A DNA stretch of 64,000 bases, taken from positions 226,001-290,000 of the forward strand of contig JAUTCQ010000013.1 in the NCBI GenBank assembly GCA_030673845.1, written 5' to 3'. The notes under the pieces are model-generated. The model was not told the DNA's origin. It did not search any database and saw nothing but the letters and a program-made list of their open reading frames with translations. Position 1 is the first letter of the stretch; the number at the start of each line of letters is the position of its first letter. Below are positions 1 through 64,000 of the stretch, one piece after another. The stretch comes from Verrucomicrobiota bacterium JB022 (lineage in GTDB: Bacteria > Verrucomicrobiota > Verrucomicrobiia > Opitutales > Oceanipulchritudinaceae). The position numbers and the translations under genes were made by a program.

Positions 1-1528
1 GGTGCTTCAGCTCGCGAGAGAGGGGGGTCAGCCACTCGTTGCGCGGGCACAGGATCGCCACCTGGCTCCAACTGCGCGCCCGCCATGCTTCGAGCCCCAC
101 CCCTTCCAGCCGGTCCACCAGCGCCCGGGCGTAATCGCGCTCCAGGTCCGGCTTTTCGTCTTCCGGCGCCGCGAGTTCCAGCCGCACGACCTGCCCCTCG
201 TCCGCGTCCGGGCGGGCGTGCAGCGTGATGTAAGGCACCTGACTGCCCGGCTCGTCGCCACCCGCCAAAACGAGCGGCAAGAGAGCGTTCAGGCTGTCGA
301 CCACCGTTTGCTGGCAGCGCATCGTCACCTCAAAACGCAGCTCCTCGCCCCCGTCGTCGAGCAGGCGACGGTGCAGCGCGCGGTAGAAGCCCAAGTCGGC
401 CCGGTCGCTGTAAATACTCTGCTGCGGGTCGCCCACCATGCAGAAAAAGCCGGCGCGCGGCCCCTGCCCTGCTCCGTCGGCCCAGCAATCGGTAGCGTCG
501 GGCGCGCGGGTAATCTCGGTGAGGATGCGGAACTGCAGCGGGTCGGTGTCCTGCGCCTCGTCTAGCAGCACCCGCAGGCCCTGCTGGCGGATCTCCTTGA
601 CCGTCTCCGGGTGACGCACGAGCCGGAAGGCGAGCGAAATGGCGTCGTCGAAGCTCGCGCGGCCTCGGGCCAGCTTGAAGGCCTGAAAACGGCGCGCCAG
701 CAACACCGCGAGTTGAAAGACCGCCTCCGTGTACCAGCCCTGCAAGGGAGCACAGGCCGCACGGGCGGCGCCCACGATCTCGCTGCCGCCGCTCGATACC
801 TCCGGCAAGGGTAGCGACGGAGCCTCGCCGGGCGGCGTCTCCGGGTGCGCCAACAGCTCCAGCCAGCCCTCACGCCAGGCTCGCAACTGCTGCTTGTAGG
901 CCTCCTGCGTCTCCTTTTTGCCACGCCCCCCGGCCGCCATCACCTCCTGCAAGTCGACGGGCGGCGGCGCGCCGAGCTGTTGCAGAGCCGCAACGGGATC
1001 GGGCGAAAGCGCCAGCACCTCCGGCGGCAGCTTCGGCGCGAGCCCAAACACCTCCGACACGGCTCCGAGCGCTGCCAAGGGCGCGCGCCAGGCCTCCGGG
1101 GCAGGCTCCAGCAGCCCGGCCACCTCACGGCGAAACGTCTCCCACAGCTCCTCGCTCTCGGCCTCCATCTCCAGTTGAGCCGGGAGGTTGAGCCGCCATC
1201 CGTGGAGCTGCACCAGACGCAGGCAAAAGCTATGGATCGTGCCGAAAAACGCCTGCCCCAGCTCACCCAGCGCACGCGGGCCGGATCCACGCTCGACGAG
1301 CGCATACTTGGCGCGCTGGTACATCTCGTCCGCCGCCTGCCGGGTATACGTCACCACCACGAGGTCGCGCAACGACTGGCCTTCGCGGGCCGCCTGCTCG
1401 GCCAGCGCCACGATGCGGTTGACGATCGAAGTCGTCTTGCCGACCCCCGCCGGGGCCAACACGGAAAAATTGCGGGCGTGCTCCGCCACAAAGCGGTCGC
1501 GCGCGGATTGGTCGACAAGCGGCAACAT
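1..1528 (-). CDS. addA: UvrD-type helicase, AddA-like, C-terminus outside window
   Basis: Superfamily 1A DNA helicase, the likely AddA partner of the AddB-like protein encoded just upstream; such pairs resect double-strand breaks and prepare 3' tails for RecA. About 509 codons are visible and the gene runs off the left edge. Visible motifs: Walker A APAGVGKT at residues 25-32, GTIHSFC near 95, DEAQDT (Walker B) near 322, and GDPQQSIY near 365. The ATG at 1528 overlaps the stop of the upstream gene (TGATG), so translation is probably coupled. Whether the C-terminal PD-(D/E)XK nuclease domain typical of AddA is present cannot be seen. A plain UvrD/Rep helicase is less likely because of the neighbour. 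Confidence 0.88.
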   Translation of the reverse strand, partial: MLPLVDQSARDRFVAEHARNFSVLAPAGVGKTTSIVNRIVALAEQAAREGQSLRDLVVVTYTRQAADEMYQRAKYALVERGSGPRALGELGQAFFGTIHSFCLRLVQLHGWRLNLPAQLEMEAESEELWETFRREVAGLLEPAPEAWRAPLAALGAVSEVFGLAPKLPPEVLALSPDPVAALQQLGAPPPVDLQEVMAAGGRGKKETQEAYKQQLRAWREGWLELLAHPETPPGEAPSLPLPEVSSGGSEIVGAARAACAPLQGWYTEAVFQLAVLLARRFQAFKLARGRASFDDAISLAFRLVRHPETVKEIRQQGLRVLLDEAQDTDPLQFRILTEITRAPDATDCWADGAGQGPRAGFFCMVGDPQQSIYSDRADLGFYRALHRRLLDDGGEELRFEVTMRCQQTVVDSLNALLPLVLAGGDEPGSQVPYITLHARPDADEGQVVRLELAAPEDEKPDLERDYARALVDRLEGVGLEAWRARSWSQVAILCPRNEWLTPLSRELKH

Positions 1529-4431
1529 CAGGCGGGGCAGGCGAGGTTGGGGTGCGTGAGGGTCCATTTGGCCTGCACCACCCAGGGTGGCAGCGGCAGC
1601 AGGGCGAACGGGTAAGGCTCGGCAAAGCCCCAGCGCGCCCGCACCGGGCCCGTGAAGCCGAAAGTGCCGGTGCGTTGGATCGCGGCCAGCGTTTCAAGGA
1701 CCGGCGCAAGGTCTTCCAGCTCGCCGGTATGGATCTGCACCACGTCGGAGACCTGCTCCGAGAGCAGCGAAACCCGCGTGGGCCCGACCGCCGGCGGCAT
1801 CGCCAGCGCGTAGAGCAGCAGTTGCAGGCTATCGCCCTGGACGGCTTGCCTGGCCTTGAGCGCGGCACGGTTGCCCGTTTTGTAATCCACGATCCAGTAT
1901 TCCGGACCGCTCGCGCTCTGCCGCTCGAGGATCAAGTCGACCTTGCCCGTGATCTGCAGGCGATGGCCCGCGAGCACCGCTGCGCTGCCGTCGGGCAGGC
2001 GAAACTCGGGCCGCGCCCGCCAATCGCCGCCAATCGAAGCCACCAAGCCCGCGCAGTAGGCGGCAATCCGAAGCGCCTCCTGCCAGACCGACGGCCACAG
2101 CTCAGGACGCGGGCGGTGCACCTTTTGCCAAGCCTGCTCGACGAACACCCGTTCCTGCTCCGCCAAGGTACGCACGCGCTCGGGCAACTGAGCGGAAAAA
2201 TCGGGCGCGTCCTTGGCCGCATCGACTCCCTGCTCCAGCCAGCGGTGCACCCAGATGCCTCGCGCAAGGCCCTCGTCGGCCCGCTCGCGGTAGTGGCCCT
2301 TCGCCTCCAGCCCAAGGACCGATTGCATCCAGACCTGAGCGGGCGCCGACAGCACCTTCTCCCAATCGCGCGCACTCAACACCAGCGGCTCTTGCGGCGG
2401 GCGCGCGAAGCCACCGTCCCACTCGCCAAACGGCGTATCCATCCGCAGCCGGGCCACCTGAGCGGCCTGCGTGGCCGCCACCGGGGCCAACTCGACCACC
2501 GGCTCGGGGCCATGACCCAGCAACGGCTCCAGCCAGCGGCGGGCGGTCGTGCCTTGCTGGCGGTTCACCTCGGCATCTTCCCACAAGCGGCCTTCCTGGG
2601 CGTAGACAAGCTCCCAAAAGAGTTCGCCCGGCTGCAGCGGCTCGCCCACTTCGCGGTCGCGGTGCACGGTGCAGCTGGCGTAGGCACTTACAGTCGTATG
2701 GCGCAGCACTTCCAGCAAGCCCTCGCGCGCCAACACCCGACGCTCACCAAAGGTCGGCAAATAGCCCCGGTCGCCCAATAGCGCGAGCTGGCCCTCGCCC
2801 GCCCGGCCCATGCTTACCACCTCCTGGTTGAGGCGCTGGCGGTCCGCATCGGTTAAAAACGCGGCCTCGCGCTCCTGCGGCGGCCATTGACCGTCGGAAA
2901 GCCCGGCGAGGATCACGTGGCTAAACACCTGCCCGCCCGCCTCGCGGTAATCCAGTAGCTGGACGCGCGCAAAAGCATCGCGGCCCAAGGCTTGCCGCTG
3001 CCGGCCCGGCGTCCGCAGCGTCTCCGCCAGCCAGCGCAGGAAGGTGTCGCGCGGGCATGGCTCTTCGAGCTGGCGCAGCTCCTCGCAGGCCGTCGAAAGC
3101 TTTTCCAACCCCTGCGCCCAACCCAGTTGCTGCAAGGCCGCCGTCGACAGCTCGACGTAACGGGCCCAGGTCGCCTGATTCTCGAGCAAGGCCCACCCGT
3201 CGAGCGCATCCAGCAGCGTCTGGTCGTTACCGCGCAGGCGCAGCCATTCCAGCGTCACGGCAAAGTCGTCGCTGATGAGGGCTTCGATGGCGTTTTCCCA
3301 GCCCCGGTGCGCGCGCTTGAGGACCACGGGATCGAACTTCCCGAGGTCGGCCAAGAGGCGGAAAAACGCGTAGGCGTCATCGACCCGACGGTCCTGTTGC
3401 CAGGCCACCCAGTGGTTGAAGAGACGCTGCTCGGCACTCGCGGCCGCAAAAAAGCCAAACGTGTCGTGGTGCGGGATCTGGAGATCTTGCAGACGCTGGG
3501 CGACCAATCGCGCGAGGCCCTGCGTATTGGGCAGCAGCACGCCGATGCGCTCCGCTTCCGGCTCGGCCAAGGCCGCGACCACCTGACGCGCCACCAGATC
3601 GGCCTCCTGACTGAGGCTGCGGGCGACGTTCAGCTCCAACGGCACGGTGGTGGTAAGGCGTCCGCTCGTTTCCAAGGCCTCGACCAGCGGGGTGAGAGGA
3701 CTGGTACGGGCCTCGCCGGTTTCGATCACGCTCGGCTCGCCCGCCAACGACTCCCACAAGCTCCACCAGACCTGCCCCCACGTGGTCTCCGCCGGGCGTG
3801 GAAAGACAAAAGTCACGTCCTGGGCCTGCCGAACGGCCCCGCGCAACAGCGTCTGCCAACGGTGATGCCCCGGCCCGAACCCCACCAGCAAGACGCGCCC
3901 GAGGCGAGGCTCCGCCGGGCGTTCCTCCGCAAAGGCCACCTCCGCTTTGGGGGTGGTGAGCAGGCCGATCTTGTCCAAAAGCTTCTCAAAACGCTCCGTC
4001 CACTGCTGTGCAAACGGGATGGAAAACGCCTCCGCGCCCCAACCGGCCGAAGCCAATTCGTCCCAGGCGGTCAACCAGGCGTCCGGTGAGGGCGGGATGC
4101 CCTCGACCGCGTCTGCCGGCAGCTCCGGGCGGGCCAGGGCGGCGAGCAACTGGAGGTCTTCCCGCGTAGCCAGCTTGCGCCCCTCGTACCGCGCACGCAC
4201 GAGGTGGCGGCGCAGGTCGGAGGGGGTCCAGAATTGCAGGCCCACCGTGCCCACCCCTGCATCGAGCAGGCGCGTCTTGAGCGCAGCGGAGAGCGCGCGC
4301 GAGGGTGCCACCACCACATCGGGCCTCTTGGGCGGGGCGAGGCTCAGGCGATAGAGACGGCACCACGCCTCCACCACCGGCCAAAGGTCGTCGGCGTGAT
4401 GAGCGGCATAGAATGCGGTGGAGGTCTCCAT
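1528..4431 (-). CDS. addB: PD-(D/E)XK nuclease family protein, AddB-like
   Basis: 967-residue inactivated-helicase/nuclease subunit of an AddAB-type recombination enzyme. The C-terminal nuclease core is clear: VDLI with Asp near 832, then DYKTG at 849-853 and a QLLLYAL (QxxxY-type) motif near 870, matching the RecB-family nuclease signature. The rest resembles the UvrD-like fold of AddB without a canonical Walker A motif. I do not see the cysteine quartet of the AddB iron-sulphur cluster, so it may be the cluster-free type. It is the first gene of a two-gene minus-strand operon with the helicase that follows. The start ATG at 4431 follows a short AT-rich stretch. Confidence 0.85.
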   Translation of the reverse strand: METSTAFYAAHHADDLWPVVEAWCRLYRLSLAPPKRPDVVVAPSRALSAALKTRLLDAGVGTVGLQFWTPSDLRRHLVRARYEGRKLATREDLQLLAALARPELPADAVEGIPPSPDAWLTAWDELASAGWGAEAFSIPFAQQWTERFEKLLDKIGLLTTPKAEVAFAEERPAEPRLGRVLLVGFGPGHHRWQTLLRGAVRQAQDVTFVFPRPAETTWGQVWWSLWESLAGEPSVIETGEARTSPLTPLVEALETSGRLTTTVPLELNVARSLSQEADLVARQVVAALAEPEAERIGVLLPNTQGLARLVAQRLQDLQIPHHDTFGFFAAASAEQRLFNHWVAWQQDRRVDDAYAFFRLLADLGKFDPVVLKRAHRGWENAIEALISDDFAVTLEWLRLRGNDQTLLDALDGWALLENQATWARYVELSTAALQQLGWAQGLEKLSTACEELRQLEEPCPRDTFLRWLAETLRTPGRQRQALGRDAFARVQLLDYREAGGQVFSHVILAGLSDGQWPPQEREAAFLTDADRQRLNQEVVSMGRAGEGQLALLGDRGYLPTFGERRVLAREGLLEVLRHTTVSAYASCTVHRDREVGEPLQPGELFWELVYAQEGRLWEDAEVNRQQGTTARRWLEPLLGHGPEPVVELAPVAATQAAQVARLRMDTPFGEWDGGFARPPQEPLVLSARDWEKVLSAPAQVWMQSVLGLEAKGHYRERADEGLARGIWVHRWLEQGVDAAKDAPDFSAQLPERVRTLAEQERVFVEQAWQKVHRPRPELWPSVWQEALRIAAYCAGLVASIGGDWRARPEFRLPDGSAAVLAGHRLQITGKVDLILERQSASGPEYWIVDYKTGNRAALKARQAVQGDSLQLLLYALAMPPAVGPTRVSLLSEQVSDVVQIHTGELEDLAPVLETLAAIQRTGTFGFTGPVRARWGFAEPYPFALLPLPPWVVQAKWTLTHPNLACPA

Positions 4432-4450
4432 CTATATAGAGAGGCGAAGT

Positions 4451-5575
4451 CTAGTTGGGGAACTGCGGGCCACCGTCGCCAGGTAAAGGCTGGCCCTGGT
4501 TGAGGCGCTGCCATTCGTCGCCCGCGAGGTGAAGCGTGCGGGTGGGAAAGGCGACACTGCTGCCGCGCTTGGTCACCGCCTGCGCTATCTTGGTATTGAT
4601 CCGCTGGCGCACGTTCATGTGCTCGACCCAAGCAATCGTGGTGGTGAAATAATACACGAGGATATCGAGACTGGAAGCGCCGAAATCGGTCCAGTTGACG
4701 AGGATGAAGTCTTGCTGCACGCCCTCGTCTTCCCGCAGGAGCTGGCGAATGTCGTCGACCAGCTGGTTCATCGTCTCGGGCGAAGTGTCGTACGTCACGC
4801 CAATCACCTGCTTCACGCGGCGCTTGGGCATGCGCGACCAGTTGTTGATCATCGCGTTGGCCAGCACGCTGTTGGGGATCGAGATCACGGTCTTGGGCCA
4901 GGTACGGACCTTCGTCGAACGTAGGCCAATGGATTCCACGTCGCCGTCGACTTCGCTGCCCACCTGGATCCAGTCGCCGACCCGGAAAGGCCGGTCGAGC
5001 GCGAGCGCGATGGAGCCGTAGAGGTTGGCGATGGTGTCCTTGGAAGCGAAAGCCAGCGCAGCGCCGCCGATGCCAAGGGTGGCGAGGATGCCCCCGATGT
5101 CGTACCCAAGGTTGTCGACCACCATGACGGTTCCCAGGACGCAGAGGAAGATGCGGAGGCTCTTCTTGACCAGCGGAGCGAAGCCAGCCAGGCCCTTGTC
5201 GCCCGCGCCGGTCACCGTCATCGCCACATCGATCAGCACATCGACCACCCGGATGAGGCCCCAGAAGAAGAGGACCATCGAAACCCCGCGGAAAAGCAGG
5301 CTAGAGATGTTGGACCACTCGTCGCTGAGCGGCAGCACCGCAATCGCCAGGTAGATGCCGAAAACCGGCATGAAGTTGGCCAGCGGCTTTTCGAGCGCCG
5401 TCAGCAGCCGGTCGTCGTAGTCGCTATTGGTCTTGCTGGTAAAGAGACGGGCTCCCCGCAGGATGACATTGGTAAAGAGCCCGCGGAAGCCGAAGCCAGC
5501 CAGCACGAAAATGAAGCTGAGCAAGAGCTCACGCACCGTATAGGGGCCCACCGCCCACTCCAGAAACACAGCCAT
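4451..5575 (-). CDS. MscS family mechanosensitive channel
   Basis: 374-residue inner-membrane protein. Several hydrophobic helices fill the first half. The pore-lining helix and first beta domain carry the family signature, with the stretch LATLGIGGAALAFASKD followed by NLYGSIALALDRPFRVGDW. Length fits the medium-sized YbdG/YnaI-type MscS proteins with extra N-terminal helices, not the 286-residue MscS. The cytoplasmic C-terminal half has the usual vestibule features (TKVRTW, SIPNS). Role: tension-gated release of solutes on osmotic downshock. The gene stands alone; its stop is 19 bases from the start of the AddB-like gene, which is on the same strand, so read-through into addBA is possible. 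Confidence 0.9.
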   Translation of the reverse strand: MAVFLEWAVGPYTVRELLLSFIFVLAGFGFRGLFTNVILRGARLFTSKTNSDYDDRLLTALEKPLANFMPVFGIYLAIAVLPLSDEWSNISSLLFRGVSMVLFFWGLIRVVDVLIDVAMTVTGAGDKGLAGFAPLVKKSLRIFLCVLGTVMVVDNLGYDIGGILATLGIGGAALAFASKDTIANLYGSIALALDRPFRVGDWIQVGSEVDGDVESIGLRSTKVRTWPKTVISIPNSVLANAMINNWSRMPKRRVKQVIGVTYDTSPETMNQLVDDIRQLLREDEGVQQDFILVNWTDFGASSLDILVYYFTTTIAWVEHMNVRQRINTKIAQAVTKRGSSVAFPTRTLHLAGDEWQRLNQGQPLPGDGGPQFPN

Positions 5576-5676
5576 GGGGCAAATCCAAAAAGCGGCGGGC
5601 CCCTAGGCAACGAAATTGTGCCGTCGGCCGTCGGCACTTGCGAAGCCGCCCCGGGCGCTTATGCTTCAAAAATATC

Positions 5677-6093
5677 ATGTCCACGTCCGATTCTCCTTCG
5701 CAATCGAGTTACCAGACCCTTGGCCGTCGCTCCAGCGGGTTCTTCCAGGTCACTTTCAGCGACCAAGCCATGAAGATGCTCAACCAGCTGCCGGTCGACG
5801 ACCAGTTGCGCATGGTCAGCGAAATGAGCGAACTCAACGAGGAGGCCCTGAAGCGCCACAGCGAGAAGATCCGCGAGTTCTCCCGCGACGGCAAAACCTT
5901 CTACCGCCTCTCGGCAGGTGAATTCCGCTGCTACTTCGAGGTCCGGGGCTCCGTGCTCTACGCCCACTACATTCTCCACCAGCACACGATCGCGGATTTT
6001 CTCTTCCGCAACAATCGCCCGCTGACGGACGAAATCCTCGCCGAAAAGGAAGCCAGCTTCTGGAAGTACCTGGAGGCCACGATCAAGTGGTAG
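5677..6093 (+). CDS. RelE/ParE-fold protein without a visible antitoxin
   Basis: 138 residues from the ATG at 5677. The second half reads like the RelE/ParE toxin fold: TFYRLSAGEFRCYFEV followed by VLYAHYILHQHTIADFLFR, the same strand order as in mRNA interferases. The N-terminal region (FSDQAMKMLNQLP) fits the first RelE helix. No antitoxin-like gene lies on either side, and the usual basic catalytic residues at the C-terminus are not obvious. It may therefore be a domesticated RelE-fold protein, not an active toxin. It is the last gene before the DnaA-box-rich gap upstream of dnaN. I chose the inner ATG because the 13 upstream codons are Arg/Cys rich and look non-coding. Confidence 0.65.
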   Translation: MSTSDSPSQSSYQTLGRRSSGFFQVTFSDQAMKMLNQLPVDDQLRMVSEMSELNEEALKRHSEKIREFSRDGKTFYRLSAGEFRCYFEVRGSVLYAHYILHQHTIADFLFRNNRPLTDEILAEKEASFWKYLEATIKW

Positions 6094-6330
6094 TTGCTCA
6101 CACAGTGTGGGTAACAACGTGCATAACATCCTGGGTACAACGTGTGAATAACTCGTGAGTTATTCTTACCCCCAATCTGCTGGCAAAGTACGAGTACAGT
6201 TATCCCCATCGGGGTACGGTTTTAAAGTCCTTGTATTTAAACCACTTCTGGAGTTATCCCCGCTTGTTCACAGCCCATAAGAAGACGAAGAGAGCTTTTA
6301 AATATAAGTACCCAATCCCCAGTACTGGCC
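6094..6330. other. candidate chromosomal replication origin (oriC)
   Basis: Gene-free stretch upstream of dnaN with a cluster of DnaA-box-like 9-mers (consensus TTATNCACA). On the minus strand: TTACCCACA at 6106-6114, TTATGCACG at 6118-6126 and the perfect TTATTCACA at 6143-6151. On the plus strand: TTATCCCCA at 6200-6208, TTATCCCCG at 6254-6262 and TTGTTCACA at 6264-6272. Boxes point inward from the two sides. AT-rich segments at about 6215-6242 and 6296-6310 could serve as the unwinding element. Placement next to dnaN is typical of bacterial origins, although dnaA itself is not in the window. Confidence 0.7.
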
Positions 6331-6465
6331 GGGGCTCAGCGCCAGCGGAGTCCGGCAACAAAAAGCTTGCCACTCCTGTCTCCTCGTCATGATGGTGAGG
6401 ACGTCGAGCAGGTGTTGCCCTGCCCCTGTCCCGTTGCGCCTTTACCCTCCATTGTCGTTGACCGC

Positions 6466-7596
6466 ATGAAGTTTAAGATCAACCGCGACCATTTCACCAG
6501 CGGCCTCCAACAGGTCCTAAACGTTGTCGGCACCCGCGCGACCATGCCGATCCTCAGCAATGTGCTCATCAATGCCGAGGACGACCACATCACGCTGACC
6601 ACGACGAACCTGGACCTTGGCATCCGCTGCCAGATCCGCTGCGACGTGAGCGAGAAGGGCACGCTGACCCTGCCCGTTCGCAAGCTGGCCTCGATCGTGC
6701 GCGACCTGCCCAACCTCGACGTGGAGGTGGAGACCTATTCCAACCAGCAGGCCAAGATCAGCTCCGGCACCTCGACCTTCCGCATCATGGGCATCAGCTC
6801 GGAGGAGTTCCCTCCGCTGCCCGAGTTCGCCGACCAGCACAGCTTCCTCCTGCGCCAGGACGAGCTGCAGCGCATGCTCAAGAGCGTCTCCTACGCCCAG
6901 TCGTCGGATGAGACCCGTTACATCATGAACGGCGTCTACTTCAATTTTGAGGACGCCAAGCTGACCCTCGCCGCCACCGACGGCCGCCGCCTCGCCGTGG
7001 TGAGCAAAGAGCTGGAAGTGACGGAGGAAAACGCCGGCAGTCTCATTCTGCCCGCCAAGACCGTTTCCGAAGTGGAGCGCCTGCTCGGCCAGGGCGAAAC
7101 CGTCCGCATCGCGTTCAACGATCGCCAGGTCGCCTTCGAGATCAGCAGCGCCACCGAGAACGACGACAAGGGGCTGATGGACAACATCTACCTCGTATCC
7201 AAGGTGGTTGAGGGCAAGTATCCCAACTACCGGCAGGTGATCCCCAAGGAGAACGACCAGCACCTCAAGGTGAGCCGCGAGTCGTTCCTCAACTGCGTGC
7301 GCCGCGCTTCCCTCGTCACGACGGACAAGAACCACGCGATCAAAGTCCACGTGCACGACAACACGCTGGAGATCACGGGCGAAAGCAGCGAATTCGGCAA
7401 TTCCAACGTCACCCTGCTCGTCGAGTACAACGGCCCGGGCGTAACGGTGGCCTTCAACCCGAACTACATCATCGAGCCGCTCAAGGCGCTGACCCGCGAC
7501 GAGGTGATCTTCGAGTTCAAGGACGAGCTGAGCCCCGGCGTAATCCGTACGCCCGACAGCTTCCTCTGTGTGATCATGCCCTTGCGCCTGACTTGA
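6466..7596 (+). CDS. dnaN: DNA polymerase III beta sliding clamp
   Basis: 376 residues. The ring-shaped processivity clamp tethers the replicative polymerase to DNA and is a hub for repair proteins. Family hallmarks are visible: the start MKFKINRD, the early [10 protein letters not shown] block, [13 protein letters not shown] in the middle domain and the C-terminal CVIMPLRL. Length is normal for three clamp domains. I chose the ATG at 6466, not an in-frame ATG at 6367, because the 33 extra codons are Pro/Cys rich and not part of the family, whereas members begin Met-Lys-hydrophobic. It lies directly downstream of the candidate origin and reads away from it. Confidence 0.97.
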
Positions 7597-7664
7597 TTAC
7601 CGGGCCCCGCCTGAAGGAAATCGCCGGCATTGCCAAGAGCGCTCGTATCCGTATCCTGTAGCCC

Positions 7665-8591
7665 ATGGGTTTAGATCTCAATGCAGTGCCGGAGTGGGGC
7701 TGGACCAGCCTCGCCCTCGCACTGGTGGCGCTCGAAGTGTTGGTCATGATCGCGGTCAACTCGCTCGCTCAGCGTTCGCAGTTCAGCGGCGCCTCCGGGC
7801 TGGCGATATTTGCCCGCTGGCTGCGCTGGGTCACGATCGCCGTGCTTGGCGCCTCTCTCACCTTCAGCCTCACGCAGGATTATCCCTTCTGGGTGCTGTT
7901 CCTGGTCTGCTTCCTCGTGTGGTTCCTGCTGGAGACAGGCTATAACTGGTTGGCGATCAATGCGATCAGCCACAGCGAGATCCCGCTCTTCCCGCGCTTC
8001 GAGCCCAATCGCCGGGGCGACGAATGGCCCAGCCAACCCCGCTTTATCGAGCTGCGCAACTGGCTGCGCGAGCACAACCTGCAGCGCGCCGACGCACTGG
8101 TGACGCGGGCGGGGCAGCACGAGCTGCGGCGCGTGTCGATCTACCGCAACGAGGACGACAGCATCCGCGTGCAAATCCTCTTCATCCCGGCAGTGCGCCA
8201 GCAGATCATCACCTGCTACGCCTTGCACTCGGTGACGGAAGACGGCGAGCGCATCATCACCGACAACATTTTCCTGCCCTACGGCGGTTTTTATCCGGAA
8301 AAGTGGCTCCTGGAGCGCCGCCCGGGTAAAAGCAGCCTTGCGAGCCTCTGGAAGCGCCACCTGGAGCGCATGGATGCCCACGGCGGGCCCTTTGTGCCGA
8401 TCGAGGTCGACCCGCAGCTGGTGATCAACGACGACCAGCGCGTGCTCGAACGCCTCAACCGCCAGCTCGGCTTCCTCAACAACGACGAGGAAGAGGAAGA
8501 AATGGTCGGCCGCATCACTGCCGCCGGTCGCTTCCGGATCTGGACGGAGATGTGGATGCTTGGCTATCTGGGCCGTTCGCATCGCTATTAA
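7665..8591 (+). CDS. conserved membrane protein of unknown function
   Basis: 308 residues with three predicted membrane spans near residues 12-33, 50-70 and 75-95, followed by a roughly 200-residue soluble domain. The soluble part includes regular beta-rich segments (VQILFIPAVRQQI, DNIFLPYGGFYPEKW) and an acidic run of five Glu near residue 282. I do not recognise a named family and assign no function. It starts 68 bases after dnaN and could be co-transcribed with it. Codon use is like its neighbours. Confidence 0.7.
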   Translation: MGLDLNAVPEWGWTSLALALVALEVLVMIAVNSLAQRSQFSGASGLAIFARWLRWVTIAVLGASLTFSLTQDYPFWVLFLVCFLVWFLLETGYNWLAINAISHSEIPLFPRFEPNRRGDEWPSQPRFIELRNWLREHNLQRADALVTRAGQHELRRVSIYRNEDDSIRVQILFIPAVRQQIITCYALHSVTEDGERIITDNIFLPYGGFYPEKWLLERRPGKSSLASLWKRHLERMDAHGGPFVPIEVDPQLVINDDQRVLERLNRQLGFLNNDEEEEEMVGRITAAGRFRIWTEMWMLGYLGRSHRY

Positions 8592-8645
8592 GACCGTTGG
8601 CATGATTTGGGCGGAAGGCCCGTCGCAACTCGCCTACGCTGCACG

Positions 8646-9140
8646 ATGGATTACTCGGAAATGCTCCGGCTGACCGCCCCAGAGCGAGTCGGCACCCTCC
8701 AACCCCATAGCATCGAAAGCAAGCGGGCGATGGAGCGCTTTCAGGACTTCATGCGCGATCTGAAGCCAGACCAGGTGCGCGCGCAGGCCTGCGACGTCTA
8801 TGGGCCCGAGGCGATCCTTTACGACACGCTGGCGACCAAAGTCGGCAACGAGAACATCCGCGACTATTTTGCCAAGACCGCCCAAAAAGCGGAAGCGGTG
8901 CGTGTCGACTTTCAGGAAGTAATTACTAACGGTCACGATCATTACGTGCGCTGGGAGATGGCGATCACCTGGAAGCTCTTCAGGCGCCACACCACCCGCT
9001 CGGTCGGAATGTCGCAAGTCCGCTTTGGCGGCGACGGTCGAGTGGCGCTGCACTACGATTTCTGGGACTCGGGCAGCCATTTCTACGCGCAAATTCCAGG
9101 GCTCGGCGGGCTGATCCGATTGATCCAGAAGCAGGCCTGA
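8646..9140 (+). CDS. NTF2-like (SnoaL fold) protein
   Basis: 164 residues from the ATG at 8646. The pattern FQDFMRDLKPDQV, then VYGPEAILYDTLATKVGNENIRDYFAKT, then the WEMAITWK and GMSQVRFGGDGRVALHYDFWDSG strands matches the cone-shaped nuclear-transport-factor-2 fold seen in SnoaL/DUF4440 proteins. Relatives often sit beside short-chain dehydrogenase genes; here an SDR-domain gene follows 171 bases downstream on the same strand. The ligand or reaction cannot be told from the sequence. The inner ATG is preferred to one at 8607 because upstream codons show no family similarity. Confidence 0.7.
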   Translation: MDYSEMLRLTAPERVGTLQPHSIESKRAMERFQDFMRDLKPDQVRAQACDVYGPEAILYDTLATKVGNENIRDYFAKTAQKAEAVRVDFQEVITNGHDHYVRWEMAITWKLFRRHTTRSVGMSQVRFGGDGRVALHYDFWDSGSHFYAQIPGLGGLIRLIQKQA

Positions 9141-9311
9141 AGATGAGGCAGACGCGAGAAATTTCGCGTCAACGTCAAGCTACGCGGCATCACCGGCTTG
9201 CATTTGGGCCACGTCCATGCTAACAACGCGCTTTCATGCTTACCCGGTGGTCGTAGAAAATCCCCCTTCTCCTGCCGATTCCGCACCCTCTTTGTATATT
9301 TTTGTTTTTGT

Positions 9312-11444
9312 ATGGACGTAGCAATTGTGACTGGAGCTTCGACCGGCCTGGGTGCCGCGATTTCCCGTAAGCTCCTGGAATTGGGCTTTCGCGTTTACGG
9401 CCTTGGTGGCAACTACACGCAGATGCCGTTCAACAACGTGGACTTTCGTCCCGTGCCGTGCGATCTCAGCGATCCGGCCGCCGTCGAACGCTGCACACGT
9501 GACATCATTGAGCAGGAAGACGCTGTTTACGTAGTCGTCAACAATGCCAAGATGGTCCCCCGCCAGGACTGGCACGAAGTGACCGGCCCGGAGCTGCAGC
9601 GCTGCCTCGCCGTCAACCTCCTTTGCCCGCTCGTCATCACCCGCACCGTGCTGGAAGGCCTGTGCCGGATGCAGGGCTACATCATCAACATCGGCTCGTC
9701 GGACCCGGAAACGGCTCGTGGCGGCCCGGTGGGTGCGGCCTCCGCCGGTGGCCTGCGCTGGATGGGCGAGGCCCTCTTTGCCGAACTGCGCGACTACGGC
9801 GTGAAGGTGACGAACGTCTGCCCCATGCCCAACCGCTGGCGCCCGAGCGATGCCCCGCCCGCCAACGACCGCCGCCCGCAGAGCGTGATCGACCCCAACA
9901 TGGTCGCCCAGGCCGTGGCCGACGTGCTCAGCAATCGCACCGGTAACATCGTGACGGATGTCGTCATCCGCCCGCAGCGCCTCGTTGAAAAGCCGCTGGC
10001 ACCCGTCCGCGAGATCCCCTACCCCGACCCGCAGCCCATCCCCTACACTGTCCCGCGCGAAGAGATCGAGGCCGAAGAGCGCCGCGACCTCGAAGTCGAT
10101 ACGGACGATAGCGAGGGTGACGAGCAGCCCAAGGGCGAAGGTGAGGACGATGGCGGCAACCGCGACAAGAAGCGCCGCCGCCGCCGCCGTCGTCGCAAGA
10201 ACCGCGACCGCAGCGGTGAAGACGCCGAGGCCAACGCCGCCGAAGCCAACGCCGCCGAAGTTTCCGACATTACGGGCTCCGAAGAGCCGGGACCCGCTCC
10301 CGAAGCCGACGAAGAGCCCACCGAAAAGCAGCCCGAGCCGCGTCGTGAAGATCGCCGCGAAAAGGGCCGCCGCGAAGAGCGTGAAGGCCGCCCGGAGCGT
10401 GCCGAACGCGCCGAACGTAGCGAGCAGCGCGAAGACCGCCCCGAAAAGGGCGAGCGTCGCGAACGCCGTGAGCGTGAAGACCGTGGCGACCGCCGCGAAG
10501 GCCGGGGTGAGCGCCGTGAACGCGACGACCGTCGCGAAGGGAAGCGCGGAGGCGACCGTGATCGTGACCGCGACCGCCGTGGGCCGCGCGACGAGGAACG
10601 CCTCGAGCGCACCCGCCAGCAGCGTGAAAAGCGCGAAGGCCAGCCGGAGCCCATGCAGGCCGGCGAGCCCTCCGTGGCCGCCGTCGAAGCCGCTCTGGCC
10701 CCGACTGAGCCCGCTGCCCAGCCGACCGCGCAACCCGCAGCAGAAGCCGGTGCCGCCAAGCCCGCCGTCCGTTCTCCCCTCGACGCGTTGAAGGCCTACC
10801 AAGGCCCCGGCGACGCCAAGTCGGAAGCCGGCTCCGGAAGCGACGCCAGCCGCCGCCGTGGTCGCAAAGGCCGCAAGGGTGGTTCGGGTGAAGGCTTCAA
10901 AGCCAAGAACCCGCTCGAAGCGCTCGCCAAGCTGCCCGGCAAGACTCTCGTAAACCAGTTTGCACCGCAACCGGGCGAGTTGGAGCCGGCCAAGCGCGAA
11001 GAACGTGCCCAGGCCGTCCCCTCCACGCAAGAAGCCAAGACCGCTGCCTCCAAGGAGCAACCGGCCAAGGCCGAAGCTGCCCCGGCTGTCGCCCAGCCTG
11101 CTGAAAAGCCGGCGAAGAAGGCCGCCAAAAAGGCCGCTCGCAAGACGGCAGCGAAGAAAACCGCCGCCAAGAAGGCTGCGGCCAAGCCGGCAGAGCCCAA
11201 GGTGGAAGCCGCTCCGGCCCCTGAGCCTGAGCCCGCCCCAGCACCTACCCCGGAAGTGAAGCCGGTGGAAACCGCCAAGCCGGCCGCGAAAAAGGCGGCC
11301 AAAAAGGCCACGACCAAGAAGGTTGCGGCCAAGAAAACCGCCACCAAAAAGACGGCGACGAAGAAAACGGCCCGCAAGGCCGCCGCCAAAAAGACTGCCC
11401 GTAAAACGGCGGCCAAGAAGGCTGCTTCTTCGGACGAGGCTTAA
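9312..11444 (+). CDS. degenerate SDR domain fused to Arg/Glu-rich and histone H1-like tail
   Basis: 710 residues. Residues 1 to about 225 form a short-chain dehydrogenase Rossmann domain: TGASTGLG at 7-14 (cofactor loop), VVNNAK at 75-80, GSS at 128-130. The catalytic YxxxK is gone: the aligned positions in VGAASAGGLRWM are Gly141 and Ala145, so dehydrogenase activity is unlikely although NAD(P) binding may persist. From about 250 on the protein is low complexity: eight consecutive Arg at 288-295, EANAAEANAAE, a long Arg/Glu/Asp block to about 450, a conserved-looking island NPLEALAKLPGKTL, then Ala/Lys repeats (AAKKTAAKKAAAK, KKTATKKTA) like histone H1 or bacterial H1-like proteins. Suggests nucleic-acid or ribonucleoprotein binding; the function is unknown. 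ATG at 9312 chosen because the Rossmann strand starts there. A hairpin terminator follows. Confidence 0.85.
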   Translation: MDVAIVTGASTGLGAAISRKLLELGFRVYGLGGNYTQMPFNNVDFRPVPCDLSDPAAVERCTRDIIEQEDAVYVVVNNAKMVPRQDWHEVTGPELQRCLAVNLLCPLVITRTVLEGLCRMQGYIINIGSSDPETARGGPVGAASAGGLRWMGEALFAELRDYGVKVTNVCPMPNRWRPSDAPPANDRRPQSVIDPNMVAQAVADVLSNRTGNIVTDVVIRPQRLVEKPLAPVREIPYPDPQPIPYTVPREEIEAEERRDLEVDTDDSEGDEQPKGEGEDDGGNRDKKRRRRRRRRKNRDRSGEDAEANAAEANAAEVSDITGSEEPGPAPEADEEPTEKQPEPRREDRREKGRREEREGRPERAERAERSEQREDRPEKGERRERREREDRGDRREGRGERRERDDRREGKRGGDRDRDRDRRGPRDEERLERTRQQREKREGQPEPMQAGEPSVAAVEAALAPTEPAAQPTAQPAAEAGAAKPAVRSPLDALKAYQGPGDAKSEAGSGSDASRRRGRKGRKGGSGEGFKAKNPLEALAKLPGKTLVNQFAPQPGELEPAKREERAQAVPSTQEAKTAASKEQPAKAEAAPAVAQPAEKPAKKAAKKAARKTAAKKTAAKKAAAKPAEPKVEAAPAPEPEPAPAPTPEVKPVETAKPAAKKAAKKATTKKVAAKKTATKKTATKKTARKAAAKKTARKTAAKKAASSDEA

Positions 11445-11475
11445 ACCGCCCGCCGACAAGGCCCGGATATAATTT

Positions 11476-11516
11476 GGCCGGATGCGCTTTAACCCGCATC
11501 CGGCCTTTTTGTTTTT
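11476..11516 (+). terminator. intrinsic terminator after the SDR/H1-like fusion gene
   Basis: Perfect 11-bp stem GGCCGGATGCG (11476-11486) with CGCATCCGGCC (11495-11505), 8-base loop, followed by TTTTTGTTTTT. It separates this gene from the convergent sensor-kinase operon. Confidence 0.9.
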
Positions 11517-11537
11517 CGAATTCAGTAAAGACGGACC

Positions 11538-12650
11538 TCAGCTCTTGGTCGAGACGACGTGGTTGGGCAGCTTGACGGTGAAGGTGGTGCCGACGCCCAG
11601 CTCCGACTCGACTTCGATCGCGCCGTGGTTGCGCTGCACAAAGCTCTTTACGAGCATCAGGCCCAGCCCGTGGCCCGCTTCGTTGCTCGTGCCGGGCCGC
11701 GAGGTCTTCTTGCGCTGGTCGAAGAGGCTGGCGCGCAGCTCCTCGCCCATCCCCAGGCCTTCGTCGCGCACGATCAGGTGCGTTTCGTCCTTCACCGTGC
11801 GGATGGTGAGGTAGACGGTCTTGCCGTGGTGGGAGAACTTGATCGCGTTGCTCAGCAGGTTGCGCAGCACCGTTTCGACCATTTCGCGGTCGGCGTAGAT
11901 GATGGCGTCTTGTTCGACTTCAGCCACCAGCTCAAGCTCCTTGCCGTGCAGCACAGGCTCGAGGGCCGCATGCACGGTGCGAATGAGGTCGACGCATTCG
12001 ATGACTTCGGGCGCGACGACGAGATGGTCGGTCTGGGCGCGGGCCCAGTGCAGGAGCTTGGTCGTGAGGTCGAGCAGTTGCTCGGCATTGGTTTCCCCGC
12101 GCGAAAGGAACTTCTTGAGCGTAGGGGTAGGCTGCTGCTCCACCTGCTCGGCGCAAAACTTGAAGGTGCTACGGAGGGTGGCGATGGGCGCGCAAATGTC
12201 GTGCGAAATGATGGAGAGCATCTGGTCGCGCACGTTGAGGGCCGCCTTCAGGTCCTGCTCGGCCTGGTGGTTGCGCAGCGTATAGCGGATCGTGCGGTCG
12301 AGCAGCTCGGAGGTCATGGAGCCCTTCTTGAGGTATTCCTTGGCCCCGGCGCGCATGCAGGCGATGTCGACCTCCCGCTGGTCCATCGAGGTGATCATGA
12401 TGACGGGGGGAGCCGTTTCCGATTTGCGGAGGTGCTTCAGCAGGTCGAGCCCGCTTTCGAGTCCGAGCACAAAGTCGCTGATGATCAAGTCTATATGCTG
12501 CTGGTCCAGGATCTTCAGGGCTTCCTTGACGCCTTCGCATACCACGAGGTCGAAGCGTAGCGGGCGGATCTTGTTGAGCAGCTTGCGAAAGAGAAAAACG
12601 TCCTCTCGGTCGTCTTCTACGAGCAGGAGGCGGATGACGGGAGATTCCAT
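11538..12650 (-). CDS. hybrid receiver-histidine kinase
   Basis: 370 residues. N-terminal receiver domain with the acid pair ED at 12-13, phosphoacceptor Asp59 in ISDFVLG, switch Thr/Ser at 87-88 and Lys108/109. A short linker leads to a HisKA helix with His150 in SHDICAP, then a HATPase domain (NLLSNAIKF N-box, RDEGLGMG G1 box, GHGLGLMLV G2 box). No membrane span, so cytosolic. The order receiver-then-kinase means it can accept a phosphate and alter its own kinase. It is the last gene of a minus-strand trio, 27 bases after the single-domain receiver and preceded by a PAS kinase. Confidence 0.9.
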   Translation of the reverse strand: MESPVIRLLLVEDDREDVFLFRKLLNKIRPLRFDLVVCEGVKEALKILDQQHIDLIISDFVLGLESGLDLLKHLRKSETAPPVIMITSMDQREVDIACMRAGAKEYLKKGSMTSELLDRTIRYTLRNHQAEQDLKAALNVRDQMLSIISHDICAPIATLRSTFKFCAEQVEQQPTPTLKKFLSRGETNAEQLLDLTTKLLHWARAQTDHLVVAPEVIECVDLIRTVHAALEPVLHGKELELVAEVEQDAIIYADREMVETVLRNLLSNAIKFSHHGKTVYLTIRTVKDETHLIVRDEGLGMGEELRASLFDQRKKTSRPGTSNEAGHGLGLMLVKSFVQRNHGAIEVESELGVGTTFTVKLPNHVVSTKS

Positions 12651-12677
12651 AATATGCGGGAAGCGGGCCGGAAAAGA

Positions 12678-13154
12678 TTAGCAGGCAGAGGGGATCAGCG
12701 CGGTTTTCAGCCAGTATTCGCTGAGGCAGTGCACGGTCTGGACAAGGGTGTCGAAAGTTACGGGCTTGGTCATGTAAGCGTTGACGCCGAGGTCGTACAT
12801 GCGGTGCACGTCTTCGGGCGCGGCGGAGCTGCTGACGATGATCACGGGGATGTGTCGCAGCGCCGGGTCCGACTTGAGCTCCTGTAGGGTTTCTCGACCG
12901 TCCATGACTGGCATGTTGAGGTCGAGAATGATCAGGCCGGGCAGCCGAGGTCGAGCCGCTTTGGTGGCCGTGGGCAGCGCGCGCAGGTGGTTCAGCAATT
13001 CCTCTCCGTTGTGCAGGATCGTAAGGGGATTCTGCAGATCGTTGCGTTGAAATGCCTTGCGCATGAGCATGCAATCGTCGGCGTCGTCGTCCACGATGAA
13101 GACGGCGGCGTGATCCGCTGCCGATCTTTTTGCGTGTGGCTGGGAGCTGATCAT
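12678..13154 (-). CDS. single-domain response regulator (Rcp1-like)
   Basis: 158-residue CheY-fold protein without output domain. Phosphoacceptor Asp78 in LDLNMP, acidic triplet DDD at 22-24, switch serines at 108-110 and Lys130 in TKP. The DDADD start and extended loop between helix 2 and strand 3 resemble receivers that pair with phytochrome-type or PAS kinases. It lies only 2 bases downstream of the PAS-kinase gene, so it is most likely the phosphate acceptor in a relay from that kinase, perhaps onward to the hybrid kinase encoded next. Confidence 0.92.
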   Translation of the reverse strand: MISSQPHAKRSAADHAAVFIVDDDADDCMLMRKAFQRNDLQNPLTILHNGEELLNHLRALPTATKAARPRLPGLIILDLNMPVMDGRETLQELKSDPALRHIPVIIVSSSAAPEDVHRMYDLGVNAYMTKPVTFDTLVQTVHCLSEYWLKTALIPSAC

Positions 13155-13156
13155 GG

Positions 13157-15508
13157 TTAGAAAGCGGGGAGGTGGAGGGTGAACGTAGCCCCTTGGTCGG
13201 GTCGGCCGGTGGCTTCGATGCGGCCGCGGTGGCGCTCCACAATGCGGCGGCAGATGGCCAGGCCGATGCCGGTGCCTTCATACTGCTGGCGGGTATGCAG
13301 GCGGCGAAACGGCTTGAAGATACGCTCCGCGTGCTTTGGGTCAAAGCCGATCCCGTTGTCGCGCACGGTAATGACGTGCCAGGCCTTGGGTCCGCCGCCC
13401 GGCTCGGGTGGCTCGACTTCGGTGCGGGCGAGCACTTCGATGCGCGGGGGCACCTCGTTGCGCCGATACTTCAGGGCATTGCTGATGAGGTTCTGGAAGA
13501 GCTGGCGCAGGAGGGTCGGCTGACCGGGCACGCTGGGCAGCTCGCCGATCGTGATCTGTGCCTCTGCCTCGCGCACTGCAAACTCGAGCACTTCGTAGAC
13601 TTCGCCGAGGATCTGCTGCAGGTCGACTTGCTCGGGCTCAAAGCTGGCGGTGGAGGCGCGCGAATACTGCAGCAGGTCGTCGATCAGCTTTTCCATGCGT
13701 TCGGCGGCGCGCTGCATGCTGGTAAGGTAGCCGCGCCCTTCTTCGGCGATGCCTTCGCCAAACTCTTCGTTGAAGAGGTTGGAGTAGGCCTGGATCTTGC
13801 GCAGTGGCTCGCGCAGGTCGTGCGAGGCGGCGTAGGCAAACTCCTGCAGGTAGTCGTTGCGCGCCTGCAGCTCGCGCGCGTAATTGCGGAGCTGCTTTTC
13901 GTCGTCTTTCTGCGCCTGGATATCCGTCATGCTGCCGACCCATTCCAGCACGCTGGCCTCCCCGCGCAGCAGGGGCAGGGCTTTGACGGCAAAGTAGCGG
14001 TAGCGGCGGATCTGCTGGCACCAGAGGCGGCACTCGGCAGCAAACGCCTTTACCTCATGGAGCGAGTCTTTCCACTCGCGCAGGAAGTGCTCGGCGTCGT
14101 CTTCATGGATCATGCGGTGCCAGCCCAGGCCGGCGGCGTCTTCTTCGCTCTGGCCTGTGTATTCCTGCCAGGAGGGTTGCGGCTCCACGAAGTTGCCCGC
14201 CTTGTCGGTCGTCCAGATGATCGAGGCGGCAGCTTCGGTCAACATGCGCAGGCGGCGCTCGTTCAGGGCCAGCTCTCGGCTGGAGGCGGCCTCCCGCTTC
14301 AGCGCTTCGCGCAGGGCAGAGTTGACGTCTTCCAGCTCTTGGGTGCGGTTTTTTACGCGCTGCTCCAGGCGCTCGTTGGCCTGCTCGATCTGGAGCTGGG
14401 TGGTCTTGCGGTCATGGATGTCGGTGAGGGTGCCGACGAGGCGGGAGACGACACCTTTTTCGTCGCGCAAGGTCCGCCCGACGCAGTTGAACCAGCGCCA
14501 GTTGTCGCCGCAGCGCAGGCGCATTTCGAGCCCCAGCTGGTCGTTGGCCTCGGTCGCGTTGTTGACGCGCTCGAGCACCACCGGCCGGTCGTCGGGGTGG
14601 ATGAAGAGCAGGGCCTTCTGGAAGCGCTCGGGCCGCTCTTCTTCCGGGATGCGGAGCAGGTGGAGCGCCTGGTCGGAAAACCAGATTTCGCCGGTCTTGA
14701 GGTTGTAGAAGTCCCAGACGATATCGTTGGAAGCGTCGAGGGCCAGCTCGAGGCGTTCCTTGGTGTAGCGGAGCTCCTGCTCGGTCTCGTGCTGTTCGTG
14801 GATGTCGTCCAGCGTGCCCATACCCCGGATGCGCCCGTCGTGCTCGCGCAGCATGATCGCCCGGATGCGGAACCAGCGGTAGCCTCGGTCGCGGGTATTC
14901 AGGCGGAGATCGATGCTGCGCCCGCCGCCGCTCCGGATGTGGCCTTCCACCGTTTCATCCAGGCGCAAGCGGTCGTCGGGGTGGACGTGGCTTTTGACCC
15001 AGTTGGCAGTCGCGGGCAGGGACTGCGGCTCGTAGCCGAGCAGCTGGTAATACCGGTCCGACCACCACATGTCGTCGCTTTCGACATCGGGCCAGTCCCA
15101 CAGGCCCTCGTGGATCGAGGCCATCGCCAGCTCCAGCCGCTGATGCTCCTGCAGGCCGTGCACAGCGGAGGTTTCGCTGGATTTGACGAGCACGCCGTCG
15201 TCGCAAGGGGCGGCCTTCATCAGGTAACGCACGTCCCGATAGGTGCAGACGCGCTCGTGCTGTTGGCGGGTTTGCTGCACTTCCTCCAGCAGGGCGAACA
15301 TCTGGTTGGCCTCGGCATCGGAAGCGCAGGTGCCGATGACGGTGCCAAATTCGAGGCCGAATTTGTTGATCGCGACCTGGGAAGCCCACTTCACCGTCCA
15401 CTCGTCGCGCTCGGGCGTGTGCACGACCAGAAACAGCGCTTCGTCGCTCAGGTTGAGAAGCGCGGCGGACCAAGTCTGGTTTTGGCTGCTCACGGGAGGT
15501 TTACCCAT
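13157..15508 (-). CDS. multi-PAS sensor histidine kinase
   Basis: 783 residues, no membrane span. An N-terminal PAS-like region is followed by PAS/PAC repeats: one with LWDWPDVESDDMWWSDRYYQ, one with DIVWDFYNLKTGEIWFSDQA, and one with IIWTTDKAGNFVEPQPSWQEYTG. Two of the PAC ends carry the usual YRWFRIRA and WRWFNCVGR patterns. A coiled-coil linker precedes the HisKA helix with His563 in SHDLREP and a complete HATPase domain (NLISNALKYR, RDNGIGFD, GTGIGLAI). The HDLREP box is typical of phytochrome-like kinases, but the Cys/GAF bilin module is absent. Start set at ATG 15508; an in-frame GTG at 15520 is an alternative. First gene of the relay operon. Confidence 0.92.
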   Translation of the reverse strand: MGKPPVSSQNQTWSAALLNLSDEALFLVVHTPERDEWTVKWASQVAINKFGLEFGTVIGTCASDAEANQMFALLEEVQQTRQQHERVCTYRDVRYLMKAAPCDDGVLVKSSETSAVHGLQEHQRLELAMASIHEGLWDWPDVESDDMWWSDRYYQLLGYEPQSLPATANWVKSHVHPDDRLRLDETVEGHIRSGGGRSIDLRLNTRDRGYRWFRIRAIMLREHDGRIRGMGTLDDIHEQHETEQELRYTKERLELALDASNDIVWDFYNLKTGEIWFSDQALHLLRIPEEERPERFQKALLFIHPDDRPVVLERVNNATEANDQLGLEMRLRCGDNWRWFNCVGRTLRDEKGVVSRLVGTLTDIHDRKTTQLQIEQANERLEQRVKNRTQELEDVNSALREALKREAASSRELALNERRLRMLTEAAASIIWTTDKAGNFVEPQPSWQEYTGQSEEDAAGLGWHRMIHEDDAEHFLREWKDSLHEVKAFAAECRLWCQQIRRYRYFAVKALPLLRGEASVLEWVGSMTDIQAQKDDEKQLRNYARELQARNDYLQEFAYAASHDLREPLRKIQAYSNLFNEEFGEGIAEEGRGYLTSMQRAAERMEKLIDDLLQYSRASTASFEPEQVDLQQILGEVYEVLEFAVREAEAQITIGELPSVPGQPTLLRQLFQNLISNALKYRRNEVPPRIEVLARTEVEPPEPGGGPKAWHVITVRDNGIGFDPKHAERIFKPFRRLHTRQQYEGTGIGLAICRRIVERHRGRIEATGRPDQGATFTLHLPAF

Positions 15509-15663
15509 TGCTGCTACCACTCCATCAGATCGACCATTGTGGCTGCCTCCTTAGCCCGGTGAAAGGAGAAAGGGTGCCCGTTTGGCGGGCGAAAGGCGAA
15601 GGCCCCCGATGATTGACAATAATTGCGGCCGTACGCCATGCTAAAAGCTCCTTTCTGACTGCC

Positions 15664-17064
15664 ATGAACCGCGTTTATATCAAGACTTACGGCTGCCAAA
15701 TGAACGAGCGCGACTCGGAAGCGGTGGCCGAAATGTTGCGTGGCCGCGGCTATTCGATCGTCGAAAGCGAGCACGATGCGGATGTGGTGCTGCTCAACAC
15801 CTGCGCCGTGCGCGACCAGGCGGAGCAAAAGGCGATCGGCAAGGCCGGGCACCTCGTGCGCCGTAAGCGCGCCAATCCCAACTTTGTCGTAGGCGTAATG
15901 GGCTGCATGGCGCAGAATCGCGGCGAAGAGCTCGTCGACCGCCTGCCCGACCTCGATTTGCTGGTGGGCACCCAGAAGTTTCACCGTGTGCCGGACTTGC
16001 TCGACCGCATGATCGCTACCCAACGCGGCCTTGGCCCCCGCCCGGAGACGCTGGTGGAGCTGGCCGAGGAGGCTGGCAGCGAAGAGACGATCAAGGGCCA
16101 CAGCCAGGGCGAGCGGCAGGTCAGCGCCTTCGTCAGCATCATGCAGGGCTGTAACATGCACTGCAGCTTTTGCATCGTCCCCAAGACACGCGGCGCCGAG
16201 CGCTACCGCTCGATGGACGCCATTTGCGCCGAAATCGAAGGCCTGGTGGCCAACGGCACCAAGGAAGTGACGCTGCTGGGCCAGATCGTGAACAGCTACG
16301 GTATGCGCCAGATCCCTTATCGCGACGGCATCAGCCCCTTTGTGCAGCTGCTGGAGCGCGTCAATGCGATCGACGGCTTGGAGCGCATCCGCTTCACCTC
16401 CCCCCACCCGCGCGGCTTCCAGCGCGACTTGGTGGAGGCCTATGGGCGTCTGGAAAAGCTGATGCCTTACGTGCACCTGCCTCTCCAGAGCGGCAGCGAC
16501 CGCGTGCTGCGGATCATGCGCCGCCCCTACACGGTGCGTCGCTTCCGCGAGATCGTGGCCCAGCTGAGGGAGGTACGCCCCGATATCTGCCTCTCGACCG
16601 ACGTTATCGTGGGCTTTCCGGGGGAGACGGACGACGATTTTGCCCAAACGCAGGCCTTGTTCGACGAGCTGGCCTTCGACATGGCCTTCATCTTCCGCTA
16701 TTCCCCCCGCCCCGGTACCAAGGCGGCGGAAATGCTCGACAACGTGCCCGAAGAGGTGAAGGAAGCGCGCAACCAGGCGCTGCTCGACATCCTCGCCGGG
16801 CACTCTCTGGCCTGCAACGCCGCGCTGGTCGGCACCGTGCAGCCAGTGTTGGTCGAAGGGCCGGCGCGCAAGGGCGAAGGCATCTTCATGGGCCGCACGC
16901 CCAACTACCGCAAAGTCCTCTTCCCCGCAAGCGAGCGCCTGGTGGGCCAGATCGTGCCCGTGCATATCCACGAGCACTCGACCACCATCGTCAAAGGCGA
17001 GCTGGTGCTGAAGGAAGACGAGCCGGAAGTGACGGTCGGAGAGGCATTGCTGGCCACGGATTAG
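15664..17064 (+). CDS. miaB: tRNA-2-methylthio-N6-dimethylallyladenosine synthase
   Basis: 466-residue radical-SAM methylthiotransferase that converts i6A to ms2i6A at tRNA position 37. The N-terminal domain holds the auxiliary cluster cysteines Cys11 (YGCQMNERDSE), Cys47 (NTCAVR) and Cys81 (MGCMAQ). The radical-SAM core has CNMHCSFC at 163-170, and a TRAM domain closes the protein. The extended SAM patch TRGAERYRS and LLGQIVNSYG are MiaB-like, as opposed to RimO- or MtaB-like. Start at 15664 because the family begins with the strand RVYIKTYGC. The stop codon at 17062-17064 lies inside the 10-bp-period repeats that begin the next locus. Confidence 0.96.
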   Translation: MNRVYIKTYGCQMNERDSEAVAEMLRGRGYSIVESEHDADVVLLNTCAVRDQAEQKAIGKAGHLVRRKRANPNFVVGVMGCMAQNRGEELVDRLPDLDLLVGTQKFHRVPDLLDRMIATQRGLGPRPETLVELAEEAGSEETIKGHSQGERQVSAFVSIMQGCNMHCSFCIVPKTRGAERYRSMDAICAEIEGLVANGTKEVTLLGQIVNSYGMRQIPYRDGISPFVQLLERVNAIDGLERIRFTSPHPRGFQRDLVEAYGRLEKLMPYVHLPLQSGSDRVLRIMRRPYTVRRFREIVAQLREVRPDICLSTDVIVGFPGETDDDFAQTQALFDELAFDMAFIFRYSPRPGTKAAEMLDNVPEEVKEARNQALLDILAGHSLACNAALVGTVQPVLVEGPARKGEGIFMGRTPNYRKVLFPASERLVGQIVPVHIHEHSTTIVKGELVLKEDEPEVTVGEALLATD

Positions 17065-17084
17065 CACGGATAAACACGGATTCT
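17055..17084 (+). repeat. left flank repeat of the GxxExxY cassette (10-bp period)
   Basis: Three tandem units with exact 10-base spacing, each starting CACGGAT or CACGGA: CACGGATTAG, CACGGATAAA, CACGGATTCT. They overlap the end of miaB and supply its stop codon. An inverted counterpart lies after the GxxExxY gene. Confidence 0.8.
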
Positions 17085-17135
17085 TCGATTCGTGAAGTTC
17101 TTGCCAAAGTCGTAGTCCCAGCTTTGATCCGCTAG

Positions 17136-17525
17136 GTGGATCTGGCATTCGAAAATATCACGCGCGAGATCATTGGTGCTTCCTTTCAGGTTCATCGCGA
17201 GTTGGGCTACGGCTTTCTGGAGAAGGTTTATCAGAGGGCGATGCAAGTTGAACTACTACACCGTGGTTTGAAGGCCGAAGCTGAGGTCGCTTTGAAAGTA
17301 CATTACCGGGGAGTGGTTGTGGGCGACTACTTCGCGGATTTGCTGATCGAAAATACCGTTATGGTGGAGTTGAAGGTGGCGGCTGGCTACTGTTCCCGCG
17401 ATGAAGCCCAATTGATTAATGAGCTTAAGGCCACGGATGTTCCAGTCGGCTTGCTGATCAACTTTGGACGCGAGAAGGTGGAGTTCAAACGCCTCATGTC
17501 GCCCAATTTGCTCAAGCGGATTTAG
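17136..17525 (+). CDS. GxxExxY family protein
   Basis: 129 residues starting at GTG 17136. The namesake motif is GFLEKVY at residues 26-32, and the core ADLLIENTVMVELK plus the LINFG strand mark the PD-(D/E)XK nuclease-like fold predicted for this family, which is very common in Verrucomicrobiota, Planctomycetes and Bacteroidetes genomes. The biochemical role is unestablished. The gene is bracketed by short 10-base-period repeats in inverted orientation and interrupts an otherwise housekeeping region. Base use is somewhat less GC-rich than its neighbours, which fits an inserted cassette. Confidence 0.88.
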   Translation: MDLAFENITREIIGASFQVHRELGYGFLEKVYQRAMQVELLHRGLKAEAEVALKVHYRGVVVGDYFADLLIENTVMVELKVAAGYCSRDEAQLINELKATDVPVGLLINFGREKVEFKRLMSPNLLKRI

Positions 17526-17527
17526 TC

Positions 17528-17562
17528 TTTATCCGTGTTTGATCCTGATCATCCGTGGCTCT
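17528..17562 (-). repeat. right flank repeat of the GxxExxY cassette, inverted
   Basis: On the minus strand this reads CACGGATGAT, CAGGATCAAA, CACGGATAAA with the same 10-base period as the left flank. Left and right flanks therefore form an inverted pair around the gene. Confidence 0.75.
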
Positions 17563-17628
17563 AATTGGCCCCCGCCTGCTTTTATCTTTCCAATCTGGCG
17601 GAGGCGTGTTGTGCTGCGAGGAAGCGTC

Positions 17629-18174
17629 ATGACGTTGTCTCTTGCCCCAACCACTCTATTGACCGGCCTAGTGCTGCTGGTGCTCGGCGTGCTATTTGTG
17701 CTCAACCACCCGGCGTGGCAGCGAGCGATGCAGGCTTTCCCGCGCAGCGTGCTGGCCAGCTATGTGTTCATGGGCGCAGGCGGCGTATGGTTTCTCTACA
17801 AGATGCTGAACCTTTCGCCGGCGGACTTCGGGAGCTACCGGCACCTGATCTTCGGCCTCTTCGCGCTGGTGCTGGTCGGGAGCTTCGTCTACGTGAAGGA
17901 TTTCCTCGCCGTGCGCGGCCTGTGTGCGCTTAGCCTGCTGCTCTGCCTGGAGATCCTGCGCAGCGCCTTTGGCTGGTACGAGCTGCCGCAGCGGCTCTTC
18001 CTCGTCGGCTTTGCCTACCTCGTGATCCTGGCCTGCCTGGTGCTCGGCCATTCGCCGTGGATCCTGCGCAACTTTTTCGAATGGCTCTACGCGGGCGCGG
18101 GCCGCAGCCGGATGGTGGGTGGCGCGATGGCCGTGTATGGCTTGCTCTTGATCGGCGTTACGTTTACCTACTAA
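17629..18174 (+). CDS. polytopic membrane protein, unknown function
   Basis: 181 residues with about six hydrophobic segments, for example LLTGLVLLVLGVLFVL, LIFGLFALVLVGSFVYV and LFLVGFAYLVILACLVLG. Short loops and little soluble mass suggest a small integral membrane protein. No family recognised. The ATG at 17629 is chosen because the upstream in-frame codons overlap the GxxExxY gene and read as a shadow. It precedes the RodZ-like gene by 84 bases on the same strand. Confidence 0.65.
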   Translation: MTLSLAPTTLLTGLVLLVLGVLFVLNHPAWQRAMQAFPRSVLASYVFMGAGGVWFLYKMLNLSPADFGSYRHLIFGLFALVLVGSFVYVKDFLAVRGLCALSLLLCLEILRSAFGWYELPQRLFLVGFAYLVILACLVLGHSPWILRNFFEWLYAGAGRSRMVGGAMAVYGLLLIGVTFTY

Positions 18175-18258
18175 TCGGCGGTGGGTGACATTCCGGTTGC
18201 ACATGCCCTCGCCACCCCACTATAAACAGACCACCGAACACACACTTTGAGCGGGATT

Positions 18259-19101
18259 ATGACCATCGGCGAACGACTGGAAGAAGCACGGAAGCGTAAA
18301 GGAATCTCCATCCGAGAGGCGGCGGAGGCGACCAAGATCCGGGCCGACTACCTGATGGCGATGGAAGACGGCTCGATGACCGTGCCCCTCCCCGAGATCT
18401 ACCGCCGAGGCTTTCTCCGCAATTACGCCAAGTTTCTCCGCCTCGATCCCGATCAGATCCTGACCGATTACGAGACCAACAATGCGCGGCTGGCGCAGCA
18501 AGCGGCCAACCAGAGCCATCGAGGGGGCGGCCTGCGCGAGACCTTTGGTCGCATGGAGCTGCCGGGTCAGGAAGACGTGTTGGCCGAGAGCGAATACACC
18601 GGCCGTCCACGGCGTCAGGGTGAAGAGGAAGAAGACCGTAGCGATGCCAAGGAAAAGAAGGAAGACACTTCCAAGAGCCTGCCCATCCCTACCTCCTACC
18701 TGATGGCCGCCGTCGGGGTGGTCGCATTTGTCATCGTAGGCATCCTGGTGTGGCTCATCGTCCTGCTGAGCCGCGGCGATTCCTCGCCTGAAGTCGTCTC
18801 GCCCCCCACCACGCAAGGGCAAAGCCTGGGCGGCGGTCCTCGCCCGCTCAACAGCTCGCCCTACGCCACCGACAGCCTGATCATCCGGGCCACCGATACG
18901 GTTACGCTGATCGTGACCAACGATACCACCGGCGAGCGCCTCTTCCGCGGCACCCTGCTCGCGGGCGAAAGCACCGACCCCATCCCGCGCAATGGCCCGC
19001 TCCAGATTCGTTTTACCGACGGCGAGGCGCTCGTGCTCGAATACGACGGCCAGCAACACACCCTGCAGGCCGGCGGTCGCGGTTATACGACGATCGATTA
19101 G
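18259..19101 (+). CDS. RodZ-like helix-turn-helix membrane protein
   Basis: 280 residues. Residues 1 to about 70 are a RodZ-type HTH (IGERLEEARKRKGISIREAA, then YRRGFLRNYAKFLRLDPD). An acidic/basic linker and a single membrane span (AAVGVVAFVIVGILVWLIV) near 150-172 follow, and the periplasmic C-terminal domain (about 205-275) resembles the DUF4115 beta domain, with TVTLIVTNDTTGERLFRGTLLAGE. RodZ anchors MreB and shapes the cell; in Opitutae relatives the same layout is annotated as a helix-turn-helix domain protein, and a true RodZ role is an inference. ATG at 18259 follows a GGGATT stretch; an in-frame TTG lies 12 bases upstream. Confidence 0.82.
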   Translation: MTIGERLEEARKRKGISIREAAEATKIRADYLMAMEDGSMTVPLPEIYRRGFLRNYAKFLRLDPDQILTDYETNNARLAQQAANQSHRGGGLRETFGRMELPGQEDVLAESEYTGRPRRQGEEEEDRSDAKEKKEDTSKSLPIPTSYLMAAVGVVAFVIVGILVWLIVLLSRGDSSPEVVSPPTTQGQSLGGGPRPLNSSPYATDSLIIRATDTVTLIVTNDTTGERLFRGTLLAGESTDPIPRNGPLQIRFTDGEALVLEYDGQQHTLQAGGRGYTTID

Positions 19102-19288
19102 AGTCGGTTAAGGCTATACGCCAACGTAGTTTTGCGCTTGCCAAGGGGTTGATTCTCACGCCATTACGCGAGGTCAAAAACCTCTTGGTCTAACTGTTTT
19201 TTAGCTTAATCTTCCCAGGCATTGGCCGTAAGAAAAAGCCTTTAAATTGTATAGACTTGTCATTACATAACGCCCAATTAGATTATCC

Positions 19289-20002
19289 ATGAAAGATTTC
19301 GTTTGCTCTCTTCTTTTCGCCTCTGTCGCGCCACTGGCGACCAATGCAGCCATTGTCCTTTTCGAAGATTTTGAAGATTCCGCGGTAGCCTACAGCCTGT
19401 CGGATGCGGAAGCTTCCGATGGCCTCAACGACTACTGGGGCCGCGTCGACAGCGACGGCATCAGCATTAGCGCGGCGAATTCCTTCGGCACCCCTCCCTC
19501 GGGCACGAGCTTCTTTGCGGCCGAAGATATTGGTAAGGATCCCGGCATTACGGGCACCGGCTATGTCACCTTCGAAAACGTCGCCATTGCCGGGCTGGCG
19601 GACCTGTCGATTGGCGCCTATTTTGCCTCCTCCTACGAGAGCGGCTACTTTTGGTCCGACGGTGATCTCGTGACCGTGCAATATCAGATCGACGGCGGCG
19701 GCTACACTGATCTCTTTCAGATCACCCACAACGGCTCCGGCCGGGCGGCAGTGGACAGCAATTTCGACGGCTTAGGCGAAGGTACCACCATCGGCCAATT
19801 CCAGCCGTTTTCGTGGGCTATCGAGGGGACTGGCTCCCTGCTAGATTTGCGCATCGGCGCGGCCAGCCTGGGTGGCGCCGTGAGCATCGCATTTGACGAT
19901 GTGAGCGTCTCTGGCACGGCCATCCCCGAGCCCAAGACCTACGCCCTGGTGCTCGGCTCACTCGCCGCGTTCGGCCTCGCCTTCCGGCGCCGCCAAGCCT
20001 AG
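19289..20002 (+). CDS. PEP-CTERM sorting domain protein
   Basis: 237 residues. N-terminal signal peptide (FVCSLLFASVAPLATNAA), then a beta-rich, Gly/Asp/Ser-rich extracellular region that fits a lectin-like or jellyroll domain, ending with the exosortase signal: Pro-Glu-Pro in IPEPKTYALVLG, a short hydrophobic helix and the basic tail FRRRQA. Such proteins are processed by exosortase and exported to the surface or the exopolysaccharide matrix. It is monocistronic, with a 187-base AT-richer upstream gap and a terminator 30 bases after the stop. Ligand unknown. Confidence 0.9.
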   Translation: MKDFVCSLLFASVAPLATNAAIVLFEDFEDSAVAYSLSDAEASDGLNDYWGRVDSDGISISAANSFGTPPSGTSFFAAEDIGKDPGITGTGYVTFENVAIAGLADLSIGAYFASSYESGYFWSDGDLVTVQYQIDGGGYTDLFQITHNGSGRAAVDSNFDGLGEGTTIGQFQPFSWAIEGTGSLLDLRIGAASLGGAVSIAFDDVSVSGTAIPEPKTYALVLGSLAAFGLAFRRRQA

Positions 20003-20031
20003 TCGACCACAATCGGTGAGCTATACTTTGA

Positions 20032-20062
20032 GCCCGCGAAGGATTGCTTCGCGGCTTTTTTA
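20032..20062 (+). terminator. intrinsic terminator of the PEP-CTERM gene
   Basis: Stem CCGCGAAG (20034-20041) with CTTCGCGG (20047-20054), 5-base loop, followed by a run of six T. Confidence 0.85.
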
Positions 20063-20063
20063 G

Positions 20064-20327
20064 GCGGCCTCCAGCAAATCCGAGCTGGAAGCTGACGATG
20101 TCGACGGTTCGGTCGACTTCAACGGTACCACCTTCAAGCTCAACGCCGCCTACTTCATCACCAACGCCCTGTCGGTCGGTGGCGATTTCAACTACCGCCC
20201 CTGTGCTTAGGTGCGGATGAGGGGCTACAACTACGTCATGACGGGCGATGTGGGCTATCTGGACGACGTGACGGCCAAGGGCTTTACCTTCAGCCTCGGC
20301 CTGACGGTGTTCTTCTTCGGCAATTAA
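20064..20327 (+). pseudogene. remnant of an outer-membrane beta-barrel protein
   Basis: One reading frame spells alternating hydrophobic strands typical of a small opacity-protein-like barrel: VDFNGTTFKLNAAYFITNALSVGG, then after an in-frame TAG (20208-20210) GYNYVMTGDVGYLDD and the closing strand FTFSLGLTVFFFGN ending at TAA 20325. There is no start, no signal peptide and an internal stop, so only the C-terminal part survives. A good intrinsic terminator just downstream is the kind a once-intact gene would keep. Identity with a specific porin family cannot be claimed. Confidence 0.65.
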
Positions 20328-20365
20328 GCCGCCTAAAGTTAGGATCTGCCCTTTAAAAGCCTTTT

Positions 20366-20400
20366 AGCCCGTTCGCTGGTCGCGGACGGGCTTGTTTGTT
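20366..20400 (+). terminator. intrinsic terminator after the barrel remnant
   Basis: Stem AGCCCGT (20366-20372) with ACGGGCT (20386-20392), plus inner CGC/GCG pairing, followed by TGTTTGTTTA. It points away from the convergent regulator gene. Confidence 0.75.
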
Positions 20401-20421
20401 TAGTGCGATCTGTGCGTGGCT

Positions 20422-21069
20422 TTACAGCGACGCGGCAGGCTTGACGAGTCCGAACTGGATCGAGGCGCGGGTGAGGCCAGCCACATTGTGCACCTTCAGC
20501 TTTTGCATCAGGTGTGTGCGGTGGACGTCGGCCGTGCGCACGGAGATGCTCAACTTGGAGGCAATCTCCTTGGTCGTATGGCCTTCTCCAATCAGCTGCA
20601 GCACCTCGCGCTCACGCGTGGTGAGGCTCTCCAGGCTGCCGTCGGAAGGCTGCACGCTGAGCAGCTCCGGCATGCGGCGCAGGATTTCGGGGCTGTAATA
20701 CGATTGGCCCGAGGCGACCGACTTGAGGGCCTTGCGCATTTCTTCGAGGCCGGCGGTCTTTTCGATGATGCCGTCGGCTTTCGACAGCAATACCCGCTTG
20801 ATGCGTGCGAGGTTGAAGATGCCGCTCACCACGAGGATCCGGATCTCCGGGCGGTCGGCCTTCAGGCGCTGCACGATCTCCATCCCATTGAGCCCTGGCA
20901 GATGCAGGTCGCAGATGAGGACGTCGGGTTTCTTCAGTTGGCATTGGCGGAGGCCTTCGGTGCCATCGCCATGAGCACCGACCACTTCGAGGTCGATCTC
21001 AGTCTCGATCAAGCCCGACAGCAGATCACACAATAGCTTGTCGTCTTCTATGATGTAGACTGTTTGCAT
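20422..21069 (-). CDS. NarL/FixJ-type response regulator
   Basis: 215 residues. Receiver domain with acidic pair at 8-10 (IIEDD), phosphoacceptor Asp54 in ICDLHLPG, and Lys near 102 (EKTAG). A LuxR-type DNA-binding domain follows (LTTREREVLQLIGEGHTTKE, then IASKLSISVRTADVHR). ATG at 21069 is chosen because GAAGGAG lies 11 bases upstream and the receiver's first strand starts immediately after; the longer in-frame extension is not conserved-looking. No kinase is adjacent. Target genes are unknown; the two small peptide genes upstream on the same strand are separated from it by a terminator. Confidence 0.92.
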   Translation of the reverse strand: MQTVYIIEDDKLLCDLLSGLIETEIDLEVVGAHGDGTEGLRQCQLKKPDVLICDLHLPGLNGMEIVQRLKADRPEIRILVVSGIFNLARIKRVLLSKADGIIEKTAGLEEMRKALKSVASGQSYYSPEILRRMPELLSVQPSDGSLESLTTREREVLQLIGEGHTTKEIASKLSISVRTADVHRTHLMQKLKVHNVAGLTRASIQFGLVKPAASL

Positions 21070-21165
21070 TCCAGGGTTTGCTCCTTCGACCGGGGGAATT
21101 CCCAGTAGTTCCAACTGTAATATTACGGCAGCAACGCAAGTAAATTTACCAGCTCTTGCCAGAAA

Positions 21166-21201
21166 ATGCAAAGGGCGGATAGGTCAAAGACCTATCCGCC
21201 C
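21166..21201 (-). terminator. strong hairpin terminator after small gene 1
   Basis: Perfect 13-bp stem GGGCGGATAGGTC (21173-21185) with GACCTATCCGCCC (21189-21201) and a 3-base loop, 39 bases after the stop of the peptide gene. A short T-rich tract follows on the minus strand. The twin gene upstream has a matching hairpin. Confidence 0.8.
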
Positions 21202-21239
21202 CAGTTTTATTTCTAGTTTAGCTTAGGATGTTCCCGTGA

Positions 21240-21377
21240 TTAGCGGAAACGGAAACCCGTCCAGGAACCCCCGGTGTAGGAGGACACGGAGCTGAGGCTG
21301 AGCGGTTGACGACGCACCAGCGGCTTCGCGGGACGAGACTCCTTATGATTACGGATCGCAGTGTTTTGCGTATTCAT
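21240..21377 (-). CDS. small 45-residue protein, copy 1 of a tandem pair
   Basis: 45-residue product rich in Arg, Ser and Thr: starts MNTQNTAIRNHKE and ends GGSWTGFRFR. It aligns without gaps to the 45-residue product encoded 243 bases upstream on the same strand: both have Ile8-Arg9, Lys12, Leu20, Gly36, Trp39-Thr40 and a C-terminal Arg. The 3' untranslated regions (AAACTAGAAATAAAACTGGGG versus AAAATAGAAAATAAACGGGG, both read on the minus strand) and terminators are also alike, which supports two real duplicated genes. No signal peptide or membrane span. Possible promoter on the minus strand: TTGCTT and TAATAC with 18-base spacing near 21455-21485. No family recognised; function unknown. Confidence 0.6.
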   Translation of the reverse strand: MNTQNTAIRNHKESRPAKPLVRRQPLSLSSVSSYTGGSWTGFRFR

Positions 21378-21553
21378 TGTCTGTGTTGGTAGATGACCGG
21401 AAAAATTTCCCGTCAAAAGTCTCTTTCCGTAATCTTTCTTAAAGAACTGACACGAACGTATTACGCCCGGGTGAAAAATGCAAGCAAAATCCGAGAAAAT
21501 CGTTGACACTTTTGATCTGATCTCGTTTTAGCCGCCAAAATAGCGGTACCGCA

Positions 21554-21587
21554 GACAAAGGGCGGGCAGATTTTGGTCTGCCCGCCC
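21554..21587 (-). terminator. hairpin terminator after small gene 2
   Basis: 11-bp stem GGGCGGGCAGA (21560-21570) with TCTGCCCGCCC (21577-21587), 6-base loop, 33 bases after the stop; short T run on the minus strand. Same layout as the hairpin behind copy 1. Confidence 0.8.
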
Positions 21588-21619
21588 CGTTTATTTTCTA
21601 TTTTATCGTGTAGGTACCC

Positions 21620-21757
21620 TTACCGGAGCTTGGCGAACGTCCAGGCCGTCCCGATGCGGTTCGACTTGGTGAGCGCTTTCCAGGTCTCGGCCAGGGCCAG
21701 TTGCTTGGTCGCACTAGCTGCTTTCTGGTCGCGGATCCGAGGTGTGCGCGGTGTCAT
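21620..21757 (-). CDS. small 45-residue protein, copy 2 of a tandem pair
   Basis: 45 residues, starting MTPRTPRIRDQK and ending GTAWTFAKLR, strongly basic. A clear ribosome-binding site AGGAAG sits 6 bases before the ATG at 21757, which rejects the longer in-frame upstream extension. Length is identical to copy 1 and key residues coincide (Ile8, Arg9, Lys12, Leu20, Gly36, Trp39, Thr40). Independent transcription is suggested by its own terminator. The basic, Trp-containing composition would fit a nucleic-acid- or ribosome-associated peptide, but that is speculation. Confidence 0.62.
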   Translation of the reverse strand: MTPRTPRIRDQKAASATKQLALAETWKALTKSNRIGTAWTFAKLR

Positions 21758-22129
21758 TTTTCGCTTCCTGGGTTGGAATGGCGGGCTGATTCCCGCCAAA
21801 GACCGGACCCGAACCGCGGAAAGAACTGGTGCCAAGCTAGCCGGAGGGACGTTTTATTGCAAGCATGGCCGCCTTTTAGGGCTCGGTTACGGCGCTCGGT
21901 AGGTTGTTTTACGTATGCACTCGTGGAATAGACCCAGAATCGGGAGCGTAATCCGCTATCTTTGGCATGATGGTTAGGCTTATGCCTGATCCGCAGGATA
22001 ACAGGATAGCGTAAGTGTAATTGGCGCTTGCGTCTAATCCAGATACCCTCCTGAAGACGAGCAACTTACGCAGCAAGTTACGCGATTCCACGAATAGTTT
22101 GGAAGACAATAAGCGAGTATTCTAGGATC
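21758..22129. other. 372-base gap: leader of small gene 2, otherwise unassigned
   Basis: The left end holds the AGGAAG ribosome-binding site (complement of 21764-21769) of the second small gene. The rest is AT-richer than the neighbourhood and has no convincing reading frame of coding quality; a small hairpin (AGGCTTATGCCT near 21975) and a weak AGGA before the ATG at 22130 are all I can point to. Confidence 0.5.
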
Positions 22130-22588
22130 ATGGCAACAACCCTGCGATTCCTGGTCTGCTTCTTCTCCATCCTCTGTGGCACCCAATTGACTTTCGCAGG
22201 TGCGCCCGTCTCCTCCGTCTCGCCCGAGCAAGCTCTGAGCGATGCCGAGCAACTGGCGAGCCTCCGCCCCGACTGGAGCGTGTTTCAGGCCGCCGGTAAT
22301 TCGATGGAGCCTTTTTTCGGCAGCAACTCGCTGCTGATCGTGCAAGCGGTTGACACTGCGAGCCTGCGCCCCGGCATGATCGCTGTCTACCGCGACGCCG
22401 AAGGCGATCTGGTCGGCCACCAAGTGGTGAGCATTGGCGCTGAGATCCTGGCCAAGGGCGCCAACAATGCGGTGATCGACCCGACCGTCGTCCGCGCCGA
22501 CAACCTGGTGGGCATCGTGGTGGGCATGCTCCACGCCGCCGATACTCAGACGACCGCCCTGCAAGTCGTCCACGGGAAGCGCTACTAG
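22130..22588 (+). CDS. exported S24/S26-like serine peptidase-fold protein
   Basis: 152 residues. Signal peptide (FLVCFFSILCGTQLTFAG), then a signal-peptidase/LexA-type fold: GNSMEPFFGSNSLLIV gives the nucleophile Ser58 of the GxSMxP motif, and RPGMIAVYRDAEGDLVGHQVV places His97 where SipW/ER-type (S26B) signal peptidases have His in place of the bacterial Lys. VRADNLVGIVVG is the closing strand. Unlike leader peptidase it has a cleavable-looking N-terminus, not a membrane anchor. A lipoprotein with the same fold is encoded convergently downstream. Substrate unknown; it could also be a non-catalytic relative. Confidence 0.72.
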   Translation: MATTLRFLVCFFSILCGTQLTFAGAPVSSVSPEQALSDAEQLASLRPDWSVFQAAGNSMEPFFGSNSLLIVQAVDTASLRPGMIAVYRDAEGDLVGHQVVSIGAEILAKGANNAVIDPTVVRADNLVGIVVGMLHAADTQTTALQVVHGKRY

Positions 22589-22635
22589 CCTTTAGCAGAC
22601 AGAGACAAGACAGATAGACAGAATCGTTGTTGCCG

Positions 22636-22670
22636 AAAAGGGCCGGTATCGCAGCCGGCTCTTTTCTTTT
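22636..22670. terminator. shared terminator between two convergent peptidase-fold genes
   Basis: Stem AAAAGGGCCGG (22636-22646) with CCGGCTCTTTT (22655-22665), one G-U pair; T-rich on the plus strand and usable on both strands. Confidence 0.75.
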
Positions 22671-22698
22671 GACTGCGGGAAGGGCCCGCTAAGGCCGC

Positions 22699-23157
22699 TC
22701 AGGGCGCCGTGGTGGGCGTATTGGTGTAGAGCACGGTATAGACGACGCCGATGAGGTTATCGGGCGTCACATACTCATCGTCGAGCGTGCGGTTGTTATC
22801 GCCCATCGCGATCCAGCCTTTGGGCGAGCGCTTGAGCAGCCGGTGCGTCACGATCTTGTTCTGTGCGTTGCGGTAGGCCACCACCATCTCGGCCTCCAGG
22901 TCTTCAAAGGCGATGGGGGCGTAGACGATGACGGTGTCTTCGCCGTAGAGCGGCATCATGGAGGTGCCGCCGCCGAGGACGGAGGAGCGCCCTTCCCCAC
23001 CCTGCTCCACACGCTTGGCCGCCACGATGGCCTGCCGTACGGTGGTGGGCGAGGTGGGCGGTGGCGTGGCCTGGCTGCCGGTGGTTTCGCAGCCGGCGAG
23101 GGCCAGCAGCGCGATTGCAGGCAGGGAGGCAAAAAAAGACCGATGCTCGGAAGCCAT
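22699..23157 (-). CDS. lipoprotein with S26B-like signal peptidase fold
   Basis: 152 residues. Lipobox LALAGC places the lipidated Cys at 23. Ser66 lies in GTSMMPLYGEDTVIVYAP; MVVAYRNAQNKIVTHRLLKR puts His105 at the general-base position of the Ser-His signal peptidases; GDNN at 119-122 and Asp127 in LDDEYV complete the S26 pattern, followed by DNLIGVVYTV. All catalytic-type residues are present, so activity at the outer face of a membrane is plausible. The ATG at 23157 sits in the apical loop of the atp operon terminator hairpin, and the hairpin's T run encodes the start of the signal peptide. No alternative start precedes the lipobox. Confidence 0.75.
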   Translation of the reverse strand: MASEHRSFFASLPAIALLALAGCETTGSQATPPPTSPTTVRQAIVAAKRVEQGGEGRSSVLGGGTSMMPLYGEDTVIVYAPIAFEDLEAEMVVAYRNAQNKIVTHRLLKRSPKGWIAMGDNNRTLDDEYVTPDNLIGVVYTVLYTNTPTTAP

Positions 23158-23175
23158 CGCTTCTGAACATCGGTC
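23131..23175 (-). terminator. atp operon terminator overlapping the next gene's start
   Basis: On the minus strand GACCGATG (23175-23168) pairs with CATCGGTC (23145-23138), with an inner GAAGC/GCTTC helix and a 4-base apical loop, followed by seven T (23137-23131). The loop contains the ATG of the lipoprotein gene. Confidence 0.85.
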
Positions 23176-23203
23176 GATTGCGGAAATCCTTTACGCAGTA
23201 GGG

Positions 23204-23623
23204 CTACGAGCGCTTGCTCTCGGCCACGATCTTTTGGACGACTGCGAAGCGGGCCTTGGTCTCGAGCTCTTCGAGCACGGCCGGGTCTTCGCCGGAGGTG
23301 CGGGCCTCGGTGAGGGCTTGCTCGGCATCCAGGCGCGCGCGTTCGAGCACGCTGGCGTCGATGGCCTTCACTTCGATGGCGGCCTCGGTCAGCACGCGCA
23401 CTTCGTCGCCGATGACTTCGATGAAGCCTTTGTCGATGGCGATGGACTCGGAGCCTTGGCCCTGGAAGTAGCGCAGCTCACCCGGTTCGATCATGGTGAG
23501 CAGCGGGATGTGGCCCGGCAGCACGTCGATCTCGCCGCCCTCTTCGGTGGGCAGCACCACGTGGTCCACCATACTGCTGAAGACGAGGCGTTCGGGGGTG
23601 ACGATTTCGAGCTTGAGCGGCAT
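23204..23623 (-). CDS. atpC: F1 ATP synthase epsilon subunit
   Basis: 139 residues. N-terminal beta sandwich with KLEIVTPERLVFSSMVDHVVLPTEEGGEIDVLPGH, cut here at FSSMVDHVVLPTEEGG and IDVLPGHIPLLT, then the two-helix C-terminal domain (EQALTEARTSG). Part of the central stalk, coupling rotation to catalysis and restraining ATP hydrolysis. Last gene of the atp operon, 4 bases after atpD; the operon's terminator lies 29 bases downstream. Confidence 0.96.
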   Translation of the reverse strand: MPLKLEIVTPERLVFSSMVDHVVLPTEEGGEIDVLPGHIPLLTMIEPGELRYFQGQGSESIAIDKGFIEVIGDEVRVLTEAAIEVKAIDASVLERARLDAEQALTEARTSGEDPAVLEELETKARFAVVQKIVAESKRS

Positions 23624-23627
23624 GGGC

Positions 23628-25100
<1,473 letters not shown>

Positions 25101-25970
25101 TTAGTTGGAAGAGGCGGCGGCGGTGATTTCGAGAATTTCTTGAGTGATGGCGGCTTGGCGCGCCTTGTTGTACTGGAGCGTCAGCGAGTTGCCGAGCTTC
25201 TTGGCGTTGTCGGTGGCGGCCTTCATGGCCACCATCCGCGCACTGTGCTCGGAGGCGCGTGCGTCGAGCAGGCGCTGGTAGATTTCGCGCTTGATGAAGC
25301 GGTCGAGGAGCTGTTCGAGGATGGCCTCGGGGCTGGGCTCGAACTTCATGTCGCGCTGGTCTTGCACGCGCTCAATGCCGGCGGCTTCGTGGGCTGCAGT
25401 CAGCTGCACGTGGAACTCGGGCAGCGGCAGGAAGGTCTCGCGGGTGGGCACCTGCACGAGGGTGTTCTTGAACTTGGGGTAGAGCACCTCGACAGTGTCG
25501 ATCTCGCCCTTCTTGTAGAGATCGATCATCATTTCGACGATCGGGCGCAGCTCGGCAAAGCGGGCCTCCTCCGTCACCTCAAAGCTGGCTTCGAGGTTGC
25601 GGTGGGTGCGCGCGATGAACTGCTTGATCTTGCGGCCCACGGTAAAGAACTTCGTCTCGGCCGGGAGCTGCGTCACCTCACGGAAGAGGTTGGAGTTGAG
25701 CGGGCCCGCCAGGCCGCGGTCGGAGCTGATGACCAGCACACCGCGCACGTTGACCGGGCGCTCTTCGAAGAACGGGTGCTCGAACTCCGGCTGATTCTCC
25801 AGCAGGGCGTCCAGCAGGCGGGCGAGCAGCTCGGCGTAAGGGCGGCCTTGGATGGCCGCGTCTTGGGCGCGCTTCATCTTGGAAGCGGCGACCAGCTGCA
25901 TTGCCCGGGTGATCTTGCCGGTGTTCTTGACCGCGCGGATGCGGTTGCGGATGTCGCGAAGGTTGGCCAT
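25101..25970 (-). CDS. atpG: F1 ATP synthase gamma subunit
   Basis: 289 residues. Typical terminal coiled-coil helices: the N-terminus NLRDIRNRIRAVKNTGKIT then AMQLVAASKMKRAQ, and the C-terminus ARMVAMKAATDNAKKL then TLQYNKARQAAITQEILEI. The middle Rossmann-like domain (VLVISSDRGLAGPLNSN) is intact. It forms the rotating shaft inside the alpha3beta3 head. Encoded between atpA and atpD as in most bacteria. Confidence 0.97.
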   Translation of the reverse strand: MANLRDIRNRIRAVKNTGKITRAMQLVAASKMKRAQDAAIQGRPYAELLARLLDALLENQPEFEHPFFEERPVNVRGVLVISSDRGLAGPLNSNLFREVTQLPAETKFFTVGRKIKQFIARTHRNLEASFEVTEEARFAELRPIVEMMIDLYKKGEIDTVEVLYPKFKNTLVQVPTRETFLPLPEFHVQLTAAHEAAGIERVQDQRDMKFEPSPEAILEQLLDRFIKREIYQRLLDARASEHSARMVAMKAATDNAKKLGNSLTLQYNKARQAAITQEILEITAAASSN

Positions 25971-26030
25971 GGGAGCGGTGGGAGGGAGAGCTGGGAAGCG
26001 CCGCTAATGGGCGCTCCCCGGTGAGACTTG

Positions 26031-27575
26031 TTAGCCGTTCCAGCTTTGCTTCCAGGCATCGACCGCCGCACGCAGCTTGGCAGTCGAATCGTCCGTCAGC
26101 TTCTTTTCCTTGAGGATCAGGTCGAGCACGTCGCGCTTGCCGGTCTCGAGGTATTCCTGGAGGTTTTCGGAGGCGGCGCGGACCTTCTCCGTCGCGATGT
26201 CGTCGAAGTAGTTGTTCTGGAGGGCCCAGAGGATCGACACCTGCACTTCGGTCGGCTTGGGGCTGTAGGCGGGCTGCTTGAAGAGCTCGACCGTACGGGC
26301 ACCGCGCTCGAGTTGGCGCTTGGTGCGCGCGTCGAGGTCGGAGCCGAACTGGGCGAAGGCGGCCAGTTCGCGGTAGGCGGCCAGCTCGAGCTTCACCTTG
26401 CCGGCGACTTGCTTGGTGGCCTTGATCTGGGCGGCAGAACCCACGCGGCTCACCGAGATACCGACGTTGACGGCGGGGCGGATACCTTGGTTGAAGAGGT
26501 CCGTCTCGAGGAAGATCTGGCCGTCGGTGATGGAAATGACGTTGGTCGGGATGTAGGCCGAAACGTCGCCCGCCTGGGTTTCGATGATCGGCAGCGCCGT
26601 GAGCGAGCCGTTGCCGTTGTCTTCGTTGACGCGGGCGGAGCGCTCGAGCAGGCGGCTGTGCAGGTAGAACACGTCACCGGGGTAGGCTTCGCGGCCGGCC
26701 GGGCGCTTGAGGATCAGCGAGATCTGGCGGTAGGCGGCGGCGTGCTTGGAAAGGTCGTCATACACGATCAGCGCGTCCATGCCGTTGAGCATGAACCACT
26801 CGCCCATGGCGCAACCGGCGTAGGGGGCCAGGTATTGGTTGGTGGCGTTTTCGGCCGCCGCAGCGGTGACGATGATGGTGTATTCGAGGGCACCGGCGCG
26901 CTCGAGGGCGTTGACGGTGCGGGCGATGTTGGCCTGCTTTTGGCCGACTGCCACGTAAATGCTGTAGACCGGGCGGAAGCCTTCGGGGAAGGTGCCGTCG
27001 GCTTGCTTGGCCTGGTTGTTGATGTTGGCCTGGTTGATGATCGTGTCGATCGCGATCGTCGTCTTGCCGGTCTGGCGGTCGCCAATGATCAGCTCGCGCT
27101 GGCCACGGCCGATCGGGATCATCGAGTCGACGGCCATGATGCCGGTTTGCATCGGCTGGTCGACGCCCTTGCGGGGGATGATGCCCGGGGCGATCTTTTC
27201 GATCGGGTAGTATTCGGTGGCCTCGATCGGGCCTTTGCCGTCGACCGGCTGGCCGAGGGCGTCGACCGTGCGGCCGAGCATGACGCGGCCGACGGGCACC
27301 TGGAGGAGGCGGCCGGTCGTCTTGACGGTGTCCCCTTCCTTCAGCTCGGCGACGTCGCCGAGGGCCACAACGCCCACGGTGTCTTCTTCGAGGTTGAGGG
27401 CGATGCCCTTGATGCCGTTGTCGAACTCGAGGAGCTCGTTATACATGACGGCGGAAAGGCCTTCGACGCGGGCGACGCCGTCGGCGACGGTCACGACTTT
27501 GCCGGTGTTGGTCTGCGCAACGCCGGTCGTCAGGCTCGCGATTTCTTTTTCAATCTGTTCCAGCAGGCTACTCAT
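26031..27575 (-). CDS. atpA: F1 ATP synthase alpha subunit
   Basis: 514 residues, the non-catalytic nucleotide-binding subunit. GDRQTGKT (Walker A), the visible [10 protein letters not shown] stretch (alpha-subunit signature [16 protein letters not shown]), and [12 protein letters not shown] mark it as alpha not beta. The C-terminal helical domain ([11 protein letters not shown]) closes normally. Start ATG 27575, 21 bases after atpH. Confidence 0.98.
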
Positions 27576-27596
27576 CGCTTGGGAGGGAAAGGTAAA

Positions 27597-27995
27597 TTAG
27601 TTTACGGAAAGGGCCAGGCGGTTCAGGGAACCTGCCACGGAAGCATCATACACATTGTCGCCCACGGTCACACGCAGGCCACCGATCAGGTCGGGGTTTT
27701 CGACCAGGCGGGGCGTCACCTGATGGCCGGTCTCGGCCGTAAAGCGGGCGACGAGGGCGTCGACTTCGCTTGGGGTGACGGGCCCGGCATGCTCGATGCG
27801 TACCTCGCGGGCGCGGATCTCGCGGTCGAGGTAGCGGATAAAGGCCTTGCAGAAGGCGCGGCGGGTGGCCAAGGGCTCGCTGCCGATCAGCTTCTGGAGG
27901 GTCGGCTGCACCTGCGCGATGGCAGGGTCGCCTTGCTCGGCCACGAGCACGGCCAGGCGCTTGGCCAACTTGGTGTGGTAAGGGTCGAGCGACAT
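27597..27995 (-). CDS. atpH: F1 ATP synthase delta subunit, unusually short
   Basis: 132 residues against about 175-180 for a typical bacterial delta/OSCP. The C-terminal membrane-proximal domain is convincing (NPDLIGGLRVTVGDNVYDAS, then VAGSLNRLA), but the N-terminal helical bundle that binds the tops of the alpha subunits is shortened to roughly 75 residues. Position between atpF and atpA fixes the identity. The shortening could be natural for this lineage; no in-frame upstream extension fits because atpF ends 10 bases before. Confidence 0.9.
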   Translation of the reverse strand: MSLDPYHTKLAKRLAVLVAEQGDPAIAQVQPTLQKLIGSEPLATRRAFCKAFIRYLDREIRAREVRIEHAGPVTPSEVDALVARFTAETGHQVTPRLVENPDLIGGLRVTVGDNVYDASVAGSLNRLALSVN

Positions 27996-28004
27996 GGGAA
28001 AGTT

Positions 28005-28601
28005 TTAGTTGCGGGCGGCAGCCAGTTGCTCGGCGGCGGACTGGTTCAGGCGGGCCTTCTGCTCTTCGGTCAGCTCGCTACGCAGCACCTTGCTGCTGGT
28101 GAGCACGACGAGGCGGGCCACTTCCTGGCGGATTTCGGAAAGGGACTTTTCGCGTTCGAGGCGGATGGAGTCTTCCGCCCGGCGGCGCATTTCGGTGAGC
28201 TCGTTGGCCACCTTGGCGCGTTGCTCGTCCTCGTAGGCGCCGGCGCGTTCGCGGGCTTCGTGGAGGATGGCTTGGGCCTGGGCGTTGGCTTCGCGCAGGG
28301 TTTCGGCCTGGCGCTTCTCCGTCTCGGCCAGTTGGCGCTTGGATTCTTCGGCAAACTGGAGGCCGTCGGAGATCTTCTTCTGGCGCTCGTCGATGGTCTT
28401 GACCACCGGCTTGTAGGCGAAGAACCAGAGGGCGGCCATCACCAGCAGGAAGTTGATTACCTGGGCGATGAACGCGGGGCCGTTGAGGCCGAAGTCCTCG
28501 GTCAGCATCCAGTAAATGCTGTCGATGACACCTTCGGGCGCCGCGCCGGCTTCGGCGGCATGGCCCGCTTCGGCAGCGGCTAGGAAAATGAGATTCAACA
28601 T
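28005..28601 (-). CDS. atpF: F0 ATP synthase b subunit
   Basis: 198 residues. One N-terminal membrane span (AQVINFLLVMAALWFFAYKPV) preceded by about 40 Ala/Glu-rich residues, then a long charged right-handed coiled coil (EESKRQLAETEKRQAETLRE and onward) typical of the peripheral stalk. The N-terminal extension EAGHAAEAGAAPEG is longer than in Escherichia coli. Only one b gene is visible, so the stalk is probably a homodimer. Confidence 0.95.
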   Translation of the reverse strand: MLNLIFLAAAEAGHAAEAGAAPEGVIDSIYWMLTEDFGLNGPAFIAQVINFLLVMAALWFFAYKPVVKTIDERQKKISDGLQFAEESKRQLAETEKRQAETLREANAQAQAILHEARERAGAYEDEQRAKVANELTEMRRRAEDSIRLEREKSLSEIRQEVARLVVLTSSKVLRSELTEEQKARLNQSAAEQLAAARN

Positions 28602-28682
28602 GGCGGGAAGGATTGGGTGAGGCCCGAGGATAAAGAGGAGAAAAGCCGGTGCGGCCGGAGCCGCACCGGGCTAAAGGAATGA

Positions 28683-28901
28683 CTAGAGGAAGAGGGCGTA
28701 GAACGCGATAGCTTCGGCCAGCGCCATACCGATGATGGATTGGACGAGCACCTTGCCGGAAGCACCGGGGTTGCGACCGACGGATTCGACAGCCTTGGTG
28801 CCGACGAGGCCCACACCGATAGCAGCCGCGGCGCAACCGATAGCGCCTTGGAGTTCACCCGCTTCAGCCGTGAAGGCCGCGATTTGATTGATCAGTTCCA
28901 T
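28683..28901 (-). CDS. atpE: F0 ATP synthase c subunit
   Basis: 72-residue double-helix proteolipid of the rotor ring. Polar loop ESVGRNPGASGKVL between the two helices; ion-binding Glu in GMALAEAIAFYALF. The residue after that Glu is Ala, not the Ser/Thr of sodium-binding rings, so proton coupling is likely (inference). Encoded between atpB and atpF. Confidence 0.97.
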   Translation of the reverse strand: MELINQIAAFTAEAGELQGAIGCAAAAIGVGLVGTKAVESVGRNPGASGKVLVQSIIGMALAEAIAFYALFL

Positions 28902-29005
28902 TTGTAGGGTTCTTTAGTCGTTAACGTTGCTTCTCAATGCCCGGCACTCGGTGAGGATTGGCTACCTCTGGCACCGGTCCCATTGAAGAAAGTGTCTAAA
29001 ATTGT

Positions 29006-29869
29006 CTAGTGGGCGTGCTCTTCGTCGCCGTGGTTGCAGATCAGGCCGATGTAAACCGCAGTCAGCAAAGTAAAGACCAAGGCTTGCACCAAACCAATCA
29101 GCAGCTCCAGGAAGTAGAAGGGCGTGGGCACGATATAAGCGACCAGCGTCGTCATGTTGGTCAGCAGGTTCTCACCGCCGAAGACGTTACCGTAGAGACG
29201 GAAGGCGAGCGAGAAGGGGCGCACCGCGATGGAGAGCACTTCGATCAGGCCCACCGCGAAGAAGATCGGGATCAGCGCCACCCAGATGCCGGTGCCGACG
29301 TCGTTGCGGTCGGCCTTGTTACCAAAGAGGTCTTTGAGCAACACGCCGGGGCCGGCGTAGCGGAAGACGAAGAAGGCCCAAGCAGCCACGGCAGAGATCA
29401 CGCCGAGCGCGAAGGTGGTGTTGAAGTCCGAATTGGCGGGGCGGAACCAGTAGGTGAAGTGCCCGTGGTCGAAGGTGCCAAAAGTGCCCACGCCGGGGAG
29501 CAGGCCGCTCCAGTTGTGCATGAGGACGAAGGTAAAAATGCCCAGCAGCAGGGGCGACGTCGGGCCGATCAGCTTTTTTCCGACGATCGGCTCCATAATG
29601 TCACGAATACTGCTTACAACATTCTCTACTACTGCCTGACCACGATGAGGAACCAGTTGAGGCTTTTTGACCAGCAAGCGCACAATCAAGATCAGTATGG
29701 CCGATATCACCCAGCCCGTGACCATCGCATTGGTGATGGGTAGGCCGAGGAACTCGGTAATCTGATACGCCGTGGGGGAAACCCCGTCGGCTGCTGACAA
29801 AGGGGATGCGGCCAGAGCTGCGAAAGCAGCCAGGGAGCCGTAGAGAGGGATACGTGTGCCACCGATCAT
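29006..29869 (-). CDS. atpB: F0 ATP synthase a subunit
   Basis: 287 residues from ATG 29869. The stator proton-channel subunit; the essential Arg is in the helix VRPFSLAFRLYGNVFGGENL, and LIGLVQALVFTLLTAVYI forms the last helix. The first 30 residues (GSLAAFAALAASPLSAADG) look like a cleavable signal peptide, as in several Verrucomicrobiota and Bacteroidetes a subunits. An in-frame start at 29992 would add 41 unrelated residues and is rejected. Operon order is B-E-F-H-A-G-D-C; the operon promoter must lie in 29870-30061. Confidence 0.95.
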   Translation of the reverse strand: MIGGTRIPLYGSLAAFAALAASPLSAADGVSPTAYQITEFLGLPITNAMVTGWVISAILILIVRLLVKKPQLVPHRGQAVVENVVSSIRDIMEPIVGKKLIGPTSPLLLGIFTFVLMHNWSGLLPGVGTFGTFDHGHFTYWFRPANSDFNTTFALGVISAVAAWAFFVFRYAGPGVLLKDLFGNKADRNDVGTGIWVALIPIFFAVGLIEVLSIAVRPFSLAFRLYGNVFGGENLLTNMTTLVAYIVPTPFYFLELLIGLVQALVFTLLTAVYIGLICNHGDEEHAH

Positions 29870-30061
29870 AACCAGGAGTCGCTGCAAAGCGAGAGAGTTA
29901 AAACAATGGGGATGGATAGAATGGGGGGTAGCGTCAACCCCGTAGTTGGCATTTTCTGTTGAATTGTCAGATAATTTGCGCCTGAACTTCAAGGTATTTT
30001 ATAGGACCCTGCACATTGTTCGCGCGCGCCTGTAAGCAAGCGGAATCACTTTGATAAGAAA

Positions 30062-30199
30062 ATGGAATCAAACGACCGTTCTGACTGGTCAGTCAATCTG
30101 ACCCATAAACCTGATTATACCGCTTGGTTTTGCTGGGCGCTCACCGGCATCGCGCTCGTGCTGCAACCCCTGATCGCCTGGTGGCTGGTGCAGGCCTGA
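30062..30199 (+). CDS. small single-span membrane protein 1, divergent from atpB
   Basis: 45 residues: a polar N-terminus MESNDRSDWSVNLTHKP followed by one membrane helix (TAWFCWALTGIALVLQPL). It lies head-to-head with the atp operon where atpI/atpZ genes sit in many bacteria, but it is shorter and has a single span. The neighbouring 53-residue product has a related C-terminal half (shared TA, LT, LV and QPL positions), which argues that both are real. No strong ribosome-binding site is visible. Function unknown; an accessory role in ATP synthase assembly is only a guess from position. Confidence 0.5.
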   Translation: MESNDRSDWSVNLTHKPDYTAWFCWALTGIALVLQPLIAWWLVQA

Positions 30200-30315
30200 G
30201 CAGCACAAAAGAAGGCCTATACAGTGTTTCTGTGGCCGGGTCTAGGGTGAAACGTGTGTAAAATTTGGAGCGACTCTATATGAGGAATTAGCCCTAGTAT
30301 TCCGTTTTATTAGGC

Positions 30316-30477
30316 ATGCTGCAAAAACACCCAAAGCTTCCCTTCACTTCCCTTCAACAGAGTGCGCTGCCCCAAGGCGGCCATCCTTTCCACCTGGACG
30401 CCAGTACGGCGGTAGGCTGGTGTTTGACCACTTGCGTGCTCGTGGCGCAGCCGCTGTTGTTGCACTACCTCCGTTAA
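30316..30477 (+). CDS. small single-span membrane protein 2
   Basis: 53 residues starting MLQKHPKLPF. The C-terminal half STAVGWCLTTCVLVAQPLLL forms one membrane helix and aligns with the upstream small protein (TA-x-x-x-x-LT-x-x-x-LV-x-QPL, one gap). An intrinsic terminator follows 34 bases after the stop. The minus-strand frame that covers this region is an extension of trmB's shadow and is not supported. Confidence 0.5.
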   Translation: MLQKHPKLPFTSLQQSALPQGGHPFHLDASTAVGWCLTTCVLVAQPLLLHYLR

Positions 30478-30511
30478 GAGGCGGAGAAGGTAGGCGCGTG
30501 CGGCAAAGGTT

Positions 30512-30537
30512 GGGGGCGACGGAGCCCCCGTTTTTTT
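30512..30537 (+). terminator. intrinsic terminator of the small membrane protein pair
   Basis: GGGGGC (30512-30517) pairs with GCCCCC (30524-30529), 6-base loop, then seven T after one G. It is oriented for plus-strand transcription from the two small genes and faces the 3' end of trmB. Confidence 0.85.
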
Positions 30538-30563
30538 GGTCGCGGTGATGGGGCGGGAGGTGC

Positions 30564-31265
30564 TTAGGCCTCGTCGCCTTCTTCGTCCCTTAGATCCAGC
30601 TCCGGCTCGGGCTTCTCGGGCAGCGGGAAGGGGACGGGCTCTGCCGCTACTTCCGTGCGCAGGGCCACGACCGATTGGTAACTGGCGGCGTAGTCCTGAA
30701 AAATCGAGGGGGCTTCGAAGCACCACGGCGCCGCTGCGTCGATCTGCCAGCAGGGGTGCTTGTGCAGGTGGTTGAGCGTCCAGGTAAAGAAACCGGCGTG
30801 GTCGGTCCGGAAATAGAGGGGCGCACCAGGGGAGCACTTCCCGGCGAGCAGGTGGAGGAAGTCGGCCTGGATCAGGCGGTTTTTATGATGTCGAGACTTC
30901 GGCCACGGGTCGTTGAACAAAATCAGGCAACGGCCAATGCGCACGTGCTCGGGCAGGCAGTGCAAGAATTCGCGCGCCTCGGCCCGGATGAAGCGGAGGT
31001 TGTCGAGGCCTTGATTTCCTCGCTTGCGGTTGGCGCGGGCGATGCGCTGGCGGATGATGTCGATGCCGATGCAGGGCTCCGTGGGGAAGGCCTCGGCGTA
31101 GGCGGTGAGGTAGTGGCCGTGGCCGCAACCCAGCTCGACGGTCAGCTCGACCGGCTCGGGGAAGAGGCTCAGCAGTTCCTGGCGGAGGTCCTCGCGGCGG
31201 GTGCGGACGTGGTCGACAAATTGCGCGTAGCTTTCTTCTTTCGGTGCTTTCACGGAAAGGCTCAT
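30564..31265 (-). CDS. trmB: tRNA (guanine-N7)-methyltransferase
   Basis: 233 residues. Makes m7G46 in the tRNA variable loop using S-adenosylmethionine. Motif ELGCGHGHYL binds the cofactor, GIDIIRQRIARA follows, and NDPWPKSRHHKNRL is the TrmB catalytic signature. The C-terminal ~40 residues are an acidic, proline-rich tail (LPEKPEPELDLRDEEGDEA) longer than in E. coli. Last gene of a minus-strand run with the sensor kinase and regulator upstream (27-base gap). Confidence 0.95.
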   Translation of the reverse strand: MSLSVKAPKEESYAQFVDHVRTRREDLRQELLSLFPEPVELTVELGCGHGHYLTAYAEAFPTEPCIGIDIIRQRIARANRKRGNQGLDNLRFIRAEAREFLHCLPEHVRIGRCLILFNDPWPKSRHHKNRLIQADFLHLLAGKCSPGAPLYFRTDHAGFFTWTLNHLHKHPCWQIDAAAPWCFEAPSIFQDYAASYQSVVALRTEVAAEPVPFPLPEKPEPELDLRDEEGDEA

Positions 31266-31292
31266 GAAAAGGTGTGCAGCCCCTTCCCCACC

Positions 31293-32582
31293 CTACCCGG
31301 CGAGGGCTTCGGTGGAGGCGAAGGGCAGGTAGAAGCCCATGCGGGTAAACTCGTGCACGCGGCTTTCGACGCGTACCTCGCCGCCGTGCAGCATGATGAT
31401 GTGCTTGGCGATGCTGAGGCCCAGGCCGGTGCCGCCGGACTCGCGGGAGCGGCCTTTGTCGACGCGGTAGAAGCGCTCGAAGACGTGCGGCAGGTCGTTG
31501 GGCGGGATGCCTTGCCCGTTGTCTTCGATGAAGGCCCAGACGCCCTTGGCTTCGACTTTGGTCTGCACCTTCAGGCGCGTGAAACCGCGGGCGTGGCGCA
31601 GGACGTTTTCGAGCATGTTTTCCACCACCTGCGTGAGGCGGATGGTATCGACCGGAACCTTGTCGTGCTCCTGATCCCATTCGCAGACCAGCTCCGTGCC
31701 TTCGGGCAGGCGCATGGAAAAGTTGTCGACGATCTCGGCAAGGAGGAGGCGCAGCGAGGCGGCCTCGCGCTTGAGGATGCGGTCGTTGCCTTCGAGGCGG
31801 GAGAGCAGCAGCAGCTCTTCGAGCAGGTTGTGCAGGCGCACGGAGTTCTTCTGCACCTTCACCAGAAAGTGGCGCACCTCATCGCGGTCGAGGTCGTCCA
31901 GGTCGTCGAGCAGGGTATCGACGAAGCCCTTGATGATGGTGACGGGGGTGCGCAGCTCGTGCGAGACGTTGGCGACGAATTCGGTCCGGACGCGCTCGAG
32001 TCGCTTCTGCCGCGTCACATCGTGCAGCACGTAGATGGTCAGCGAGCCTTGCCCGGGGCCTTGGGCGGGCAGGAGGGCGCCAGCGACTTCGAACCACCGG
32101 TGGTTGCGGCCGATCTGCACCTCGATCTCCAACTGGGTAGGCTGCGCGCCGAGGCGGATCTGCTGTACGTAGTTGAGGAAGTCGGCGTTGCGGATGAGCG
32201 ACTCGATGCGCTGGCCGTCGGGCAGTGCGCGCACGTTGAAGAGGTCGAGCAGGGCCTGATTGGCCAGCACCACCTGGTTTTGGCTATCGGCCATCATCAC
32301 GGCTTCGCGCAGGCTGCCGAGGGTGGCGTTGATCTGCTCCAGGTAGCTGCGGCCGGTGGAGCTGACGCGCTCGTTTTCCTCCAGTAGTTCGTTGCAGACG
32401 GCGGCGAGGCGATCTAGCCCCGAATCGGCGGCGATGTCGCCTGCGCCGGCTTGCTCCACGAGATAGGCGCGGCGATCGCGGAGGGCGTTGGTCATCCCCT
32501 GGATGAGCCGCGTCATACGGTGCTGCCGCCAAAGGAGGAAGACGACCGTGGCCAGGAGAATGAGCCAGATCAAACCAGTCAT
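31293..32582 (-). CDS. PhoR-like sensor histidine kinase
   Basis: 429 residues. One N-terminal membrane span (LIWLILLATVVFLLW), PAS domain about 85-190, HisKA with His208 in VSHELRTPV, and a full HATPase domain (NLLEELLLL linker, VENMLENVLRHA N-box, EDNGQGIP, GTGLGLSIAKHI). Organisation and pairing with the OmpR-type regulator encoded 18 bases upstream match PhoR/PhoB phosphate-starvation systems; pst/phoU genes are not in the window, so the stimulus is inferred. Confidence 0.88.
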   Translation of the reverse strand: MTGLIWLILLATVVFLLWRQHRMTRLIQGMTNALRDRRAYLVEQAGAGDIAADSGLDRLAAVCNELLEENERVSSTGRSYLEQINATLGSLREAVMMADSQNQVVLANQALLDLFNVRALPDGQRIESLIRNADFLNYVQQIRLGAQPTQLEIEVQIGRNHRWFEVAGALLPAQGPGQGSLTIYVLHDVTRQKRLERVRTEFVANVSHELRTPVTIIKGFVDTLLDDLDDLDRDEVRHFLVKVQKNSVRLHNLLEELLLLSRLEGNDRILKREAASLRLLLAEIVDNFSMRLPEGTELVCEWDQEHDKVPVDTIRLTQVVENMLENVLRHARGFTRLKVQTKVEAKGVWAFIEDNGQGIPPNDLPHVFERFYRVDKGRSRESGGTGLGLSIAKHIIMLHGGEVRVESRVHEFTRMGFYLPFASTEALAG

Positions 32583-32600
32583 GCCGAAGGTGGGAAGCGC

Positions 32601-33299
32601 CTAGCTCTCGTTGATGCGGTAGCCGACGCCGCGGACCGTCTCGATGAGGGCGGAGCGGTGGCCCAGCTTTTCGCGCAGGCGGCGGATGTGGGTGTCGATG
32701 GTGCGCGTCTCCGTGTCGGTGTCGTAGTTCCAGACGTTGACGAGGAGGTTTTCGCGCGACTGCACCCGGCCCTTGCGCTCCATCAGCAGTTTGAGCAGTT
32801 TGAACTCGGTTGCGGTGAGGTCGATGGGCTCTTCGGCCACCGTCACGGTGTGCATCTCTTCGTCGAGCAGCACGTCGGCGACTTGCAGGCGGCGGGTCGG
32901 CTCGCGGCTGTCGTTGGTCATGCGGCGGAAGATCAGGCCGATGCGCAGCACGAGTTCCTTCGCGTCGAAGGGCTTGGCGATGTAATCGTCGGCGCCGCTT
33001 TCGAGGCCCTTGATCCGGTCTTCGACTTCGCCGCGTGCGGTCAGGAAAATGATCGGCACGGTGCGGAGCTTGTTGTCCGCCCGGATCATTCGGCAAATCT
33101 TCATGCCGTCCAGATCCGGCATCATGATGTCGAGCAGGAACAGGTCGGGATTGAACTCCCGGGCCTTGCCCATGATTTGCAAAGGATCGTTGATCACTTC
33201 GACTTCGTAACCTTCGCGACGAAGCCGGTAGCTGACCAGCTCGGTCACATCCGGCTCATCGTCGACGACGAGAATGCGTTTTCCACCCGAGTTTTGCAT
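32601..33299 (-). CDS. OmpR/PhoB-type response regulator
   Basis: 232 residues. Receiver with DDE at 13-15, phosphoacceptor Asp57 (LLDIMMPDLDG), FLTAR switch and Lys in IAKPF; winged-helix C-terminal domain with ENLLVNVWNYDTDTETRTID and HIRRLREKLG. The MQNSGGKRILVVDDE start at 33299 is preferred over a 26-codon upstream extension that lacks similarity. Co-transcribed with the PhoR-like kinase. Confidence 0.92.
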   Translation of the reverse strand: MQNSGGKRILVVDDEPDVTELVSYRLRREGYEVEVINDPLQIMGKAREFNPDLFLLDIMMPDLDGMKICRMIRADNKLRTVPIIFLTARGEVEDRIKGLESGADDYIAKPFDAKELVLRIGLIFRRMTNDSREPTRRLQVADVLLDEEMHTVTVAEEPIDLTATEFKLLKLLMERKGRVQSRENLLVNVWNYDTDTETRTIDTHIRRLREKLGHRSALIETVRGVGYRINES

Positions 33300-33378
33300 G
33301 ACCGCGACAGTTGCGCTGCCATGTAACAAACCTTTCAACGGGGGAAGCAACCTCAAAATCCCGTCGCGCTCCCCCACC

Positions 33379-35280
<1,902 letters not shown>

Positions 35281-35282
35281 AA

Positions 35283-36641
35283 TCACTTACCGATACAAAA
35301 TTTGGCAAACAGGGCGTCGAGCATCGCTTCGTTGTCGATTCGCCCGACGATTTCGCCCATGGCGTCGATGGCTTCGCGGATATCGACCGCCACCAGCTCT
35401 GTTTCAACGTCCTTGCGGAGCTTTTCGCGGGCTTTTTCCAGGCTTTCACGGGCTTTGGCGAGTGCGGTGGCGTGTCGGGCAGAGACTAAAACCGTATCTT
35501 CCTGTGGCATCACGACTTGTTCGCGCAGTAATTGTTCCACGTGGAACATTAAGTCGTTCATCCCCTGCCCGGTCTTCGCGGAGACGCGGATTTGGGGGAG
35601 ATCGGCCAGTTCTGGCAGGCTCGCAGGCGTGGATGCGACGTCAATTTTGTTGAACACCACGGCCGCCGGTTTGTTGCGCAGCGCGTCTCGCACGGCTGTC
35701 GGGAGTTCGGGCATCGGGCGCGACGCGTCGACGATCAGTAGCAGGAGATCGGCGCGATTGACTTGATCCAAAGCGCGTTCAACTCCTTGCTGTTCAATCG
35801 CATCGGCGGTTTGGTGGATGCCGGCAGTGTCGACCACGCGTAGCAGAAACGGGCCGATCATCAAGCTGGCCTCAAGGTAATCGCGCGTCGTGCCGGGGAT
35901 GTCGCTGACGATGGCGCGCTCTTCGCCGAGGATGCGGTTGAGCAGGCTGCTCTTGCCCGCATTCGGTTCGCCCAGGATGACGGTGCGCACGCCGTCCTGC
36001 AAAAGCTGCTTGTAATGGCTGGTTGCTTCCAGCCGTTGCATTTCGTCGATCAAGGCGGCGAGTTCCTGCGCCGGGCCGGCCTGGTCTTCGGGAGGAAGGT
36101 CTTCTTCCGGGAAGTCGATATAGGCTTCAAGGTGAGCGGAGACGCCGAGCAAGCGCATGACAAAAGCGTCGATGGTGCGGCCGACTTCACCGGAGAGCTG
36201 GCGTTGCGCGGCGGCCAGGCCGGCTTTGCTTCGGGCGTTGATCACCTCGACGATGGATTCGGCCTGTGTGAGGTCGAGTTTGCCGTTGAGGAAGGCGCGG
36301 CGGGTGAATTCTCCGGGCTCTGCGAGGCGACAGCCGCGATTGACCAAGTCTTCAAGGATGAGCTGGAGGATCAAGGGGCTCCCGTGCGGCATCAATTCCA
36401 GCATGGCTTCGCCGGTGAAGCTGTGGCCTTGCGGGTATTGCAGACAGACCAGTTCGTCTATGTGCGTGCCGTTGGAATCCTGATACTTGGCCAAGGTGGC
36501 TTGGCGAGACTGTAGTGGTTTTGTTCGTACAAAAACTTGGTCCGCAAGTTGGGCCGCCTTCGGGCCGCTGACCCGGATGATGGCAAGTGCGCCACTCCCG
36601 GGCGGCGTCGCCACCGCCACAATAGTATCCGATCCATCCAT
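35283..36641 (-). CDS. mnmE: tRNA modification GTPase MnmE
   Basis: 452 residues. N-terminal tetrahydrofolate-binding domain, a helical domain split by the GTPase domain with G1 [16 protein letters not shown] (G2) and DTAGIHQT (G3), and the C-terminal CIGK motif. Works in complex with MnmG, whose gene follows by two bases. ATG at 36641 chosen because AAAGGG immediately precedes it and the family starts with Asp-Thr-Ile-Val-Ala soon after; a 12-codon upstream extension is possible. A parS palindrome at 35534-35547 is inside the gene and again encodes FHVEQ. Confidence 0.97.
35534..35547. promoter_or_regulatory. parS site B (within mnmE)
   Basis: Perfect 14-base palindrome GTTCCACGTGGAAC, extended on one side by TT. 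Second of four identical sites in 2.4 kb. Confidence 0.88.
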
Positions 36642-36718
36642 CCCTTTAAGATAGAACAACTCCGGCCTCGGGTGCAATCGCCGTCGTCAGCAGTCTTTAA
36701 GGGGCCTTTGGGGGTGGT

Positions 36719-36732
36719 GTTCCACGTGGAAC
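36719..36732. promoter_or_regulatory. parS site C (intergenic)
   Basis: Perfect GTTCCACGTGGAAC followed by AATGGCT, the same right-hand context as site A. Lies upstream of mnmE. Confidence 0.88.
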
Positions 36733-36903
36733 AATGGCTTTAGAGGCGTAGATTTTTGGCTGAGAAAGCAGAAAATTTCAAAAAAGGCCCGTAAGAATGC
36801 ATTTCTTCGTCGCCTTTTGATCGCCTGAAACGGGTTTTTACGCTGTGCAGTGTGCATTTCTCTGCCCTTTTCGACGCCGAAAATTGATTTTGTCTTCATA
36901 AAC

Positions 36904-36917
36904 GTTCCACGTGGAAC
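36904..36917. promoter_or_regulatory. parS site D (abuts recA terminator)
   Basis: Perfect GTTCCACGTGGAAC immediately followed by the A7 run that is the T-tract of the minus-strand recA terminator. Confidence 0.88.
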
Positions 36918-36955
36918 AAAAAAAGCCCGCCGGCAGATGCACTGCGGGGCGGGTG
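36918..36955 (-). terminator. recA intrinsic terminator
   Basis: On the minus strand CCCGCC (36953-36948) pairs with GGCGGG (36931-36926), with additional inner GCAG/CTGC pairing, then seven T (36924-36918). Confidence 0.82.
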
Positions 36956-36985
36956 GTAAAGTGGCAGGGTGGGGGAGGGGTCGAC

Positions 36986-38107
36986 CTAGTTGTTGCTGTC
37001 GTCGAAGCTGTCGTCCCCGCTGTCGCCGGAGTCTGCTGGTTCGAGCTCGTCCGGCCCCATCGCGCCGGTCGCGAGGGAGGCGCCGCCGGTCACTTGCACC
37101 TTTTCGTAGATACCCTTCGTGACTTGTTCCATCGTCTCGGGGTGCTCCATCAGGTGCTGCTTGGCGGCTTCACGGCCTTGGCCGAGCAGGTTGCCGTCGT
37201 AGGAGATCCAGGAGCCCTTCTTTTCGAGGATCTTGTATTCGATGCCGAGGTCGAGCACCGAGCCGGTGCGCGAGATGCCCTCGTTATACATGATGTCGAA
37301 TTCGCACTCGGTGAAGGGCGGGGCGACCTTGTTCTTGACCACCTTGAGGCGGGTACGGTTGCCGATCACCTTGCCGCCGGGGTCCTTGATCTGGCCGATG
37401 CGGCGGATGTCCATGCGCACGGAGGCGGCGAACTTCAGCGCGCGACCGCCGGGCTGTGTTTCCGGGTTACCGAACATCACCCCGATCTTTTCACGGATCT
37501 GGTTGGTGAAGAGGCAGACGCACTTGGTGCGGGCGATGGCTCCCGTGAGGCGACGCATGGCCTGGCTCATCATGCGGGCCTGGAGGCCCACGGTGCTGTC
37601 GCCAAATTGGCCGTCGAGTTCGTTCTTGGACACGAGGGCGGCCACGGAGTCGATCACGATGATGTCGATCGCACCGCTGCGGATCAGGGTCTCGGTAATG
37701 TTAAGGGCGTCTTCACCGCTCTCGGGCTGGGACACCATCAGGTTGTCGACGTCTACGCCCACCACGCGGGCATAGCGGGGGTCGAGGGCGTGCTCCACGT
37801 CGATGAAGACGGCGTTGCCACCTTGGCGCTGGGCTTGGGCGATGAGGGCTAGGCAAAGGGTCGTCTTACCGGAAGACTCCGGGCCGTAGATCTCGCAGAC
37901 GCGACCGCGGGGCAGGCCGCCGACGCCGAGGGCGAGGTCGATCGAGGGGCAGCCGGAGGGAATGACCTGGACGTCGAGCTTCGTGGCTTCGCCGAGGCGC
38001 ATGACGCTGCCTTCGCCATACTGCTTGGAAATTGCGGAGAGGGCCAGGTCGAGCGCCTTCTTGGTGTCGCTCGCGGGACCGGGGGTAGGCTTGGAAGTTC
38101 GGGCCAT
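36986..38107 (-). CDS. recA: recombinase RecA
   Basis: 373 residues. ATP-dependent strand exchange and SOS coprotease activity. Walker A GPESSGKT at 75-82, [15 protein letters not shown] (Walker B region), DNA-binding loops [16 protein letters not shown], and an acidic C-terminal tail ([12 protein letters not shown]). Monocistronic on the minus strand with its own terminator. The promoter would lie between 38108 and 38253; I do not see an unambiguous LexA box there. Confidence 0.98.
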
Positions 38108-38253
38108 GAAAATTCAGTCGTTAAAGATGCTCCAATGGGTGAGAGTATGCTCCATCATCCTCACCCGGAGACGGAGGCGCAAGGAAAAAGTGTCAGTTTG
38201 TTCACGTGTTCACTTGGGTTGACACCTTTGAGTGCTGTGCAAACCTTGATGCT

Positions 38254-38934
38254 ATGGGAGCCTTTCTCACCGAGCTGCTGGCTGACGTGCGACACGTGAT
38301 CTGGGACTGGAACGGTACATTGCTGGACGACCGCTGGCTGTGCGTGATGACCCTCAACGGCCTCTTGAGGCAAGAGGGCAGGGCGCCGATTGGCGAGGTC
38401 GACTACCTGGAGCACTTCGGCTTCCCGGTGGTGCATTTTTACGACTGGCTGGGCTTCGACGTGAACGGCCCGAGCTTCGAAGACGTGTCGCAACGCTTCA
38501 TCAGCGGCTACCACGCCCGGGCGGAAGAGCTGGCCCTGCAGCCGCACACCGAAGAGGTGCTGGAGGCCTGGCGCTCCCTTGGTATCGCGCAGAGCGTGCT
38601 CAGTGCGAGTCGGCAAGACCACCTGGAGAAGCAGATCCGCCACGCCGACCTCGGGCGCTACTTCGGTGCCTTGTGCGGCACCGACACGATCCACGCCCAT
38701 GGCAAGATCGAGCGCGGGCGTCAGCGTATTGCCGAGCTGGACGTGCCGCCGGAGCGCGTGCTGATGGTGGGCGATACCACGCACGACCTGGAGGTGGCGG
38801 AGGCGATGGGGGTGCGCTGCCTGCTCGTCGCCCATGGGCACCACAGCCAGGCGCGGCTGGAGGCGACGGGCGCGCCGGTCGTGGCCGACTTCGTGGCGCT
38901 ACGGCACCACCTGCTGGCAGCCAGCGAAGCTTGA
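38254..38934 (+). CDS. HAD family phosphatase (Gph-like)
   Basis: 226 residues. Haloacid dehalogenase fold with motif I WDWNGTLLDD (Asp18 nucleophile, Asn20 where most relatives have the acid/base Asp), a cap domain between, motif II SVLSAS, motif III Lys in HGKIERG and motif IV VGDTTHDLEVA. The DWN variant defines a known subgroup annotated as HAD hydrolase or phosphoglycolate phosphatase-like; substrate unproven. ATG at 38254 is preferred to 38206, since the fold begins shortly after. Divergent from recA. Confidence 0.88.
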   Translation: MGAFLTELLADVRHVIWDWNGTLLDDRWLCVMTLNGLLRQEGRAPIGEVDYLEHFGFPVVHFYDWLGFDVNGPSFEDVSQRFISGYHARAEELALQPHTEEVLEAWRSLGIAQSVLSASRQDHLEKQIRHADLGRYFGALCGTDTIHAHGKIERGRQRIAELDVPPERVLMVGDTTHDLEVAEAMGVRCLLVAHGHHSQARLEATGAPVVADFVALRHHLLAASEA

Positions 38935-39004
38935 GGCCGCCTAACCGGCCATTCCCCATTTTCGCCCTCGCCAAACTACGCGAACCGCATAGCGTCGGCT
39001 GCTA

Positions 39005-41296
39005 ATGTGGGGTTCCATGCTTGATGTCACGAGCCCGCTGCTGGCGGCGGGCCAGATTGGTGAGGGGCTGAGCCATACCATGATGCTCACCCTCTCGACC
39101 GCGATTGCGGCGGGTGGCTTGCTCATGGCGTTGGCCAAGCGTCTGCGTCTTCCCGGGATCGTCTTGCTGCTCTACGGCGGCATTACCCTTGGCCCGGAAG
39201 GGTGGGGGATCGTCCAGCCCAACTCGCTGGGCCCGATTCTCAACGTGCTGGTGTCGCTCGCGGTCGGCCTGATCCTTTTCGAGGGCGGGCTGACGCTCAA
39301 CGTGGCCGGCTACAAGACCGCGCCGCAGATCATCCGCAACCTGCTCACGATCGGGGTGCTGACGACCTGGCTGCTCACCAGCGGGGTCATCTGGCTGGTC
39401 ACCGGCTGCGAGCCGACTTTTGCCTTGCTGGCCGGCACGCTGGTGACGGTGACGGGCCCGACGGTGATCTCGCCCATCCTGAAGCGTATTCGGCTCAAAT
39501 GGAACCTGCACCACATCCTGCACTGGGAGGGCGTGTTGATCGACCCGGTGGGCGTGTTCCTCGCGGTGCTCGCCTATGAGTGGGTGGTCGTCGGCGGGGG
39601 CGAGGTGGCGATGATCAACCTGCTGCTGCGGATCGTGGGCGGCCTGGGCATCGGCTTTATCGCCGGCCAGCTCATCTGTTGGCTGCTCAAGCGGCGCTTC
39701 ATCCCGGAAGACATGGTCAACGTCTTCATGCTCAGCAGTGCGGTGGCGACTTTTGGGGTCACAGATGCGCTGATCTCCGAAGGCGGTCTGCTTTCGGTGA
39801 CGGTGGCGGGCCTGATTGTGGGTTCGCGCCAGCCTCCGGGCTTGGAGCCGATCATCGAATTCAAATCGGTAATCGTCGACCTGCTGATCGGCTTCGTCTT
39901 CATCCTGCTTACCGCCCGGCTCGACCTCGACCAGTTTGCCAACTTCGGCTGGCAGGGCTTCCTCGTGGTGGGTGCGGTCGTGGCGTTGATCCGCCCGGCG
40001 TCCATCCTGCTCAGCTCCTGGAATCAGGGGCTCGACTGGCGCGAAAAGACTTTCCTCTCCTGGGTGGCCCCGCGGGGCGTCGTGGCGGCCTCCATGGCTT
40101 CCCTTTTCACCCTCTCGCTCAGTGAGCAGGGGCGCTTCGCCAACCCGGAATTTATCGAGACCTTCGTCTACTCCGTCATCGTGGTGACGGTCGTCCTGCA
40201 AGGCTTCTCGGCCGGTCCGCTGGCCGCGATTCTGCGCCTGCAGGAAAAGCCGCGCATGGGCTGGCTGATCATCGGGGCGCATCCCTTGGCGCGTTCGGTG
40301 GCCAAGTTCCTGCGCGACCGGCGTCAGGTGCCCGTGGCGCTGATCGACGGCAACCGCCGCGCGGTGGGAGAGGCGCAGGCCGAGGGGCTCGTGGCGCTCT
40401 TTGCCGACGCGCGCGATGTGTCCAACCTCGAAGAGCGCGAAGAGCTGCGGGGCATCGGCCGCCTGCTAGCCTTTACGGATAATGAGGACCTGAACGAGCT
40501 GCTGTGCCAGAAATGGGCCGGCGCGTTTGGCAAGACGCACGTCTACCGCTGGTCGTCCAACGTGCAGAAGGAGGAGGCTATCGGCACCGTGCTGTGGAGC
40601 TGGATGCCCAAGCCCAGTATGATCAGCAGCGAAGTGATGCTCGGTGAGGCCGCCATTGTGGAGCTGACGGGCGAGCGCCTTCGTACCCCCGGTAACCTGT
40701 CGGCCTTGATGACCGCGAACCCCCGCGAGGTCTTGCTCGACCCCGGGCCCGAGACCCGCCTCAAGGCCGACCGCAACGTGGAGCCCGTGACGCTTTACCT
40801 CCAGCGCGAGGCAGACCACCTGTTACAGGCCCTGCGCGCCGAGCTGGTGCTGAGGGTCAAGGCCGAGACCCGCAATGAGCTGCTCGAAGAGTTGGTCACG
40901 CATCTGGCGGGGCAATTCCCGGCCCTCTCGATCAGCCGCACGCTCACCGAGATTCAGGAGCGCGAGAATGCCGCCCCCACGCTCATCGGCCACGGCATCG
41001 CCCTGCCGCACGCCCACATCAGCGGCTTGGATGAGACCATCGCGGTGCTGGCCCAGATCCCCGGAGGTATGACTTATTACCCCGGCGAGACGGAGCCTGT
41101 GCGGCTGGTCTTCCTGCTCCTGAGCCCGCCGGAGCAGCCCGAGATGCACCTGGCGGTGCTCAGCGAGATCGCGCGCCTCTGCAGCGATGCGCAGGTGCGT
41201 CAGGAGCTGATGGAGTGCGAGGACCAGGAGGAAATCCTGATCATCGTCCGCCGCCATCGGCGGCAGCACACCCCCTACGCCGATGTCCGGGGCTAA
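39005..41296 (+). CDS. CPA1-type Na+/H+ antiporter with TrkA-N and EIIA domains
   Basis: 763 residues in three modules. Residues 20-415: twelve-or-so membrane helices of a NhaP/CPA antiporter, with TGPTVISPILKR and LHHILHWEGVLIDPVGV carrying the conserved Asp pair region, and WVAPRGVVAASMA late. Residues 415-560: a TrkA-N/RCK Rossmann domain (GWLIIGAHPLARSVAKFL, then VPVALIDGNRRAV), likely NAD-sensing. Residues about 620-760: a PTS EIIA (fructose/PtsN type) domain with phosphorylatable His669 in GIALPHAH. The fusion suggests antiport gated by nucleotide and by PTS phosphorylation. ATG 39005 and ATG 39017 (preceded by GGGG) are both possible. Confidence 0.9.
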   Translation: MWGSMLDVTSPLLAAGQIGEGLSHTMMLTLSTAIAAGGLLMALAKRLRLPGIVLLLYGGITLGPEGWGIVQPNSLGPILNVLVSLAVGLILFEGGLTLNVAGYKTAPQIIRNLLTIGVLTTWLLTSGVIWLVTGCEPTFALLAGTLVTVTGPTVISPILKRIRLKWNLHHILHWEGVLIDPVGVFLAVLAYEWVVVGGGEVAMINLLLRIVGGLGIGFIAGQLICWLLKRRFIPEDMVNVFMLSSAVATFGVTDALISEGGLLSVTVAGLIVGSRQPPGLEPIIEFKSVIVDLLIGFVFILLTARLDLDQFANFGWQGFLVVGAVVALIRPASILLSSWNQGLDWREKTFLSWVAPRGVVAASMASLFTLSLSEQGRFANPEFIETFVYSVIVVTVVLQGFSAGPLAAILRLQEKPRMGWLIIGAHPLARSVAKFLRDRRQVPVALIDGNRRAVGEAQAEGLVALFADARDVSNLEEREELRGIGRLLAFTDNEDLNELLCQKWAGAFGKTHVYRWSSNVQKEEAIGTVLWSWMPKPSMISSEVMLGEAAIVELTGERLRTPGNLSALMTANPREVLLDPGPETRLKADRNVEPVTLYLQREADHLLQALRAELVLRVKAETRNELLEELVTHLAGQFPALSISRTLTEIQERENAAPTLIGHGIALPHAHISGLDETIAVLAQIPGGMTYYPGETEPVRLVFLLLSPPEQPEMHLAVLSEIARLCSDAQVRQELMECEDQEEILIIVRRHRRQHTPYADVRG

Positions 41297-41388
41297 TAGG
41301 GCTCATGTGAAAAGTAGATAAAAATATAGGTGTGATTCCTTATTTCCGTACTAAGCTGCACGTCCGACAAACCGATCTTTTCTCAGCA

Positions 41389-41976
41389 ATGAACGACCGC
41401 ATCTCCTCTGCCTCTACCACGCGCTTCCCGATCGTTTCCTATGAGGAGGCATCTCCCGAGGTCCGCGCCGTCTATGACGATGCGATGCGGACGCTGCAGC
41501 TGCCCTTTGTGCTCAACTGGTTCAAGTGTCAAGGGGGCAACGCCACGCTGCTGCGGGGCAACTGGGCAAAGCTGAAGAGCACGCTGCTGGAGGGCGAGGT
41601 GCCCAATGTGCTCAAGCAACTCATCATCTACAACGTGTCGAAGCAGCGGGGCTGCGAATACTGCGCGCGCGCACACGCCATCTTTGCCGACAGCATGAGC
41701 AGCATGATCTCGACTGCTCCGGGTTTCCGCGCCACCAACCTCGAAAGCCCGGAGATTCCCGAGAGCTTCAAGGTGGCGGTGAGGCTGACGACCAAGGCGG
41801 CCATGTATCCCCAGGATTTTTCGAACCAGGATTACGCCGCGCTGCTCGATGTGGGCTTTACGACCGATGAGACCCAGGAGTTGCTCGCTCAGGCAGACCT
41901 CGTGAACATGCTCAATACGATCGCCGACCTTTCCGGCATCCGTATCGACAACGAACTCGTCGAAATCGAACAGTGA
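41389..41976 (+). CDS. AhpD-like carboxymuconolactone decarboxylase family protein
   Basis: 195 residues, all-helical. The redox motif CEYCARAH (Cys89, Cys92, His96) matches the CxxC...H active site of AhpD-like alkylhydroperoxidases. Preceding KQLIIYNVSKQRG is the usual entry helix. It probably handles peroxides or acts as a thiol-disulphide partner; the reductant is unknown. The stop overlaps the GTG start of the next gene (GTGA), so it is translationally coupled to a signalling pair, which is an unusual context. Confidence 0.85.
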   Translation: MNDRISSASTTRFPIVSYEEASPEVRAVYDDAMRTLQLPFVLNWFKCQGGNATLLRGNWAKLKSTLLEGEVPNVLKQLIIYNVSKQRGCEYCARAHAIFADSMSSMISTAPGFRATNLESPEIPESFKVAVRLTTKAAMYPQDFSNQDYAALLDVGFTTDETQELLAQADLVNMLNTIADLSGIRIDNELVEIEQ

Positions 41977-42800
41977 TCACGACGGTGGAGACGGGCACCC
42001 AGCAGGGATACCGGATCGCCTACGAGGCCTTTGCCCAGCTGTCGGCCAAGCTCAACAAGCTGCACCGGCTGGAGGAGGTCCAGGCCTGTCTCGCGCGCAA
42101 CCTCAAATACCTTTTCAGCTTCCGCCTGCTGCGCGTGGTCTTCAACTACGAGCGGCGTTGGATCCTCTCGGAGACGCAACCGGGCGAGTCATACATCGGC
42201 CCGTACCCGTCTGGCAGCCTCCTGAAGCTCGAGCGCCAGCTCTACGAGCACGGGCTGCCCGTGGTGCTGGGCGGCGAAGCATTGCTGCCGCACGCTGCCG
42301 ATCTGCAGCAGCCGGCCGAAGAATTGCACGAGCTGTGGGGCTGGGTCTTTGGTGAAGAGCACAATCGCCGGATCATGATCATGCTCGCGCCCGGCCCTTC
42401 CTACCAGATCACGCACAAAGACGTGGTCATCATCCGGCTGCTGGCGGAGGTGCTCGAAGCCAAGCTGATGGAAGTGTGTCTCTTTGATGAGGTGGCGGAG
42501 AAAAACCGCCGGATCGAGACGATGGTCCGTACCCAGAGCCAGATCATCAAGCTGCAGACCAAGGATCTGGAGGAGAAAAACCACAAGCTGCTGGAAATCC
42601 TCTCCATCAACGCCCACCACATGCGGGAACCCTTGACGCGGATCATGGGGCTGCTTTCCCTGCTCCAGAGTGATCCGGCGATGGTGGAAGAATTGCTGCC
42701 CATGTTGAAGGTTTCTTCGCAAGACCTCGACGAAACCCTGCAGAACGTGATCCGCATTGCCGATACTGAACTGAGTAAACCAGCGCCGAACGCTACATGA
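41973..42800 (+). CDS. GAF-like/DHp protein lacking a kinase ATPase domain
   Basis: 275 residues. Residues about 20-170 look like a GAF-type sensory domain; a coiled coil (FDEVAEKNRRIETMVRTQ, then IIKLQTKDLEEKNHKLLEIL) leads to a HisKA helix pair with His215 in NAHHMREPLTRIMGLL. The protein ends about 40 residues later, with no N, G1 or G2 boxes, so there is no HATPase domain. It could be a phosphotransfer or phosphatase protein or be served by a separate kinase. GTG start at 41973 overlaps the previous stop; its own stop overlaps the next ATG (ATGA). Confidence 0.8.
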   Translation: MITTVETGTQQGYRIAYEAFAQLSAKLNKLHRLEEVQACLARNLKYLFSFRLLRVVFNYERRWILSETQPGESYIGPYPSGSLLKLERQLYEHGLPVVLGGEALLPHAADLQQPAEELHELWGWVFGEEHNRRIMIMLAPGPSYQITHKDVVIIRLLAEVLEAKLMEVCLFDEVAEKNRRIETMVRTQSQIIKLQTKDLEEKNHKLLEILSINAHHMREPLTRIMGLLSLLQSDPAMVEELLPMLKVSSQDLDETLQNVIRIADTELSKPAPNAT

Positions 42801-43165
42801 GCCGCAAATGTATCATGCTGGTCGACGACCAGCAGATCGCCAATTTCATCCTGCGCAAGCTGATCCTCAAGCACGGACCGGAGGCGGACGTCCATGACTT
42901 CACGGCGCCGGCCGATGCCTTGCGCGCGATTTCCGAGCTGGGGCCCGACGTCATTTTCCTCGATCTCAATATGCCGGGGATCGACGGCTGGGGCTTTCTC
43001 GACCGGATGCGCGAGTTTGGCTACGAGCAACCCGTCGTGATCGTCACCTCCTCCACCAGTGAGGTCGACCGCTCGCGTGCGCTCGGCTATGGCAACGTCG
43101 TCACCTTCTGCTCCAAGCCCATGCTCGCCCAGGACCTTGGGCAGGCCCTGGCGAAGGTGGGGTAG
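42797..43165 (+). CDS. single-domain response regulator
   Basis: 122 residues. Receiver only: Asp10-Asp11 acidic pair, phosphoacceptor Asp56 in LDLNMPGIDGW, VIVTSSTSEVD switch and Lys in CSKPM. Overlaps the DHp-only protein gene by four bases (ATGA), so the two almost certainly act together. No output domain, so it would pass phosphate on or act by protein contact. Confidence 0.92.
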   Translation: MSRKCIMLVDDQQIANFILRKLILKHGPEADVHDFTAPADALRAISELGPDVIFLDLNMPGIDGWGFLDRMREFGYEQPVVIVTSSTSEVDRSRALGYGNVVTFCSKPMLAQDLGQALAKVG

Positions 43166-43169
43166 GAGT

Positions 43170-43547
43170 TCAATTTCCGGCCCGTAGGAGAGCGCGCGAA
43201 AGCACAAGCAGCAGGATCAGGTGCACCCAGCCGGCCGCAAAGTGGCCGGTGGTGGCAAAGAGATAGAGATTCAGTAAGACTTCAATCGCTACAAGGATCG
43301 CGGTCAGGATAAAAGCGTAGCCTCCTCGCGCACGCCATCCGTAGCAGGCCAGTAAATACGAAACTGCCAGTAGACCCGCTCCGATACGCTCCGGCATAGG
43401 CAGGGTGGGGGTGCCGGCGATCCAGCCGTAGAGCAGTCCGAAGCAGAGACAGCCGACTGCACCGAGCGTGCGGCTGAGCGCGGCGCCTTTCGGGGACGCG
43501 GGGTGGGCTTTGATCCGGCGGTCGACGCGTTGGCGCAGGCGGCTCAT
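43170..43547 (-). CDS. small polytopic membrane protein
   Basis: 125 residues: a basic N-terminus (MSRLRQRVDRRIKAHP) and about four hydrophobic segments (TLGAVGCLCFGLLYGWIAG, AGLLAVSYLLACYGW, YAFILTAILVAIEVLLNLYLF, VHLILLLVLSRALL; longest shown in parts). ATG at 43547 lies one base after the holA stop, so it is co-transcribed with holA. Function unknown. Confidence 0.65.
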   Translation of the reverse strand: MSRLRQRVDRRIKAHPASPKGAALSRTLGAVGCLCFGLLYGWIAGTPTLPMPERIGAGLLAVSYLLACYGWRARGGYAFILTAILVAIEVLLNLYLFATTGHFAAGWVHLILLLVLSRALLRAGN

Positions 43548-43548
43548 G

Positions 43549-44628
43549 CTAGCTGAGGCAGCGGAGGAAAAGGGTGCGGAAGATGCCCTCCTGCTCGCCC
43601 TTGGCGGCGCCGGAGATCTGGCGAAAGGCTTCCAGAAATTCCTGCTGGAAGCGCAATAGCTGCTTGAGCGTGAAGTTGTGGGCGTCTTTCGCCGCCTGCC
43701 CGGCCTGCCACGGGGCCATGTTGAGCACCGAGAGCCCCACCTTGCCCCCGCTGTCGGCAAAATAGTGGCCAAATTGCGAACTGGCGCGATCAAGCGATAC
43801 GCCCCGCCCGCCGCCGAGGTAGCCCGCGTCGTCGAGCGCCCGCAGCTGGATGAGCTGGCTGTTGCGCTTTTGCAGCATCACCAGCAGGGCCCGGCCCTCG
43901 CGCCCGGCAAAGAAGTAGCGCCGCAGCGCTTCCATTGCCCAGGGGAGGCGACCGGAGTGGAAGGCAAGCACGGGCTCGTAAAAGCTGCTTTCGCCCGCTT
44001 CGGCCACCATCTCGGTCGCGAGTGCTTCGGAGATAGTGGTCGTCTCGCCCGCGACATACGTGGCGAGTTTCTGAAATTCGGAGAGGGCCATGCGCCCGTT
44101 GCCGCCCGTCTTCTCGGCGATGATCTCGGCCGCGTTGCCGCCAAAGCTGAGCCCTTCGCGCTTGGCCTCCTGTCGGAGTAGATCCACTACACCTTGGCTG
44201 TCGCGCGCCTTTTTGTGCACCGTGGCGTCGCACACCTTCATCAGGGCCTTCTGGGCCTTGCGGCGGCTGTCGAAGGGGCTGGCGCTGAGCAGCACGCTCA
44301 CGCTTGGGTCGAGCCGTTCGACGAATTCCGCCAGTTGCTCCGCCGTCTTCAGCGCCGCCTCGGTCTTGCCCACCCGATTATCGCCCAGGAAGGTGATGTT
44401 GCGAAACCAGACCGCCTTGCGGTCGCTGAACATCGGGAGGGTCCGTACCGCGCTGGTGAAGCGGGCCATCGCTTGCTCCACCTCGTCCGCCACGCTCACC
44501 TGGCCGTCTACGACTTCCTTTGCCAGGTCGTCATCCAGGTCGCGCGTCATCTGCTCCCACTGCCGCTTGGCATCGAGCGTCACCTGAAACTCGTCTTCCG
44601 GTCCAGCGATGAGAATGGCTTGGGACAT
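43549..44628 (-). CDS. holA: DNA polymerase III delta subunit
   Basis: 359 residues. Clamp-loader wrench subunit that opens the beta clamp (dnaN product at 6.5 kb). Family features: AVWFRNITFLGD near residue 75, LLSASPFDSRRKAQKAL, GGNGRMALSEFQKLATYV (the usual GGD-x-R-x-x-x-N-E-LEKL region), and the C-terminal helical collar. Slightly divergent from proteobacterial HolA, as expected. Followed by a one-base gap and a small membrane-protein gene. Confidence 0.9.
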   Translation of the reverse strand: MSQAILIAGPEDEFQVTLDAKRQWEQMTRDLDDDLAKEVVDGQVSVADEVEQAMARFTSAVRTLPMFSDRKAVWFRNITFLGDNRVGKTEAALKTAEQLAEFVERLDPSVSVLLSASPFDSRRKAQKALMKVCDATVHKKARDSQGVVDLLRQEAKREGLSFGGNAAEIIAEKTGGNGRMALSEFQKLATYVAGETTTISEALATEMVAEAGESSFYEPVLAFHSGRLPWAMEALRRYFFAGREGRALLVMLQKRNSQLIQLRALDDAGYLGGGRGVSLDRASSQFGHYFADSGGKVGLSVLNMAPWQAGQAAKDAHNFTLKQLLRFQQEFLEAFRQISGAAKGEQEGIFRTLFLRCLS

Positions 44629-44658
44629 GCGATGAGTTTAGGAAACAGCAGAAAAATG

Positions 44659-44784
44659 AACAGGAGTTAAAAGGGGTTAAAAGGAGTTAAAAGGAGTTTT
44701 TTGGCCCAGACGAGGTGCACTCGGCGAAGCGTGGATCATGCTCGATGCCCCGCTTCCTCCTTTTCACTCTTTTTAACTCCTGTT
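44659..44784. repeat. empty inverted pair of 10-bp-period repeats
   Basis: Left arm: four units with exact 10-base spacing (CAGGAGTTAA, AAGGGGTTAA, AAGGAGTTAA, AAGGAGTTTT) at 44661-44700. Right arm: TTTTAACTCCTGTT at 44771-44784, the perfect inverse of AACAGGAGTTAAAA at 44659-44672. About 70 bases lie between the arms and encode nothing recognisable. The layout matches the flanks of the GxxExxY cassette, without the gene. Confidence 0.75.
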
Positions 44785-44799
44785 CCAAAATCCCCAGCT

Positions 44800-45714
44800 T
44801 TACTGGCGGACGAGTTTTTCGAGGGCGGCCCAGTAGCGTTGTAGGGTGCCCTGCACTACGTTTTCGGGCAGGTCGGGGGCGGGCGGCGCTTTGTCCCAGG
44901 TGAGGCTTTCAAGGTAGTCGCGCACGAACTGCTTGTCGTAAGCCGGTTGAGCGCCGCCGGGCTGGTAGTGCTCTGCGGGCCAGAAGCGGGAGCTGTCGGG
45001 CGTCAACACCTCGTCGATCAGCACCAGGTTGCCTTCTTCGTCGGTGCCGAACTCGAACTTGGTATCGGCGAGCAGCAGGTTGCTCTTGCGGGCGGCTGCG
45101 GTGCCGAGGGCAAAGAGTTGCAGGCTCACGTCGCGCACCTCGGTGAAGCGTTCGACTCCCAGCAGCTCGACTGCCTGTTCGTGGGTCAGCGGCATGTCGT
45201 GGCCGGCCTTGGCCTTGGTGGTGGGGGTGAAGAGCGGCACGGGTAGTTTGTCGCTCTCGCGCAGGCCCTCGGGCAGCGGCTGGCCGAAGAGCTTGCCGGT
45301 GCGCACGTAGTCCTTCCAGCCCGAGCCGGCGAGGTAGCCGCGCGCCACGGCCTCGATCGGTAGCGGCTTGAGCTTGCGCACGAGCATGGAGCGCATGATC
45401 AGCTCCGGGCGGTCGGCCAGCAGCTCGCGCACGCGGGCATCGTGGTCGGGCACGAGGTGGTTCGTCACGAGGCCCTCGGTCTCACCAAACCAGAAGAGGC
45501 TGATTTGGGTGAGGATCATGCCCTTGCCGGGGATGCCCTGCGGCAGGATCACGTCGAAGGCGGAAATTCGGTCGGTCGCGATCATGAGCCAAGCGTCGCC
45601 CGCGTCGAACAGCTCACGGACTTTGCCGGTCGCGACTTTCGGGAACGGGAGGCCCTCCACAGTCTGGAGCGGCTCGGTGGGCAGGGCGGATCGGATCTCT
45701 TCCAGGCGATACAT
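44800..45714 (-). CDS. purC: phosphoribosylaminoimidazole-succinocarboxamide synthase
   Basis: 304 residues. Purine biosynthesis: ligates aspartate to CAIR. Family motifs VATGKVRELFDAGD, ATDRISAFDVILPQGIPGKG (shown here as ATDRISAFDVILPQ), RKLKPLPIEAVARGYLAGSG, and DTKFEFGTDEEG. The longer (~300-residue) fungal/actinobacterial-type PurC as opposed to the 237-residue E. coli type. ATG 45714 gives MYRLEEIRSALP; an upstream 10-codon extension is not needed. Transcribed toward holA. Confidence 0.96.
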   Translation of the reverse strand: MYRLEEIRSALPTEPLQTVEGLPFPKVATGKVRELFDAGDAWLMIATDRISAFDVILPQGIPGKGMILTQISLFWFGETEGLVTNHLVPDHDARVRELLADRPELIMRSMLVRKLKPLPIEAVARGYLAGSGWKDYVRTGKLFGQPLPEGLRESDKLPVPLFTPTTKAKAGHDMPLTHEQAVELLGVERFTEVRDVSLQLFALGTAAARKSNLLLADTKFEFGTDEEGNLVLIDEVLTPDSSRFWPAEHYQPGGAQPAYDKQFVRDYLESLTWDKAPPAPDLPENVVQGTLQRYWAALEKLVRQ

Positions 45715-45862
45715 GATACTAGGGATCGGCGGTAAAAGCGCCATCTTGCGGGTAAATGCGCGCGACGCAAAATTTTTCTCAAAAAAGTCTTGCGCAACCC
45801 TACCTGCCTCTTCATGGTCTTGGTCTTTCGCTTCTGAAGAGATTCGAGCGAGAAAACAGTAA

Positions 45863-45940
45863 GTCCCGTTCGTCTAGCCAGGCCTAGGACACTGGGTTTT
45901 CATCCCAGCGACAGGGGTTCGAATCCCCTACGGGACGCCA
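45863..45940 (+). tRNA. tRNA-Glu (anticodon TTC)
   Basis: Acceptor GTCCCGT pairs with ACGGGAC; D-arm contains TCTAGCC...GG; anticodon stem CTGGG/CCCAG encloses loop TTTTCAT with anticodon TTC; T-arm AGGGGTTCGAATCCCCT; the CCA end is encoded. Closely like E. coli tRNA-Glu in the conserved positions. Confidence 0.97.
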
Positions 45941-45947
45941 CTTTCTG

Positions 45948-45982
45948 AAAGACCGCTTTTAACGAAGCGGTCTTTTTGTTTA
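45948..45982 (+). terminator. tRNA-Glu terminator
   Basis: AAAGACCGCTT (45948-45958) pairs with AAGCGGTCTTT (45965-45975), 6-base loop, then T-rich TTGTTT. Confidence 0.9.
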
Positions 45983-46060
45983 TTAAGATCAGGATCCGGC
46001 TGTCCTGTTGCGCGGATAAAGGTGGAATTCGATTTTATCCATTTGACCGTTGTTAACGCT

Positions 46061-46290
46061 ATGGTGGCACCCCTGCCGGGGTGCATTTTTGACCTTGATT
46101 CCCCGGGGGGTCGGCCCGCTGATGCGGACCTCAACCCCGCGCAAAGAGCTGACAAGCCTCCGGCTTGCTGGATGATCCAGCATCCCGGAGGGATGTCAGC
46201 GAGATAGCCGGTGGTTGAGGACGCTTGGCGTCCGACACCACAGGACCGTACCGAACCAAAGTCCGTACCCTGAAGGGGTGCCACTACGGA
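46061..46290. repeat. palindromic interspersed repeat, copy 1
   Basis: Hairpin GCACCCCTGCCGGGGTGC at 46067-46084, a GATCC/GGATGATCC segment, then CATCCCGGAGGGATG followed by TCAGCGAGATAGCCGG. The hairpin-plus-CAGC-x-GATAGCCGG unit recurs at 56.7-57.0 kb. No protein or tRNA is encoded here; the remaining sequence to 46345 shows nothing else. Confidence 0.7.
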
Positions 46291-46345
46291 AAGGTCCACT
46301 CAACGAGACACTAGTTGCCCGCGAGGGCCGTCACTCAGGCAATCC

Positions 46346-47347
46346 CTACCCCCGCAGGATGCCATCGATCTCCTCCAGCTCGTCGGGGCTGAATTCCAGG
46401 TGTTTCAGGGTCTTGAGGTTGTCTTCGAGTTGGGAGACGCGGCTGGCACCGATGAGGACGGAGGTGATGGTGTCGAGGCGGAGGATCCAGGCGAGGGCCA
46501 TTTGGGCGAGCGTCTGTCCACGGCCTTCGGCAATGACGTTGAGGCGGCGCGCTCGCTCGATCTTCTTTTCCGAGACGTCGTCTGCGCGGATGGCACCGTT
46601 GCCGCGTCCTTTGCCGGCGCGGGAGTCGTCCGGGATGTTGCCGCCCAGATAGCGCGAGGTGAGGAAGCCTTGGTCGAGCGGGCTGAAGGGGATGCAGCCG
46701 ATGCCTTCGCGCTCCAGCACGTCGAGCAGGCCGTCTTCGATCCAGCGCTGGTTCATGTTGTAGCGCGGCTGGTGGATCAGGCAGGGCACGCCCATCTCGC
46801 GCAGCAGGGCGGCCGCTTCGGCGGTGCGTTCGGGCTCGTAATTGGAGATGCCGGCGTAAAGCGCCTTGCCTTGGTGCACGGCCTGGGCGAGCGCGCCCAT
46901 GGTCTCTTCCAGCGGGGTATCCGGGTCGGGCCGGTGATGGTAAAAGATGTCGACGTATTCGAGGCCGAGGCGCTGGAGGCTCTGGTCGAGGCTGGCGAGC
47001 AGGTATTTGCGGCTGCCGAAATTGCCGTAGGGGCCAGCCCACATGCCGTAGCCGGCTTTGGTGGAGACGACCAGCTCGTCGCGGTAGGGGCGGAGGTCTT
47101 TGGCGAGCATCTGGCCAAAATTCTCTTCCGCCGAGCCGTGGGGCGGGCCGTAGTTGTTGGCCAGGTCGAAGTGCGTGATCCCGGCATCGAAGGCGCGGCG
47201 GACGATGGCACGTCCGTTTTCGAACGAGTCGAAGGCGCCGAAATTTTGCCAGAGGCCGAGTGAGATCGCCGGCAGCTTGAGGCCGGAGCGACCGCTGCGG
47301 CGGTACTGCATGTTTTCGTAGCGGGTGGAGTCGGCGAGGTAAGGCAT
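46346..47347 (-). CDS. gpr: aldo/keto reductase, L-glyceraldehyde-3-phosphate reductase type
   Basis: 333 residues. (Beta/alpha)8 NADPH-dependent reductase. Catalytic tetrad visible: Asp and Tyr in HFDLANNYGPP, Lys in VSTKAGYGMW, His in IFYHHRPDP. The start MPYLADSTRYENMQYRRSG matches the YghZ/Gpr N-terminus, as does GLKLPAISLGLWQNFG, so the ATG at 47347 is right. Members detoxify methylglyoxal or reduce L-glyceraldehyde 3-phosphate; the substrate here is inferred from family. Monocistronic. Confidence 0.9.
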   Translation of the reverse strand: MPYLADSTRYENMQYRRSGRSGLKLPAISLGLWQNFGAFDSFENGRAIVRRAFDAGITHFDLANNYGPPHGSAEENFGQMLAKDLRPYRDELVVSTKAGYGMWAGPYGNFGSRKYLLASLDQSLQRLGLEYVDIFYHHRPDPDTPLEETMGALAQAVHQGKALYAGISNYEPERTAEAAALLREMGVPCLIHQPRYNMNQRWIEDGLLDVLEREGIGCIPFSPLDQGFLTSRYLGGNIPDDSRAGKGRGNGAIRADDVSEKKIERARRLNVIAEGRGQTLAQMALAWILRLDTITSVLIGASRVSQLEDNLKTLKHLEFSPDELEEIDGILRG

Positions 47348-47450
47348 GGGCAGTGGGTGAAGGGGGTAAAGCCCAAGTTATCGCCCCGCTGCCTGCTCGC
47401 CGTCAACGAAGCGGTCGCCTTTTACGGCCTGACCGTCCGCATGTAAGCCT

Positions 47451-48074
47451 CTAACGGCGTTGATAGAAATCTTCGGAGAGGCCGGATTCGAGCGCTCTGG
47501 CGTCGGGAATCTCGTAGGCGTCGAGGATGTTGATCATGCGCTTCATGTCGGCTTCCCACTCGCGGTTTTTCTCCCACTGCTCGAGGCGGATGGCGCGGGC
47601 TTGTGCGCTTTCGCCCCAGGGGAGCACCCAGCGGTTGAGCAGCTCGGTGTCGATCGAATCGAGGTGCTTGGCCATCATACGCTCGCCCCAGCCTTCGTAG
47701 GTAAAGAAGCGTTCGGGGTTGCGTTCCATTTCCTCCTCCATCGCACGCTCGGCGTCGAAGGCCCGGACTTCGAAGGCGGGGAATACAAAATCGACCGGCA
47801 CTTCCTTGATCTCACCCACCGCGCTTTCCCGCTTTTCCTTCTCCTGCTCTTCGGGGATATACTGCTTCAGCTTTTCCTCCAGGCGGGCAAAGTAAGCCTT
47901 GTCGGCGGCGGACATCTCCAGCGCTTCCTCGGGCGTCTGTTCGGGCTCCTCCTTGGCCTTCAGCGGGCCGTCGCGGACGGCGGGGTCGGATTCCAGGATA
48001 CGCCGGGGCCGCTGAGCTTCCAGGCACGAAAGCAGCACCACTACCGCGGCAACCGTCCAGAGCACGCGCTTCAT
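47451..48074 (-). CDS. exported protein with DP-x4-GPLKxKE motif, protein 1
   Basis: 207 residues. Signal peptide MKRVLWTVAAVVVLLSCLEAQ, then SDPAVRDGPLKAKEEPEQ and a highly charged helical remainder (EEKLKQYIPEEQEKEKRES). The N-terminal motif recurs in the next gene upstream (ADPDASHGPLKEKE). No known family. Secreted or periplasmic; the LLSCLEAQ stretch might alternatively be a lipobox (Cys17), but spacing is not ideal. Confidence 0.65.
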   Translation of the reverse strand: MKRVLWTVAAVVVLLSCLEAQRPRRILESDPAVRDGPLKAKEEPEQTPEEALEMSAADKAYFARLEEKLKQYIPEEQEKEKRESAVGEIKEVPVDFVFPAFEVRAFDAERAMEEEMERNPERFFTYEGWGERMMAKHLDSIDTELLNRWVLPWGESAQARAIRLEQWEKNREWEADMKRMINILDAYEIPDARALESGLSEDFYQRR

Positions 48075-48128
48075 GCCACCAATATAGCCGGTTTTAGGGA
48101 AAATGCTGCAGCAAAAGCGCTGCTTATT

Positions 48129-48482
48129 TCACTTTCGTGGCCAAGGCTGATCCTCTCGCGTCGACTGCTGATAGAGCGGGAAGGCGTAGGTGGGGTTCAG
48201 CAGGTTGTCGAGCATCGAGCGGTCTGGGTCGTAGACGATGTCGGCTTGCTTCATGTTGCGCAGCCAGGTGGGCTCTCGGCGCCATTCGGGCAAGAGCGTA
48301 ACGGCGACCTTGCCCGATGGCTCGGGAGGCATTGGCCCGACTATCGCGGGGGCGGTCGTCGCCTCTTTTTCCTTCAGGGGCCCGTGCGAGGCGTCTGGAT
48401 CTGCGAGTTTGGGGCGTGGCTGCTGGCTCCAGGCCGTTGTGGCCAAGAGAAACGAGCAGAGCAGGCACCATCGCAAGTTCAT
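48129..48482 (-). CDS. exported protein with DP-x4-GPLKxKE motif, protein 2
   Basis: 117 residues. Signal peptide MNLRWCLLCSFLLATTAWSQ, then LADPDASHGPLKEKEATT and a proline-rich segment, ending QQSTREDQPWPRK. Shares the post-signal motif and a DxxxxDxxLLNxW/DNLLNPT-like region with the neighbour encoded 54 bases downstream. Probably an operon of two related small exported proteins; function unknown. Confidence 0.62.
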   Translation of the reverse strand: MNLRWCLLCSFLLATTAWSQQPRPKLADPDASHGPLKEKEATTAPAIVGPMPPEPSGKVAVTLLPEWRREPTWLRNMKQADIVYDPDRSMLDNLLNPTYAFPLYQQSTREDQPWPRK

Positions 48483-48534
48483 GGGTTTACGATAAGAGAG
48501 AAACGGCTGCTCGACGAGTCGAAACCAGCGTTTC

Positions 48535-50247
48535 CTAATCTTCCCACTCCACGACCGACTGGGCTTCGATTTCTTCGATCGTGGTGAGGCCGAGCAGAAC
48601 TTTTTTCAGCCCGTCGTAGCGCAGCGAGCGGTAACCGGCTTTGCGGGCGGCGACCAGCATCTCGGCCTCGCTGGCGCTGCGGTTGATCAGGCTGCGCAGC
48701 TCGTTGGTGACGACGAGGAGCTCGTGGAAGGCGATACGACCGCGCAAGCCGCTCTGGCGGCAGTGGTTGCAACCCCGCCCGTGGTAAAACGGCACTTCGC
48801 GGTCGTCGGGGATGTCCTTGAAATAGCGCTCCAACTGGTTGCGGCTGGGGTAATAGGGCTCCTTGCACTTTTCGCAAATGCGGGCGGCCAGGCGCTGGGC
48901 CAGCACGCCGAGCATCGAGGGCGCGACCATGTAGGGCTCGATCCCGATTTCGATCAGGCGGGTGACGGCCTGGATGGCGTTGTTGGTGTGCAGGGTGCTC
49001 AGCACAAGGTGGCCCGTCAGTGCCGCTTCGCAGGCGATCTTGGCTGTTTCGAGGTCGCGGATTTCTCCCACCAGCAGCACGTCAGGGTCTTGCCGCAGCA
49101 TGGAGCGCAGCAGAGTGCTGAACTTGAGGTCGATCTGCGAATTGACCTGCGTCTGCGTCAGCCCGGCCATCTGTACTTCCACCGGGTCTTCGATCGTGGA
49201 GATATTGAGGTCCGCCGTGTTGATCTCCTGCAGGGCGGAGTAAAGCGTCGTCGTCTTGCCCGAGCCGGTGGGGCCGGTGACGAAGATGATGCCATTGGGG
49301 CTCTGCACGAGGCGGCGAAACGGGTCCAGCACGTTGCGCGAGACCATCATCTCGTCGAGCGTCATCAGGCGCGTGCGACCGACGCCGGCGAGGATGCGCA
49401 GTACGATCTTGGGCCCGTGCACCGTCGGGCAAAAGCTGAGGCGGAAGTCGGCCTTGCCCATGCCGAGAGGCATGCTGAAGCGGCCGTCTTGCGGGAAGCG
49501 TGATTCGGCGATGTCGAGCTTGCAGAGCACCTTCAGGCGGATGGCGAAGGCGCGGTGCACGGCGCGGTTGTAGGTGTAGATGTGGATCAGCTTGCCGTCG
49601 ATGCGGAAGCGGATGCGCGCCTGGTCCTCGGTCGCCTCAAAGTGGATGTCCGAAGCGCGCTCGCGAATGGCGAAGAGGATCAGCTCGTCGAGGATCTGGG
49701 AGAGCAGATTGCTGTCGGCAAAGCGCTTGAGGTCGTCCTCGCTCAGCTTCTCGATCTCGTTGGTCTGCTTGCGCTCGAAGGCGGCGATGGCGCTCTGGAC
49801 GGTGTCCTGCGAAAGGTAGTAAAGGTTGATCGCGTCCTGGATCTCGCGCGGGAGGCCAAACACGGCGGAGATGGGCACCCCGGCGATGCTGGCGATGCGC
49901 TGCTGCATGCGCTGGTCGCGCGGGTCGGCCATGGCCACGGTCAGCACGCCCTCGATCATGTAGAGGGGCAAGACGGCGGCCTTTTCGCAGATTTCCTTGG
50001 GCAGGCGCTCGGTGGCCTCGGTCGTCACGATGGCCATCAGCGGGTTGACGTAGGCGACGTGGATGGAATCGCCCCAGAGGCGTGCGGCGCGCTCCTTGGA
50101 GATCACGCCGCTCTCGATGAGGTCTTCGAGGAAGCCGAGCGTGGGCCCGCCGTGCTTGGCCAGCAGCGGCTGGATATCGTCCAGCATGAGGCGGAACTCG
50201 CCAGAGCTCAGCAAATCGAGCAGGTGCGGGTTAGGATCCTGGAGCAC
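48535..50247 (-). CDS. GspE/PilB-family secretion or pilus ATPase
   Basis: 570 residues. N-terminal GspE-N domain (residues 1-150), then the core with GPTGSGKTTTLYSAL (Walker A near 335), Asp box STIEDPVEVQMAGLTQ, LLRQDPDVLLVGEIRDLETA (Walker B) and the His box. Zinc-binding tetracysteine CEKCKEPYY...CNHCRQSG near 490-530 as in GspE/PilB. Powers pseudopilus or type IV pilus extension, but no gsp or pil genes are adjacent. GTG start at 50247 overlaps the upstream 66-codon gene by 17 bases. Confidence 0.9.
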   Translation of the reverse strand: MLQDPNPHLLDLLSSGEFRLMLDDIQPLLAKHGGPTLGFLEDLIESGVISKERAARLWGDSIHVAYVNPLMAIVTTEATERLPKEICEKAAVLPLYMIEGVLTVAMADPRDQRMQQRIASIAGVPISAVFGLPREIQDAINLYYLSQDTVQSAIAAFERKQTNEIEKLSEDDLKRFADSNLLSQILDELILFAIRERASDIHFEATEDQARIRFRIDGKLIHIYTYNRAVHRAFAIRLKVLCKLDIAESRFPQDGRFSMPLGMGKADFRLSFCPTVHGPKIVLRILAGVGRTRLMTLDEMMVSRNVLDPFRRLVQSPNGIIFVTGPTGSGKTTTLYSALQEINTADLNISTIEDPVEVQMAGLTQTQVNSQIDLKFSTLLRSMLRQDPDVLLVGEIRDLETAKIACEAALTGHLVLSTLHTNNAIQAVTRLIEIGIEPYMVAPSMLGVLAQRLAARICEKCKEPYYPSRNQLERYFKDIPDDREVPFYHGRGCNHCRQSGLRGRIAFHELLVVTNELRSLINRSASEAEMLVAARKAGYRSLRYDGLKKVLLGLTTIEEIEAQSVVEWED

Positions 50248-50431
50248 GATTCTTGGCGGGTTGGCGGCGGAAGAGTTTCGAAATGTCGCCCTGTTCCAGC
50301 TTTTCCTGGCCGATGGCGGTGTCGATGCGCTCGGCGTCTACCTGCTCCAGCATCCGGCGCAGCGAGTAGCGCACCTCCCGGAGTGGGGTGGTAGAGGGGG
50401 CAGGGAGACTGGGGTCTGGGTCGGCGGACAT
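50231..50431 (-). CDS. small protein upstream of the GspE/PilB-like ATPase
   Basis: 66 residues: proline-rich start (MSADPDPSLPAPSTTP) then an amphipathic helix (REVRYSLRRMLEQVDAERID) and IGQEKLEQGDISKLFRR. No domain recognised. It sits between the receiver gene (24 bases upstream) and the ATPase gene, overlapping the latter's start, which suggests a real coupled gene. Confidence 0.5.
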   Translation of the reverse strand: MSADPDPSLPAPSTTPLREVRYSLRRMLEQVDAERIDTAIGQEKLEQGDISKLFRRQPAKNRAPGS

Positions 50432-50455
50432 AGGGAGAGAAAGGGGGCGTGCGGC

Positions 50456-50836
50456 TCAGGTAAGGGTGGCGTTGAAGGTCTCTTGCAACAGCTCCTGGAT
50501 CTGCTGGCGCGGGGTGTCTTTGCGGATGTAGTAGCTGGCGCCGGCGCGTTGGCACTCTTCCACCAGTTGGCGGGATGCCTGCGCGGTCAGCATGACGACG
50601 ATCGCCTGCGGGTTGTGCTTCTGGATGGCCTGGAGCGCTTCGATGCCCGTCATGCCCGGCATATTGATGTCCATCAGCACGGCTTCGGGCTGCTCCTGCT
50701 GGAAGCGCTCAAGGGCTTCGCGGCCGCTGGTCGCCTCAACGATTTGCGAGACTCCCATCTGCCGCAGGATCATTTTTACATAAAGGCGGACGTGGGCTTC
50801 GTCGTCGACCAGCAAGACTTTCTTGGGTACGCTCAT
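50456..50836 (-). CDS. single-domain response regulator
   Basis: 126 residues, CheY fold: VLLVDDEAHVRLY, phosphoacceptor Asp near 55 in LMDINMPGMTG, VMLTAQ switch and Lys in IRKD. First gene of the receiver - small protein - GspE-like ATPase operon, so it may control pilus or secretion ATPase activity, or be recruited to it. Confidence 0.9.
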   Translation of the reverse strand: MSVPKKVLLVDDEAHVRLYVKMILRQMGVSQIVEATSGREALERFQQEQPEAVLMDINMPGMTGIEALQAIQKHNPQAIVVMLTAQASRQLVEECQRAGASYYIRKDTPRQQIQELLQETFNATLT

Positions 50837-50980
50837 GTATCTGCGTGCATGGGTAATCTACTTGGCCCAGCGGTGCAAGTCATGTCGCACACGCACGGGT
50901 GAATTGGCTGCCGACCTTACGGCTGGTTTTACCATCGCGTCACATTAAAAATGAGCCCGAATCTCAGAAAGCGATTGAAT

Positions 50981-50995
50981 CTGGAATTATTCTAA
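50981..50995. promoter_or_regulatory. Fur/PerR-type 7-1-7 operator candidate
   Basis: CTGGAAT-T-ATTCTAA: a 7-1-7 inverted repeat in which the right half equals the classical ATTCTAA half-site and the left half matches its inverse at 5 of 7 positions. It lies 28 bases before the fur-like start codon. Confidence 0.5.
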
Positions 50996-51023
50996 ATACA
51001 GTTTACTCACTTTGAAACCCGAG

Positions 51024-51470
51024 ATGCAGTCCATTCCAGCCCTGGCCAAGGAGGCGCTCGAAGCAGCGCTTGCCCAGCAGGGGCTGCGCAATACCCGGCA
51101 GCGTGAGCAAGTCTTCTCTGTGCTCCTCCTCCGGCGCGATCACCCGACGGCGGACGAGGTTTACGCACGTTGCAAGGAGCTGATGCCCAGCATCTCGCTC
51201 GCCACCGTCTACAATTGCCTGGAGACGCTGGTCACCTGCGGGCTGGTGCGCGCCGTCAATTACGAGCGCGAGCCGACCCGCTACTGCCCCAACCTGCACG
51301 AGCACGCCCACTTCCAGGACAAATCGTCGGGCCGCGTCTACGACATCGACCTGCCGGAAGACGTGATGGCGCAGTTGAAGAAGATCCTCCCCGCCGGCTT
51401 CGAGGCCGACAACGTGGAGATCTACTTCCACGGCAGCCTGAGTCGTAACGGCTCTCAGCGCGTCGGCTAA
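51024..51470 (+). CDS. Fur family transcriptional regulator lacking CxxC zinc motifs
   Basis: 148 residues. Winged helix (GLRNTRQREQVFSVLL, then HPTADEVYARC and SLATVYNCLETL) and a dimerisation domain with the His-rich patch LHEHAHFQ. The two CxxC zinc motifs of typical Fur/PerR are absent; the equivalent region is QDKSSGRVYDID. This resembles Irr-like or specialised members. It directly precedes sufC by 66 bases and a 7-1-7 palindrome lies in its promoter, so self-control and control of the SUF operon are likely. ATG 51024 used; a TTG lies four codons upstream. Confidence 0.88.
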   Translation: MQSIPALAKEALEAALAQQGLRNTRQREQVFSVLLLRRDHPTADEVYARCKELMPSISLATVYNCLETLVTCGLVRAVNYEREPTRYCPNLHEHAHFQDKSSGRVYDIDLPEDVMAQLKKILPAGFEADNVEIYFHGSLSRNGSQRVG

Positions 51471-51536
51471 CCTGCATTCGGCGCTTTTTCCAAATCCTTA
51501 CTTGCACCTTTTATTCCCAAAGACCACGACACCAAC

Positions 51537-52298
51537 ATGGCAGCTCTGGAAATCCGCAACCTGAACGTATCCATCGAGGAGAAGCACATCCTCAAAGACT
51601 TCTCCCTCACCGTGCCCAAGGGTGAGGTCCACGCCATCATGGGGCCCAACGGCACCGGCAAAAGCACGCTGGCCAAGGCGCTCGCCGGGCACGAAGACTA
51701 CGCGATCGACAGCGGCTCGGCCCTGCTCGACGGCGTCGATATCGTGGGCATGGAAGCCGACGAGATCAGCCGCGAAGGCCTCTTCATGGCCTTCCAGTAC
51801 CCGAGCGAGATCCCCGGCGTCTCCATCGCCAACTTCATCCGCGCGGCCCTCAACGCCCGCCTCGAAGAAGGCCAGACCTTCAAGGCCCCCGCTTTTTATC
51901 AGGAGCTGTACCAGAAGATGGACCTGCTCCAGATCCCCCGCGAGTTCACTAGCCGCTCGATCAACGAAGGCTTCTCCGGCGGTGAAAAGAAGCGCTGCGA
52001 GATCCTCCAGATGGCCATGCTCAAGCCCAAGTATGCCATTATGGACGAGACCGACTCCGGCCTCGATATCGACGCGCTGCGCATCGTCTCCGAAGGCGTC
52101 AACGCCATGCGCGGGCCCGACCTCGGCATCCTCGTCATCACCCACTACCAGCGCCTGCTCAACTACATCAAGCCCGACGTCGTGCACGTGATGTACGACG
52201 GCCAGATCGTGAAGAGCGGCGGCCCCGAACTCGCCCTCGAGCTCGAAGAAAAGGGCTACGACTGGGTCAAGGAAGAGTTCGCCGGCGCAAAGGCGTAA
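51537..52298 (+). CDS. sufC: SUF iron-sulphur assembly ATPase SufC
   Basis: 253 residues. ABC-type ATPase of the SufBCD scaffold: Walker [10 protein letters not shown], signature [14 protein letters not shown], Walker [16 protein letters not shown], His switch ITHYQRLL. Cytosolic. First suf gene of the operon; sufB and sufD follow but are separated from it by inserted mntA-hepT and nyn genes. Confidence 0.97.
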
Positions 52299-52321
52299 CC
52301 GCTCGCCCCGTTTCGTCGCGT

Positions 52322-52738
52322 ATGACGCTTGCCACCACCAGTGCAGATCTCATCCCCACGCTTCAGAGTATCCTGGAGCGGCGGGACGACCTGCGCCTGG
52401 CGATCCTTTACGGGTCGGCAGTGGCAGGGCGTCTGCACGCGCAAAGCGATGTGGATGTCGCGATCCTGGGGCAGGGTCCACTCACCGTGGAGCAACGTCT
52501 CGAGTTGATGCGCGACTTGGCCGTGGCCGTTGGGCGCGAAGTCGACCTGCTCGATCTGCACGACTCGACGGGAGTGATCCTGACGGAGGTGCTGACGAAG
52601 GGAACCATCCTGCTCAAGCGGGATACGGCAGCGTACTCCGAGCTGATTCGCCGGATGTTCTATTACAACGAGGATGAGCTGCCCAACCTGCGGATGATCC
52701 TCAACGAGCGGAGGAGGCGCTTCGTCAATGCCGTCTGA
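52322..52738 (+). CDS. mntA: MNT-type nucleotidyltransferase antitoxin (MntA)
   Basis: 138 residues. Minimal nucleotidyltransferase with the GSx10DxD active site: YGSAVAGRLHAQSDVDVAIL (Gly31-Ser32, Asp43, Asp45). In characterised MntA-HepT systems this enzyme neutralises the HEPN RNase by adding AMP to a Tyr beside its active site. Overlaps hepT by 11 bases. Inserted between sufC and sufB, 23 bases after sufC. Confidence 0.9.
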   Translation: MTLATTSADLIPTLQSILERRDDLRLAILYGSAVAGRLHAQSDVDVAILGQGPLTVEQRLELMRDLAVAVGREVDLLDLHDSTGVILTEVLTKGTILLKRDTAAYSELIRRMFYYNEDELPNLRMILNERRRRFVNAV

Positions 52739-53135
52739 TGCGTTGCTCCTCAAGGCAGAGTCCATTCGCCGGTGCGTCCTGCGCGTCGAACGCTTCCTGC
52801 ACCTTTCACCGGAGCAGCTTCAGGCCGATGTGGATGCGCAAGATATTGTCGCACTCAATCTGCAGCGCGCCGTCCAGCTCGCTGTCGATATGGTGGCAAT
52901 GGTGCTCGCGGAAGACGATCATCCCGTTATGCCCACCATGGCGGACGGTTTTCGCCTGCTGGCCCGAGAGCAGAGGCTCGATCCAGAGCTGGCCGAGCGC
53001 ATGGCTCGATCCGTCGGTCTTCGCAACCTTATCGTCCATGATTACGCGGAAATCAACTGGGAGATCGTGCACCGCGTGATGCACGCACACCTGAACGACT
53101 TCCGCTTATTTCTTCACCAAATTTTCCAATCCTAG
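52728..53135 (+). CDS. hepT: HEPN-domain RNase toxin (HepT)
   Basis: 135 residues, all-helical. The RX4HXY motif of HEPN ribonucleases is exact: Arg99-NLIV-His104-Asp-Tyr106; the Tyr is the residue AMP-modified by MntA in studied pairs. The start overlaps the mntA coding end, as usual for these pairs. The gene ends 14 bases before sufB, so its transcript continues into sufB. Confidence 0.92.
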
Positions 53136-53149
53136 CCACTTTTCATACC

Positions 53150-54556
53150 ATGGCCACCACACCCGACCTCAACTTCGAACGAGACCAGGGCAATTTCCAC
53201 TACGAAACCACGTACGACTACGATGCCGGCATCGGCCTGACGGAGTCGACCATCGACTATATCTCCGACGTCAAAGGCGAAGACGACTGGATTCGTGAGT
53301 TCCGGAAAAAGGCCCTCAAGGTTTTCCAGGACAAGCCCATGCCGACGCACTGGGCCTCGCAGGACCTCAACAACATCGATTTCGACAAGATCCGCTACTA
53401 CCTCTCCAAGGGCCAGCGCCCCACACGCTCGTGGGATGAAGTGCCTGCGGAGATCAAGGAGACCTTCGAGCGTCTCGGCATCCCGGAGAAGGAGCGTGCG
53501 TTCCTCGCCGGGGTCGAAGCCCAGTTCGACTCCGAGTCCAGCTATTCCAACATGAAGGAAGAGCTGGCCAAGCAAGGCGTGCTCTTCGTCAGCTCCAGCG
53601 AAGGCCTCAAGGAGCACCCCGAGATCTTCCGCAAGTGGTTCGGCAAGGTCATCCCGATCGGCGACAACAAGTTTTCGGCCCTCAATGCGGCCGTGTTCTC
53701 GGGCGGTTCGTTCATCTACATCCCCCCGGGCGTGAAGGTGAAGCAGCCGCTGCAAGCCTACTTCCGCATCAACGCGGAGCAGTTCGGCCAGTTCGAGCGC
53801 ACGCTGATCATCGCCGACGAAGGCGCGGAAGTCACCTACATGGAAGGCTGCACCGCCCCGAAGTTCGAGACCAGCACGCTCCACAGCGCCGTCGTGGAGC
53901 TGGTGGCGCTCAAGGGCGCGAAGATCCAGTATATCACCGTGCAAAACTGGTCGGCCAACGTCTTCAACCTCGTGACGAAGCGCGGTCTGGCGATGGAAGA
54001 CGCGCAGGTGAAGTGGATCGATTGCAACATCGGCAGCCGCCTCACCATGAAGTACCCCGGCGTCGTCATGCGCGGCGAGCGGGCACGCGGCGAAGTGCTC
54101 TCCATCGCGCTGGCCCACGACGGCCAGACGCAGGACACGGGGGCCAAGATGATCCACGCCGCCGATCACACCACGTCGAACATCGTCTCCAAGTCGATCT
54201 CGATCGGCAAGGGCGTGTCGACCTACCGTGGCGTGGTGGCGATGCCGAAGCACCTCAAGGGTTGCAAGAACAACACCGAGTGCGACGCGCTGCTGATCAA
54301 CACCAACAGCCGCACCAACACCTACCCGGCCATCACCGTGCGCGGCAACAGCAACACCGTGCAGCACGAGGCCAGCGTCTCCAAGGTTAGCGCCGAGCAG
54401 ATCTTCTACATGATGCAGCGCGGCCTGAGCGAAGGCGAAGCGATGTCCCTCTCGGTCAACGGCTTCGTCAACGACCTCATCCGCGAGTTCCCGATGGAAT
54501 ACTCCGTGGAGCTGAAGCGCCTGATCGACCTCGAAATGGAAGGCAGCGTCGGGTAA
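53150..54556 (+). CDS. sufB: Fe-S cluster assembly scaffold SufB
   Basis: 468 residues. Beta-helix core of the SufBCD scaffold. Family stretches: [56 protein letters not shown], and NCNIGSR-like [29 protein letters not shown]. Conserved Cys/His near the C-terminal half are retained. Length normal. In the operon after hepT (14-base gap) and before nyn. Confidence 0.97.
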
Positions 54557-54575
54557 GCGCCCATCGCTTGAGCAC

Positions 54576-55235
54576 ATGGACAAGACTGCCGTACTGATCG
54601 ACGGATCCTTCTTCCTGCGTCGCTACCGCCGGCTGGTAAAGCCGCGCGGCGGCGATGCGCTGGCTACCGCACGCTACCTGCACTGGTACGCGCTGCAGCA
54701 CGCCAACGACGAAGGTGCCACTCTCTATCGGATCTTCTATTACGATTGCCCGCCCCTCAACCGAGTCGTGCAGGCCCCCATCAGCGGGCAAGAGCTCGAC
54801 TTTGGGGCGTCCGGCGAGGCCGACTTCCGCCGCGAGCTCTTCAGCTCGCTCAAGCGGCAACGCAAGCTGGCCATCCGACTCGGCGAGCTGCGCGACGGTC
54901 GCCGCTGGAATCTGCGGCCCGATGCGATGGAGCAGCTCCTGCGAGGCGACATGACGATCGAGGACCTGGCCGACGAGCACTTCAGCTACGACGTGCGCCA
55001 GGACCACCTCGATACCAAGATCGCCCTCGACATCGCCTCGCTCGCCCTTAAGGGCCTCGTGCAGCGCATCGTGTTGATTTCCGGCGACAGCAACTTTGTC
55101 CCCGCCGCCAAGCTGGCCCGGCGCGAAGGCATCGACTTCGTGCTCGACCCCATGTGGTCCAAAATCTCCGAAGAACTCTTCGAACATATCGACGGCCTCA
55201 AGACCTTCATCCAGAAGGCCGACGACGACGCCTAA
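54576..55235 (+). CDS. NYN domain protein, putative RNase
   Basis: 219 residues. PIN-like NYN/LabA fold: first strand VLIDGSFFLRRYR with Asp9, DTKIALDIASLAL with a central acid, and LISGDSNFVPAAKLARREG with the third acidic site. These three carboxylates would bind metal for RNA cleavage. It sits between sufB (20-base gap) and sufD (31-base gap), so it is part of the suf transcript, which is not usual. Target RNA unknown. Confidence 0.85.
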   Translation: MDKTAVLIDGSFFLRRYRRLVKPRGGDALATARYLHWYALQHANDEGATLYRIFYYDCPPLNRVVQAPISGQELDFGASGEADFRRELFSSLKRQRKLAIRLGELRDGRRWNLRPDAMEQLLRGDMTIEDLADEHFSYDVRQDHLDTKIALDIASLALKGLVQRIVLISGDSNFVPAAKLARREGIDFVLDPMWSKISEELFEHIDGLKTFIQKADDDA

Positions 55236-55266
55236 ATATCTCCCTCCCGATACCTTTTTTGATCCC

Positions 55267-56595
55267 ATGAGCGATTCATTGACCGCCCCCGCCGACAATC
55301 TGGCCTCGCCCGAGGTCTTCCGCCAACGCCAGCAAAGCCTGGCCCTGGCCGCCGAATGGTTTGTGGAGCGTCAACAGGAGGCGTGGCAGCGCTACCTCAC
55401 CCTCCCGTGGCCGACGCGCGTCCAGGAAAAGTGGCGCTTTGCCAACCTCAAGGCCGTGCAGGACATCGAGCGCTTTGCGCCCGCCCCCTTCGCCGTGCCC
55501 GAGGCCGACGAGCTGGTCGCCCGCAGCAACGTGCTCAGCGAGACGGCCGGCCGCCTGATCTTTGTCGACGACAACATCGCCGCCCCCATCGAGCTGAAGC
55601 CCGAGCTGGCCCAGCAAGGCGTGATCTTCACCCCGCTGATCGACGCGCTCAACCGCTACCCGGAGCTGGTCCAGAAGTATTTCATGGCCCAGACGCCCGA
55701 GCTGGGCAGCGAGAAGTTTGAAAACCTGCACGTGGCCATGCTGCGCGCCGGTGTCTTCCTCTACGTGCCCAAGGGCGTCGAAATCAAGGAGCCCTTCGCC
55801 GTCTACCACTGGACGAAGCAGGACGGCACCGCCATCTTCCCGCACACCATCGTCGTGTGCGAAGACAACGCCAGCGGCACCCTGGTGGAGTTCCAGAACG
55901 GCGCGGCCGCCGACACCGAGCATCTGGTGATCGCCAACGCCCACCTTTACGCCGGCAACGGCGCCAAGCCGCAGCACCGCATCATCCAGAACTGGAACGA
56001 GCGCACCCTCAGCTTCCAGCTCAACACCAGCAACGCCCAGCGCGATGTGGAGAGCAAGCAGGTGATCATCAACGTCGGCTCCAAGCAGGCCCGCCAGGAG
56101 ATCCACGGCAAGATCTTCGGCAGCGGCAGCAACGTGGAGCTGTATTCGCTCGGCGTGCCGCGCGGTGAGCAGGAGTTTGACCAGCGCACGCTGCAGACCC
56201 ACATCGCCCCCAACAGCCGGAGCGACCTGCTCTACAAGAACGCCCTCAGCGACGACACCCGCACCATCTTCAGCGGCCTGATCATCGTCGAAGAAGGCGC
56301 GCAGCAGACCGACGCCTACCAGACCAACAACAACCTGATGCTCAGCGACAAGGCCGAGGCCAACAGCCTGCCCGGCCTCGAGATCGGCGCCAACGACGTC
56401 AAGTGCTCGCACGGTGCCACCAGCGGACGCATCGACGACAGCGAGATCTTCTACTTCCTCGCCCGCGGCATCCCCCGCAACAAGGCCCAGGAGCTGATGG
56501 TCTTCGGTTTCTGTGAAGAAATTCTGGAAAAATTCAATAACCAGGAACTCGCCACCTTCGTCCGCGACCTCGTCACGGCTAAGTTTACAGCGTAG
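55267..56595 (+). CDS. sufD: Fe-S cluster assembly protein SufD
   Basis: 442 residues. SufB paralogue that completes the SufBCD scaffold. EKWRFANLKAVQDIERFAP near the N-terminus (the visible WRFAN block), FLYVPKGVEIKEPFAVYH, and the C-terminal signature VKCSHGATSGRIDDSEIFYF plus LARGIPRNKAQELMVFGF. Start ATG 55267; an earlier in-frame start would overlap nyn. Last gene of the operon; a strong hairpin terminator follows. No sufS or sufE/U is seen here. Confidence 0.96.
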   Translation: MSDSLTAPADNLASPEVFRQRQQSLALAAEWFVERQQEAWQRYLTLPWPTRVQEKWRFANLKAVQDIERFAPAPFAVPEADELVARSNVLSETAGRLIFVDDNIAAPIELKPELAQQGVIFTPLIDALNRYPELVQKYFMAQTPELGSEKFENLHVAMLRAGVFLYVPKGVEIKEPFAVYHWTKQDGTAIFPHTIVVCEDNASGTLVEFQNGAAADTEHLVIANAHLYAGNGAKPQHRIIQNWNERTLSFQLNTSNAQRDVESKQVIINVGSKQARQEIHGKIFGSGSNVELYSLGVPRGEQEFDQRTLQTHIAPNSRSDLLYKNALSDDTRTIFSGLIIVEEGAQQTDAYQTNNNLMLSDKAEANSLPGLEIGANDVKCSHGATSGRIDDSEIFYFLARGIPRNKAQELMVFGFCEEILEKFNNQELATFVRDLVTAKFTA

Positions 56596-56622
56596 AACCT
56601 GCTGATTCACAGTGCTTTATGA

Positions 56623-56657
56623 ACGGGCCGATCTCCGCAATGGGGTCGGCCCGTTTT
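56623..56657 (+). terminator. suf operon terminator
   Basis: ACGGGCCGA (56623-56631) pairs with TCGGCCCGT (56646-56654), with extra CTCC/GGGG inner pairing, then TTT. Confidence 0.88.
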
Positions 56658-56741
56658 GCGTCGGGATTTCACGGGAGTAGCGTTGAGCGAACAAAGATGG
56701 GTAGCTGTTATATTTTCTGGGCGTTAGTCGGCTCTATAGTG

Positions 56742-56995
56742 GCACCCAAAGGGTGCTTTTCCAAAGGGAACGTAAACCGGAAGTCGCCTGCGGCGAAATC
56801 CGGCTAGTCCGCTGGCATCCCATAAAGGGATGCTGATGCTGTGCTAGCCCTTCATCGGAAGCATAGGTAAGAGACCCCGCGCACCCGCAAGGGTGCCAGC
56901 TGATAGCCGGATGTCGGAGCCGGAGCGACGACTTCCGGTAGGCCACAAAACAAGATGCATCCGTCAGGATGCCAGCGGGTAGTCGGGCAACGAAG
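56742..56995. repeat. palindromic interspersed repeat array, copy 2
   Basis: Four hairpins of one type: GCACCCAAAGGGTGC (56742-56756), GCATCCC...GGGATGC (56815-56833), GCACCCGCAAGGGTGC (56881-56896) and GCATCCGTCAGGATGC (56957-56972). The third is followed by CAGCTGATAGCCGG and the fourth by CAGCGGGTAGTCGGG, matching CAGCGAGATAGCCGG at 46.2 kb. No gene lies in this stretch. Confidence 0.75.
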
Positions 56996-57015
56996 CTCCA
57001 TTACCGCTCGCTATT

Positions 57016-57252
57016 TTGATGGCTTTGCCCGCCCGCCTTGACGCCCCGACGCCACATAGCACAATGAGAGGCATGGGCGGCGCGGAATCCATAGAGTCTG
57101 ATTACATGGAGATCGGGCCTCATGGTCTTCCACGGCTTAGGCGCACATTGACCAGTAAGGTGACATCCGAAATGATTTACCAGCTGCTGGAAGAGGCAGA
57201 CGTCGAGGATTTGCAACGGCATCTGGACCTTCGGAAGGAAAAGAAAAGTTAG
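57016..57252 (+). CDS. hypothetical small protein
   Basis: Up to 78 residues; the C-terminal half (LTSKVTSEMIYQLLEEADV, then EDLQRHLDLRKEKK) looks like two amphipathic helices, but the N-terminal part may be non-coding and a shorter start at 57106 (MEIGPHGLP) is possible. No family known. It lies right after the palindromic repeats and ends 69 bases before the ThuA gene. Confidence 0.38.
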   Translation: MMALPARLDAPTPHSTMRGMGGAESIESDYMEIGPHGLPRLRRTLTSKVTSEMIYQLLEEADVEDLQRHLDLRKEKKS

Positions 57253-57320
57253 TTTGTCTCTACTTTCCCCTCACGCTCCCGAGCTTGCGGTACCGTCGTG
57301 TCGGCCATAAGCTCGGCTGC

Positions 57321-58055
57321 ATGCCCCGAATCTGTTACCTCATGTGCCTGTGCGGTCTGCTGGCCGCGTTTGTCCGTGCTGCCCCGGCGGACACCGCCGA
57401 CTTTAGGATCCTCGTTTTTACCAAGACCGAGGGCTTCCGACACTCGTCGATCCCGCACGGCGTGGCGGCACTGGAAAAGCTGGCGCGTGAAAATGGTTTT
57501 GCGCTCGATCACACCGAAGACGCTGCCGTGTTTACACCCAAGCGGCTTCGGCAATATCAGGCGGTCGTCTTTCTGCTCACGACCGGCAACGTGCTGGACG
57601 AATCGCAGCAGCAGGCGTTGGAGCGCTATATCCAGGCCGGAGGCGGTTACGTTGGCATCCACTCCGCCAGCGATACGGAACTGGAGTGGCCGTGGTACGC
57701 GCAACTGGTCGGTGCGCAGTTCCGGGATCATCCCGCAATTCAGGAGGCCGACGTGATCCGCATGGACCCGAGCGATCCCTCCACCGCGCACCTGCCCGAC
57801 ACTTGGACTCGTACCGACGAGTGGTACAACTTCCGTGCCGCCCCCGATCAGGACCAGCTCCACCTCCTCCTGCGGCTCGACGAGTCGACCTACGAAGGGG
57901 GCAAAATGGGCGAGCTGCACCCGCTCAGTTGGCGACAGGAGTACGACGGCGGCCGCAGCTGGTATACCGCCATGGGCCACACCGAGGAGAGCTACGAAGA
58001 ACCCAAGTTCCTCCAGCACATCTTGGCAGGGATCCGCTACGCGGCTGGCAAGTAG
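57321..58055 (+). CDS. ThuA domain protein, exported
   Basis: 244 residues. Signal peptide (YLMCLCGLLAAFVRAAPA), then a ThuA-like, class I glutamine-amidotransferase-type fold: RILVFTKTEGFRHSSIP, VVFLLTTGNVLDESQQQALE, YIQAGGGYVGIHSASDT and YTAMGHTEESYEEPKFL, all hallmarks of ThuA. Such proteins are abundant in Verrucomicrobiota and Planctomycetes and are linked to sugar utilisation, but the reaction is unknown. ATG 57321 is preferred to a longer start at 57285, which lacks the signal peptide layout. Confidence 0.9.
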   Translation: MPRICYLMCLCGLLAAFVRAAPADTADFRILVFTKTEGFRHSSIPHGVAALEKLARENGFALDHTEDAAVFTPKRLRQYQAVVFLLTTGNVLDESQQQALERYIQAGGGYVGIHSASDTELEWPWYAQLVGAQFRDHPAIQEADVIRMDPSDPSTAHLPDTWTRTDEWYNFRAAPDQDQLHLLLRLDESTYEGGKMGELHPLSWRQEYDGGRSWYTAMGHTEESYEEPKFLQHILAGIRYAAGK

Positions 58056-58076
58056 TGTTGCCGCCCGCCGCTCGTC

Positions 58077-58382
58077 ATGTCATGGTTGAAGCCTATGAGC
58101 AACAGGACTTGGGCATGCCTTAGCTGTGGTAAGACCTATCGGCGAAATCAGTATTTGGCTGAGGCGGTGAAGTGTGGCCTTTGTGGAAGTGAGTGCGAAT
58201 ACGTCCACTGGAAGATTCATATCCCATCTCCGCAAAACAAGCGTCGCTGGAGGCGATTCTGGAATACATATCTGAACGAAAAGTCGGCGCTTCGGGCTTG
58301 GGCTCAGCAAGGAAGTGAGCAGGCAGTGGAATTGAAGCTACTCAATATGCGTCTCAAGCCAGCGAAGCGGCGTCATCGCTGA
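58077..58382 (+). CDS. small zinc-ribbon protein
   Basis: 101 residues. Two CxxC pairs, WACLSCGK and VKCGLCGS, 18 residues apart, indicate a zinc ribbon; the rest is basic (NKRRWRRFWNTYL, KPAKRRHR) and could bind nucleic acid. An inner ATG at 58095 (MSNRTWAC) is an alternative start. Lower GC than neighbours. Not assigned to a family. Confidence 0.6.
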   Translation: MSWLKPMSNRTWACLSCGKTYRRNQYLAEAVKCGLCGSECEYVHWKIHIPSPQNKRRWRRFWNTYLNEKSALRAWAQQGSEQAVELKLLNMRLKPAKRRHR

Positions 58383-58433
58383 ATATGTTCTTTCGCGCCT
58401 CTGCTTTAGGCTCGTTCATCACCCTATCGCACA

Positions 58434-58460
58434 AAAAAGGAGGCGTTTCCGCCCCCTTGG
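58434..58460 (-). terminator. msrB terminator
   Basis: On the minus strand GGGGGCG/CGCCTCC pairing around a GAAA-type loop (one mismatch), followed by six T. Lies 8 bases after the msrB stop. Confidence 0.7.
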
Positions 58461-58467
58461 TCGTACG

Positions 58468-59022
58468 TTACTCTGTCTTTTCCGCGGGCTCGAACTGGAG
58501 CGCGGCGCTGTTGATGCAATAGCGGATGCCGGTGGGCGGAGGGCCGTCGGGGAAGCGGTGGCCGAGGTGGCTGTCGCAGGTGGCGCAGACGACTTCTTCG
58601 CGCACCATGCCGTGGCTGTAGTCCATCTTGATCGCGACCGCGTCCTTCTTCACTGGCTGGAAGTAGCTCGGCCAGCCAGAGCCGGACTCGAACTTCGTGT
58701 CGGAGCCAAAGAGCGGGGTGCCACAGGCGACGCAGTTGTACGTGCCCTTTTCGTGGTGGTCCCAATACTTGTTGTTAAAGGGCTGCTCGGTCTGGCCCAG
58801 ACGGGCGACGCAAAAGGATTCGTGGGAGAGTTCCTGTTTCCACTCTTCGTTGGTTTTGACGACTTTTTCGGGCATGTTCTTATTCTCGCTGGTAGAGGCG
58901 GCAGACTCAACTTTGGGCGCGGGATTGGCGGGAGTCTGGTGGGGGGAGCGCGCCTGAAGGGTGAACCAGCCAAAGACGGCCAGCGAACCCGCGGCGGCGA
59001 GGGCGGGCAGGAGTCGCTTCAT
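58468..59022 (-). CDS. msrB: peptide-methionine (R)-S-oxide reductase, exported
   Basis: 184 residues. N-terminal membrane/signal segment (LLPALAAAGSLAVFGWFTL), a linker, then the MsrB domain: YNCVACGTPLFGSDTKFESG and VVCATCDSHLGHRFPDG hold the zinc CxxC pairs, and the catalytic Cys169 is in IRYCINSAALQF. Repairs methionine-R-sulphoxide in extracytoplasmic proteins. Monocistronic, divergent from the alcohol dehydrogenase gene. Confidence 0.95.
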   Translation of the reverse strand: MKRLLPALAAAGSLAVFGWFTLQARSPHQTPANPAPKVESAASTSENKNMPEKVVKTNEEWKQELSHESFCVARLGQTEQPFNNKYWDHHEKGTYNCVACGTPLFGSDTKFESGSGWPSYFQPVKKDAVAIKMDYSHGMVREEVVCATCDSHLGHRFPDGPPPTGIRYCINSAALQFEPAEKTE

Positions 59023-59168
59023 GCCTGTTAGAACACCTGGCGCGGCGTTTTGTTCCCGTACGCCTCATTTTGGTGATATTGCCCGCTTCGGGTTTACTGT
59101 GGTGCGCGCTGTGCTAAATTTGGCGGCAGACCGACCGGTCCGCGTCCTCACTCAAACTACCTGACCAG

Positions 59169-60167
59169 ATGATCCACGCCTACGCAATCAAGGAAAAGGG
59201 CGGCAAGCTTGAGCCGTTCGAATACGATCCAGGCCCCCTCGGGCCTTACTCCGTTGAGATCGAAGTCGACCACTGTGGCGTTTGCCACAGTGACCTTTCG
59301 ATGACCCAAAACGACTGGGGCATGACGAAGTATCCACTCATCCCGGGGCACGAAGTCTCCGGCCGCATCGGGGCGGTGGGCGAGATGGTCGAACACCTCA
59401 AGGTGGGCCAGCGCGTCGGCCTCGGTTGGCACAAGGGCTACTGCCTGCACTGCGAGCACTGTATGGATGGCGACCACAACCTTTGCCCCGACGCGGCGGA
59501 AACCATCGTGGGACACCACGGCGGATTTGCTGACCGCGTGCGCGCGCAGGCTACGGCGGTGTTCCCGCTGCCGGATGCGCTCGACCCGGCTGATGCGGGT
59601 CCGCTGCTCTGCGGCGGCATCACCGTTTTTCACCCGATGGTCGAGTTTGGCCTGCGCCCGACGGATCGCGTGGGCGTGATCGGCATTGGCGGTCTGGGAC
59701 ACCTGGCGCTGCAGTTTGCCAACGCCTGGGGCTGCGAGGTTACCGCCTTTACCAGCGAATCGAAATTCGAGGAGGCGAAGCAGATGGGCGCACACCACAC
59801 GGTCAACAGCCGTGACGACGACGCGATCAAGCAGCTCGGCAAGCGCTTCGACCTGATCATCTCGACCGTCAACGTGTCGCTGAATTGGGACCAGTTACTC
59901 GGCACGCTGCGCCCCAAGGGACGCTTTCACCAGGTGGGCGCAGTGCTGGAGCCGATGAAGCTGAGCGCCTTTTCGCTCCTGACCGGCCAGAAATCGCTCT
60001 CCGCCTCGCCGGTCGGCAGCCCGAGCAACATCACCAAGATGCTCGACTTCGCCGCCCGCCACGAGATCAAGCCCGTGACCGAGCACTTCAAGATGGCCGA
60101 CGTCAACGAAGCCTTCGAGCACCTCGAAAGCGGCAAGGCCCGCTACCGCATCGTGCTGGACCGGTAG
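59169..60167 (+). CDS. zinc-dependent alcohol dehydrogenase (cinnamyl-type)
   Basis: 332 residues. Catalytic zinc ligands Cys36 (DHCGVCHSD) and His61 (IPGHEVSG); structural zinc loop [18 protein letters not shown](P)-binding [13 protein letters not shown]. The layout matches the YahK/CAD family of NADPH-dependent aldehyde reductases ([15 protein letters not shown] start, [11 protein letters not shown]). Probably reduces a range of aldehydes. Single gene, plus strand. Confidence 0.9.
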
Positions 60168-60194
60168 AGGGCTCTAATCGCCCAACGCGCTCTG

Positions 60195-60306
60195 GGAGTG
60201 CTGCGCTCCGCCCAGATCTGGATTCTGAAGTAGGCTTCTTTTGTTCGCGGAGGTTCGATCTGTGGACGGACTCGCAAAACCAGATCGGTGCAGAGCACCG
60301 CACTCC
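60195..60306. repeat. imperfect long inverted repeat
   Basis: Left arm of 27 bases starting GGAGTGCTGCGCTCC (60195-60221) and right arm ending GAGCACCGCACTCC (60280-60306) match over most of their length, with a 58-base spacer. Lies between the dehydrogenase gene and the trxB terminator; no gene inside. Confidence 0.6.
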
Positions 60307-60346
60307 ATAACTCGCTCGGCCTCGCCGCGATGCAAGGCAGGGCTCC

Positions 60347-60381
60347 AAAAAAAGCCGGACGCCTCGATGGAAGCGCCCGGC
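60347..60381 (-). terminator. trxB terminator
   Basis: On the minus strand GCCGGGCGC (60381-60373) pairs with GCGTCCGGC (60362-60354), one G-U pair, then seven T (60353-60347). Confidence 0.82.
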
Positions 60382-60409
60382 CTGGGTGTAAAATCGACTG
60401 CAGGATCGG

Positions 60410-61342
60410 TTATTCGTGCTCGGCGAGCCAGCGCTCGGCTTCGATTGCCGCCTGGCAACCCATGCCGGCGGCGGTGATGGCCTGGCGGTAGTGCTCGTCG
60501 GCGCAATCGCCGGCCACGTAAACGCCGGGGATGTGGGTGCGCACCTGGCTGCCAGCCTCGGGCACGAAATACCCAGCTTCGTTCAGCTTCAGCGTGCCCT
60601 CAAACGGGGCCGTGTTGGGCGTGTGGCCGATGGCGATGAAGAAGCCGATGCAGGGCACTTCGCTTTCTTCGCCCGTCTCGACGTTTTTCACGACGACGGC
60701 TCGGGTGTTGCCTTGGTCGTCGGGCAGCACGCGCTCGCACACGGTGTGCCAGAGGGTGCGGATCTTCGGGTGCTTAGCCACGCGCTCGGCCATGATACGG
60801 GAAGCGCGCAGCTCGCCGCGGCGGTGGATGAGGATCACTTCGCTGGCAAAGCGGGTGAGGAAGAGGGCTTCTTCCGCCGCGCTGTCGCCCCCGCCGACCA
60901 CGACCACCGGCACGTCGCGATAAAAGGCTCCGTCGCAGGTGGCGCAGGTGCTCACGCCCTTGCCGCCCCACATTTCCTTTTCGCCGGGGATGTGGAGCAC
61001 TTTGGGGCTCGCGCCGGTGGAGATGATGACGGATTGAGCTTCGAAGGTGCGGCCGCTCTCGTCGGTCAGCTTGCGGGTGGGGCCGCTGAAATCGACGCTC
61101 TCGATGCGGGCGTATTCAAAACGCGCGCCAAAGCGGGCGGCCTGCTGACGCAGCTTGTCCATCAGTTCAAAGCCGTTGATGCCCTCGGGCCAGCCGGGGA
61201 AGTTCTCCACGTCGCTGGTGGTCGTGAGCTGGCCGCCGGGCTGGCTGCCTTCGAGCACGAGAGGGTTGAGGTTGGCGCGGGCGGCGTAGATGGCCGCCGT
61301 AAGGCCGGCGCAACCAGTTCCAAGTATGATGATCTTTTCCAT
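60410..61342 (-). CDS. trxB: thioredoxin reductase
   Basis: 310 residues. FAD-binding [18 protein letters not shown], redox-active [13 protein letters not shown]-binding [16 protein letters not shown], and the C-terminal [10 protein letters not shown]. The N-terminal motif is GTGCAG where GxGxxG is expected, which it satisfies. Reduces thioredoxin with NADPH. Ends at 60410 ahead of its terminator; single gene on the minus strand. Confidence 0.96.
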
Positions 61343-61425
61343 TGCGGCTGTCTTCGGGACGTAAGTAGGAGAAGCAGTTCGGTCAGATTATTCCGTAAAG
61401 TGAATAAAGGCAAGCGGGCGCCTGC

Positions 61426-61890
61426 TCAGGCAAAGTAGTTCTTCGTGTTCAGGTGCACATTCGGGTCGGCCAGCAGCCTGCTGGGCGAGAGCCAGCGAAA
61501 GGAATGGTGCTGGTCGTCGGGGCGGATGGCGGCGGCCTGCTCTGCGGTGAGGCGGAAGCGGTGGCCGAGGCACACGTAGTGGGTCGTCACCCCCGGCTCG
61601 TGCAGCGCGTTGTCCGGGTAAAAATGGTCGTAGGCGCCCAGCAGTTCGGCATCGCGGCGGTGCAGCTCGATGCCCAGCTCGCGTTGGCTGATGCGGCGGC
61701 AGGCCTTGTCGAGCGACTCGTCTTTGCGTACGCGGCCGCCCGGGGCGAACCACCAGTCGCGTGCGGGCGAGTTGAGGCGCAGGCCCACCAAGGTCTTGCC
61801 AGCGGGGTCGAGCAGCACCAGGTCGATCGAGACCAGGGGCGTCGTCCGCAAGATGTGCAGGAAATCGGTGGGGGAGAGGTCGCCAGCCAT
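61426..61890 (-). CDS. Nudix hydrolase, GDP-mannose mannosyl hydrolase type
   Basis: 154 residues. The Nudix box GGRVRKDESLDKACRRIS-QRELG lacks the second Glu of a standard box (Arg-Ile-Ser in place of Arg-Glu-x), as is characteristic of GDP-mannose mannosyl hydrolases, which split GDP-hexoses by attack at sugar carbon. Flanking WWFAPGGR and the C-terminal HSFRWLSPSRLLADPNVH also fit that group. ATG 61890 chosen over 61983 because the extension runs through a terminator hairpin. Confidence 0.82.
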   Translation of the reverse strand: MAGDLSPTDFLHILRTTPLVSIDLVLLDPAGKTLVGLRLNSPARDWWFAPGGRVRKDESLDKACRRISQRELGIELHRRDAELLGAYDHFYPDNALHEPGVTTHYVCLGHRFRLTAEQAAAIRPDDQHHSFRWLSPSRLLADPNVHLNTKNYFA

Positions 61891-61937
61891 CTTGCGACGC
61901 TGGCAGTGAGCTTGCGGATGGGCAAGCCCGAGCGCAC

Positions 61938-61974
61938 AAAAAAACCGGCTCAAGGGGGGGTATCCTGAGCCGGT
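61938..61974 (-). terminator. hairpin terminator upstream of the Nudix gene
   Basis: On the minus strand ACCGGCTCA (61974-61966) pairs with TGAGCCGGT (61952-61944), then seven T. It is 48 bases upstream of the Nudix start codon and has no recognised gene feeding it. Confidence 0.75.
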
Positions 61975-62171
61975 CTTTAGCACTTTGGAGGTGTATCTAA
62001 CTACCTGAACAATCTAAGGCTTGAACGAACTAAAACACTATTGTGCTCCAGTTGCCGGAGAGTACAAGCGAAAACGGTACGGAAGTACAACGTTTTTTTA
62101 ACGCGATTGTTTCCGACGCCGGAAAATGCATTTTTGCTGACGATCCCACCCGCCCGGCCTTCATTAGCCCC

Positions 62172-62579
62172 ATGCCTGCTCCCGAATGCCGCTTTACCTT
62201 CCGCGTGCGCTATGCCGAGACCGACCAGATGGGCACGTTTTACAACGCCCGGGCGCTCGAATGGTTTGAAGTGGGTCGCAGCGAGCTGTCGCGTGCGATG
62301 GGCCTGCCCTACCGCGAGTGGGAAGCACGGGGCATCTTCCTGCCCCTGATCGAGGCGCATGTGAAGTTCCGGGGCCGCGCCCAGTACGACGACCTGCTGG
62401 AGATGCACGTGACGGTCGTGCCCGAACGCTCGGCGCGCCTGCGCTTCAGCAACCACGTCTGCCACGCCGAAAGCCGCCAGCCCGTGTGCGAAGGCTACAC
62501 TATCCACGCGCTGATCAACCCCGAAGGCCGCCCCGTGCGCATCCCGGAGTGGATCCGGGAGGTGTTGGGCGAGGAGTAA
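62172..62579 (+). CDS. acyl-CoA thioesterase, YbgC/4HBT hotdog family
   Basis: 135 residues, hotdog fold. RYAETDQMGTFYNARALEW carries the catalytic Asp region of 4-hydroxybenzoyl-CoA thioesterases; VKFRGRAQYDDLLEMHVTV and VCEGYTIHALINPEGRPVR follow the family. Hydrolyses acyl-CoA thioesters; chain length unknown. ATG 62172 selected because the 43 extra upstream codons do not resemble the family. Confidence 0.92.
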   Translation: MPAPECRFTFRVRYAETDQMGTFYNARALEWFEVGRSELSRAMGLPYREWEARGIFLPLIEAHVKFRGRAQYDDLLEMHVTVVPERSARLRFSNHVCHAESRQPVCEGYTIHALINPEGRPVRIPEWIREVLGEE

Positions 62580-62582
62580 TAG

Positions 62583-62724
62583 AATTAAGCAGAAAAAGCA
62601 GAGAAGGACAGAAAAGCCCGAGTTCAAGATCCCTTGGATTCCAGATTTGGAGAGGAAGCGTTGAATCAGTGCCGAATGTGTTCCTCCATTTGGCGACACC
62701 TTTTCTGGCTTCTCTGGCTAATTA
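62583..62724. repeat. second empty inverted pair of 9-10-bp-period repeats
   Basis: Left arm AATTAAGCAGAAAAAGCAGA then GAAGGACAGAAAAG (62583-62616), units spaced 9 and 10 bases; right arm at 62699-62724 reads on the minus strand AATTAGCCAGAGAAGCCAGA then AAAGG. Between the arms there is no recognisable gene. Same architecture as at 17.1-17.6 and 44.7 kb. Confidence 0.65.
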
Positions 62725-62729
62725 CATTC

Positions 62730-64000
62730 TCACTTCCACTTGCTGCTGATGCCGATGAGTTCGATCTCGATCACGCTGGCACCGGGGGTGGCTTCGACCG
62801 GGAAGGCCGTGCGGATGGGCTTGGTTGGGTTGAGCTTCGGGTGGTTGAAGAAGCGCCCGTAGGCCTGATTCCACGCGCCGAACTCGCTCCCGAAGTCCTC
62901 CTCGATGTCGAGGTAGGCGCGCAGTTGCACGATGTCGCTGGTGGTGACTCCGGCGACGGTCATGCGGTCGGTCAGGGTCAATAGCGCCCCTGCGCCTTGG
63001 CCGTGGTGGCCTTGTCGGCTGGTATCGACCACGCCGGAGAACCACGTTAGCGCGGCCTCGCGCCCGACCAGAGTCGAGCGGCTGAGGAACGAGGCCTCGT
63101 CGCCTTCGCGCTGGGCCGTGGCGCCCGGGCCGGCTGCGGTTGGCAGAGCGGCGTAGAATTCAATCTCCACCAGCATGCCGTTGGCGTTAAAACCGGGGGC
63201 GGCAAATTCGCTCAAGGCCGGGGCGGGCATGCGGCGCGCGGCCCAATACTCCTTCCAGGCGGCGGCAAAGCCCTCGAAATCCACGGGCTGGGCCGGTGCG
63301 CCTTCTGCGGGCAGCGGCGGGGAAAGCATGGCGCGGGCAAAGACGACATCGCGCGGGGAGGCACCCCAATGGGCGAGCGCTTCGGCCAGCTTGTCCATCG
63401 TCGAAAGGCTCTGTGCCTGCATGTCGCCTAGCTGGCCGTCCTTGCCCGGGCTGGCGAGCATGCCAGAGGTGAGGACCAGCGCGCTGAAGGGCTGCACGGC
63501 GGTCAGGCGCGGCGAAAGATCCACCACGCGGCCATTGGAGAGGCGGGGCGACTGTTGCGGCCACTTGTCGGTCGGGAGGGCGACGACCGCGTCGAAGGCC
63601 ACCTTCGCCTGTGCCTCGGGCAGCTTGGTCACGCCAATGGTGGTGCGGGTGGGCGGGAGGCGGTCGCCCTGGCCAAAGTGCTGGTTGAAGGCCCCGTTCC
63701 ATGCGTTCATCGCCCCTTCCATCTGGCTGTCGGCCGGGTCGACCAGCAGGTAGCCGCGGATGTTGACGACATCCGCGAGGGAGCCGCCCGCCTTCTTCAG
63801 GTCGGCCGCGAGGGCGGCGAAGGCGGCGTCGGCCTGGGCTTCGAGCGTGCGACCGCTCGCAGTATAGGTGCCGGTGAAGATCTTGACCGCTTCAGGGGCG
63901 ACCGTGGCGGAGGCGCTGTAGGGCGCGCCGGAGAGCGGGACGATTTCGGCCACCTGGGCGCTGAGAGGCGTCAGCAAGGTGCAGGCGAGGGTCCAAAGAG
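62730..64000 (-). CDS. exported triple-domain RidA (YjgF) family protein, 5' end outside window
   Basis: About 420 visible residues. The N-terminus enters from outside with a signal-peptide core (LWTLACTLLTPLSAQ) running to the window edge. Three RidA/YER057c-like domains follow: residues about 10-135 (with PTRTTIGVTKLP), 160-285 (ALVLTSGMLASPGKDGQ) and 300-415 (KPIRTAFPVEATPGASVIEIE). Arg positions that clamp the imine substrate in RidA are kept in domains 1 and 3 and less clear in domain 2. Exported RidA repeats are unusual, since RidA normally acts in the cytosol on enamine/imine intermediates. Confidence 0.82.
   Translation of the reverse strand, partial: LWTLACTLLTPLSAQVAEIVPLSGAPYSASATVAPEAVKIFTGTYTASGRTLEAQADAAFAALAADLKKAGGSLADVVNIRGYLLVDPADSQMEGAMNAWNGAFNQHFGQGDRLPPTRTTIGVTKLPEAQAKVAFDAVVALPTDKWPQQSPRLSNGRVVDLSPRLTAVQPFSALVLTSGMLASPGKDGQLGDMQAQSLSTMDKLAEALAHWGASPRDVVFARAMLSPPLPAEGAPAQPVDFEGFAAAWKEYWAARRMPAPALSEFAAPGFNANGMLVEIEFYAALPTAAGPGATAQREGDEASFLSRSTLVGREAALTWFSGVVDTSRQGHHGQGAGALLTLTDRMTVAGVTTSDIVQLRAYLDIEEDFGSEFGAWNQAYGRFFNHPKLNPTKPIRTAFPVEATPGASVIEIELIGISSKWK

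Follow-up and report, generated by a model that had tools for sequence, protein, structure and literature searches.

The nearest known kind of control to the one proposed here is the action of Nus factors on genes other than rRNA operons in gamma-proteobacteria (PMC5725501). Baniulyte et al. (2017) report boxA control of the non-rRNA genes suhB, rpsJ/nusE and prsA and of a ParE-like toxin gene, and use GYTCTTTAANA as the boxA string for gamma-proteobacteria. The genes analyzed in this study, which we call units, are likewise protein genes whose 5' UTR holds a putative boxA core, and this core is the same as in rRNA leaders of the same bacteria. Compared with the genes reported there, the units differ in phylum (they belong to Opitutales), in encoding an unnamed protein of 41-49 residues that is no known Nus factor, in the position of the putative boxA (69-105 nt before ATG across units) and in having a terminator of their own.

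The MISL RNA (RF03079) and tmRNA (RF00023) genes of the same bacteria resemble the units in having a TTGAC promoter followed by GTTCTTT, and CAGTTCTTT occurs in MISL RNA as it does in several units; those genes encode structured RNAs, however, whereas the units encode proteins. In size and basicity the unit products are like bTHX and bS22/Sra, which we take to be small basic ribosomal or ribosome-associated proteins, although a profile search of PDB chains showed no sequence similarity to them. The dual-function small RNAs SgrS/SgrT and SR1 presumably share with the units a short monocistronic transcript, a small ORF and a strong terminator, but neither a conserved RNA structure nor a region for pairing was identified in the units. 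The protein family and the phylum are new here, as is the grouping with tmRNA and MISL RNA, and within the literature library searched no paper joined Verrucomicrobia with boxA, or Puniceicoccaceae with 'small protein'. Proteins under 50 residues are easily missed in annotation, and in this case genome comparison alone yields a family under selection together with a clue to its use, namely the leader signal common to the unit genes, rRNA, tmRNA and MISL RNA.

A tandem pair of units in the window

The window, by which we mean the whole stretch of 64 kb that was analyzed, contains two adjacent units, A and B, with the following features:

21857..21862, minus strand: putative -35 of unit A, TTGCAA (by eye)
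21834..21839, minus strand: putative -10 of unit A, TAGCTT, after a 17-bp spacer (inferred by eye)
21820..21826, minus strand: putative boxA core GTTCTTT of unit A (sequence match)
21620..21757, minus strand: gene A, 45-residue basic protein, pI 11.8, with a counterpart at the matching place in a genome of the same genus
21557..21600, minus strand: TAGAAA stretch and intrinsic terminator of unit A, 11-bp stem GGGCGGGCAGA, then TTT (fold z-score -4.0)
21478..21483, minus strand: putative -35 of unit B, TTGCAT (by eye)
21455..21460, minus strand: putative -10 of unit B, TACGTT, after a 17-bp spacer (inferred by eye)
21441..21447, minus strand: putative boxA core of unit B, where GTTCTTTAAGA fits the published string GYTCTTTAANA (string from PMC5725501)
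21240..21377, minus strand: gene B, 45-residue basic protein, pI 12.0, 67% identical over 45 residues to B' of the same genus
21170..21215, minus strand: TAGAAA stretch and intrinsic terminator of unit B, 13-bp stem GGGCGGATAGGTC, then TTT (fold z-score -5.9)

The preliminary description of this DNA recognized two minus-strand genes of exactly 45 residues, and both are there as described, at 21620-21757 (A) and 21240-21377 (B), with the product of gene A starting MTPRTPRIRDQK and that of gene B starting MNTQNTAIRNHK. The residues that it listed as common to the two products (Ile8-Arg9, Lys12, Leu20, Gly36, Trp39-Thr40 and Arg45) are all correct; Met1, Lys18 and Ser32 are common as well, and the ungapped identity of 11/45 was reached by only 39 of 100,000 shuffles of B in which Met was kept. 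It had also claimed common 3' sequence and a separate terminator for each gene, and a TAGAAA stretch, a GGGCGG hairpin and TTT do follow both A and B; on both strands of the window, TAGAWA followed by GGGCG within 14 bases matches at A and B only. The proposed duplication of a complete peptide-plus-terminator unit is supported by these comparisons, and the repeat is wider than had been proposed, including the promoter region and a boxA-like leader. The promoter-like hexamers and the GTTCTTT leader element 5' of each gene, lying 69 nt (A) and 70 nt (B) before ATG, had been missed.

From boxA to the T-tract the transcript of a unit would be monocistronic and about 270-310 nt long (from coordinates for A; measured for B, B' and the unit of genome G005), with the ORF occupying approximately half of it. 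Most units show no clear Shine-Dalgarno sequence by eye. A scan with Rfam models over 20000-23500 returned three weak matches and none above the gathering score, and elsewhere in the window it returned one tRNA only.

Relatives and genome distribution

When compared alone with 37 relatives, B showed a sole clear relative, B' in the same-genus genome G001, and A showed none. The pair in G001 is likewise in tandem and stands between matching neighbors, a response-regulator gene and a signal-peptidase-like gene (both named by eye), the second unit encoding a product of 41 residues that begins MNNRKIRNQKR. The duplication is therefore older than the split between these two genomes of the genus. 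In G002 and G008 one unit each was found 5' of the orthologue of this response-regulator gene.

An architecture pattern holding no protein information, GTTCTTTN{205,235}TAGAWAN{3,14}GGGCG, matched 18 times in a search of 273 genomes from the order, 8 times within the family (17 genomes) and 10 outside it, against 2 and 27, respectively, for the reversed pattern (hand count). All eight family matches are units: the four already known in the genus, that of G008, and new ones in G005, G006 and G016, in each of which TTGAC precedes a basic ORF of 44-47 codons and a terminator is present. None of the ten outside matches is a unit and we regard them as background, the reversed control giving 27 there. 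The G005 unit was independently the second-best non-member match of a protein profile (E = 0.0027), the best one (G006:C2:716105, E = 5e-4) not being a unit. The profile with the new members found units in G007 (E = 2e-10) and in G013, G010 and G003 (E about 2e-4), with GTTCTTT in all leaders and a hairpin after the ORFs; matches in G125, G175 and G142 (E from 2.5e-4 to 5.6e-4) had no such unit. Because non-units score alongside units, membership was decided by the context of boxA, hairpin and ORF and not by E.

Of the 17 genomes from the window's family (Opitutales), 11 were found to contain units, 13 in all, as tandem pairs in the window genome and in G001 and as one unit in each of nine others, in which there may be further copies. 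Homologues of these genes thus exist in genomes of the family. No unit was found in G004, G009, G011, G012, G014 and G015, some of which are fragmented or incomplete assemblies; with 6 of the 17 family genomes showing no unit, the protein may therefore be dispensable. Outside the family the profile found no unit, in a weak test that scored at most 26 candidates per genome and took only the best matches on to loci. A relaxed script, requiring GTTCTTT, a basic ORF of 34-62 codons and a hairpin with a T-run, recovered only units from 285 loci (1.07 Mb), and tblastn against plasmids gave no match. Used as a DNA pattern, the motif IR[ND][QH]K gave noise beyond the genus, one match, in G021 (L048), lying opposite a putative kinase gene (by eye).

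The leader element and a census of putative promoter-boxA sites

The GTTCTTT core, and with it GYTCTTT, is present in 13 of 13 unit leaders. Ten of these units were found without requiring GTTCTTT, although four of the ten came from a profile in which three of the nine rows were boxA-found, and the remaining three units were found with a pattern containing it. The chance of GTTCTTT in a 60-nt leader is about 0.002 each, a value with a slight miscount in it, since eight unit copies were subtracted and the loci used contain seven. The full string GYTCTTTAANA is matched exactly in 6 of the 13 units, the other seven departing from it outside the core; this string is the gamma-proteobacterial one, and the local consensus may differ, since the rRNA leaders of related genomes read GTTCTTTGAAAG. 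In the 16S leaders GTTCTTT occurs five times in G001 and three times in G005, and the last copy reads GTTCTTTGAAAGTTAC in both. As GTTCTTT is found in the unit leaders and in the 16S leaders of the same bacteria, we read it as boxA: it is likely, on this resemblance, to be the core of a putative boxA, the NusB/S10 antitermination signal, although it may be another kind of element of the initial transcribed region. The 16S leaders (L148 1757-2340 and L149 2115-2400) contain successive copies of GTTCTTT and apparently several promoters, and two of the copies in L148 come after TTGAC. Two other patterns were discarded: a loose boxA pattern with GGTTACGG gave fewer matches than its reversed control, and AGTTCTTT...GGCGGGAA matched window unit A, the G001 rRNA leader and six other sites and was treated as chance, its GGCGGGAA part being missing from the G005 rRNA leader.

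In the 11 unit genomes the pattern TTGACN{28,44}GTTCTTT occurs at 90 sites, against 69 for the reversed pattern, and the letters of all 90 were recovered within the loci examined. Nine of the 90 sites are units (the four units of the window's genus stand outside the census because their -35 differs from TTGAC), seven precede tmRNA, one of these in the window genome, and five precede MISL RNA. Two are rRNA leaders, with one more in the window genome that is probably an rRNA leader by leader similarity (downstream of it the sequence reads N), and three are tRNA leaders, in which boxA starts 12, 13 and 118 nt before the tRNA. The remaining 63 sites, approximately the control number, have no RNA or unit assignment. 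For these assignments 80 loci were read and scanned with Rfam models; they contain every one of the 81 non-unit sites but G000:C9:5442, a repeat of another site. Among the protein genes, the units are the one seen recurring across genomes at promoter-boxA sites. Following ORFs were checked for 14 of the 63 unassigned sites, those with less ORF cover, and three precede ORFs with exported-protein-like starts, each in one genome (G010:C276, G013:C133 and G013:C372); TTGAC...GTTCTTT lies there at L338 781, L321 1500 and L363 685, respectively 192, 84 and 30 nt before the ORFs. These three may be chance matches or true boxA-led protein genes and, if they are real, boxA is not confined to stable RNAs, a possibility that slightly lowers our confidence in the main reading.

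The MISL RNA genes of five genomes (L330, L331, L332, L334 and L336) have a TTGAC promoter and a CAGTTCTTTGAAAGAACAGGC leader, in which the Rfam match begins 40-117 nt downstream of boxA. TTGAC and GTTCTTT likewise lie upstream of the tmRNA genes (L324, L325, L306, L327, L328, L329 and L333), for six of which (L306 excluded) ARAGORN gives the tag peptide GEQEYALAA or GENEYALAA. Near-identical matches of 56 bases recur at intervals of about 2 kb at G000:C9:3055, 5442 and 7292, all of them within long open frames, and the window genome probably has a tandemly repeated gene there.

Coding potential, selection and the protein product

The 47-residue products of genomes G003, G010 and G013 do not differ at all, whereas their genes vary at 10 coding sites, every one a silent third position; over 130 nt of upstream DNA 104-110 positions are identical. 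In one of the antisense frames, too, few residues would change (1 or 2 per pair), and we prefer the sense strand because the promoter and terminator point there. Estimates of dN and dS were 0.29 and 1.15 for B and B', and 0.12 and 1.49 for the G006 and G016 units. The pair A and A' is weakly conserved, with 11 of 41 aligned residues identical and a dN of 0.70 against a dS of 1.01. The preliminary description had named neutral decay as the outcome that would count against these genes; the substitution pattern found is that of purifying selection, with the caution that copy A is weakly conserved. At the level of sequence, then, the ORF is shown to be under protein-level selection, with the protein as the predicted product, and we infer that copy A is drifting away from the conserved sequence that copy B retains. 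The RNA fold of the CDS is near random for most units (z between -3.1 and +0.4), and the terminators fold strongly (z between -3.9 and -7.1).

The products of the 13 units have 41-49 residues and a pI of 11.4-12.0, each containing 8-12 Lys and Arg against 1-3 Asp and Glu. No hydrophobic stretch, signal peptide or export signal was seen in them by eye; uncharged residues extend furthest in B and B', over a run of 19 that is rich in Ser, Thr and Gly. The claim that the proteins belong to no known family holds for Pfam, NCBIfam, PHROGs and PDB: comparison of 11 members gave best E values of 0.079 (Pfam), 0.023 (NCBIfam) and 0.095 (PHROG), from one member each and none convincing, and the profile of these members gave three matches among PDB chains (best E = 1.5), none of them ribosomal. 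The AlphaFold model was poor, with no confident fold (pLDDT 59.5, pTM 0.13).

Function of the units

The reading that we prefer, to which we give a probability of roughly 0.48, is that the units encode a small RNA-binding protein whose gene is transcribed like that of a stable RNA and which most likely acts on the ribosome or on another stable RNA. Each unit would be self-contained, with a sigma-70-type promoter, an rRNA-type boxA near the transcript start, one short ORF and a strong terminator. BoxA would likely load NusB-S10 on RNA polymerase, so that the output follows that of the stable RNAs, and the protein, made in step with them, would bind RNA, its most probable target being the ribosome, pre-rRNA or some other RNA led by boxA; in the window's genus the whole unit would have been duplicated. 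The parts of this reading differ in strength. The gene family and its common leader are well established by the sequence comparisons, a boxA function of the leaders is likely from their similarity to rRNA leaders, and the link of the protein with the ribosome is a guess. Small size, a pI of 11.4-12.0, richness in Lys and Arg and the lack of a database relative fit small RNA-bound proteins, and the PDB profile search found no sequence link to ribosomal or ribosome-bound proteins. A more specific version, which is possible but rather doubtful, has the units encoding a lineage-specific ribosomal protein or assembly factor, absent from the family libraries searched, whose expression is matched through boxA to that of rRNA, tmRNA and MISL RNA; boxA would then mark a stable-RNA regulon of Opitutales with this protein as its recurring protein member. 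If it is true that boxA groups the stable RNAs in this phylum, Nus-factor control extends well beyond rRNA outside proteobacteria, and MISL RNA gains a regulatory context.

The same leader could serve only for high, growth-linked transcription of a basic protein that has nothing to do with the ribosome, for example a nucleoid or polyanion binder. The high pI of all 13 products would suit such a protein, boxA is reported before genes of many functions (PMC5725501), and three unassigned census sites precede exported-protein-like genes; the recurring promoter-boxA sites in these genomes are otherwise stable RNAs, however, and we think this reading unlikely. Still less probable is a dual-function transcript, in which a small stable regulatory RNA is the main product and the peptide is encoded in addition. 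Its monocistronic transcript of 270-310 nt with a stable-RNA style leader and terminator, its weak Shine-Dalgarno sequences and the folding of leader and CDS together, which exceeds that of shuffles in some units (z = -4.4 in G016 and -3.0 in G003), are what one would expect of such an RNA, but the constraint at the protein level is strong and the CDS alone is no more structured than shuffles in most units.

The remaining explanations fare worse. That the products are secreted antimicrobial peptides, or toxins of toxin-antitoxin pairs, is very improbable: short, cationic proteins with a fast-changing copy A, and the boxA reported upstream of ParE-like toxin genes (PMC5725501), would agree with it, but by eye neither a hydrophobic stretch nor a signal peptide is present, no antitoxin was recognized in the loci read, the protein is identical in three genomes and the neighbors differ between genera. 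Leader peptides controlling the downstream response-regulator gene (20422-21069) were suggested by the four genomes in which a unit lies adjacent to the regulator on the same strand. Each unit nonetheless ends in its own terminator, in 7 of the 7 other unit genomes the best response-regulator match lies on a different contig from the unit, and in G006 and G016 it lies behind putative ribH and nusB, in G006 also ftsY and aroB (by eye); given these varied genomic places we regard the unit as an independent gene that does not serve as a leader for its neighbor, and this explanation as hardly credible. The idea of chance ORFs in intergenic DNA draws on the very short frames and on the little conserved A and A' (11/41), and has next to no probability against the synteny, the silent-only variation and the common architecture; chance is disfavored for B and its relatives, and A alone could still be decaying.

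Other features near the units and among the loci read

The surroundings of the pair were read by eye. Convergent genes at 22130-22588 (plus strand) and 22699-23157 (minus strand) encode similar small proteins with GNSMEPF and GGTSMMPL motifs that resemble S24/S26 peptidase domains. At 19289-20002 (plus strand) there is a secreted-looking protein with a PEP-CTERM-like tail, IPEPKTYALVLGSLAAFGLAFRRRQA, and at 20060-20327 (plus strand) short broken frames resemble the end of an outer-membrane beta-barrel protein, being probably a gene remnant. Locus L173 is a CRISPR array whose repeat contains GTTCTTTACAAAATTTCTACTCTTGTAGAT, a repeat that we take to resemble those of Cas12a systems.
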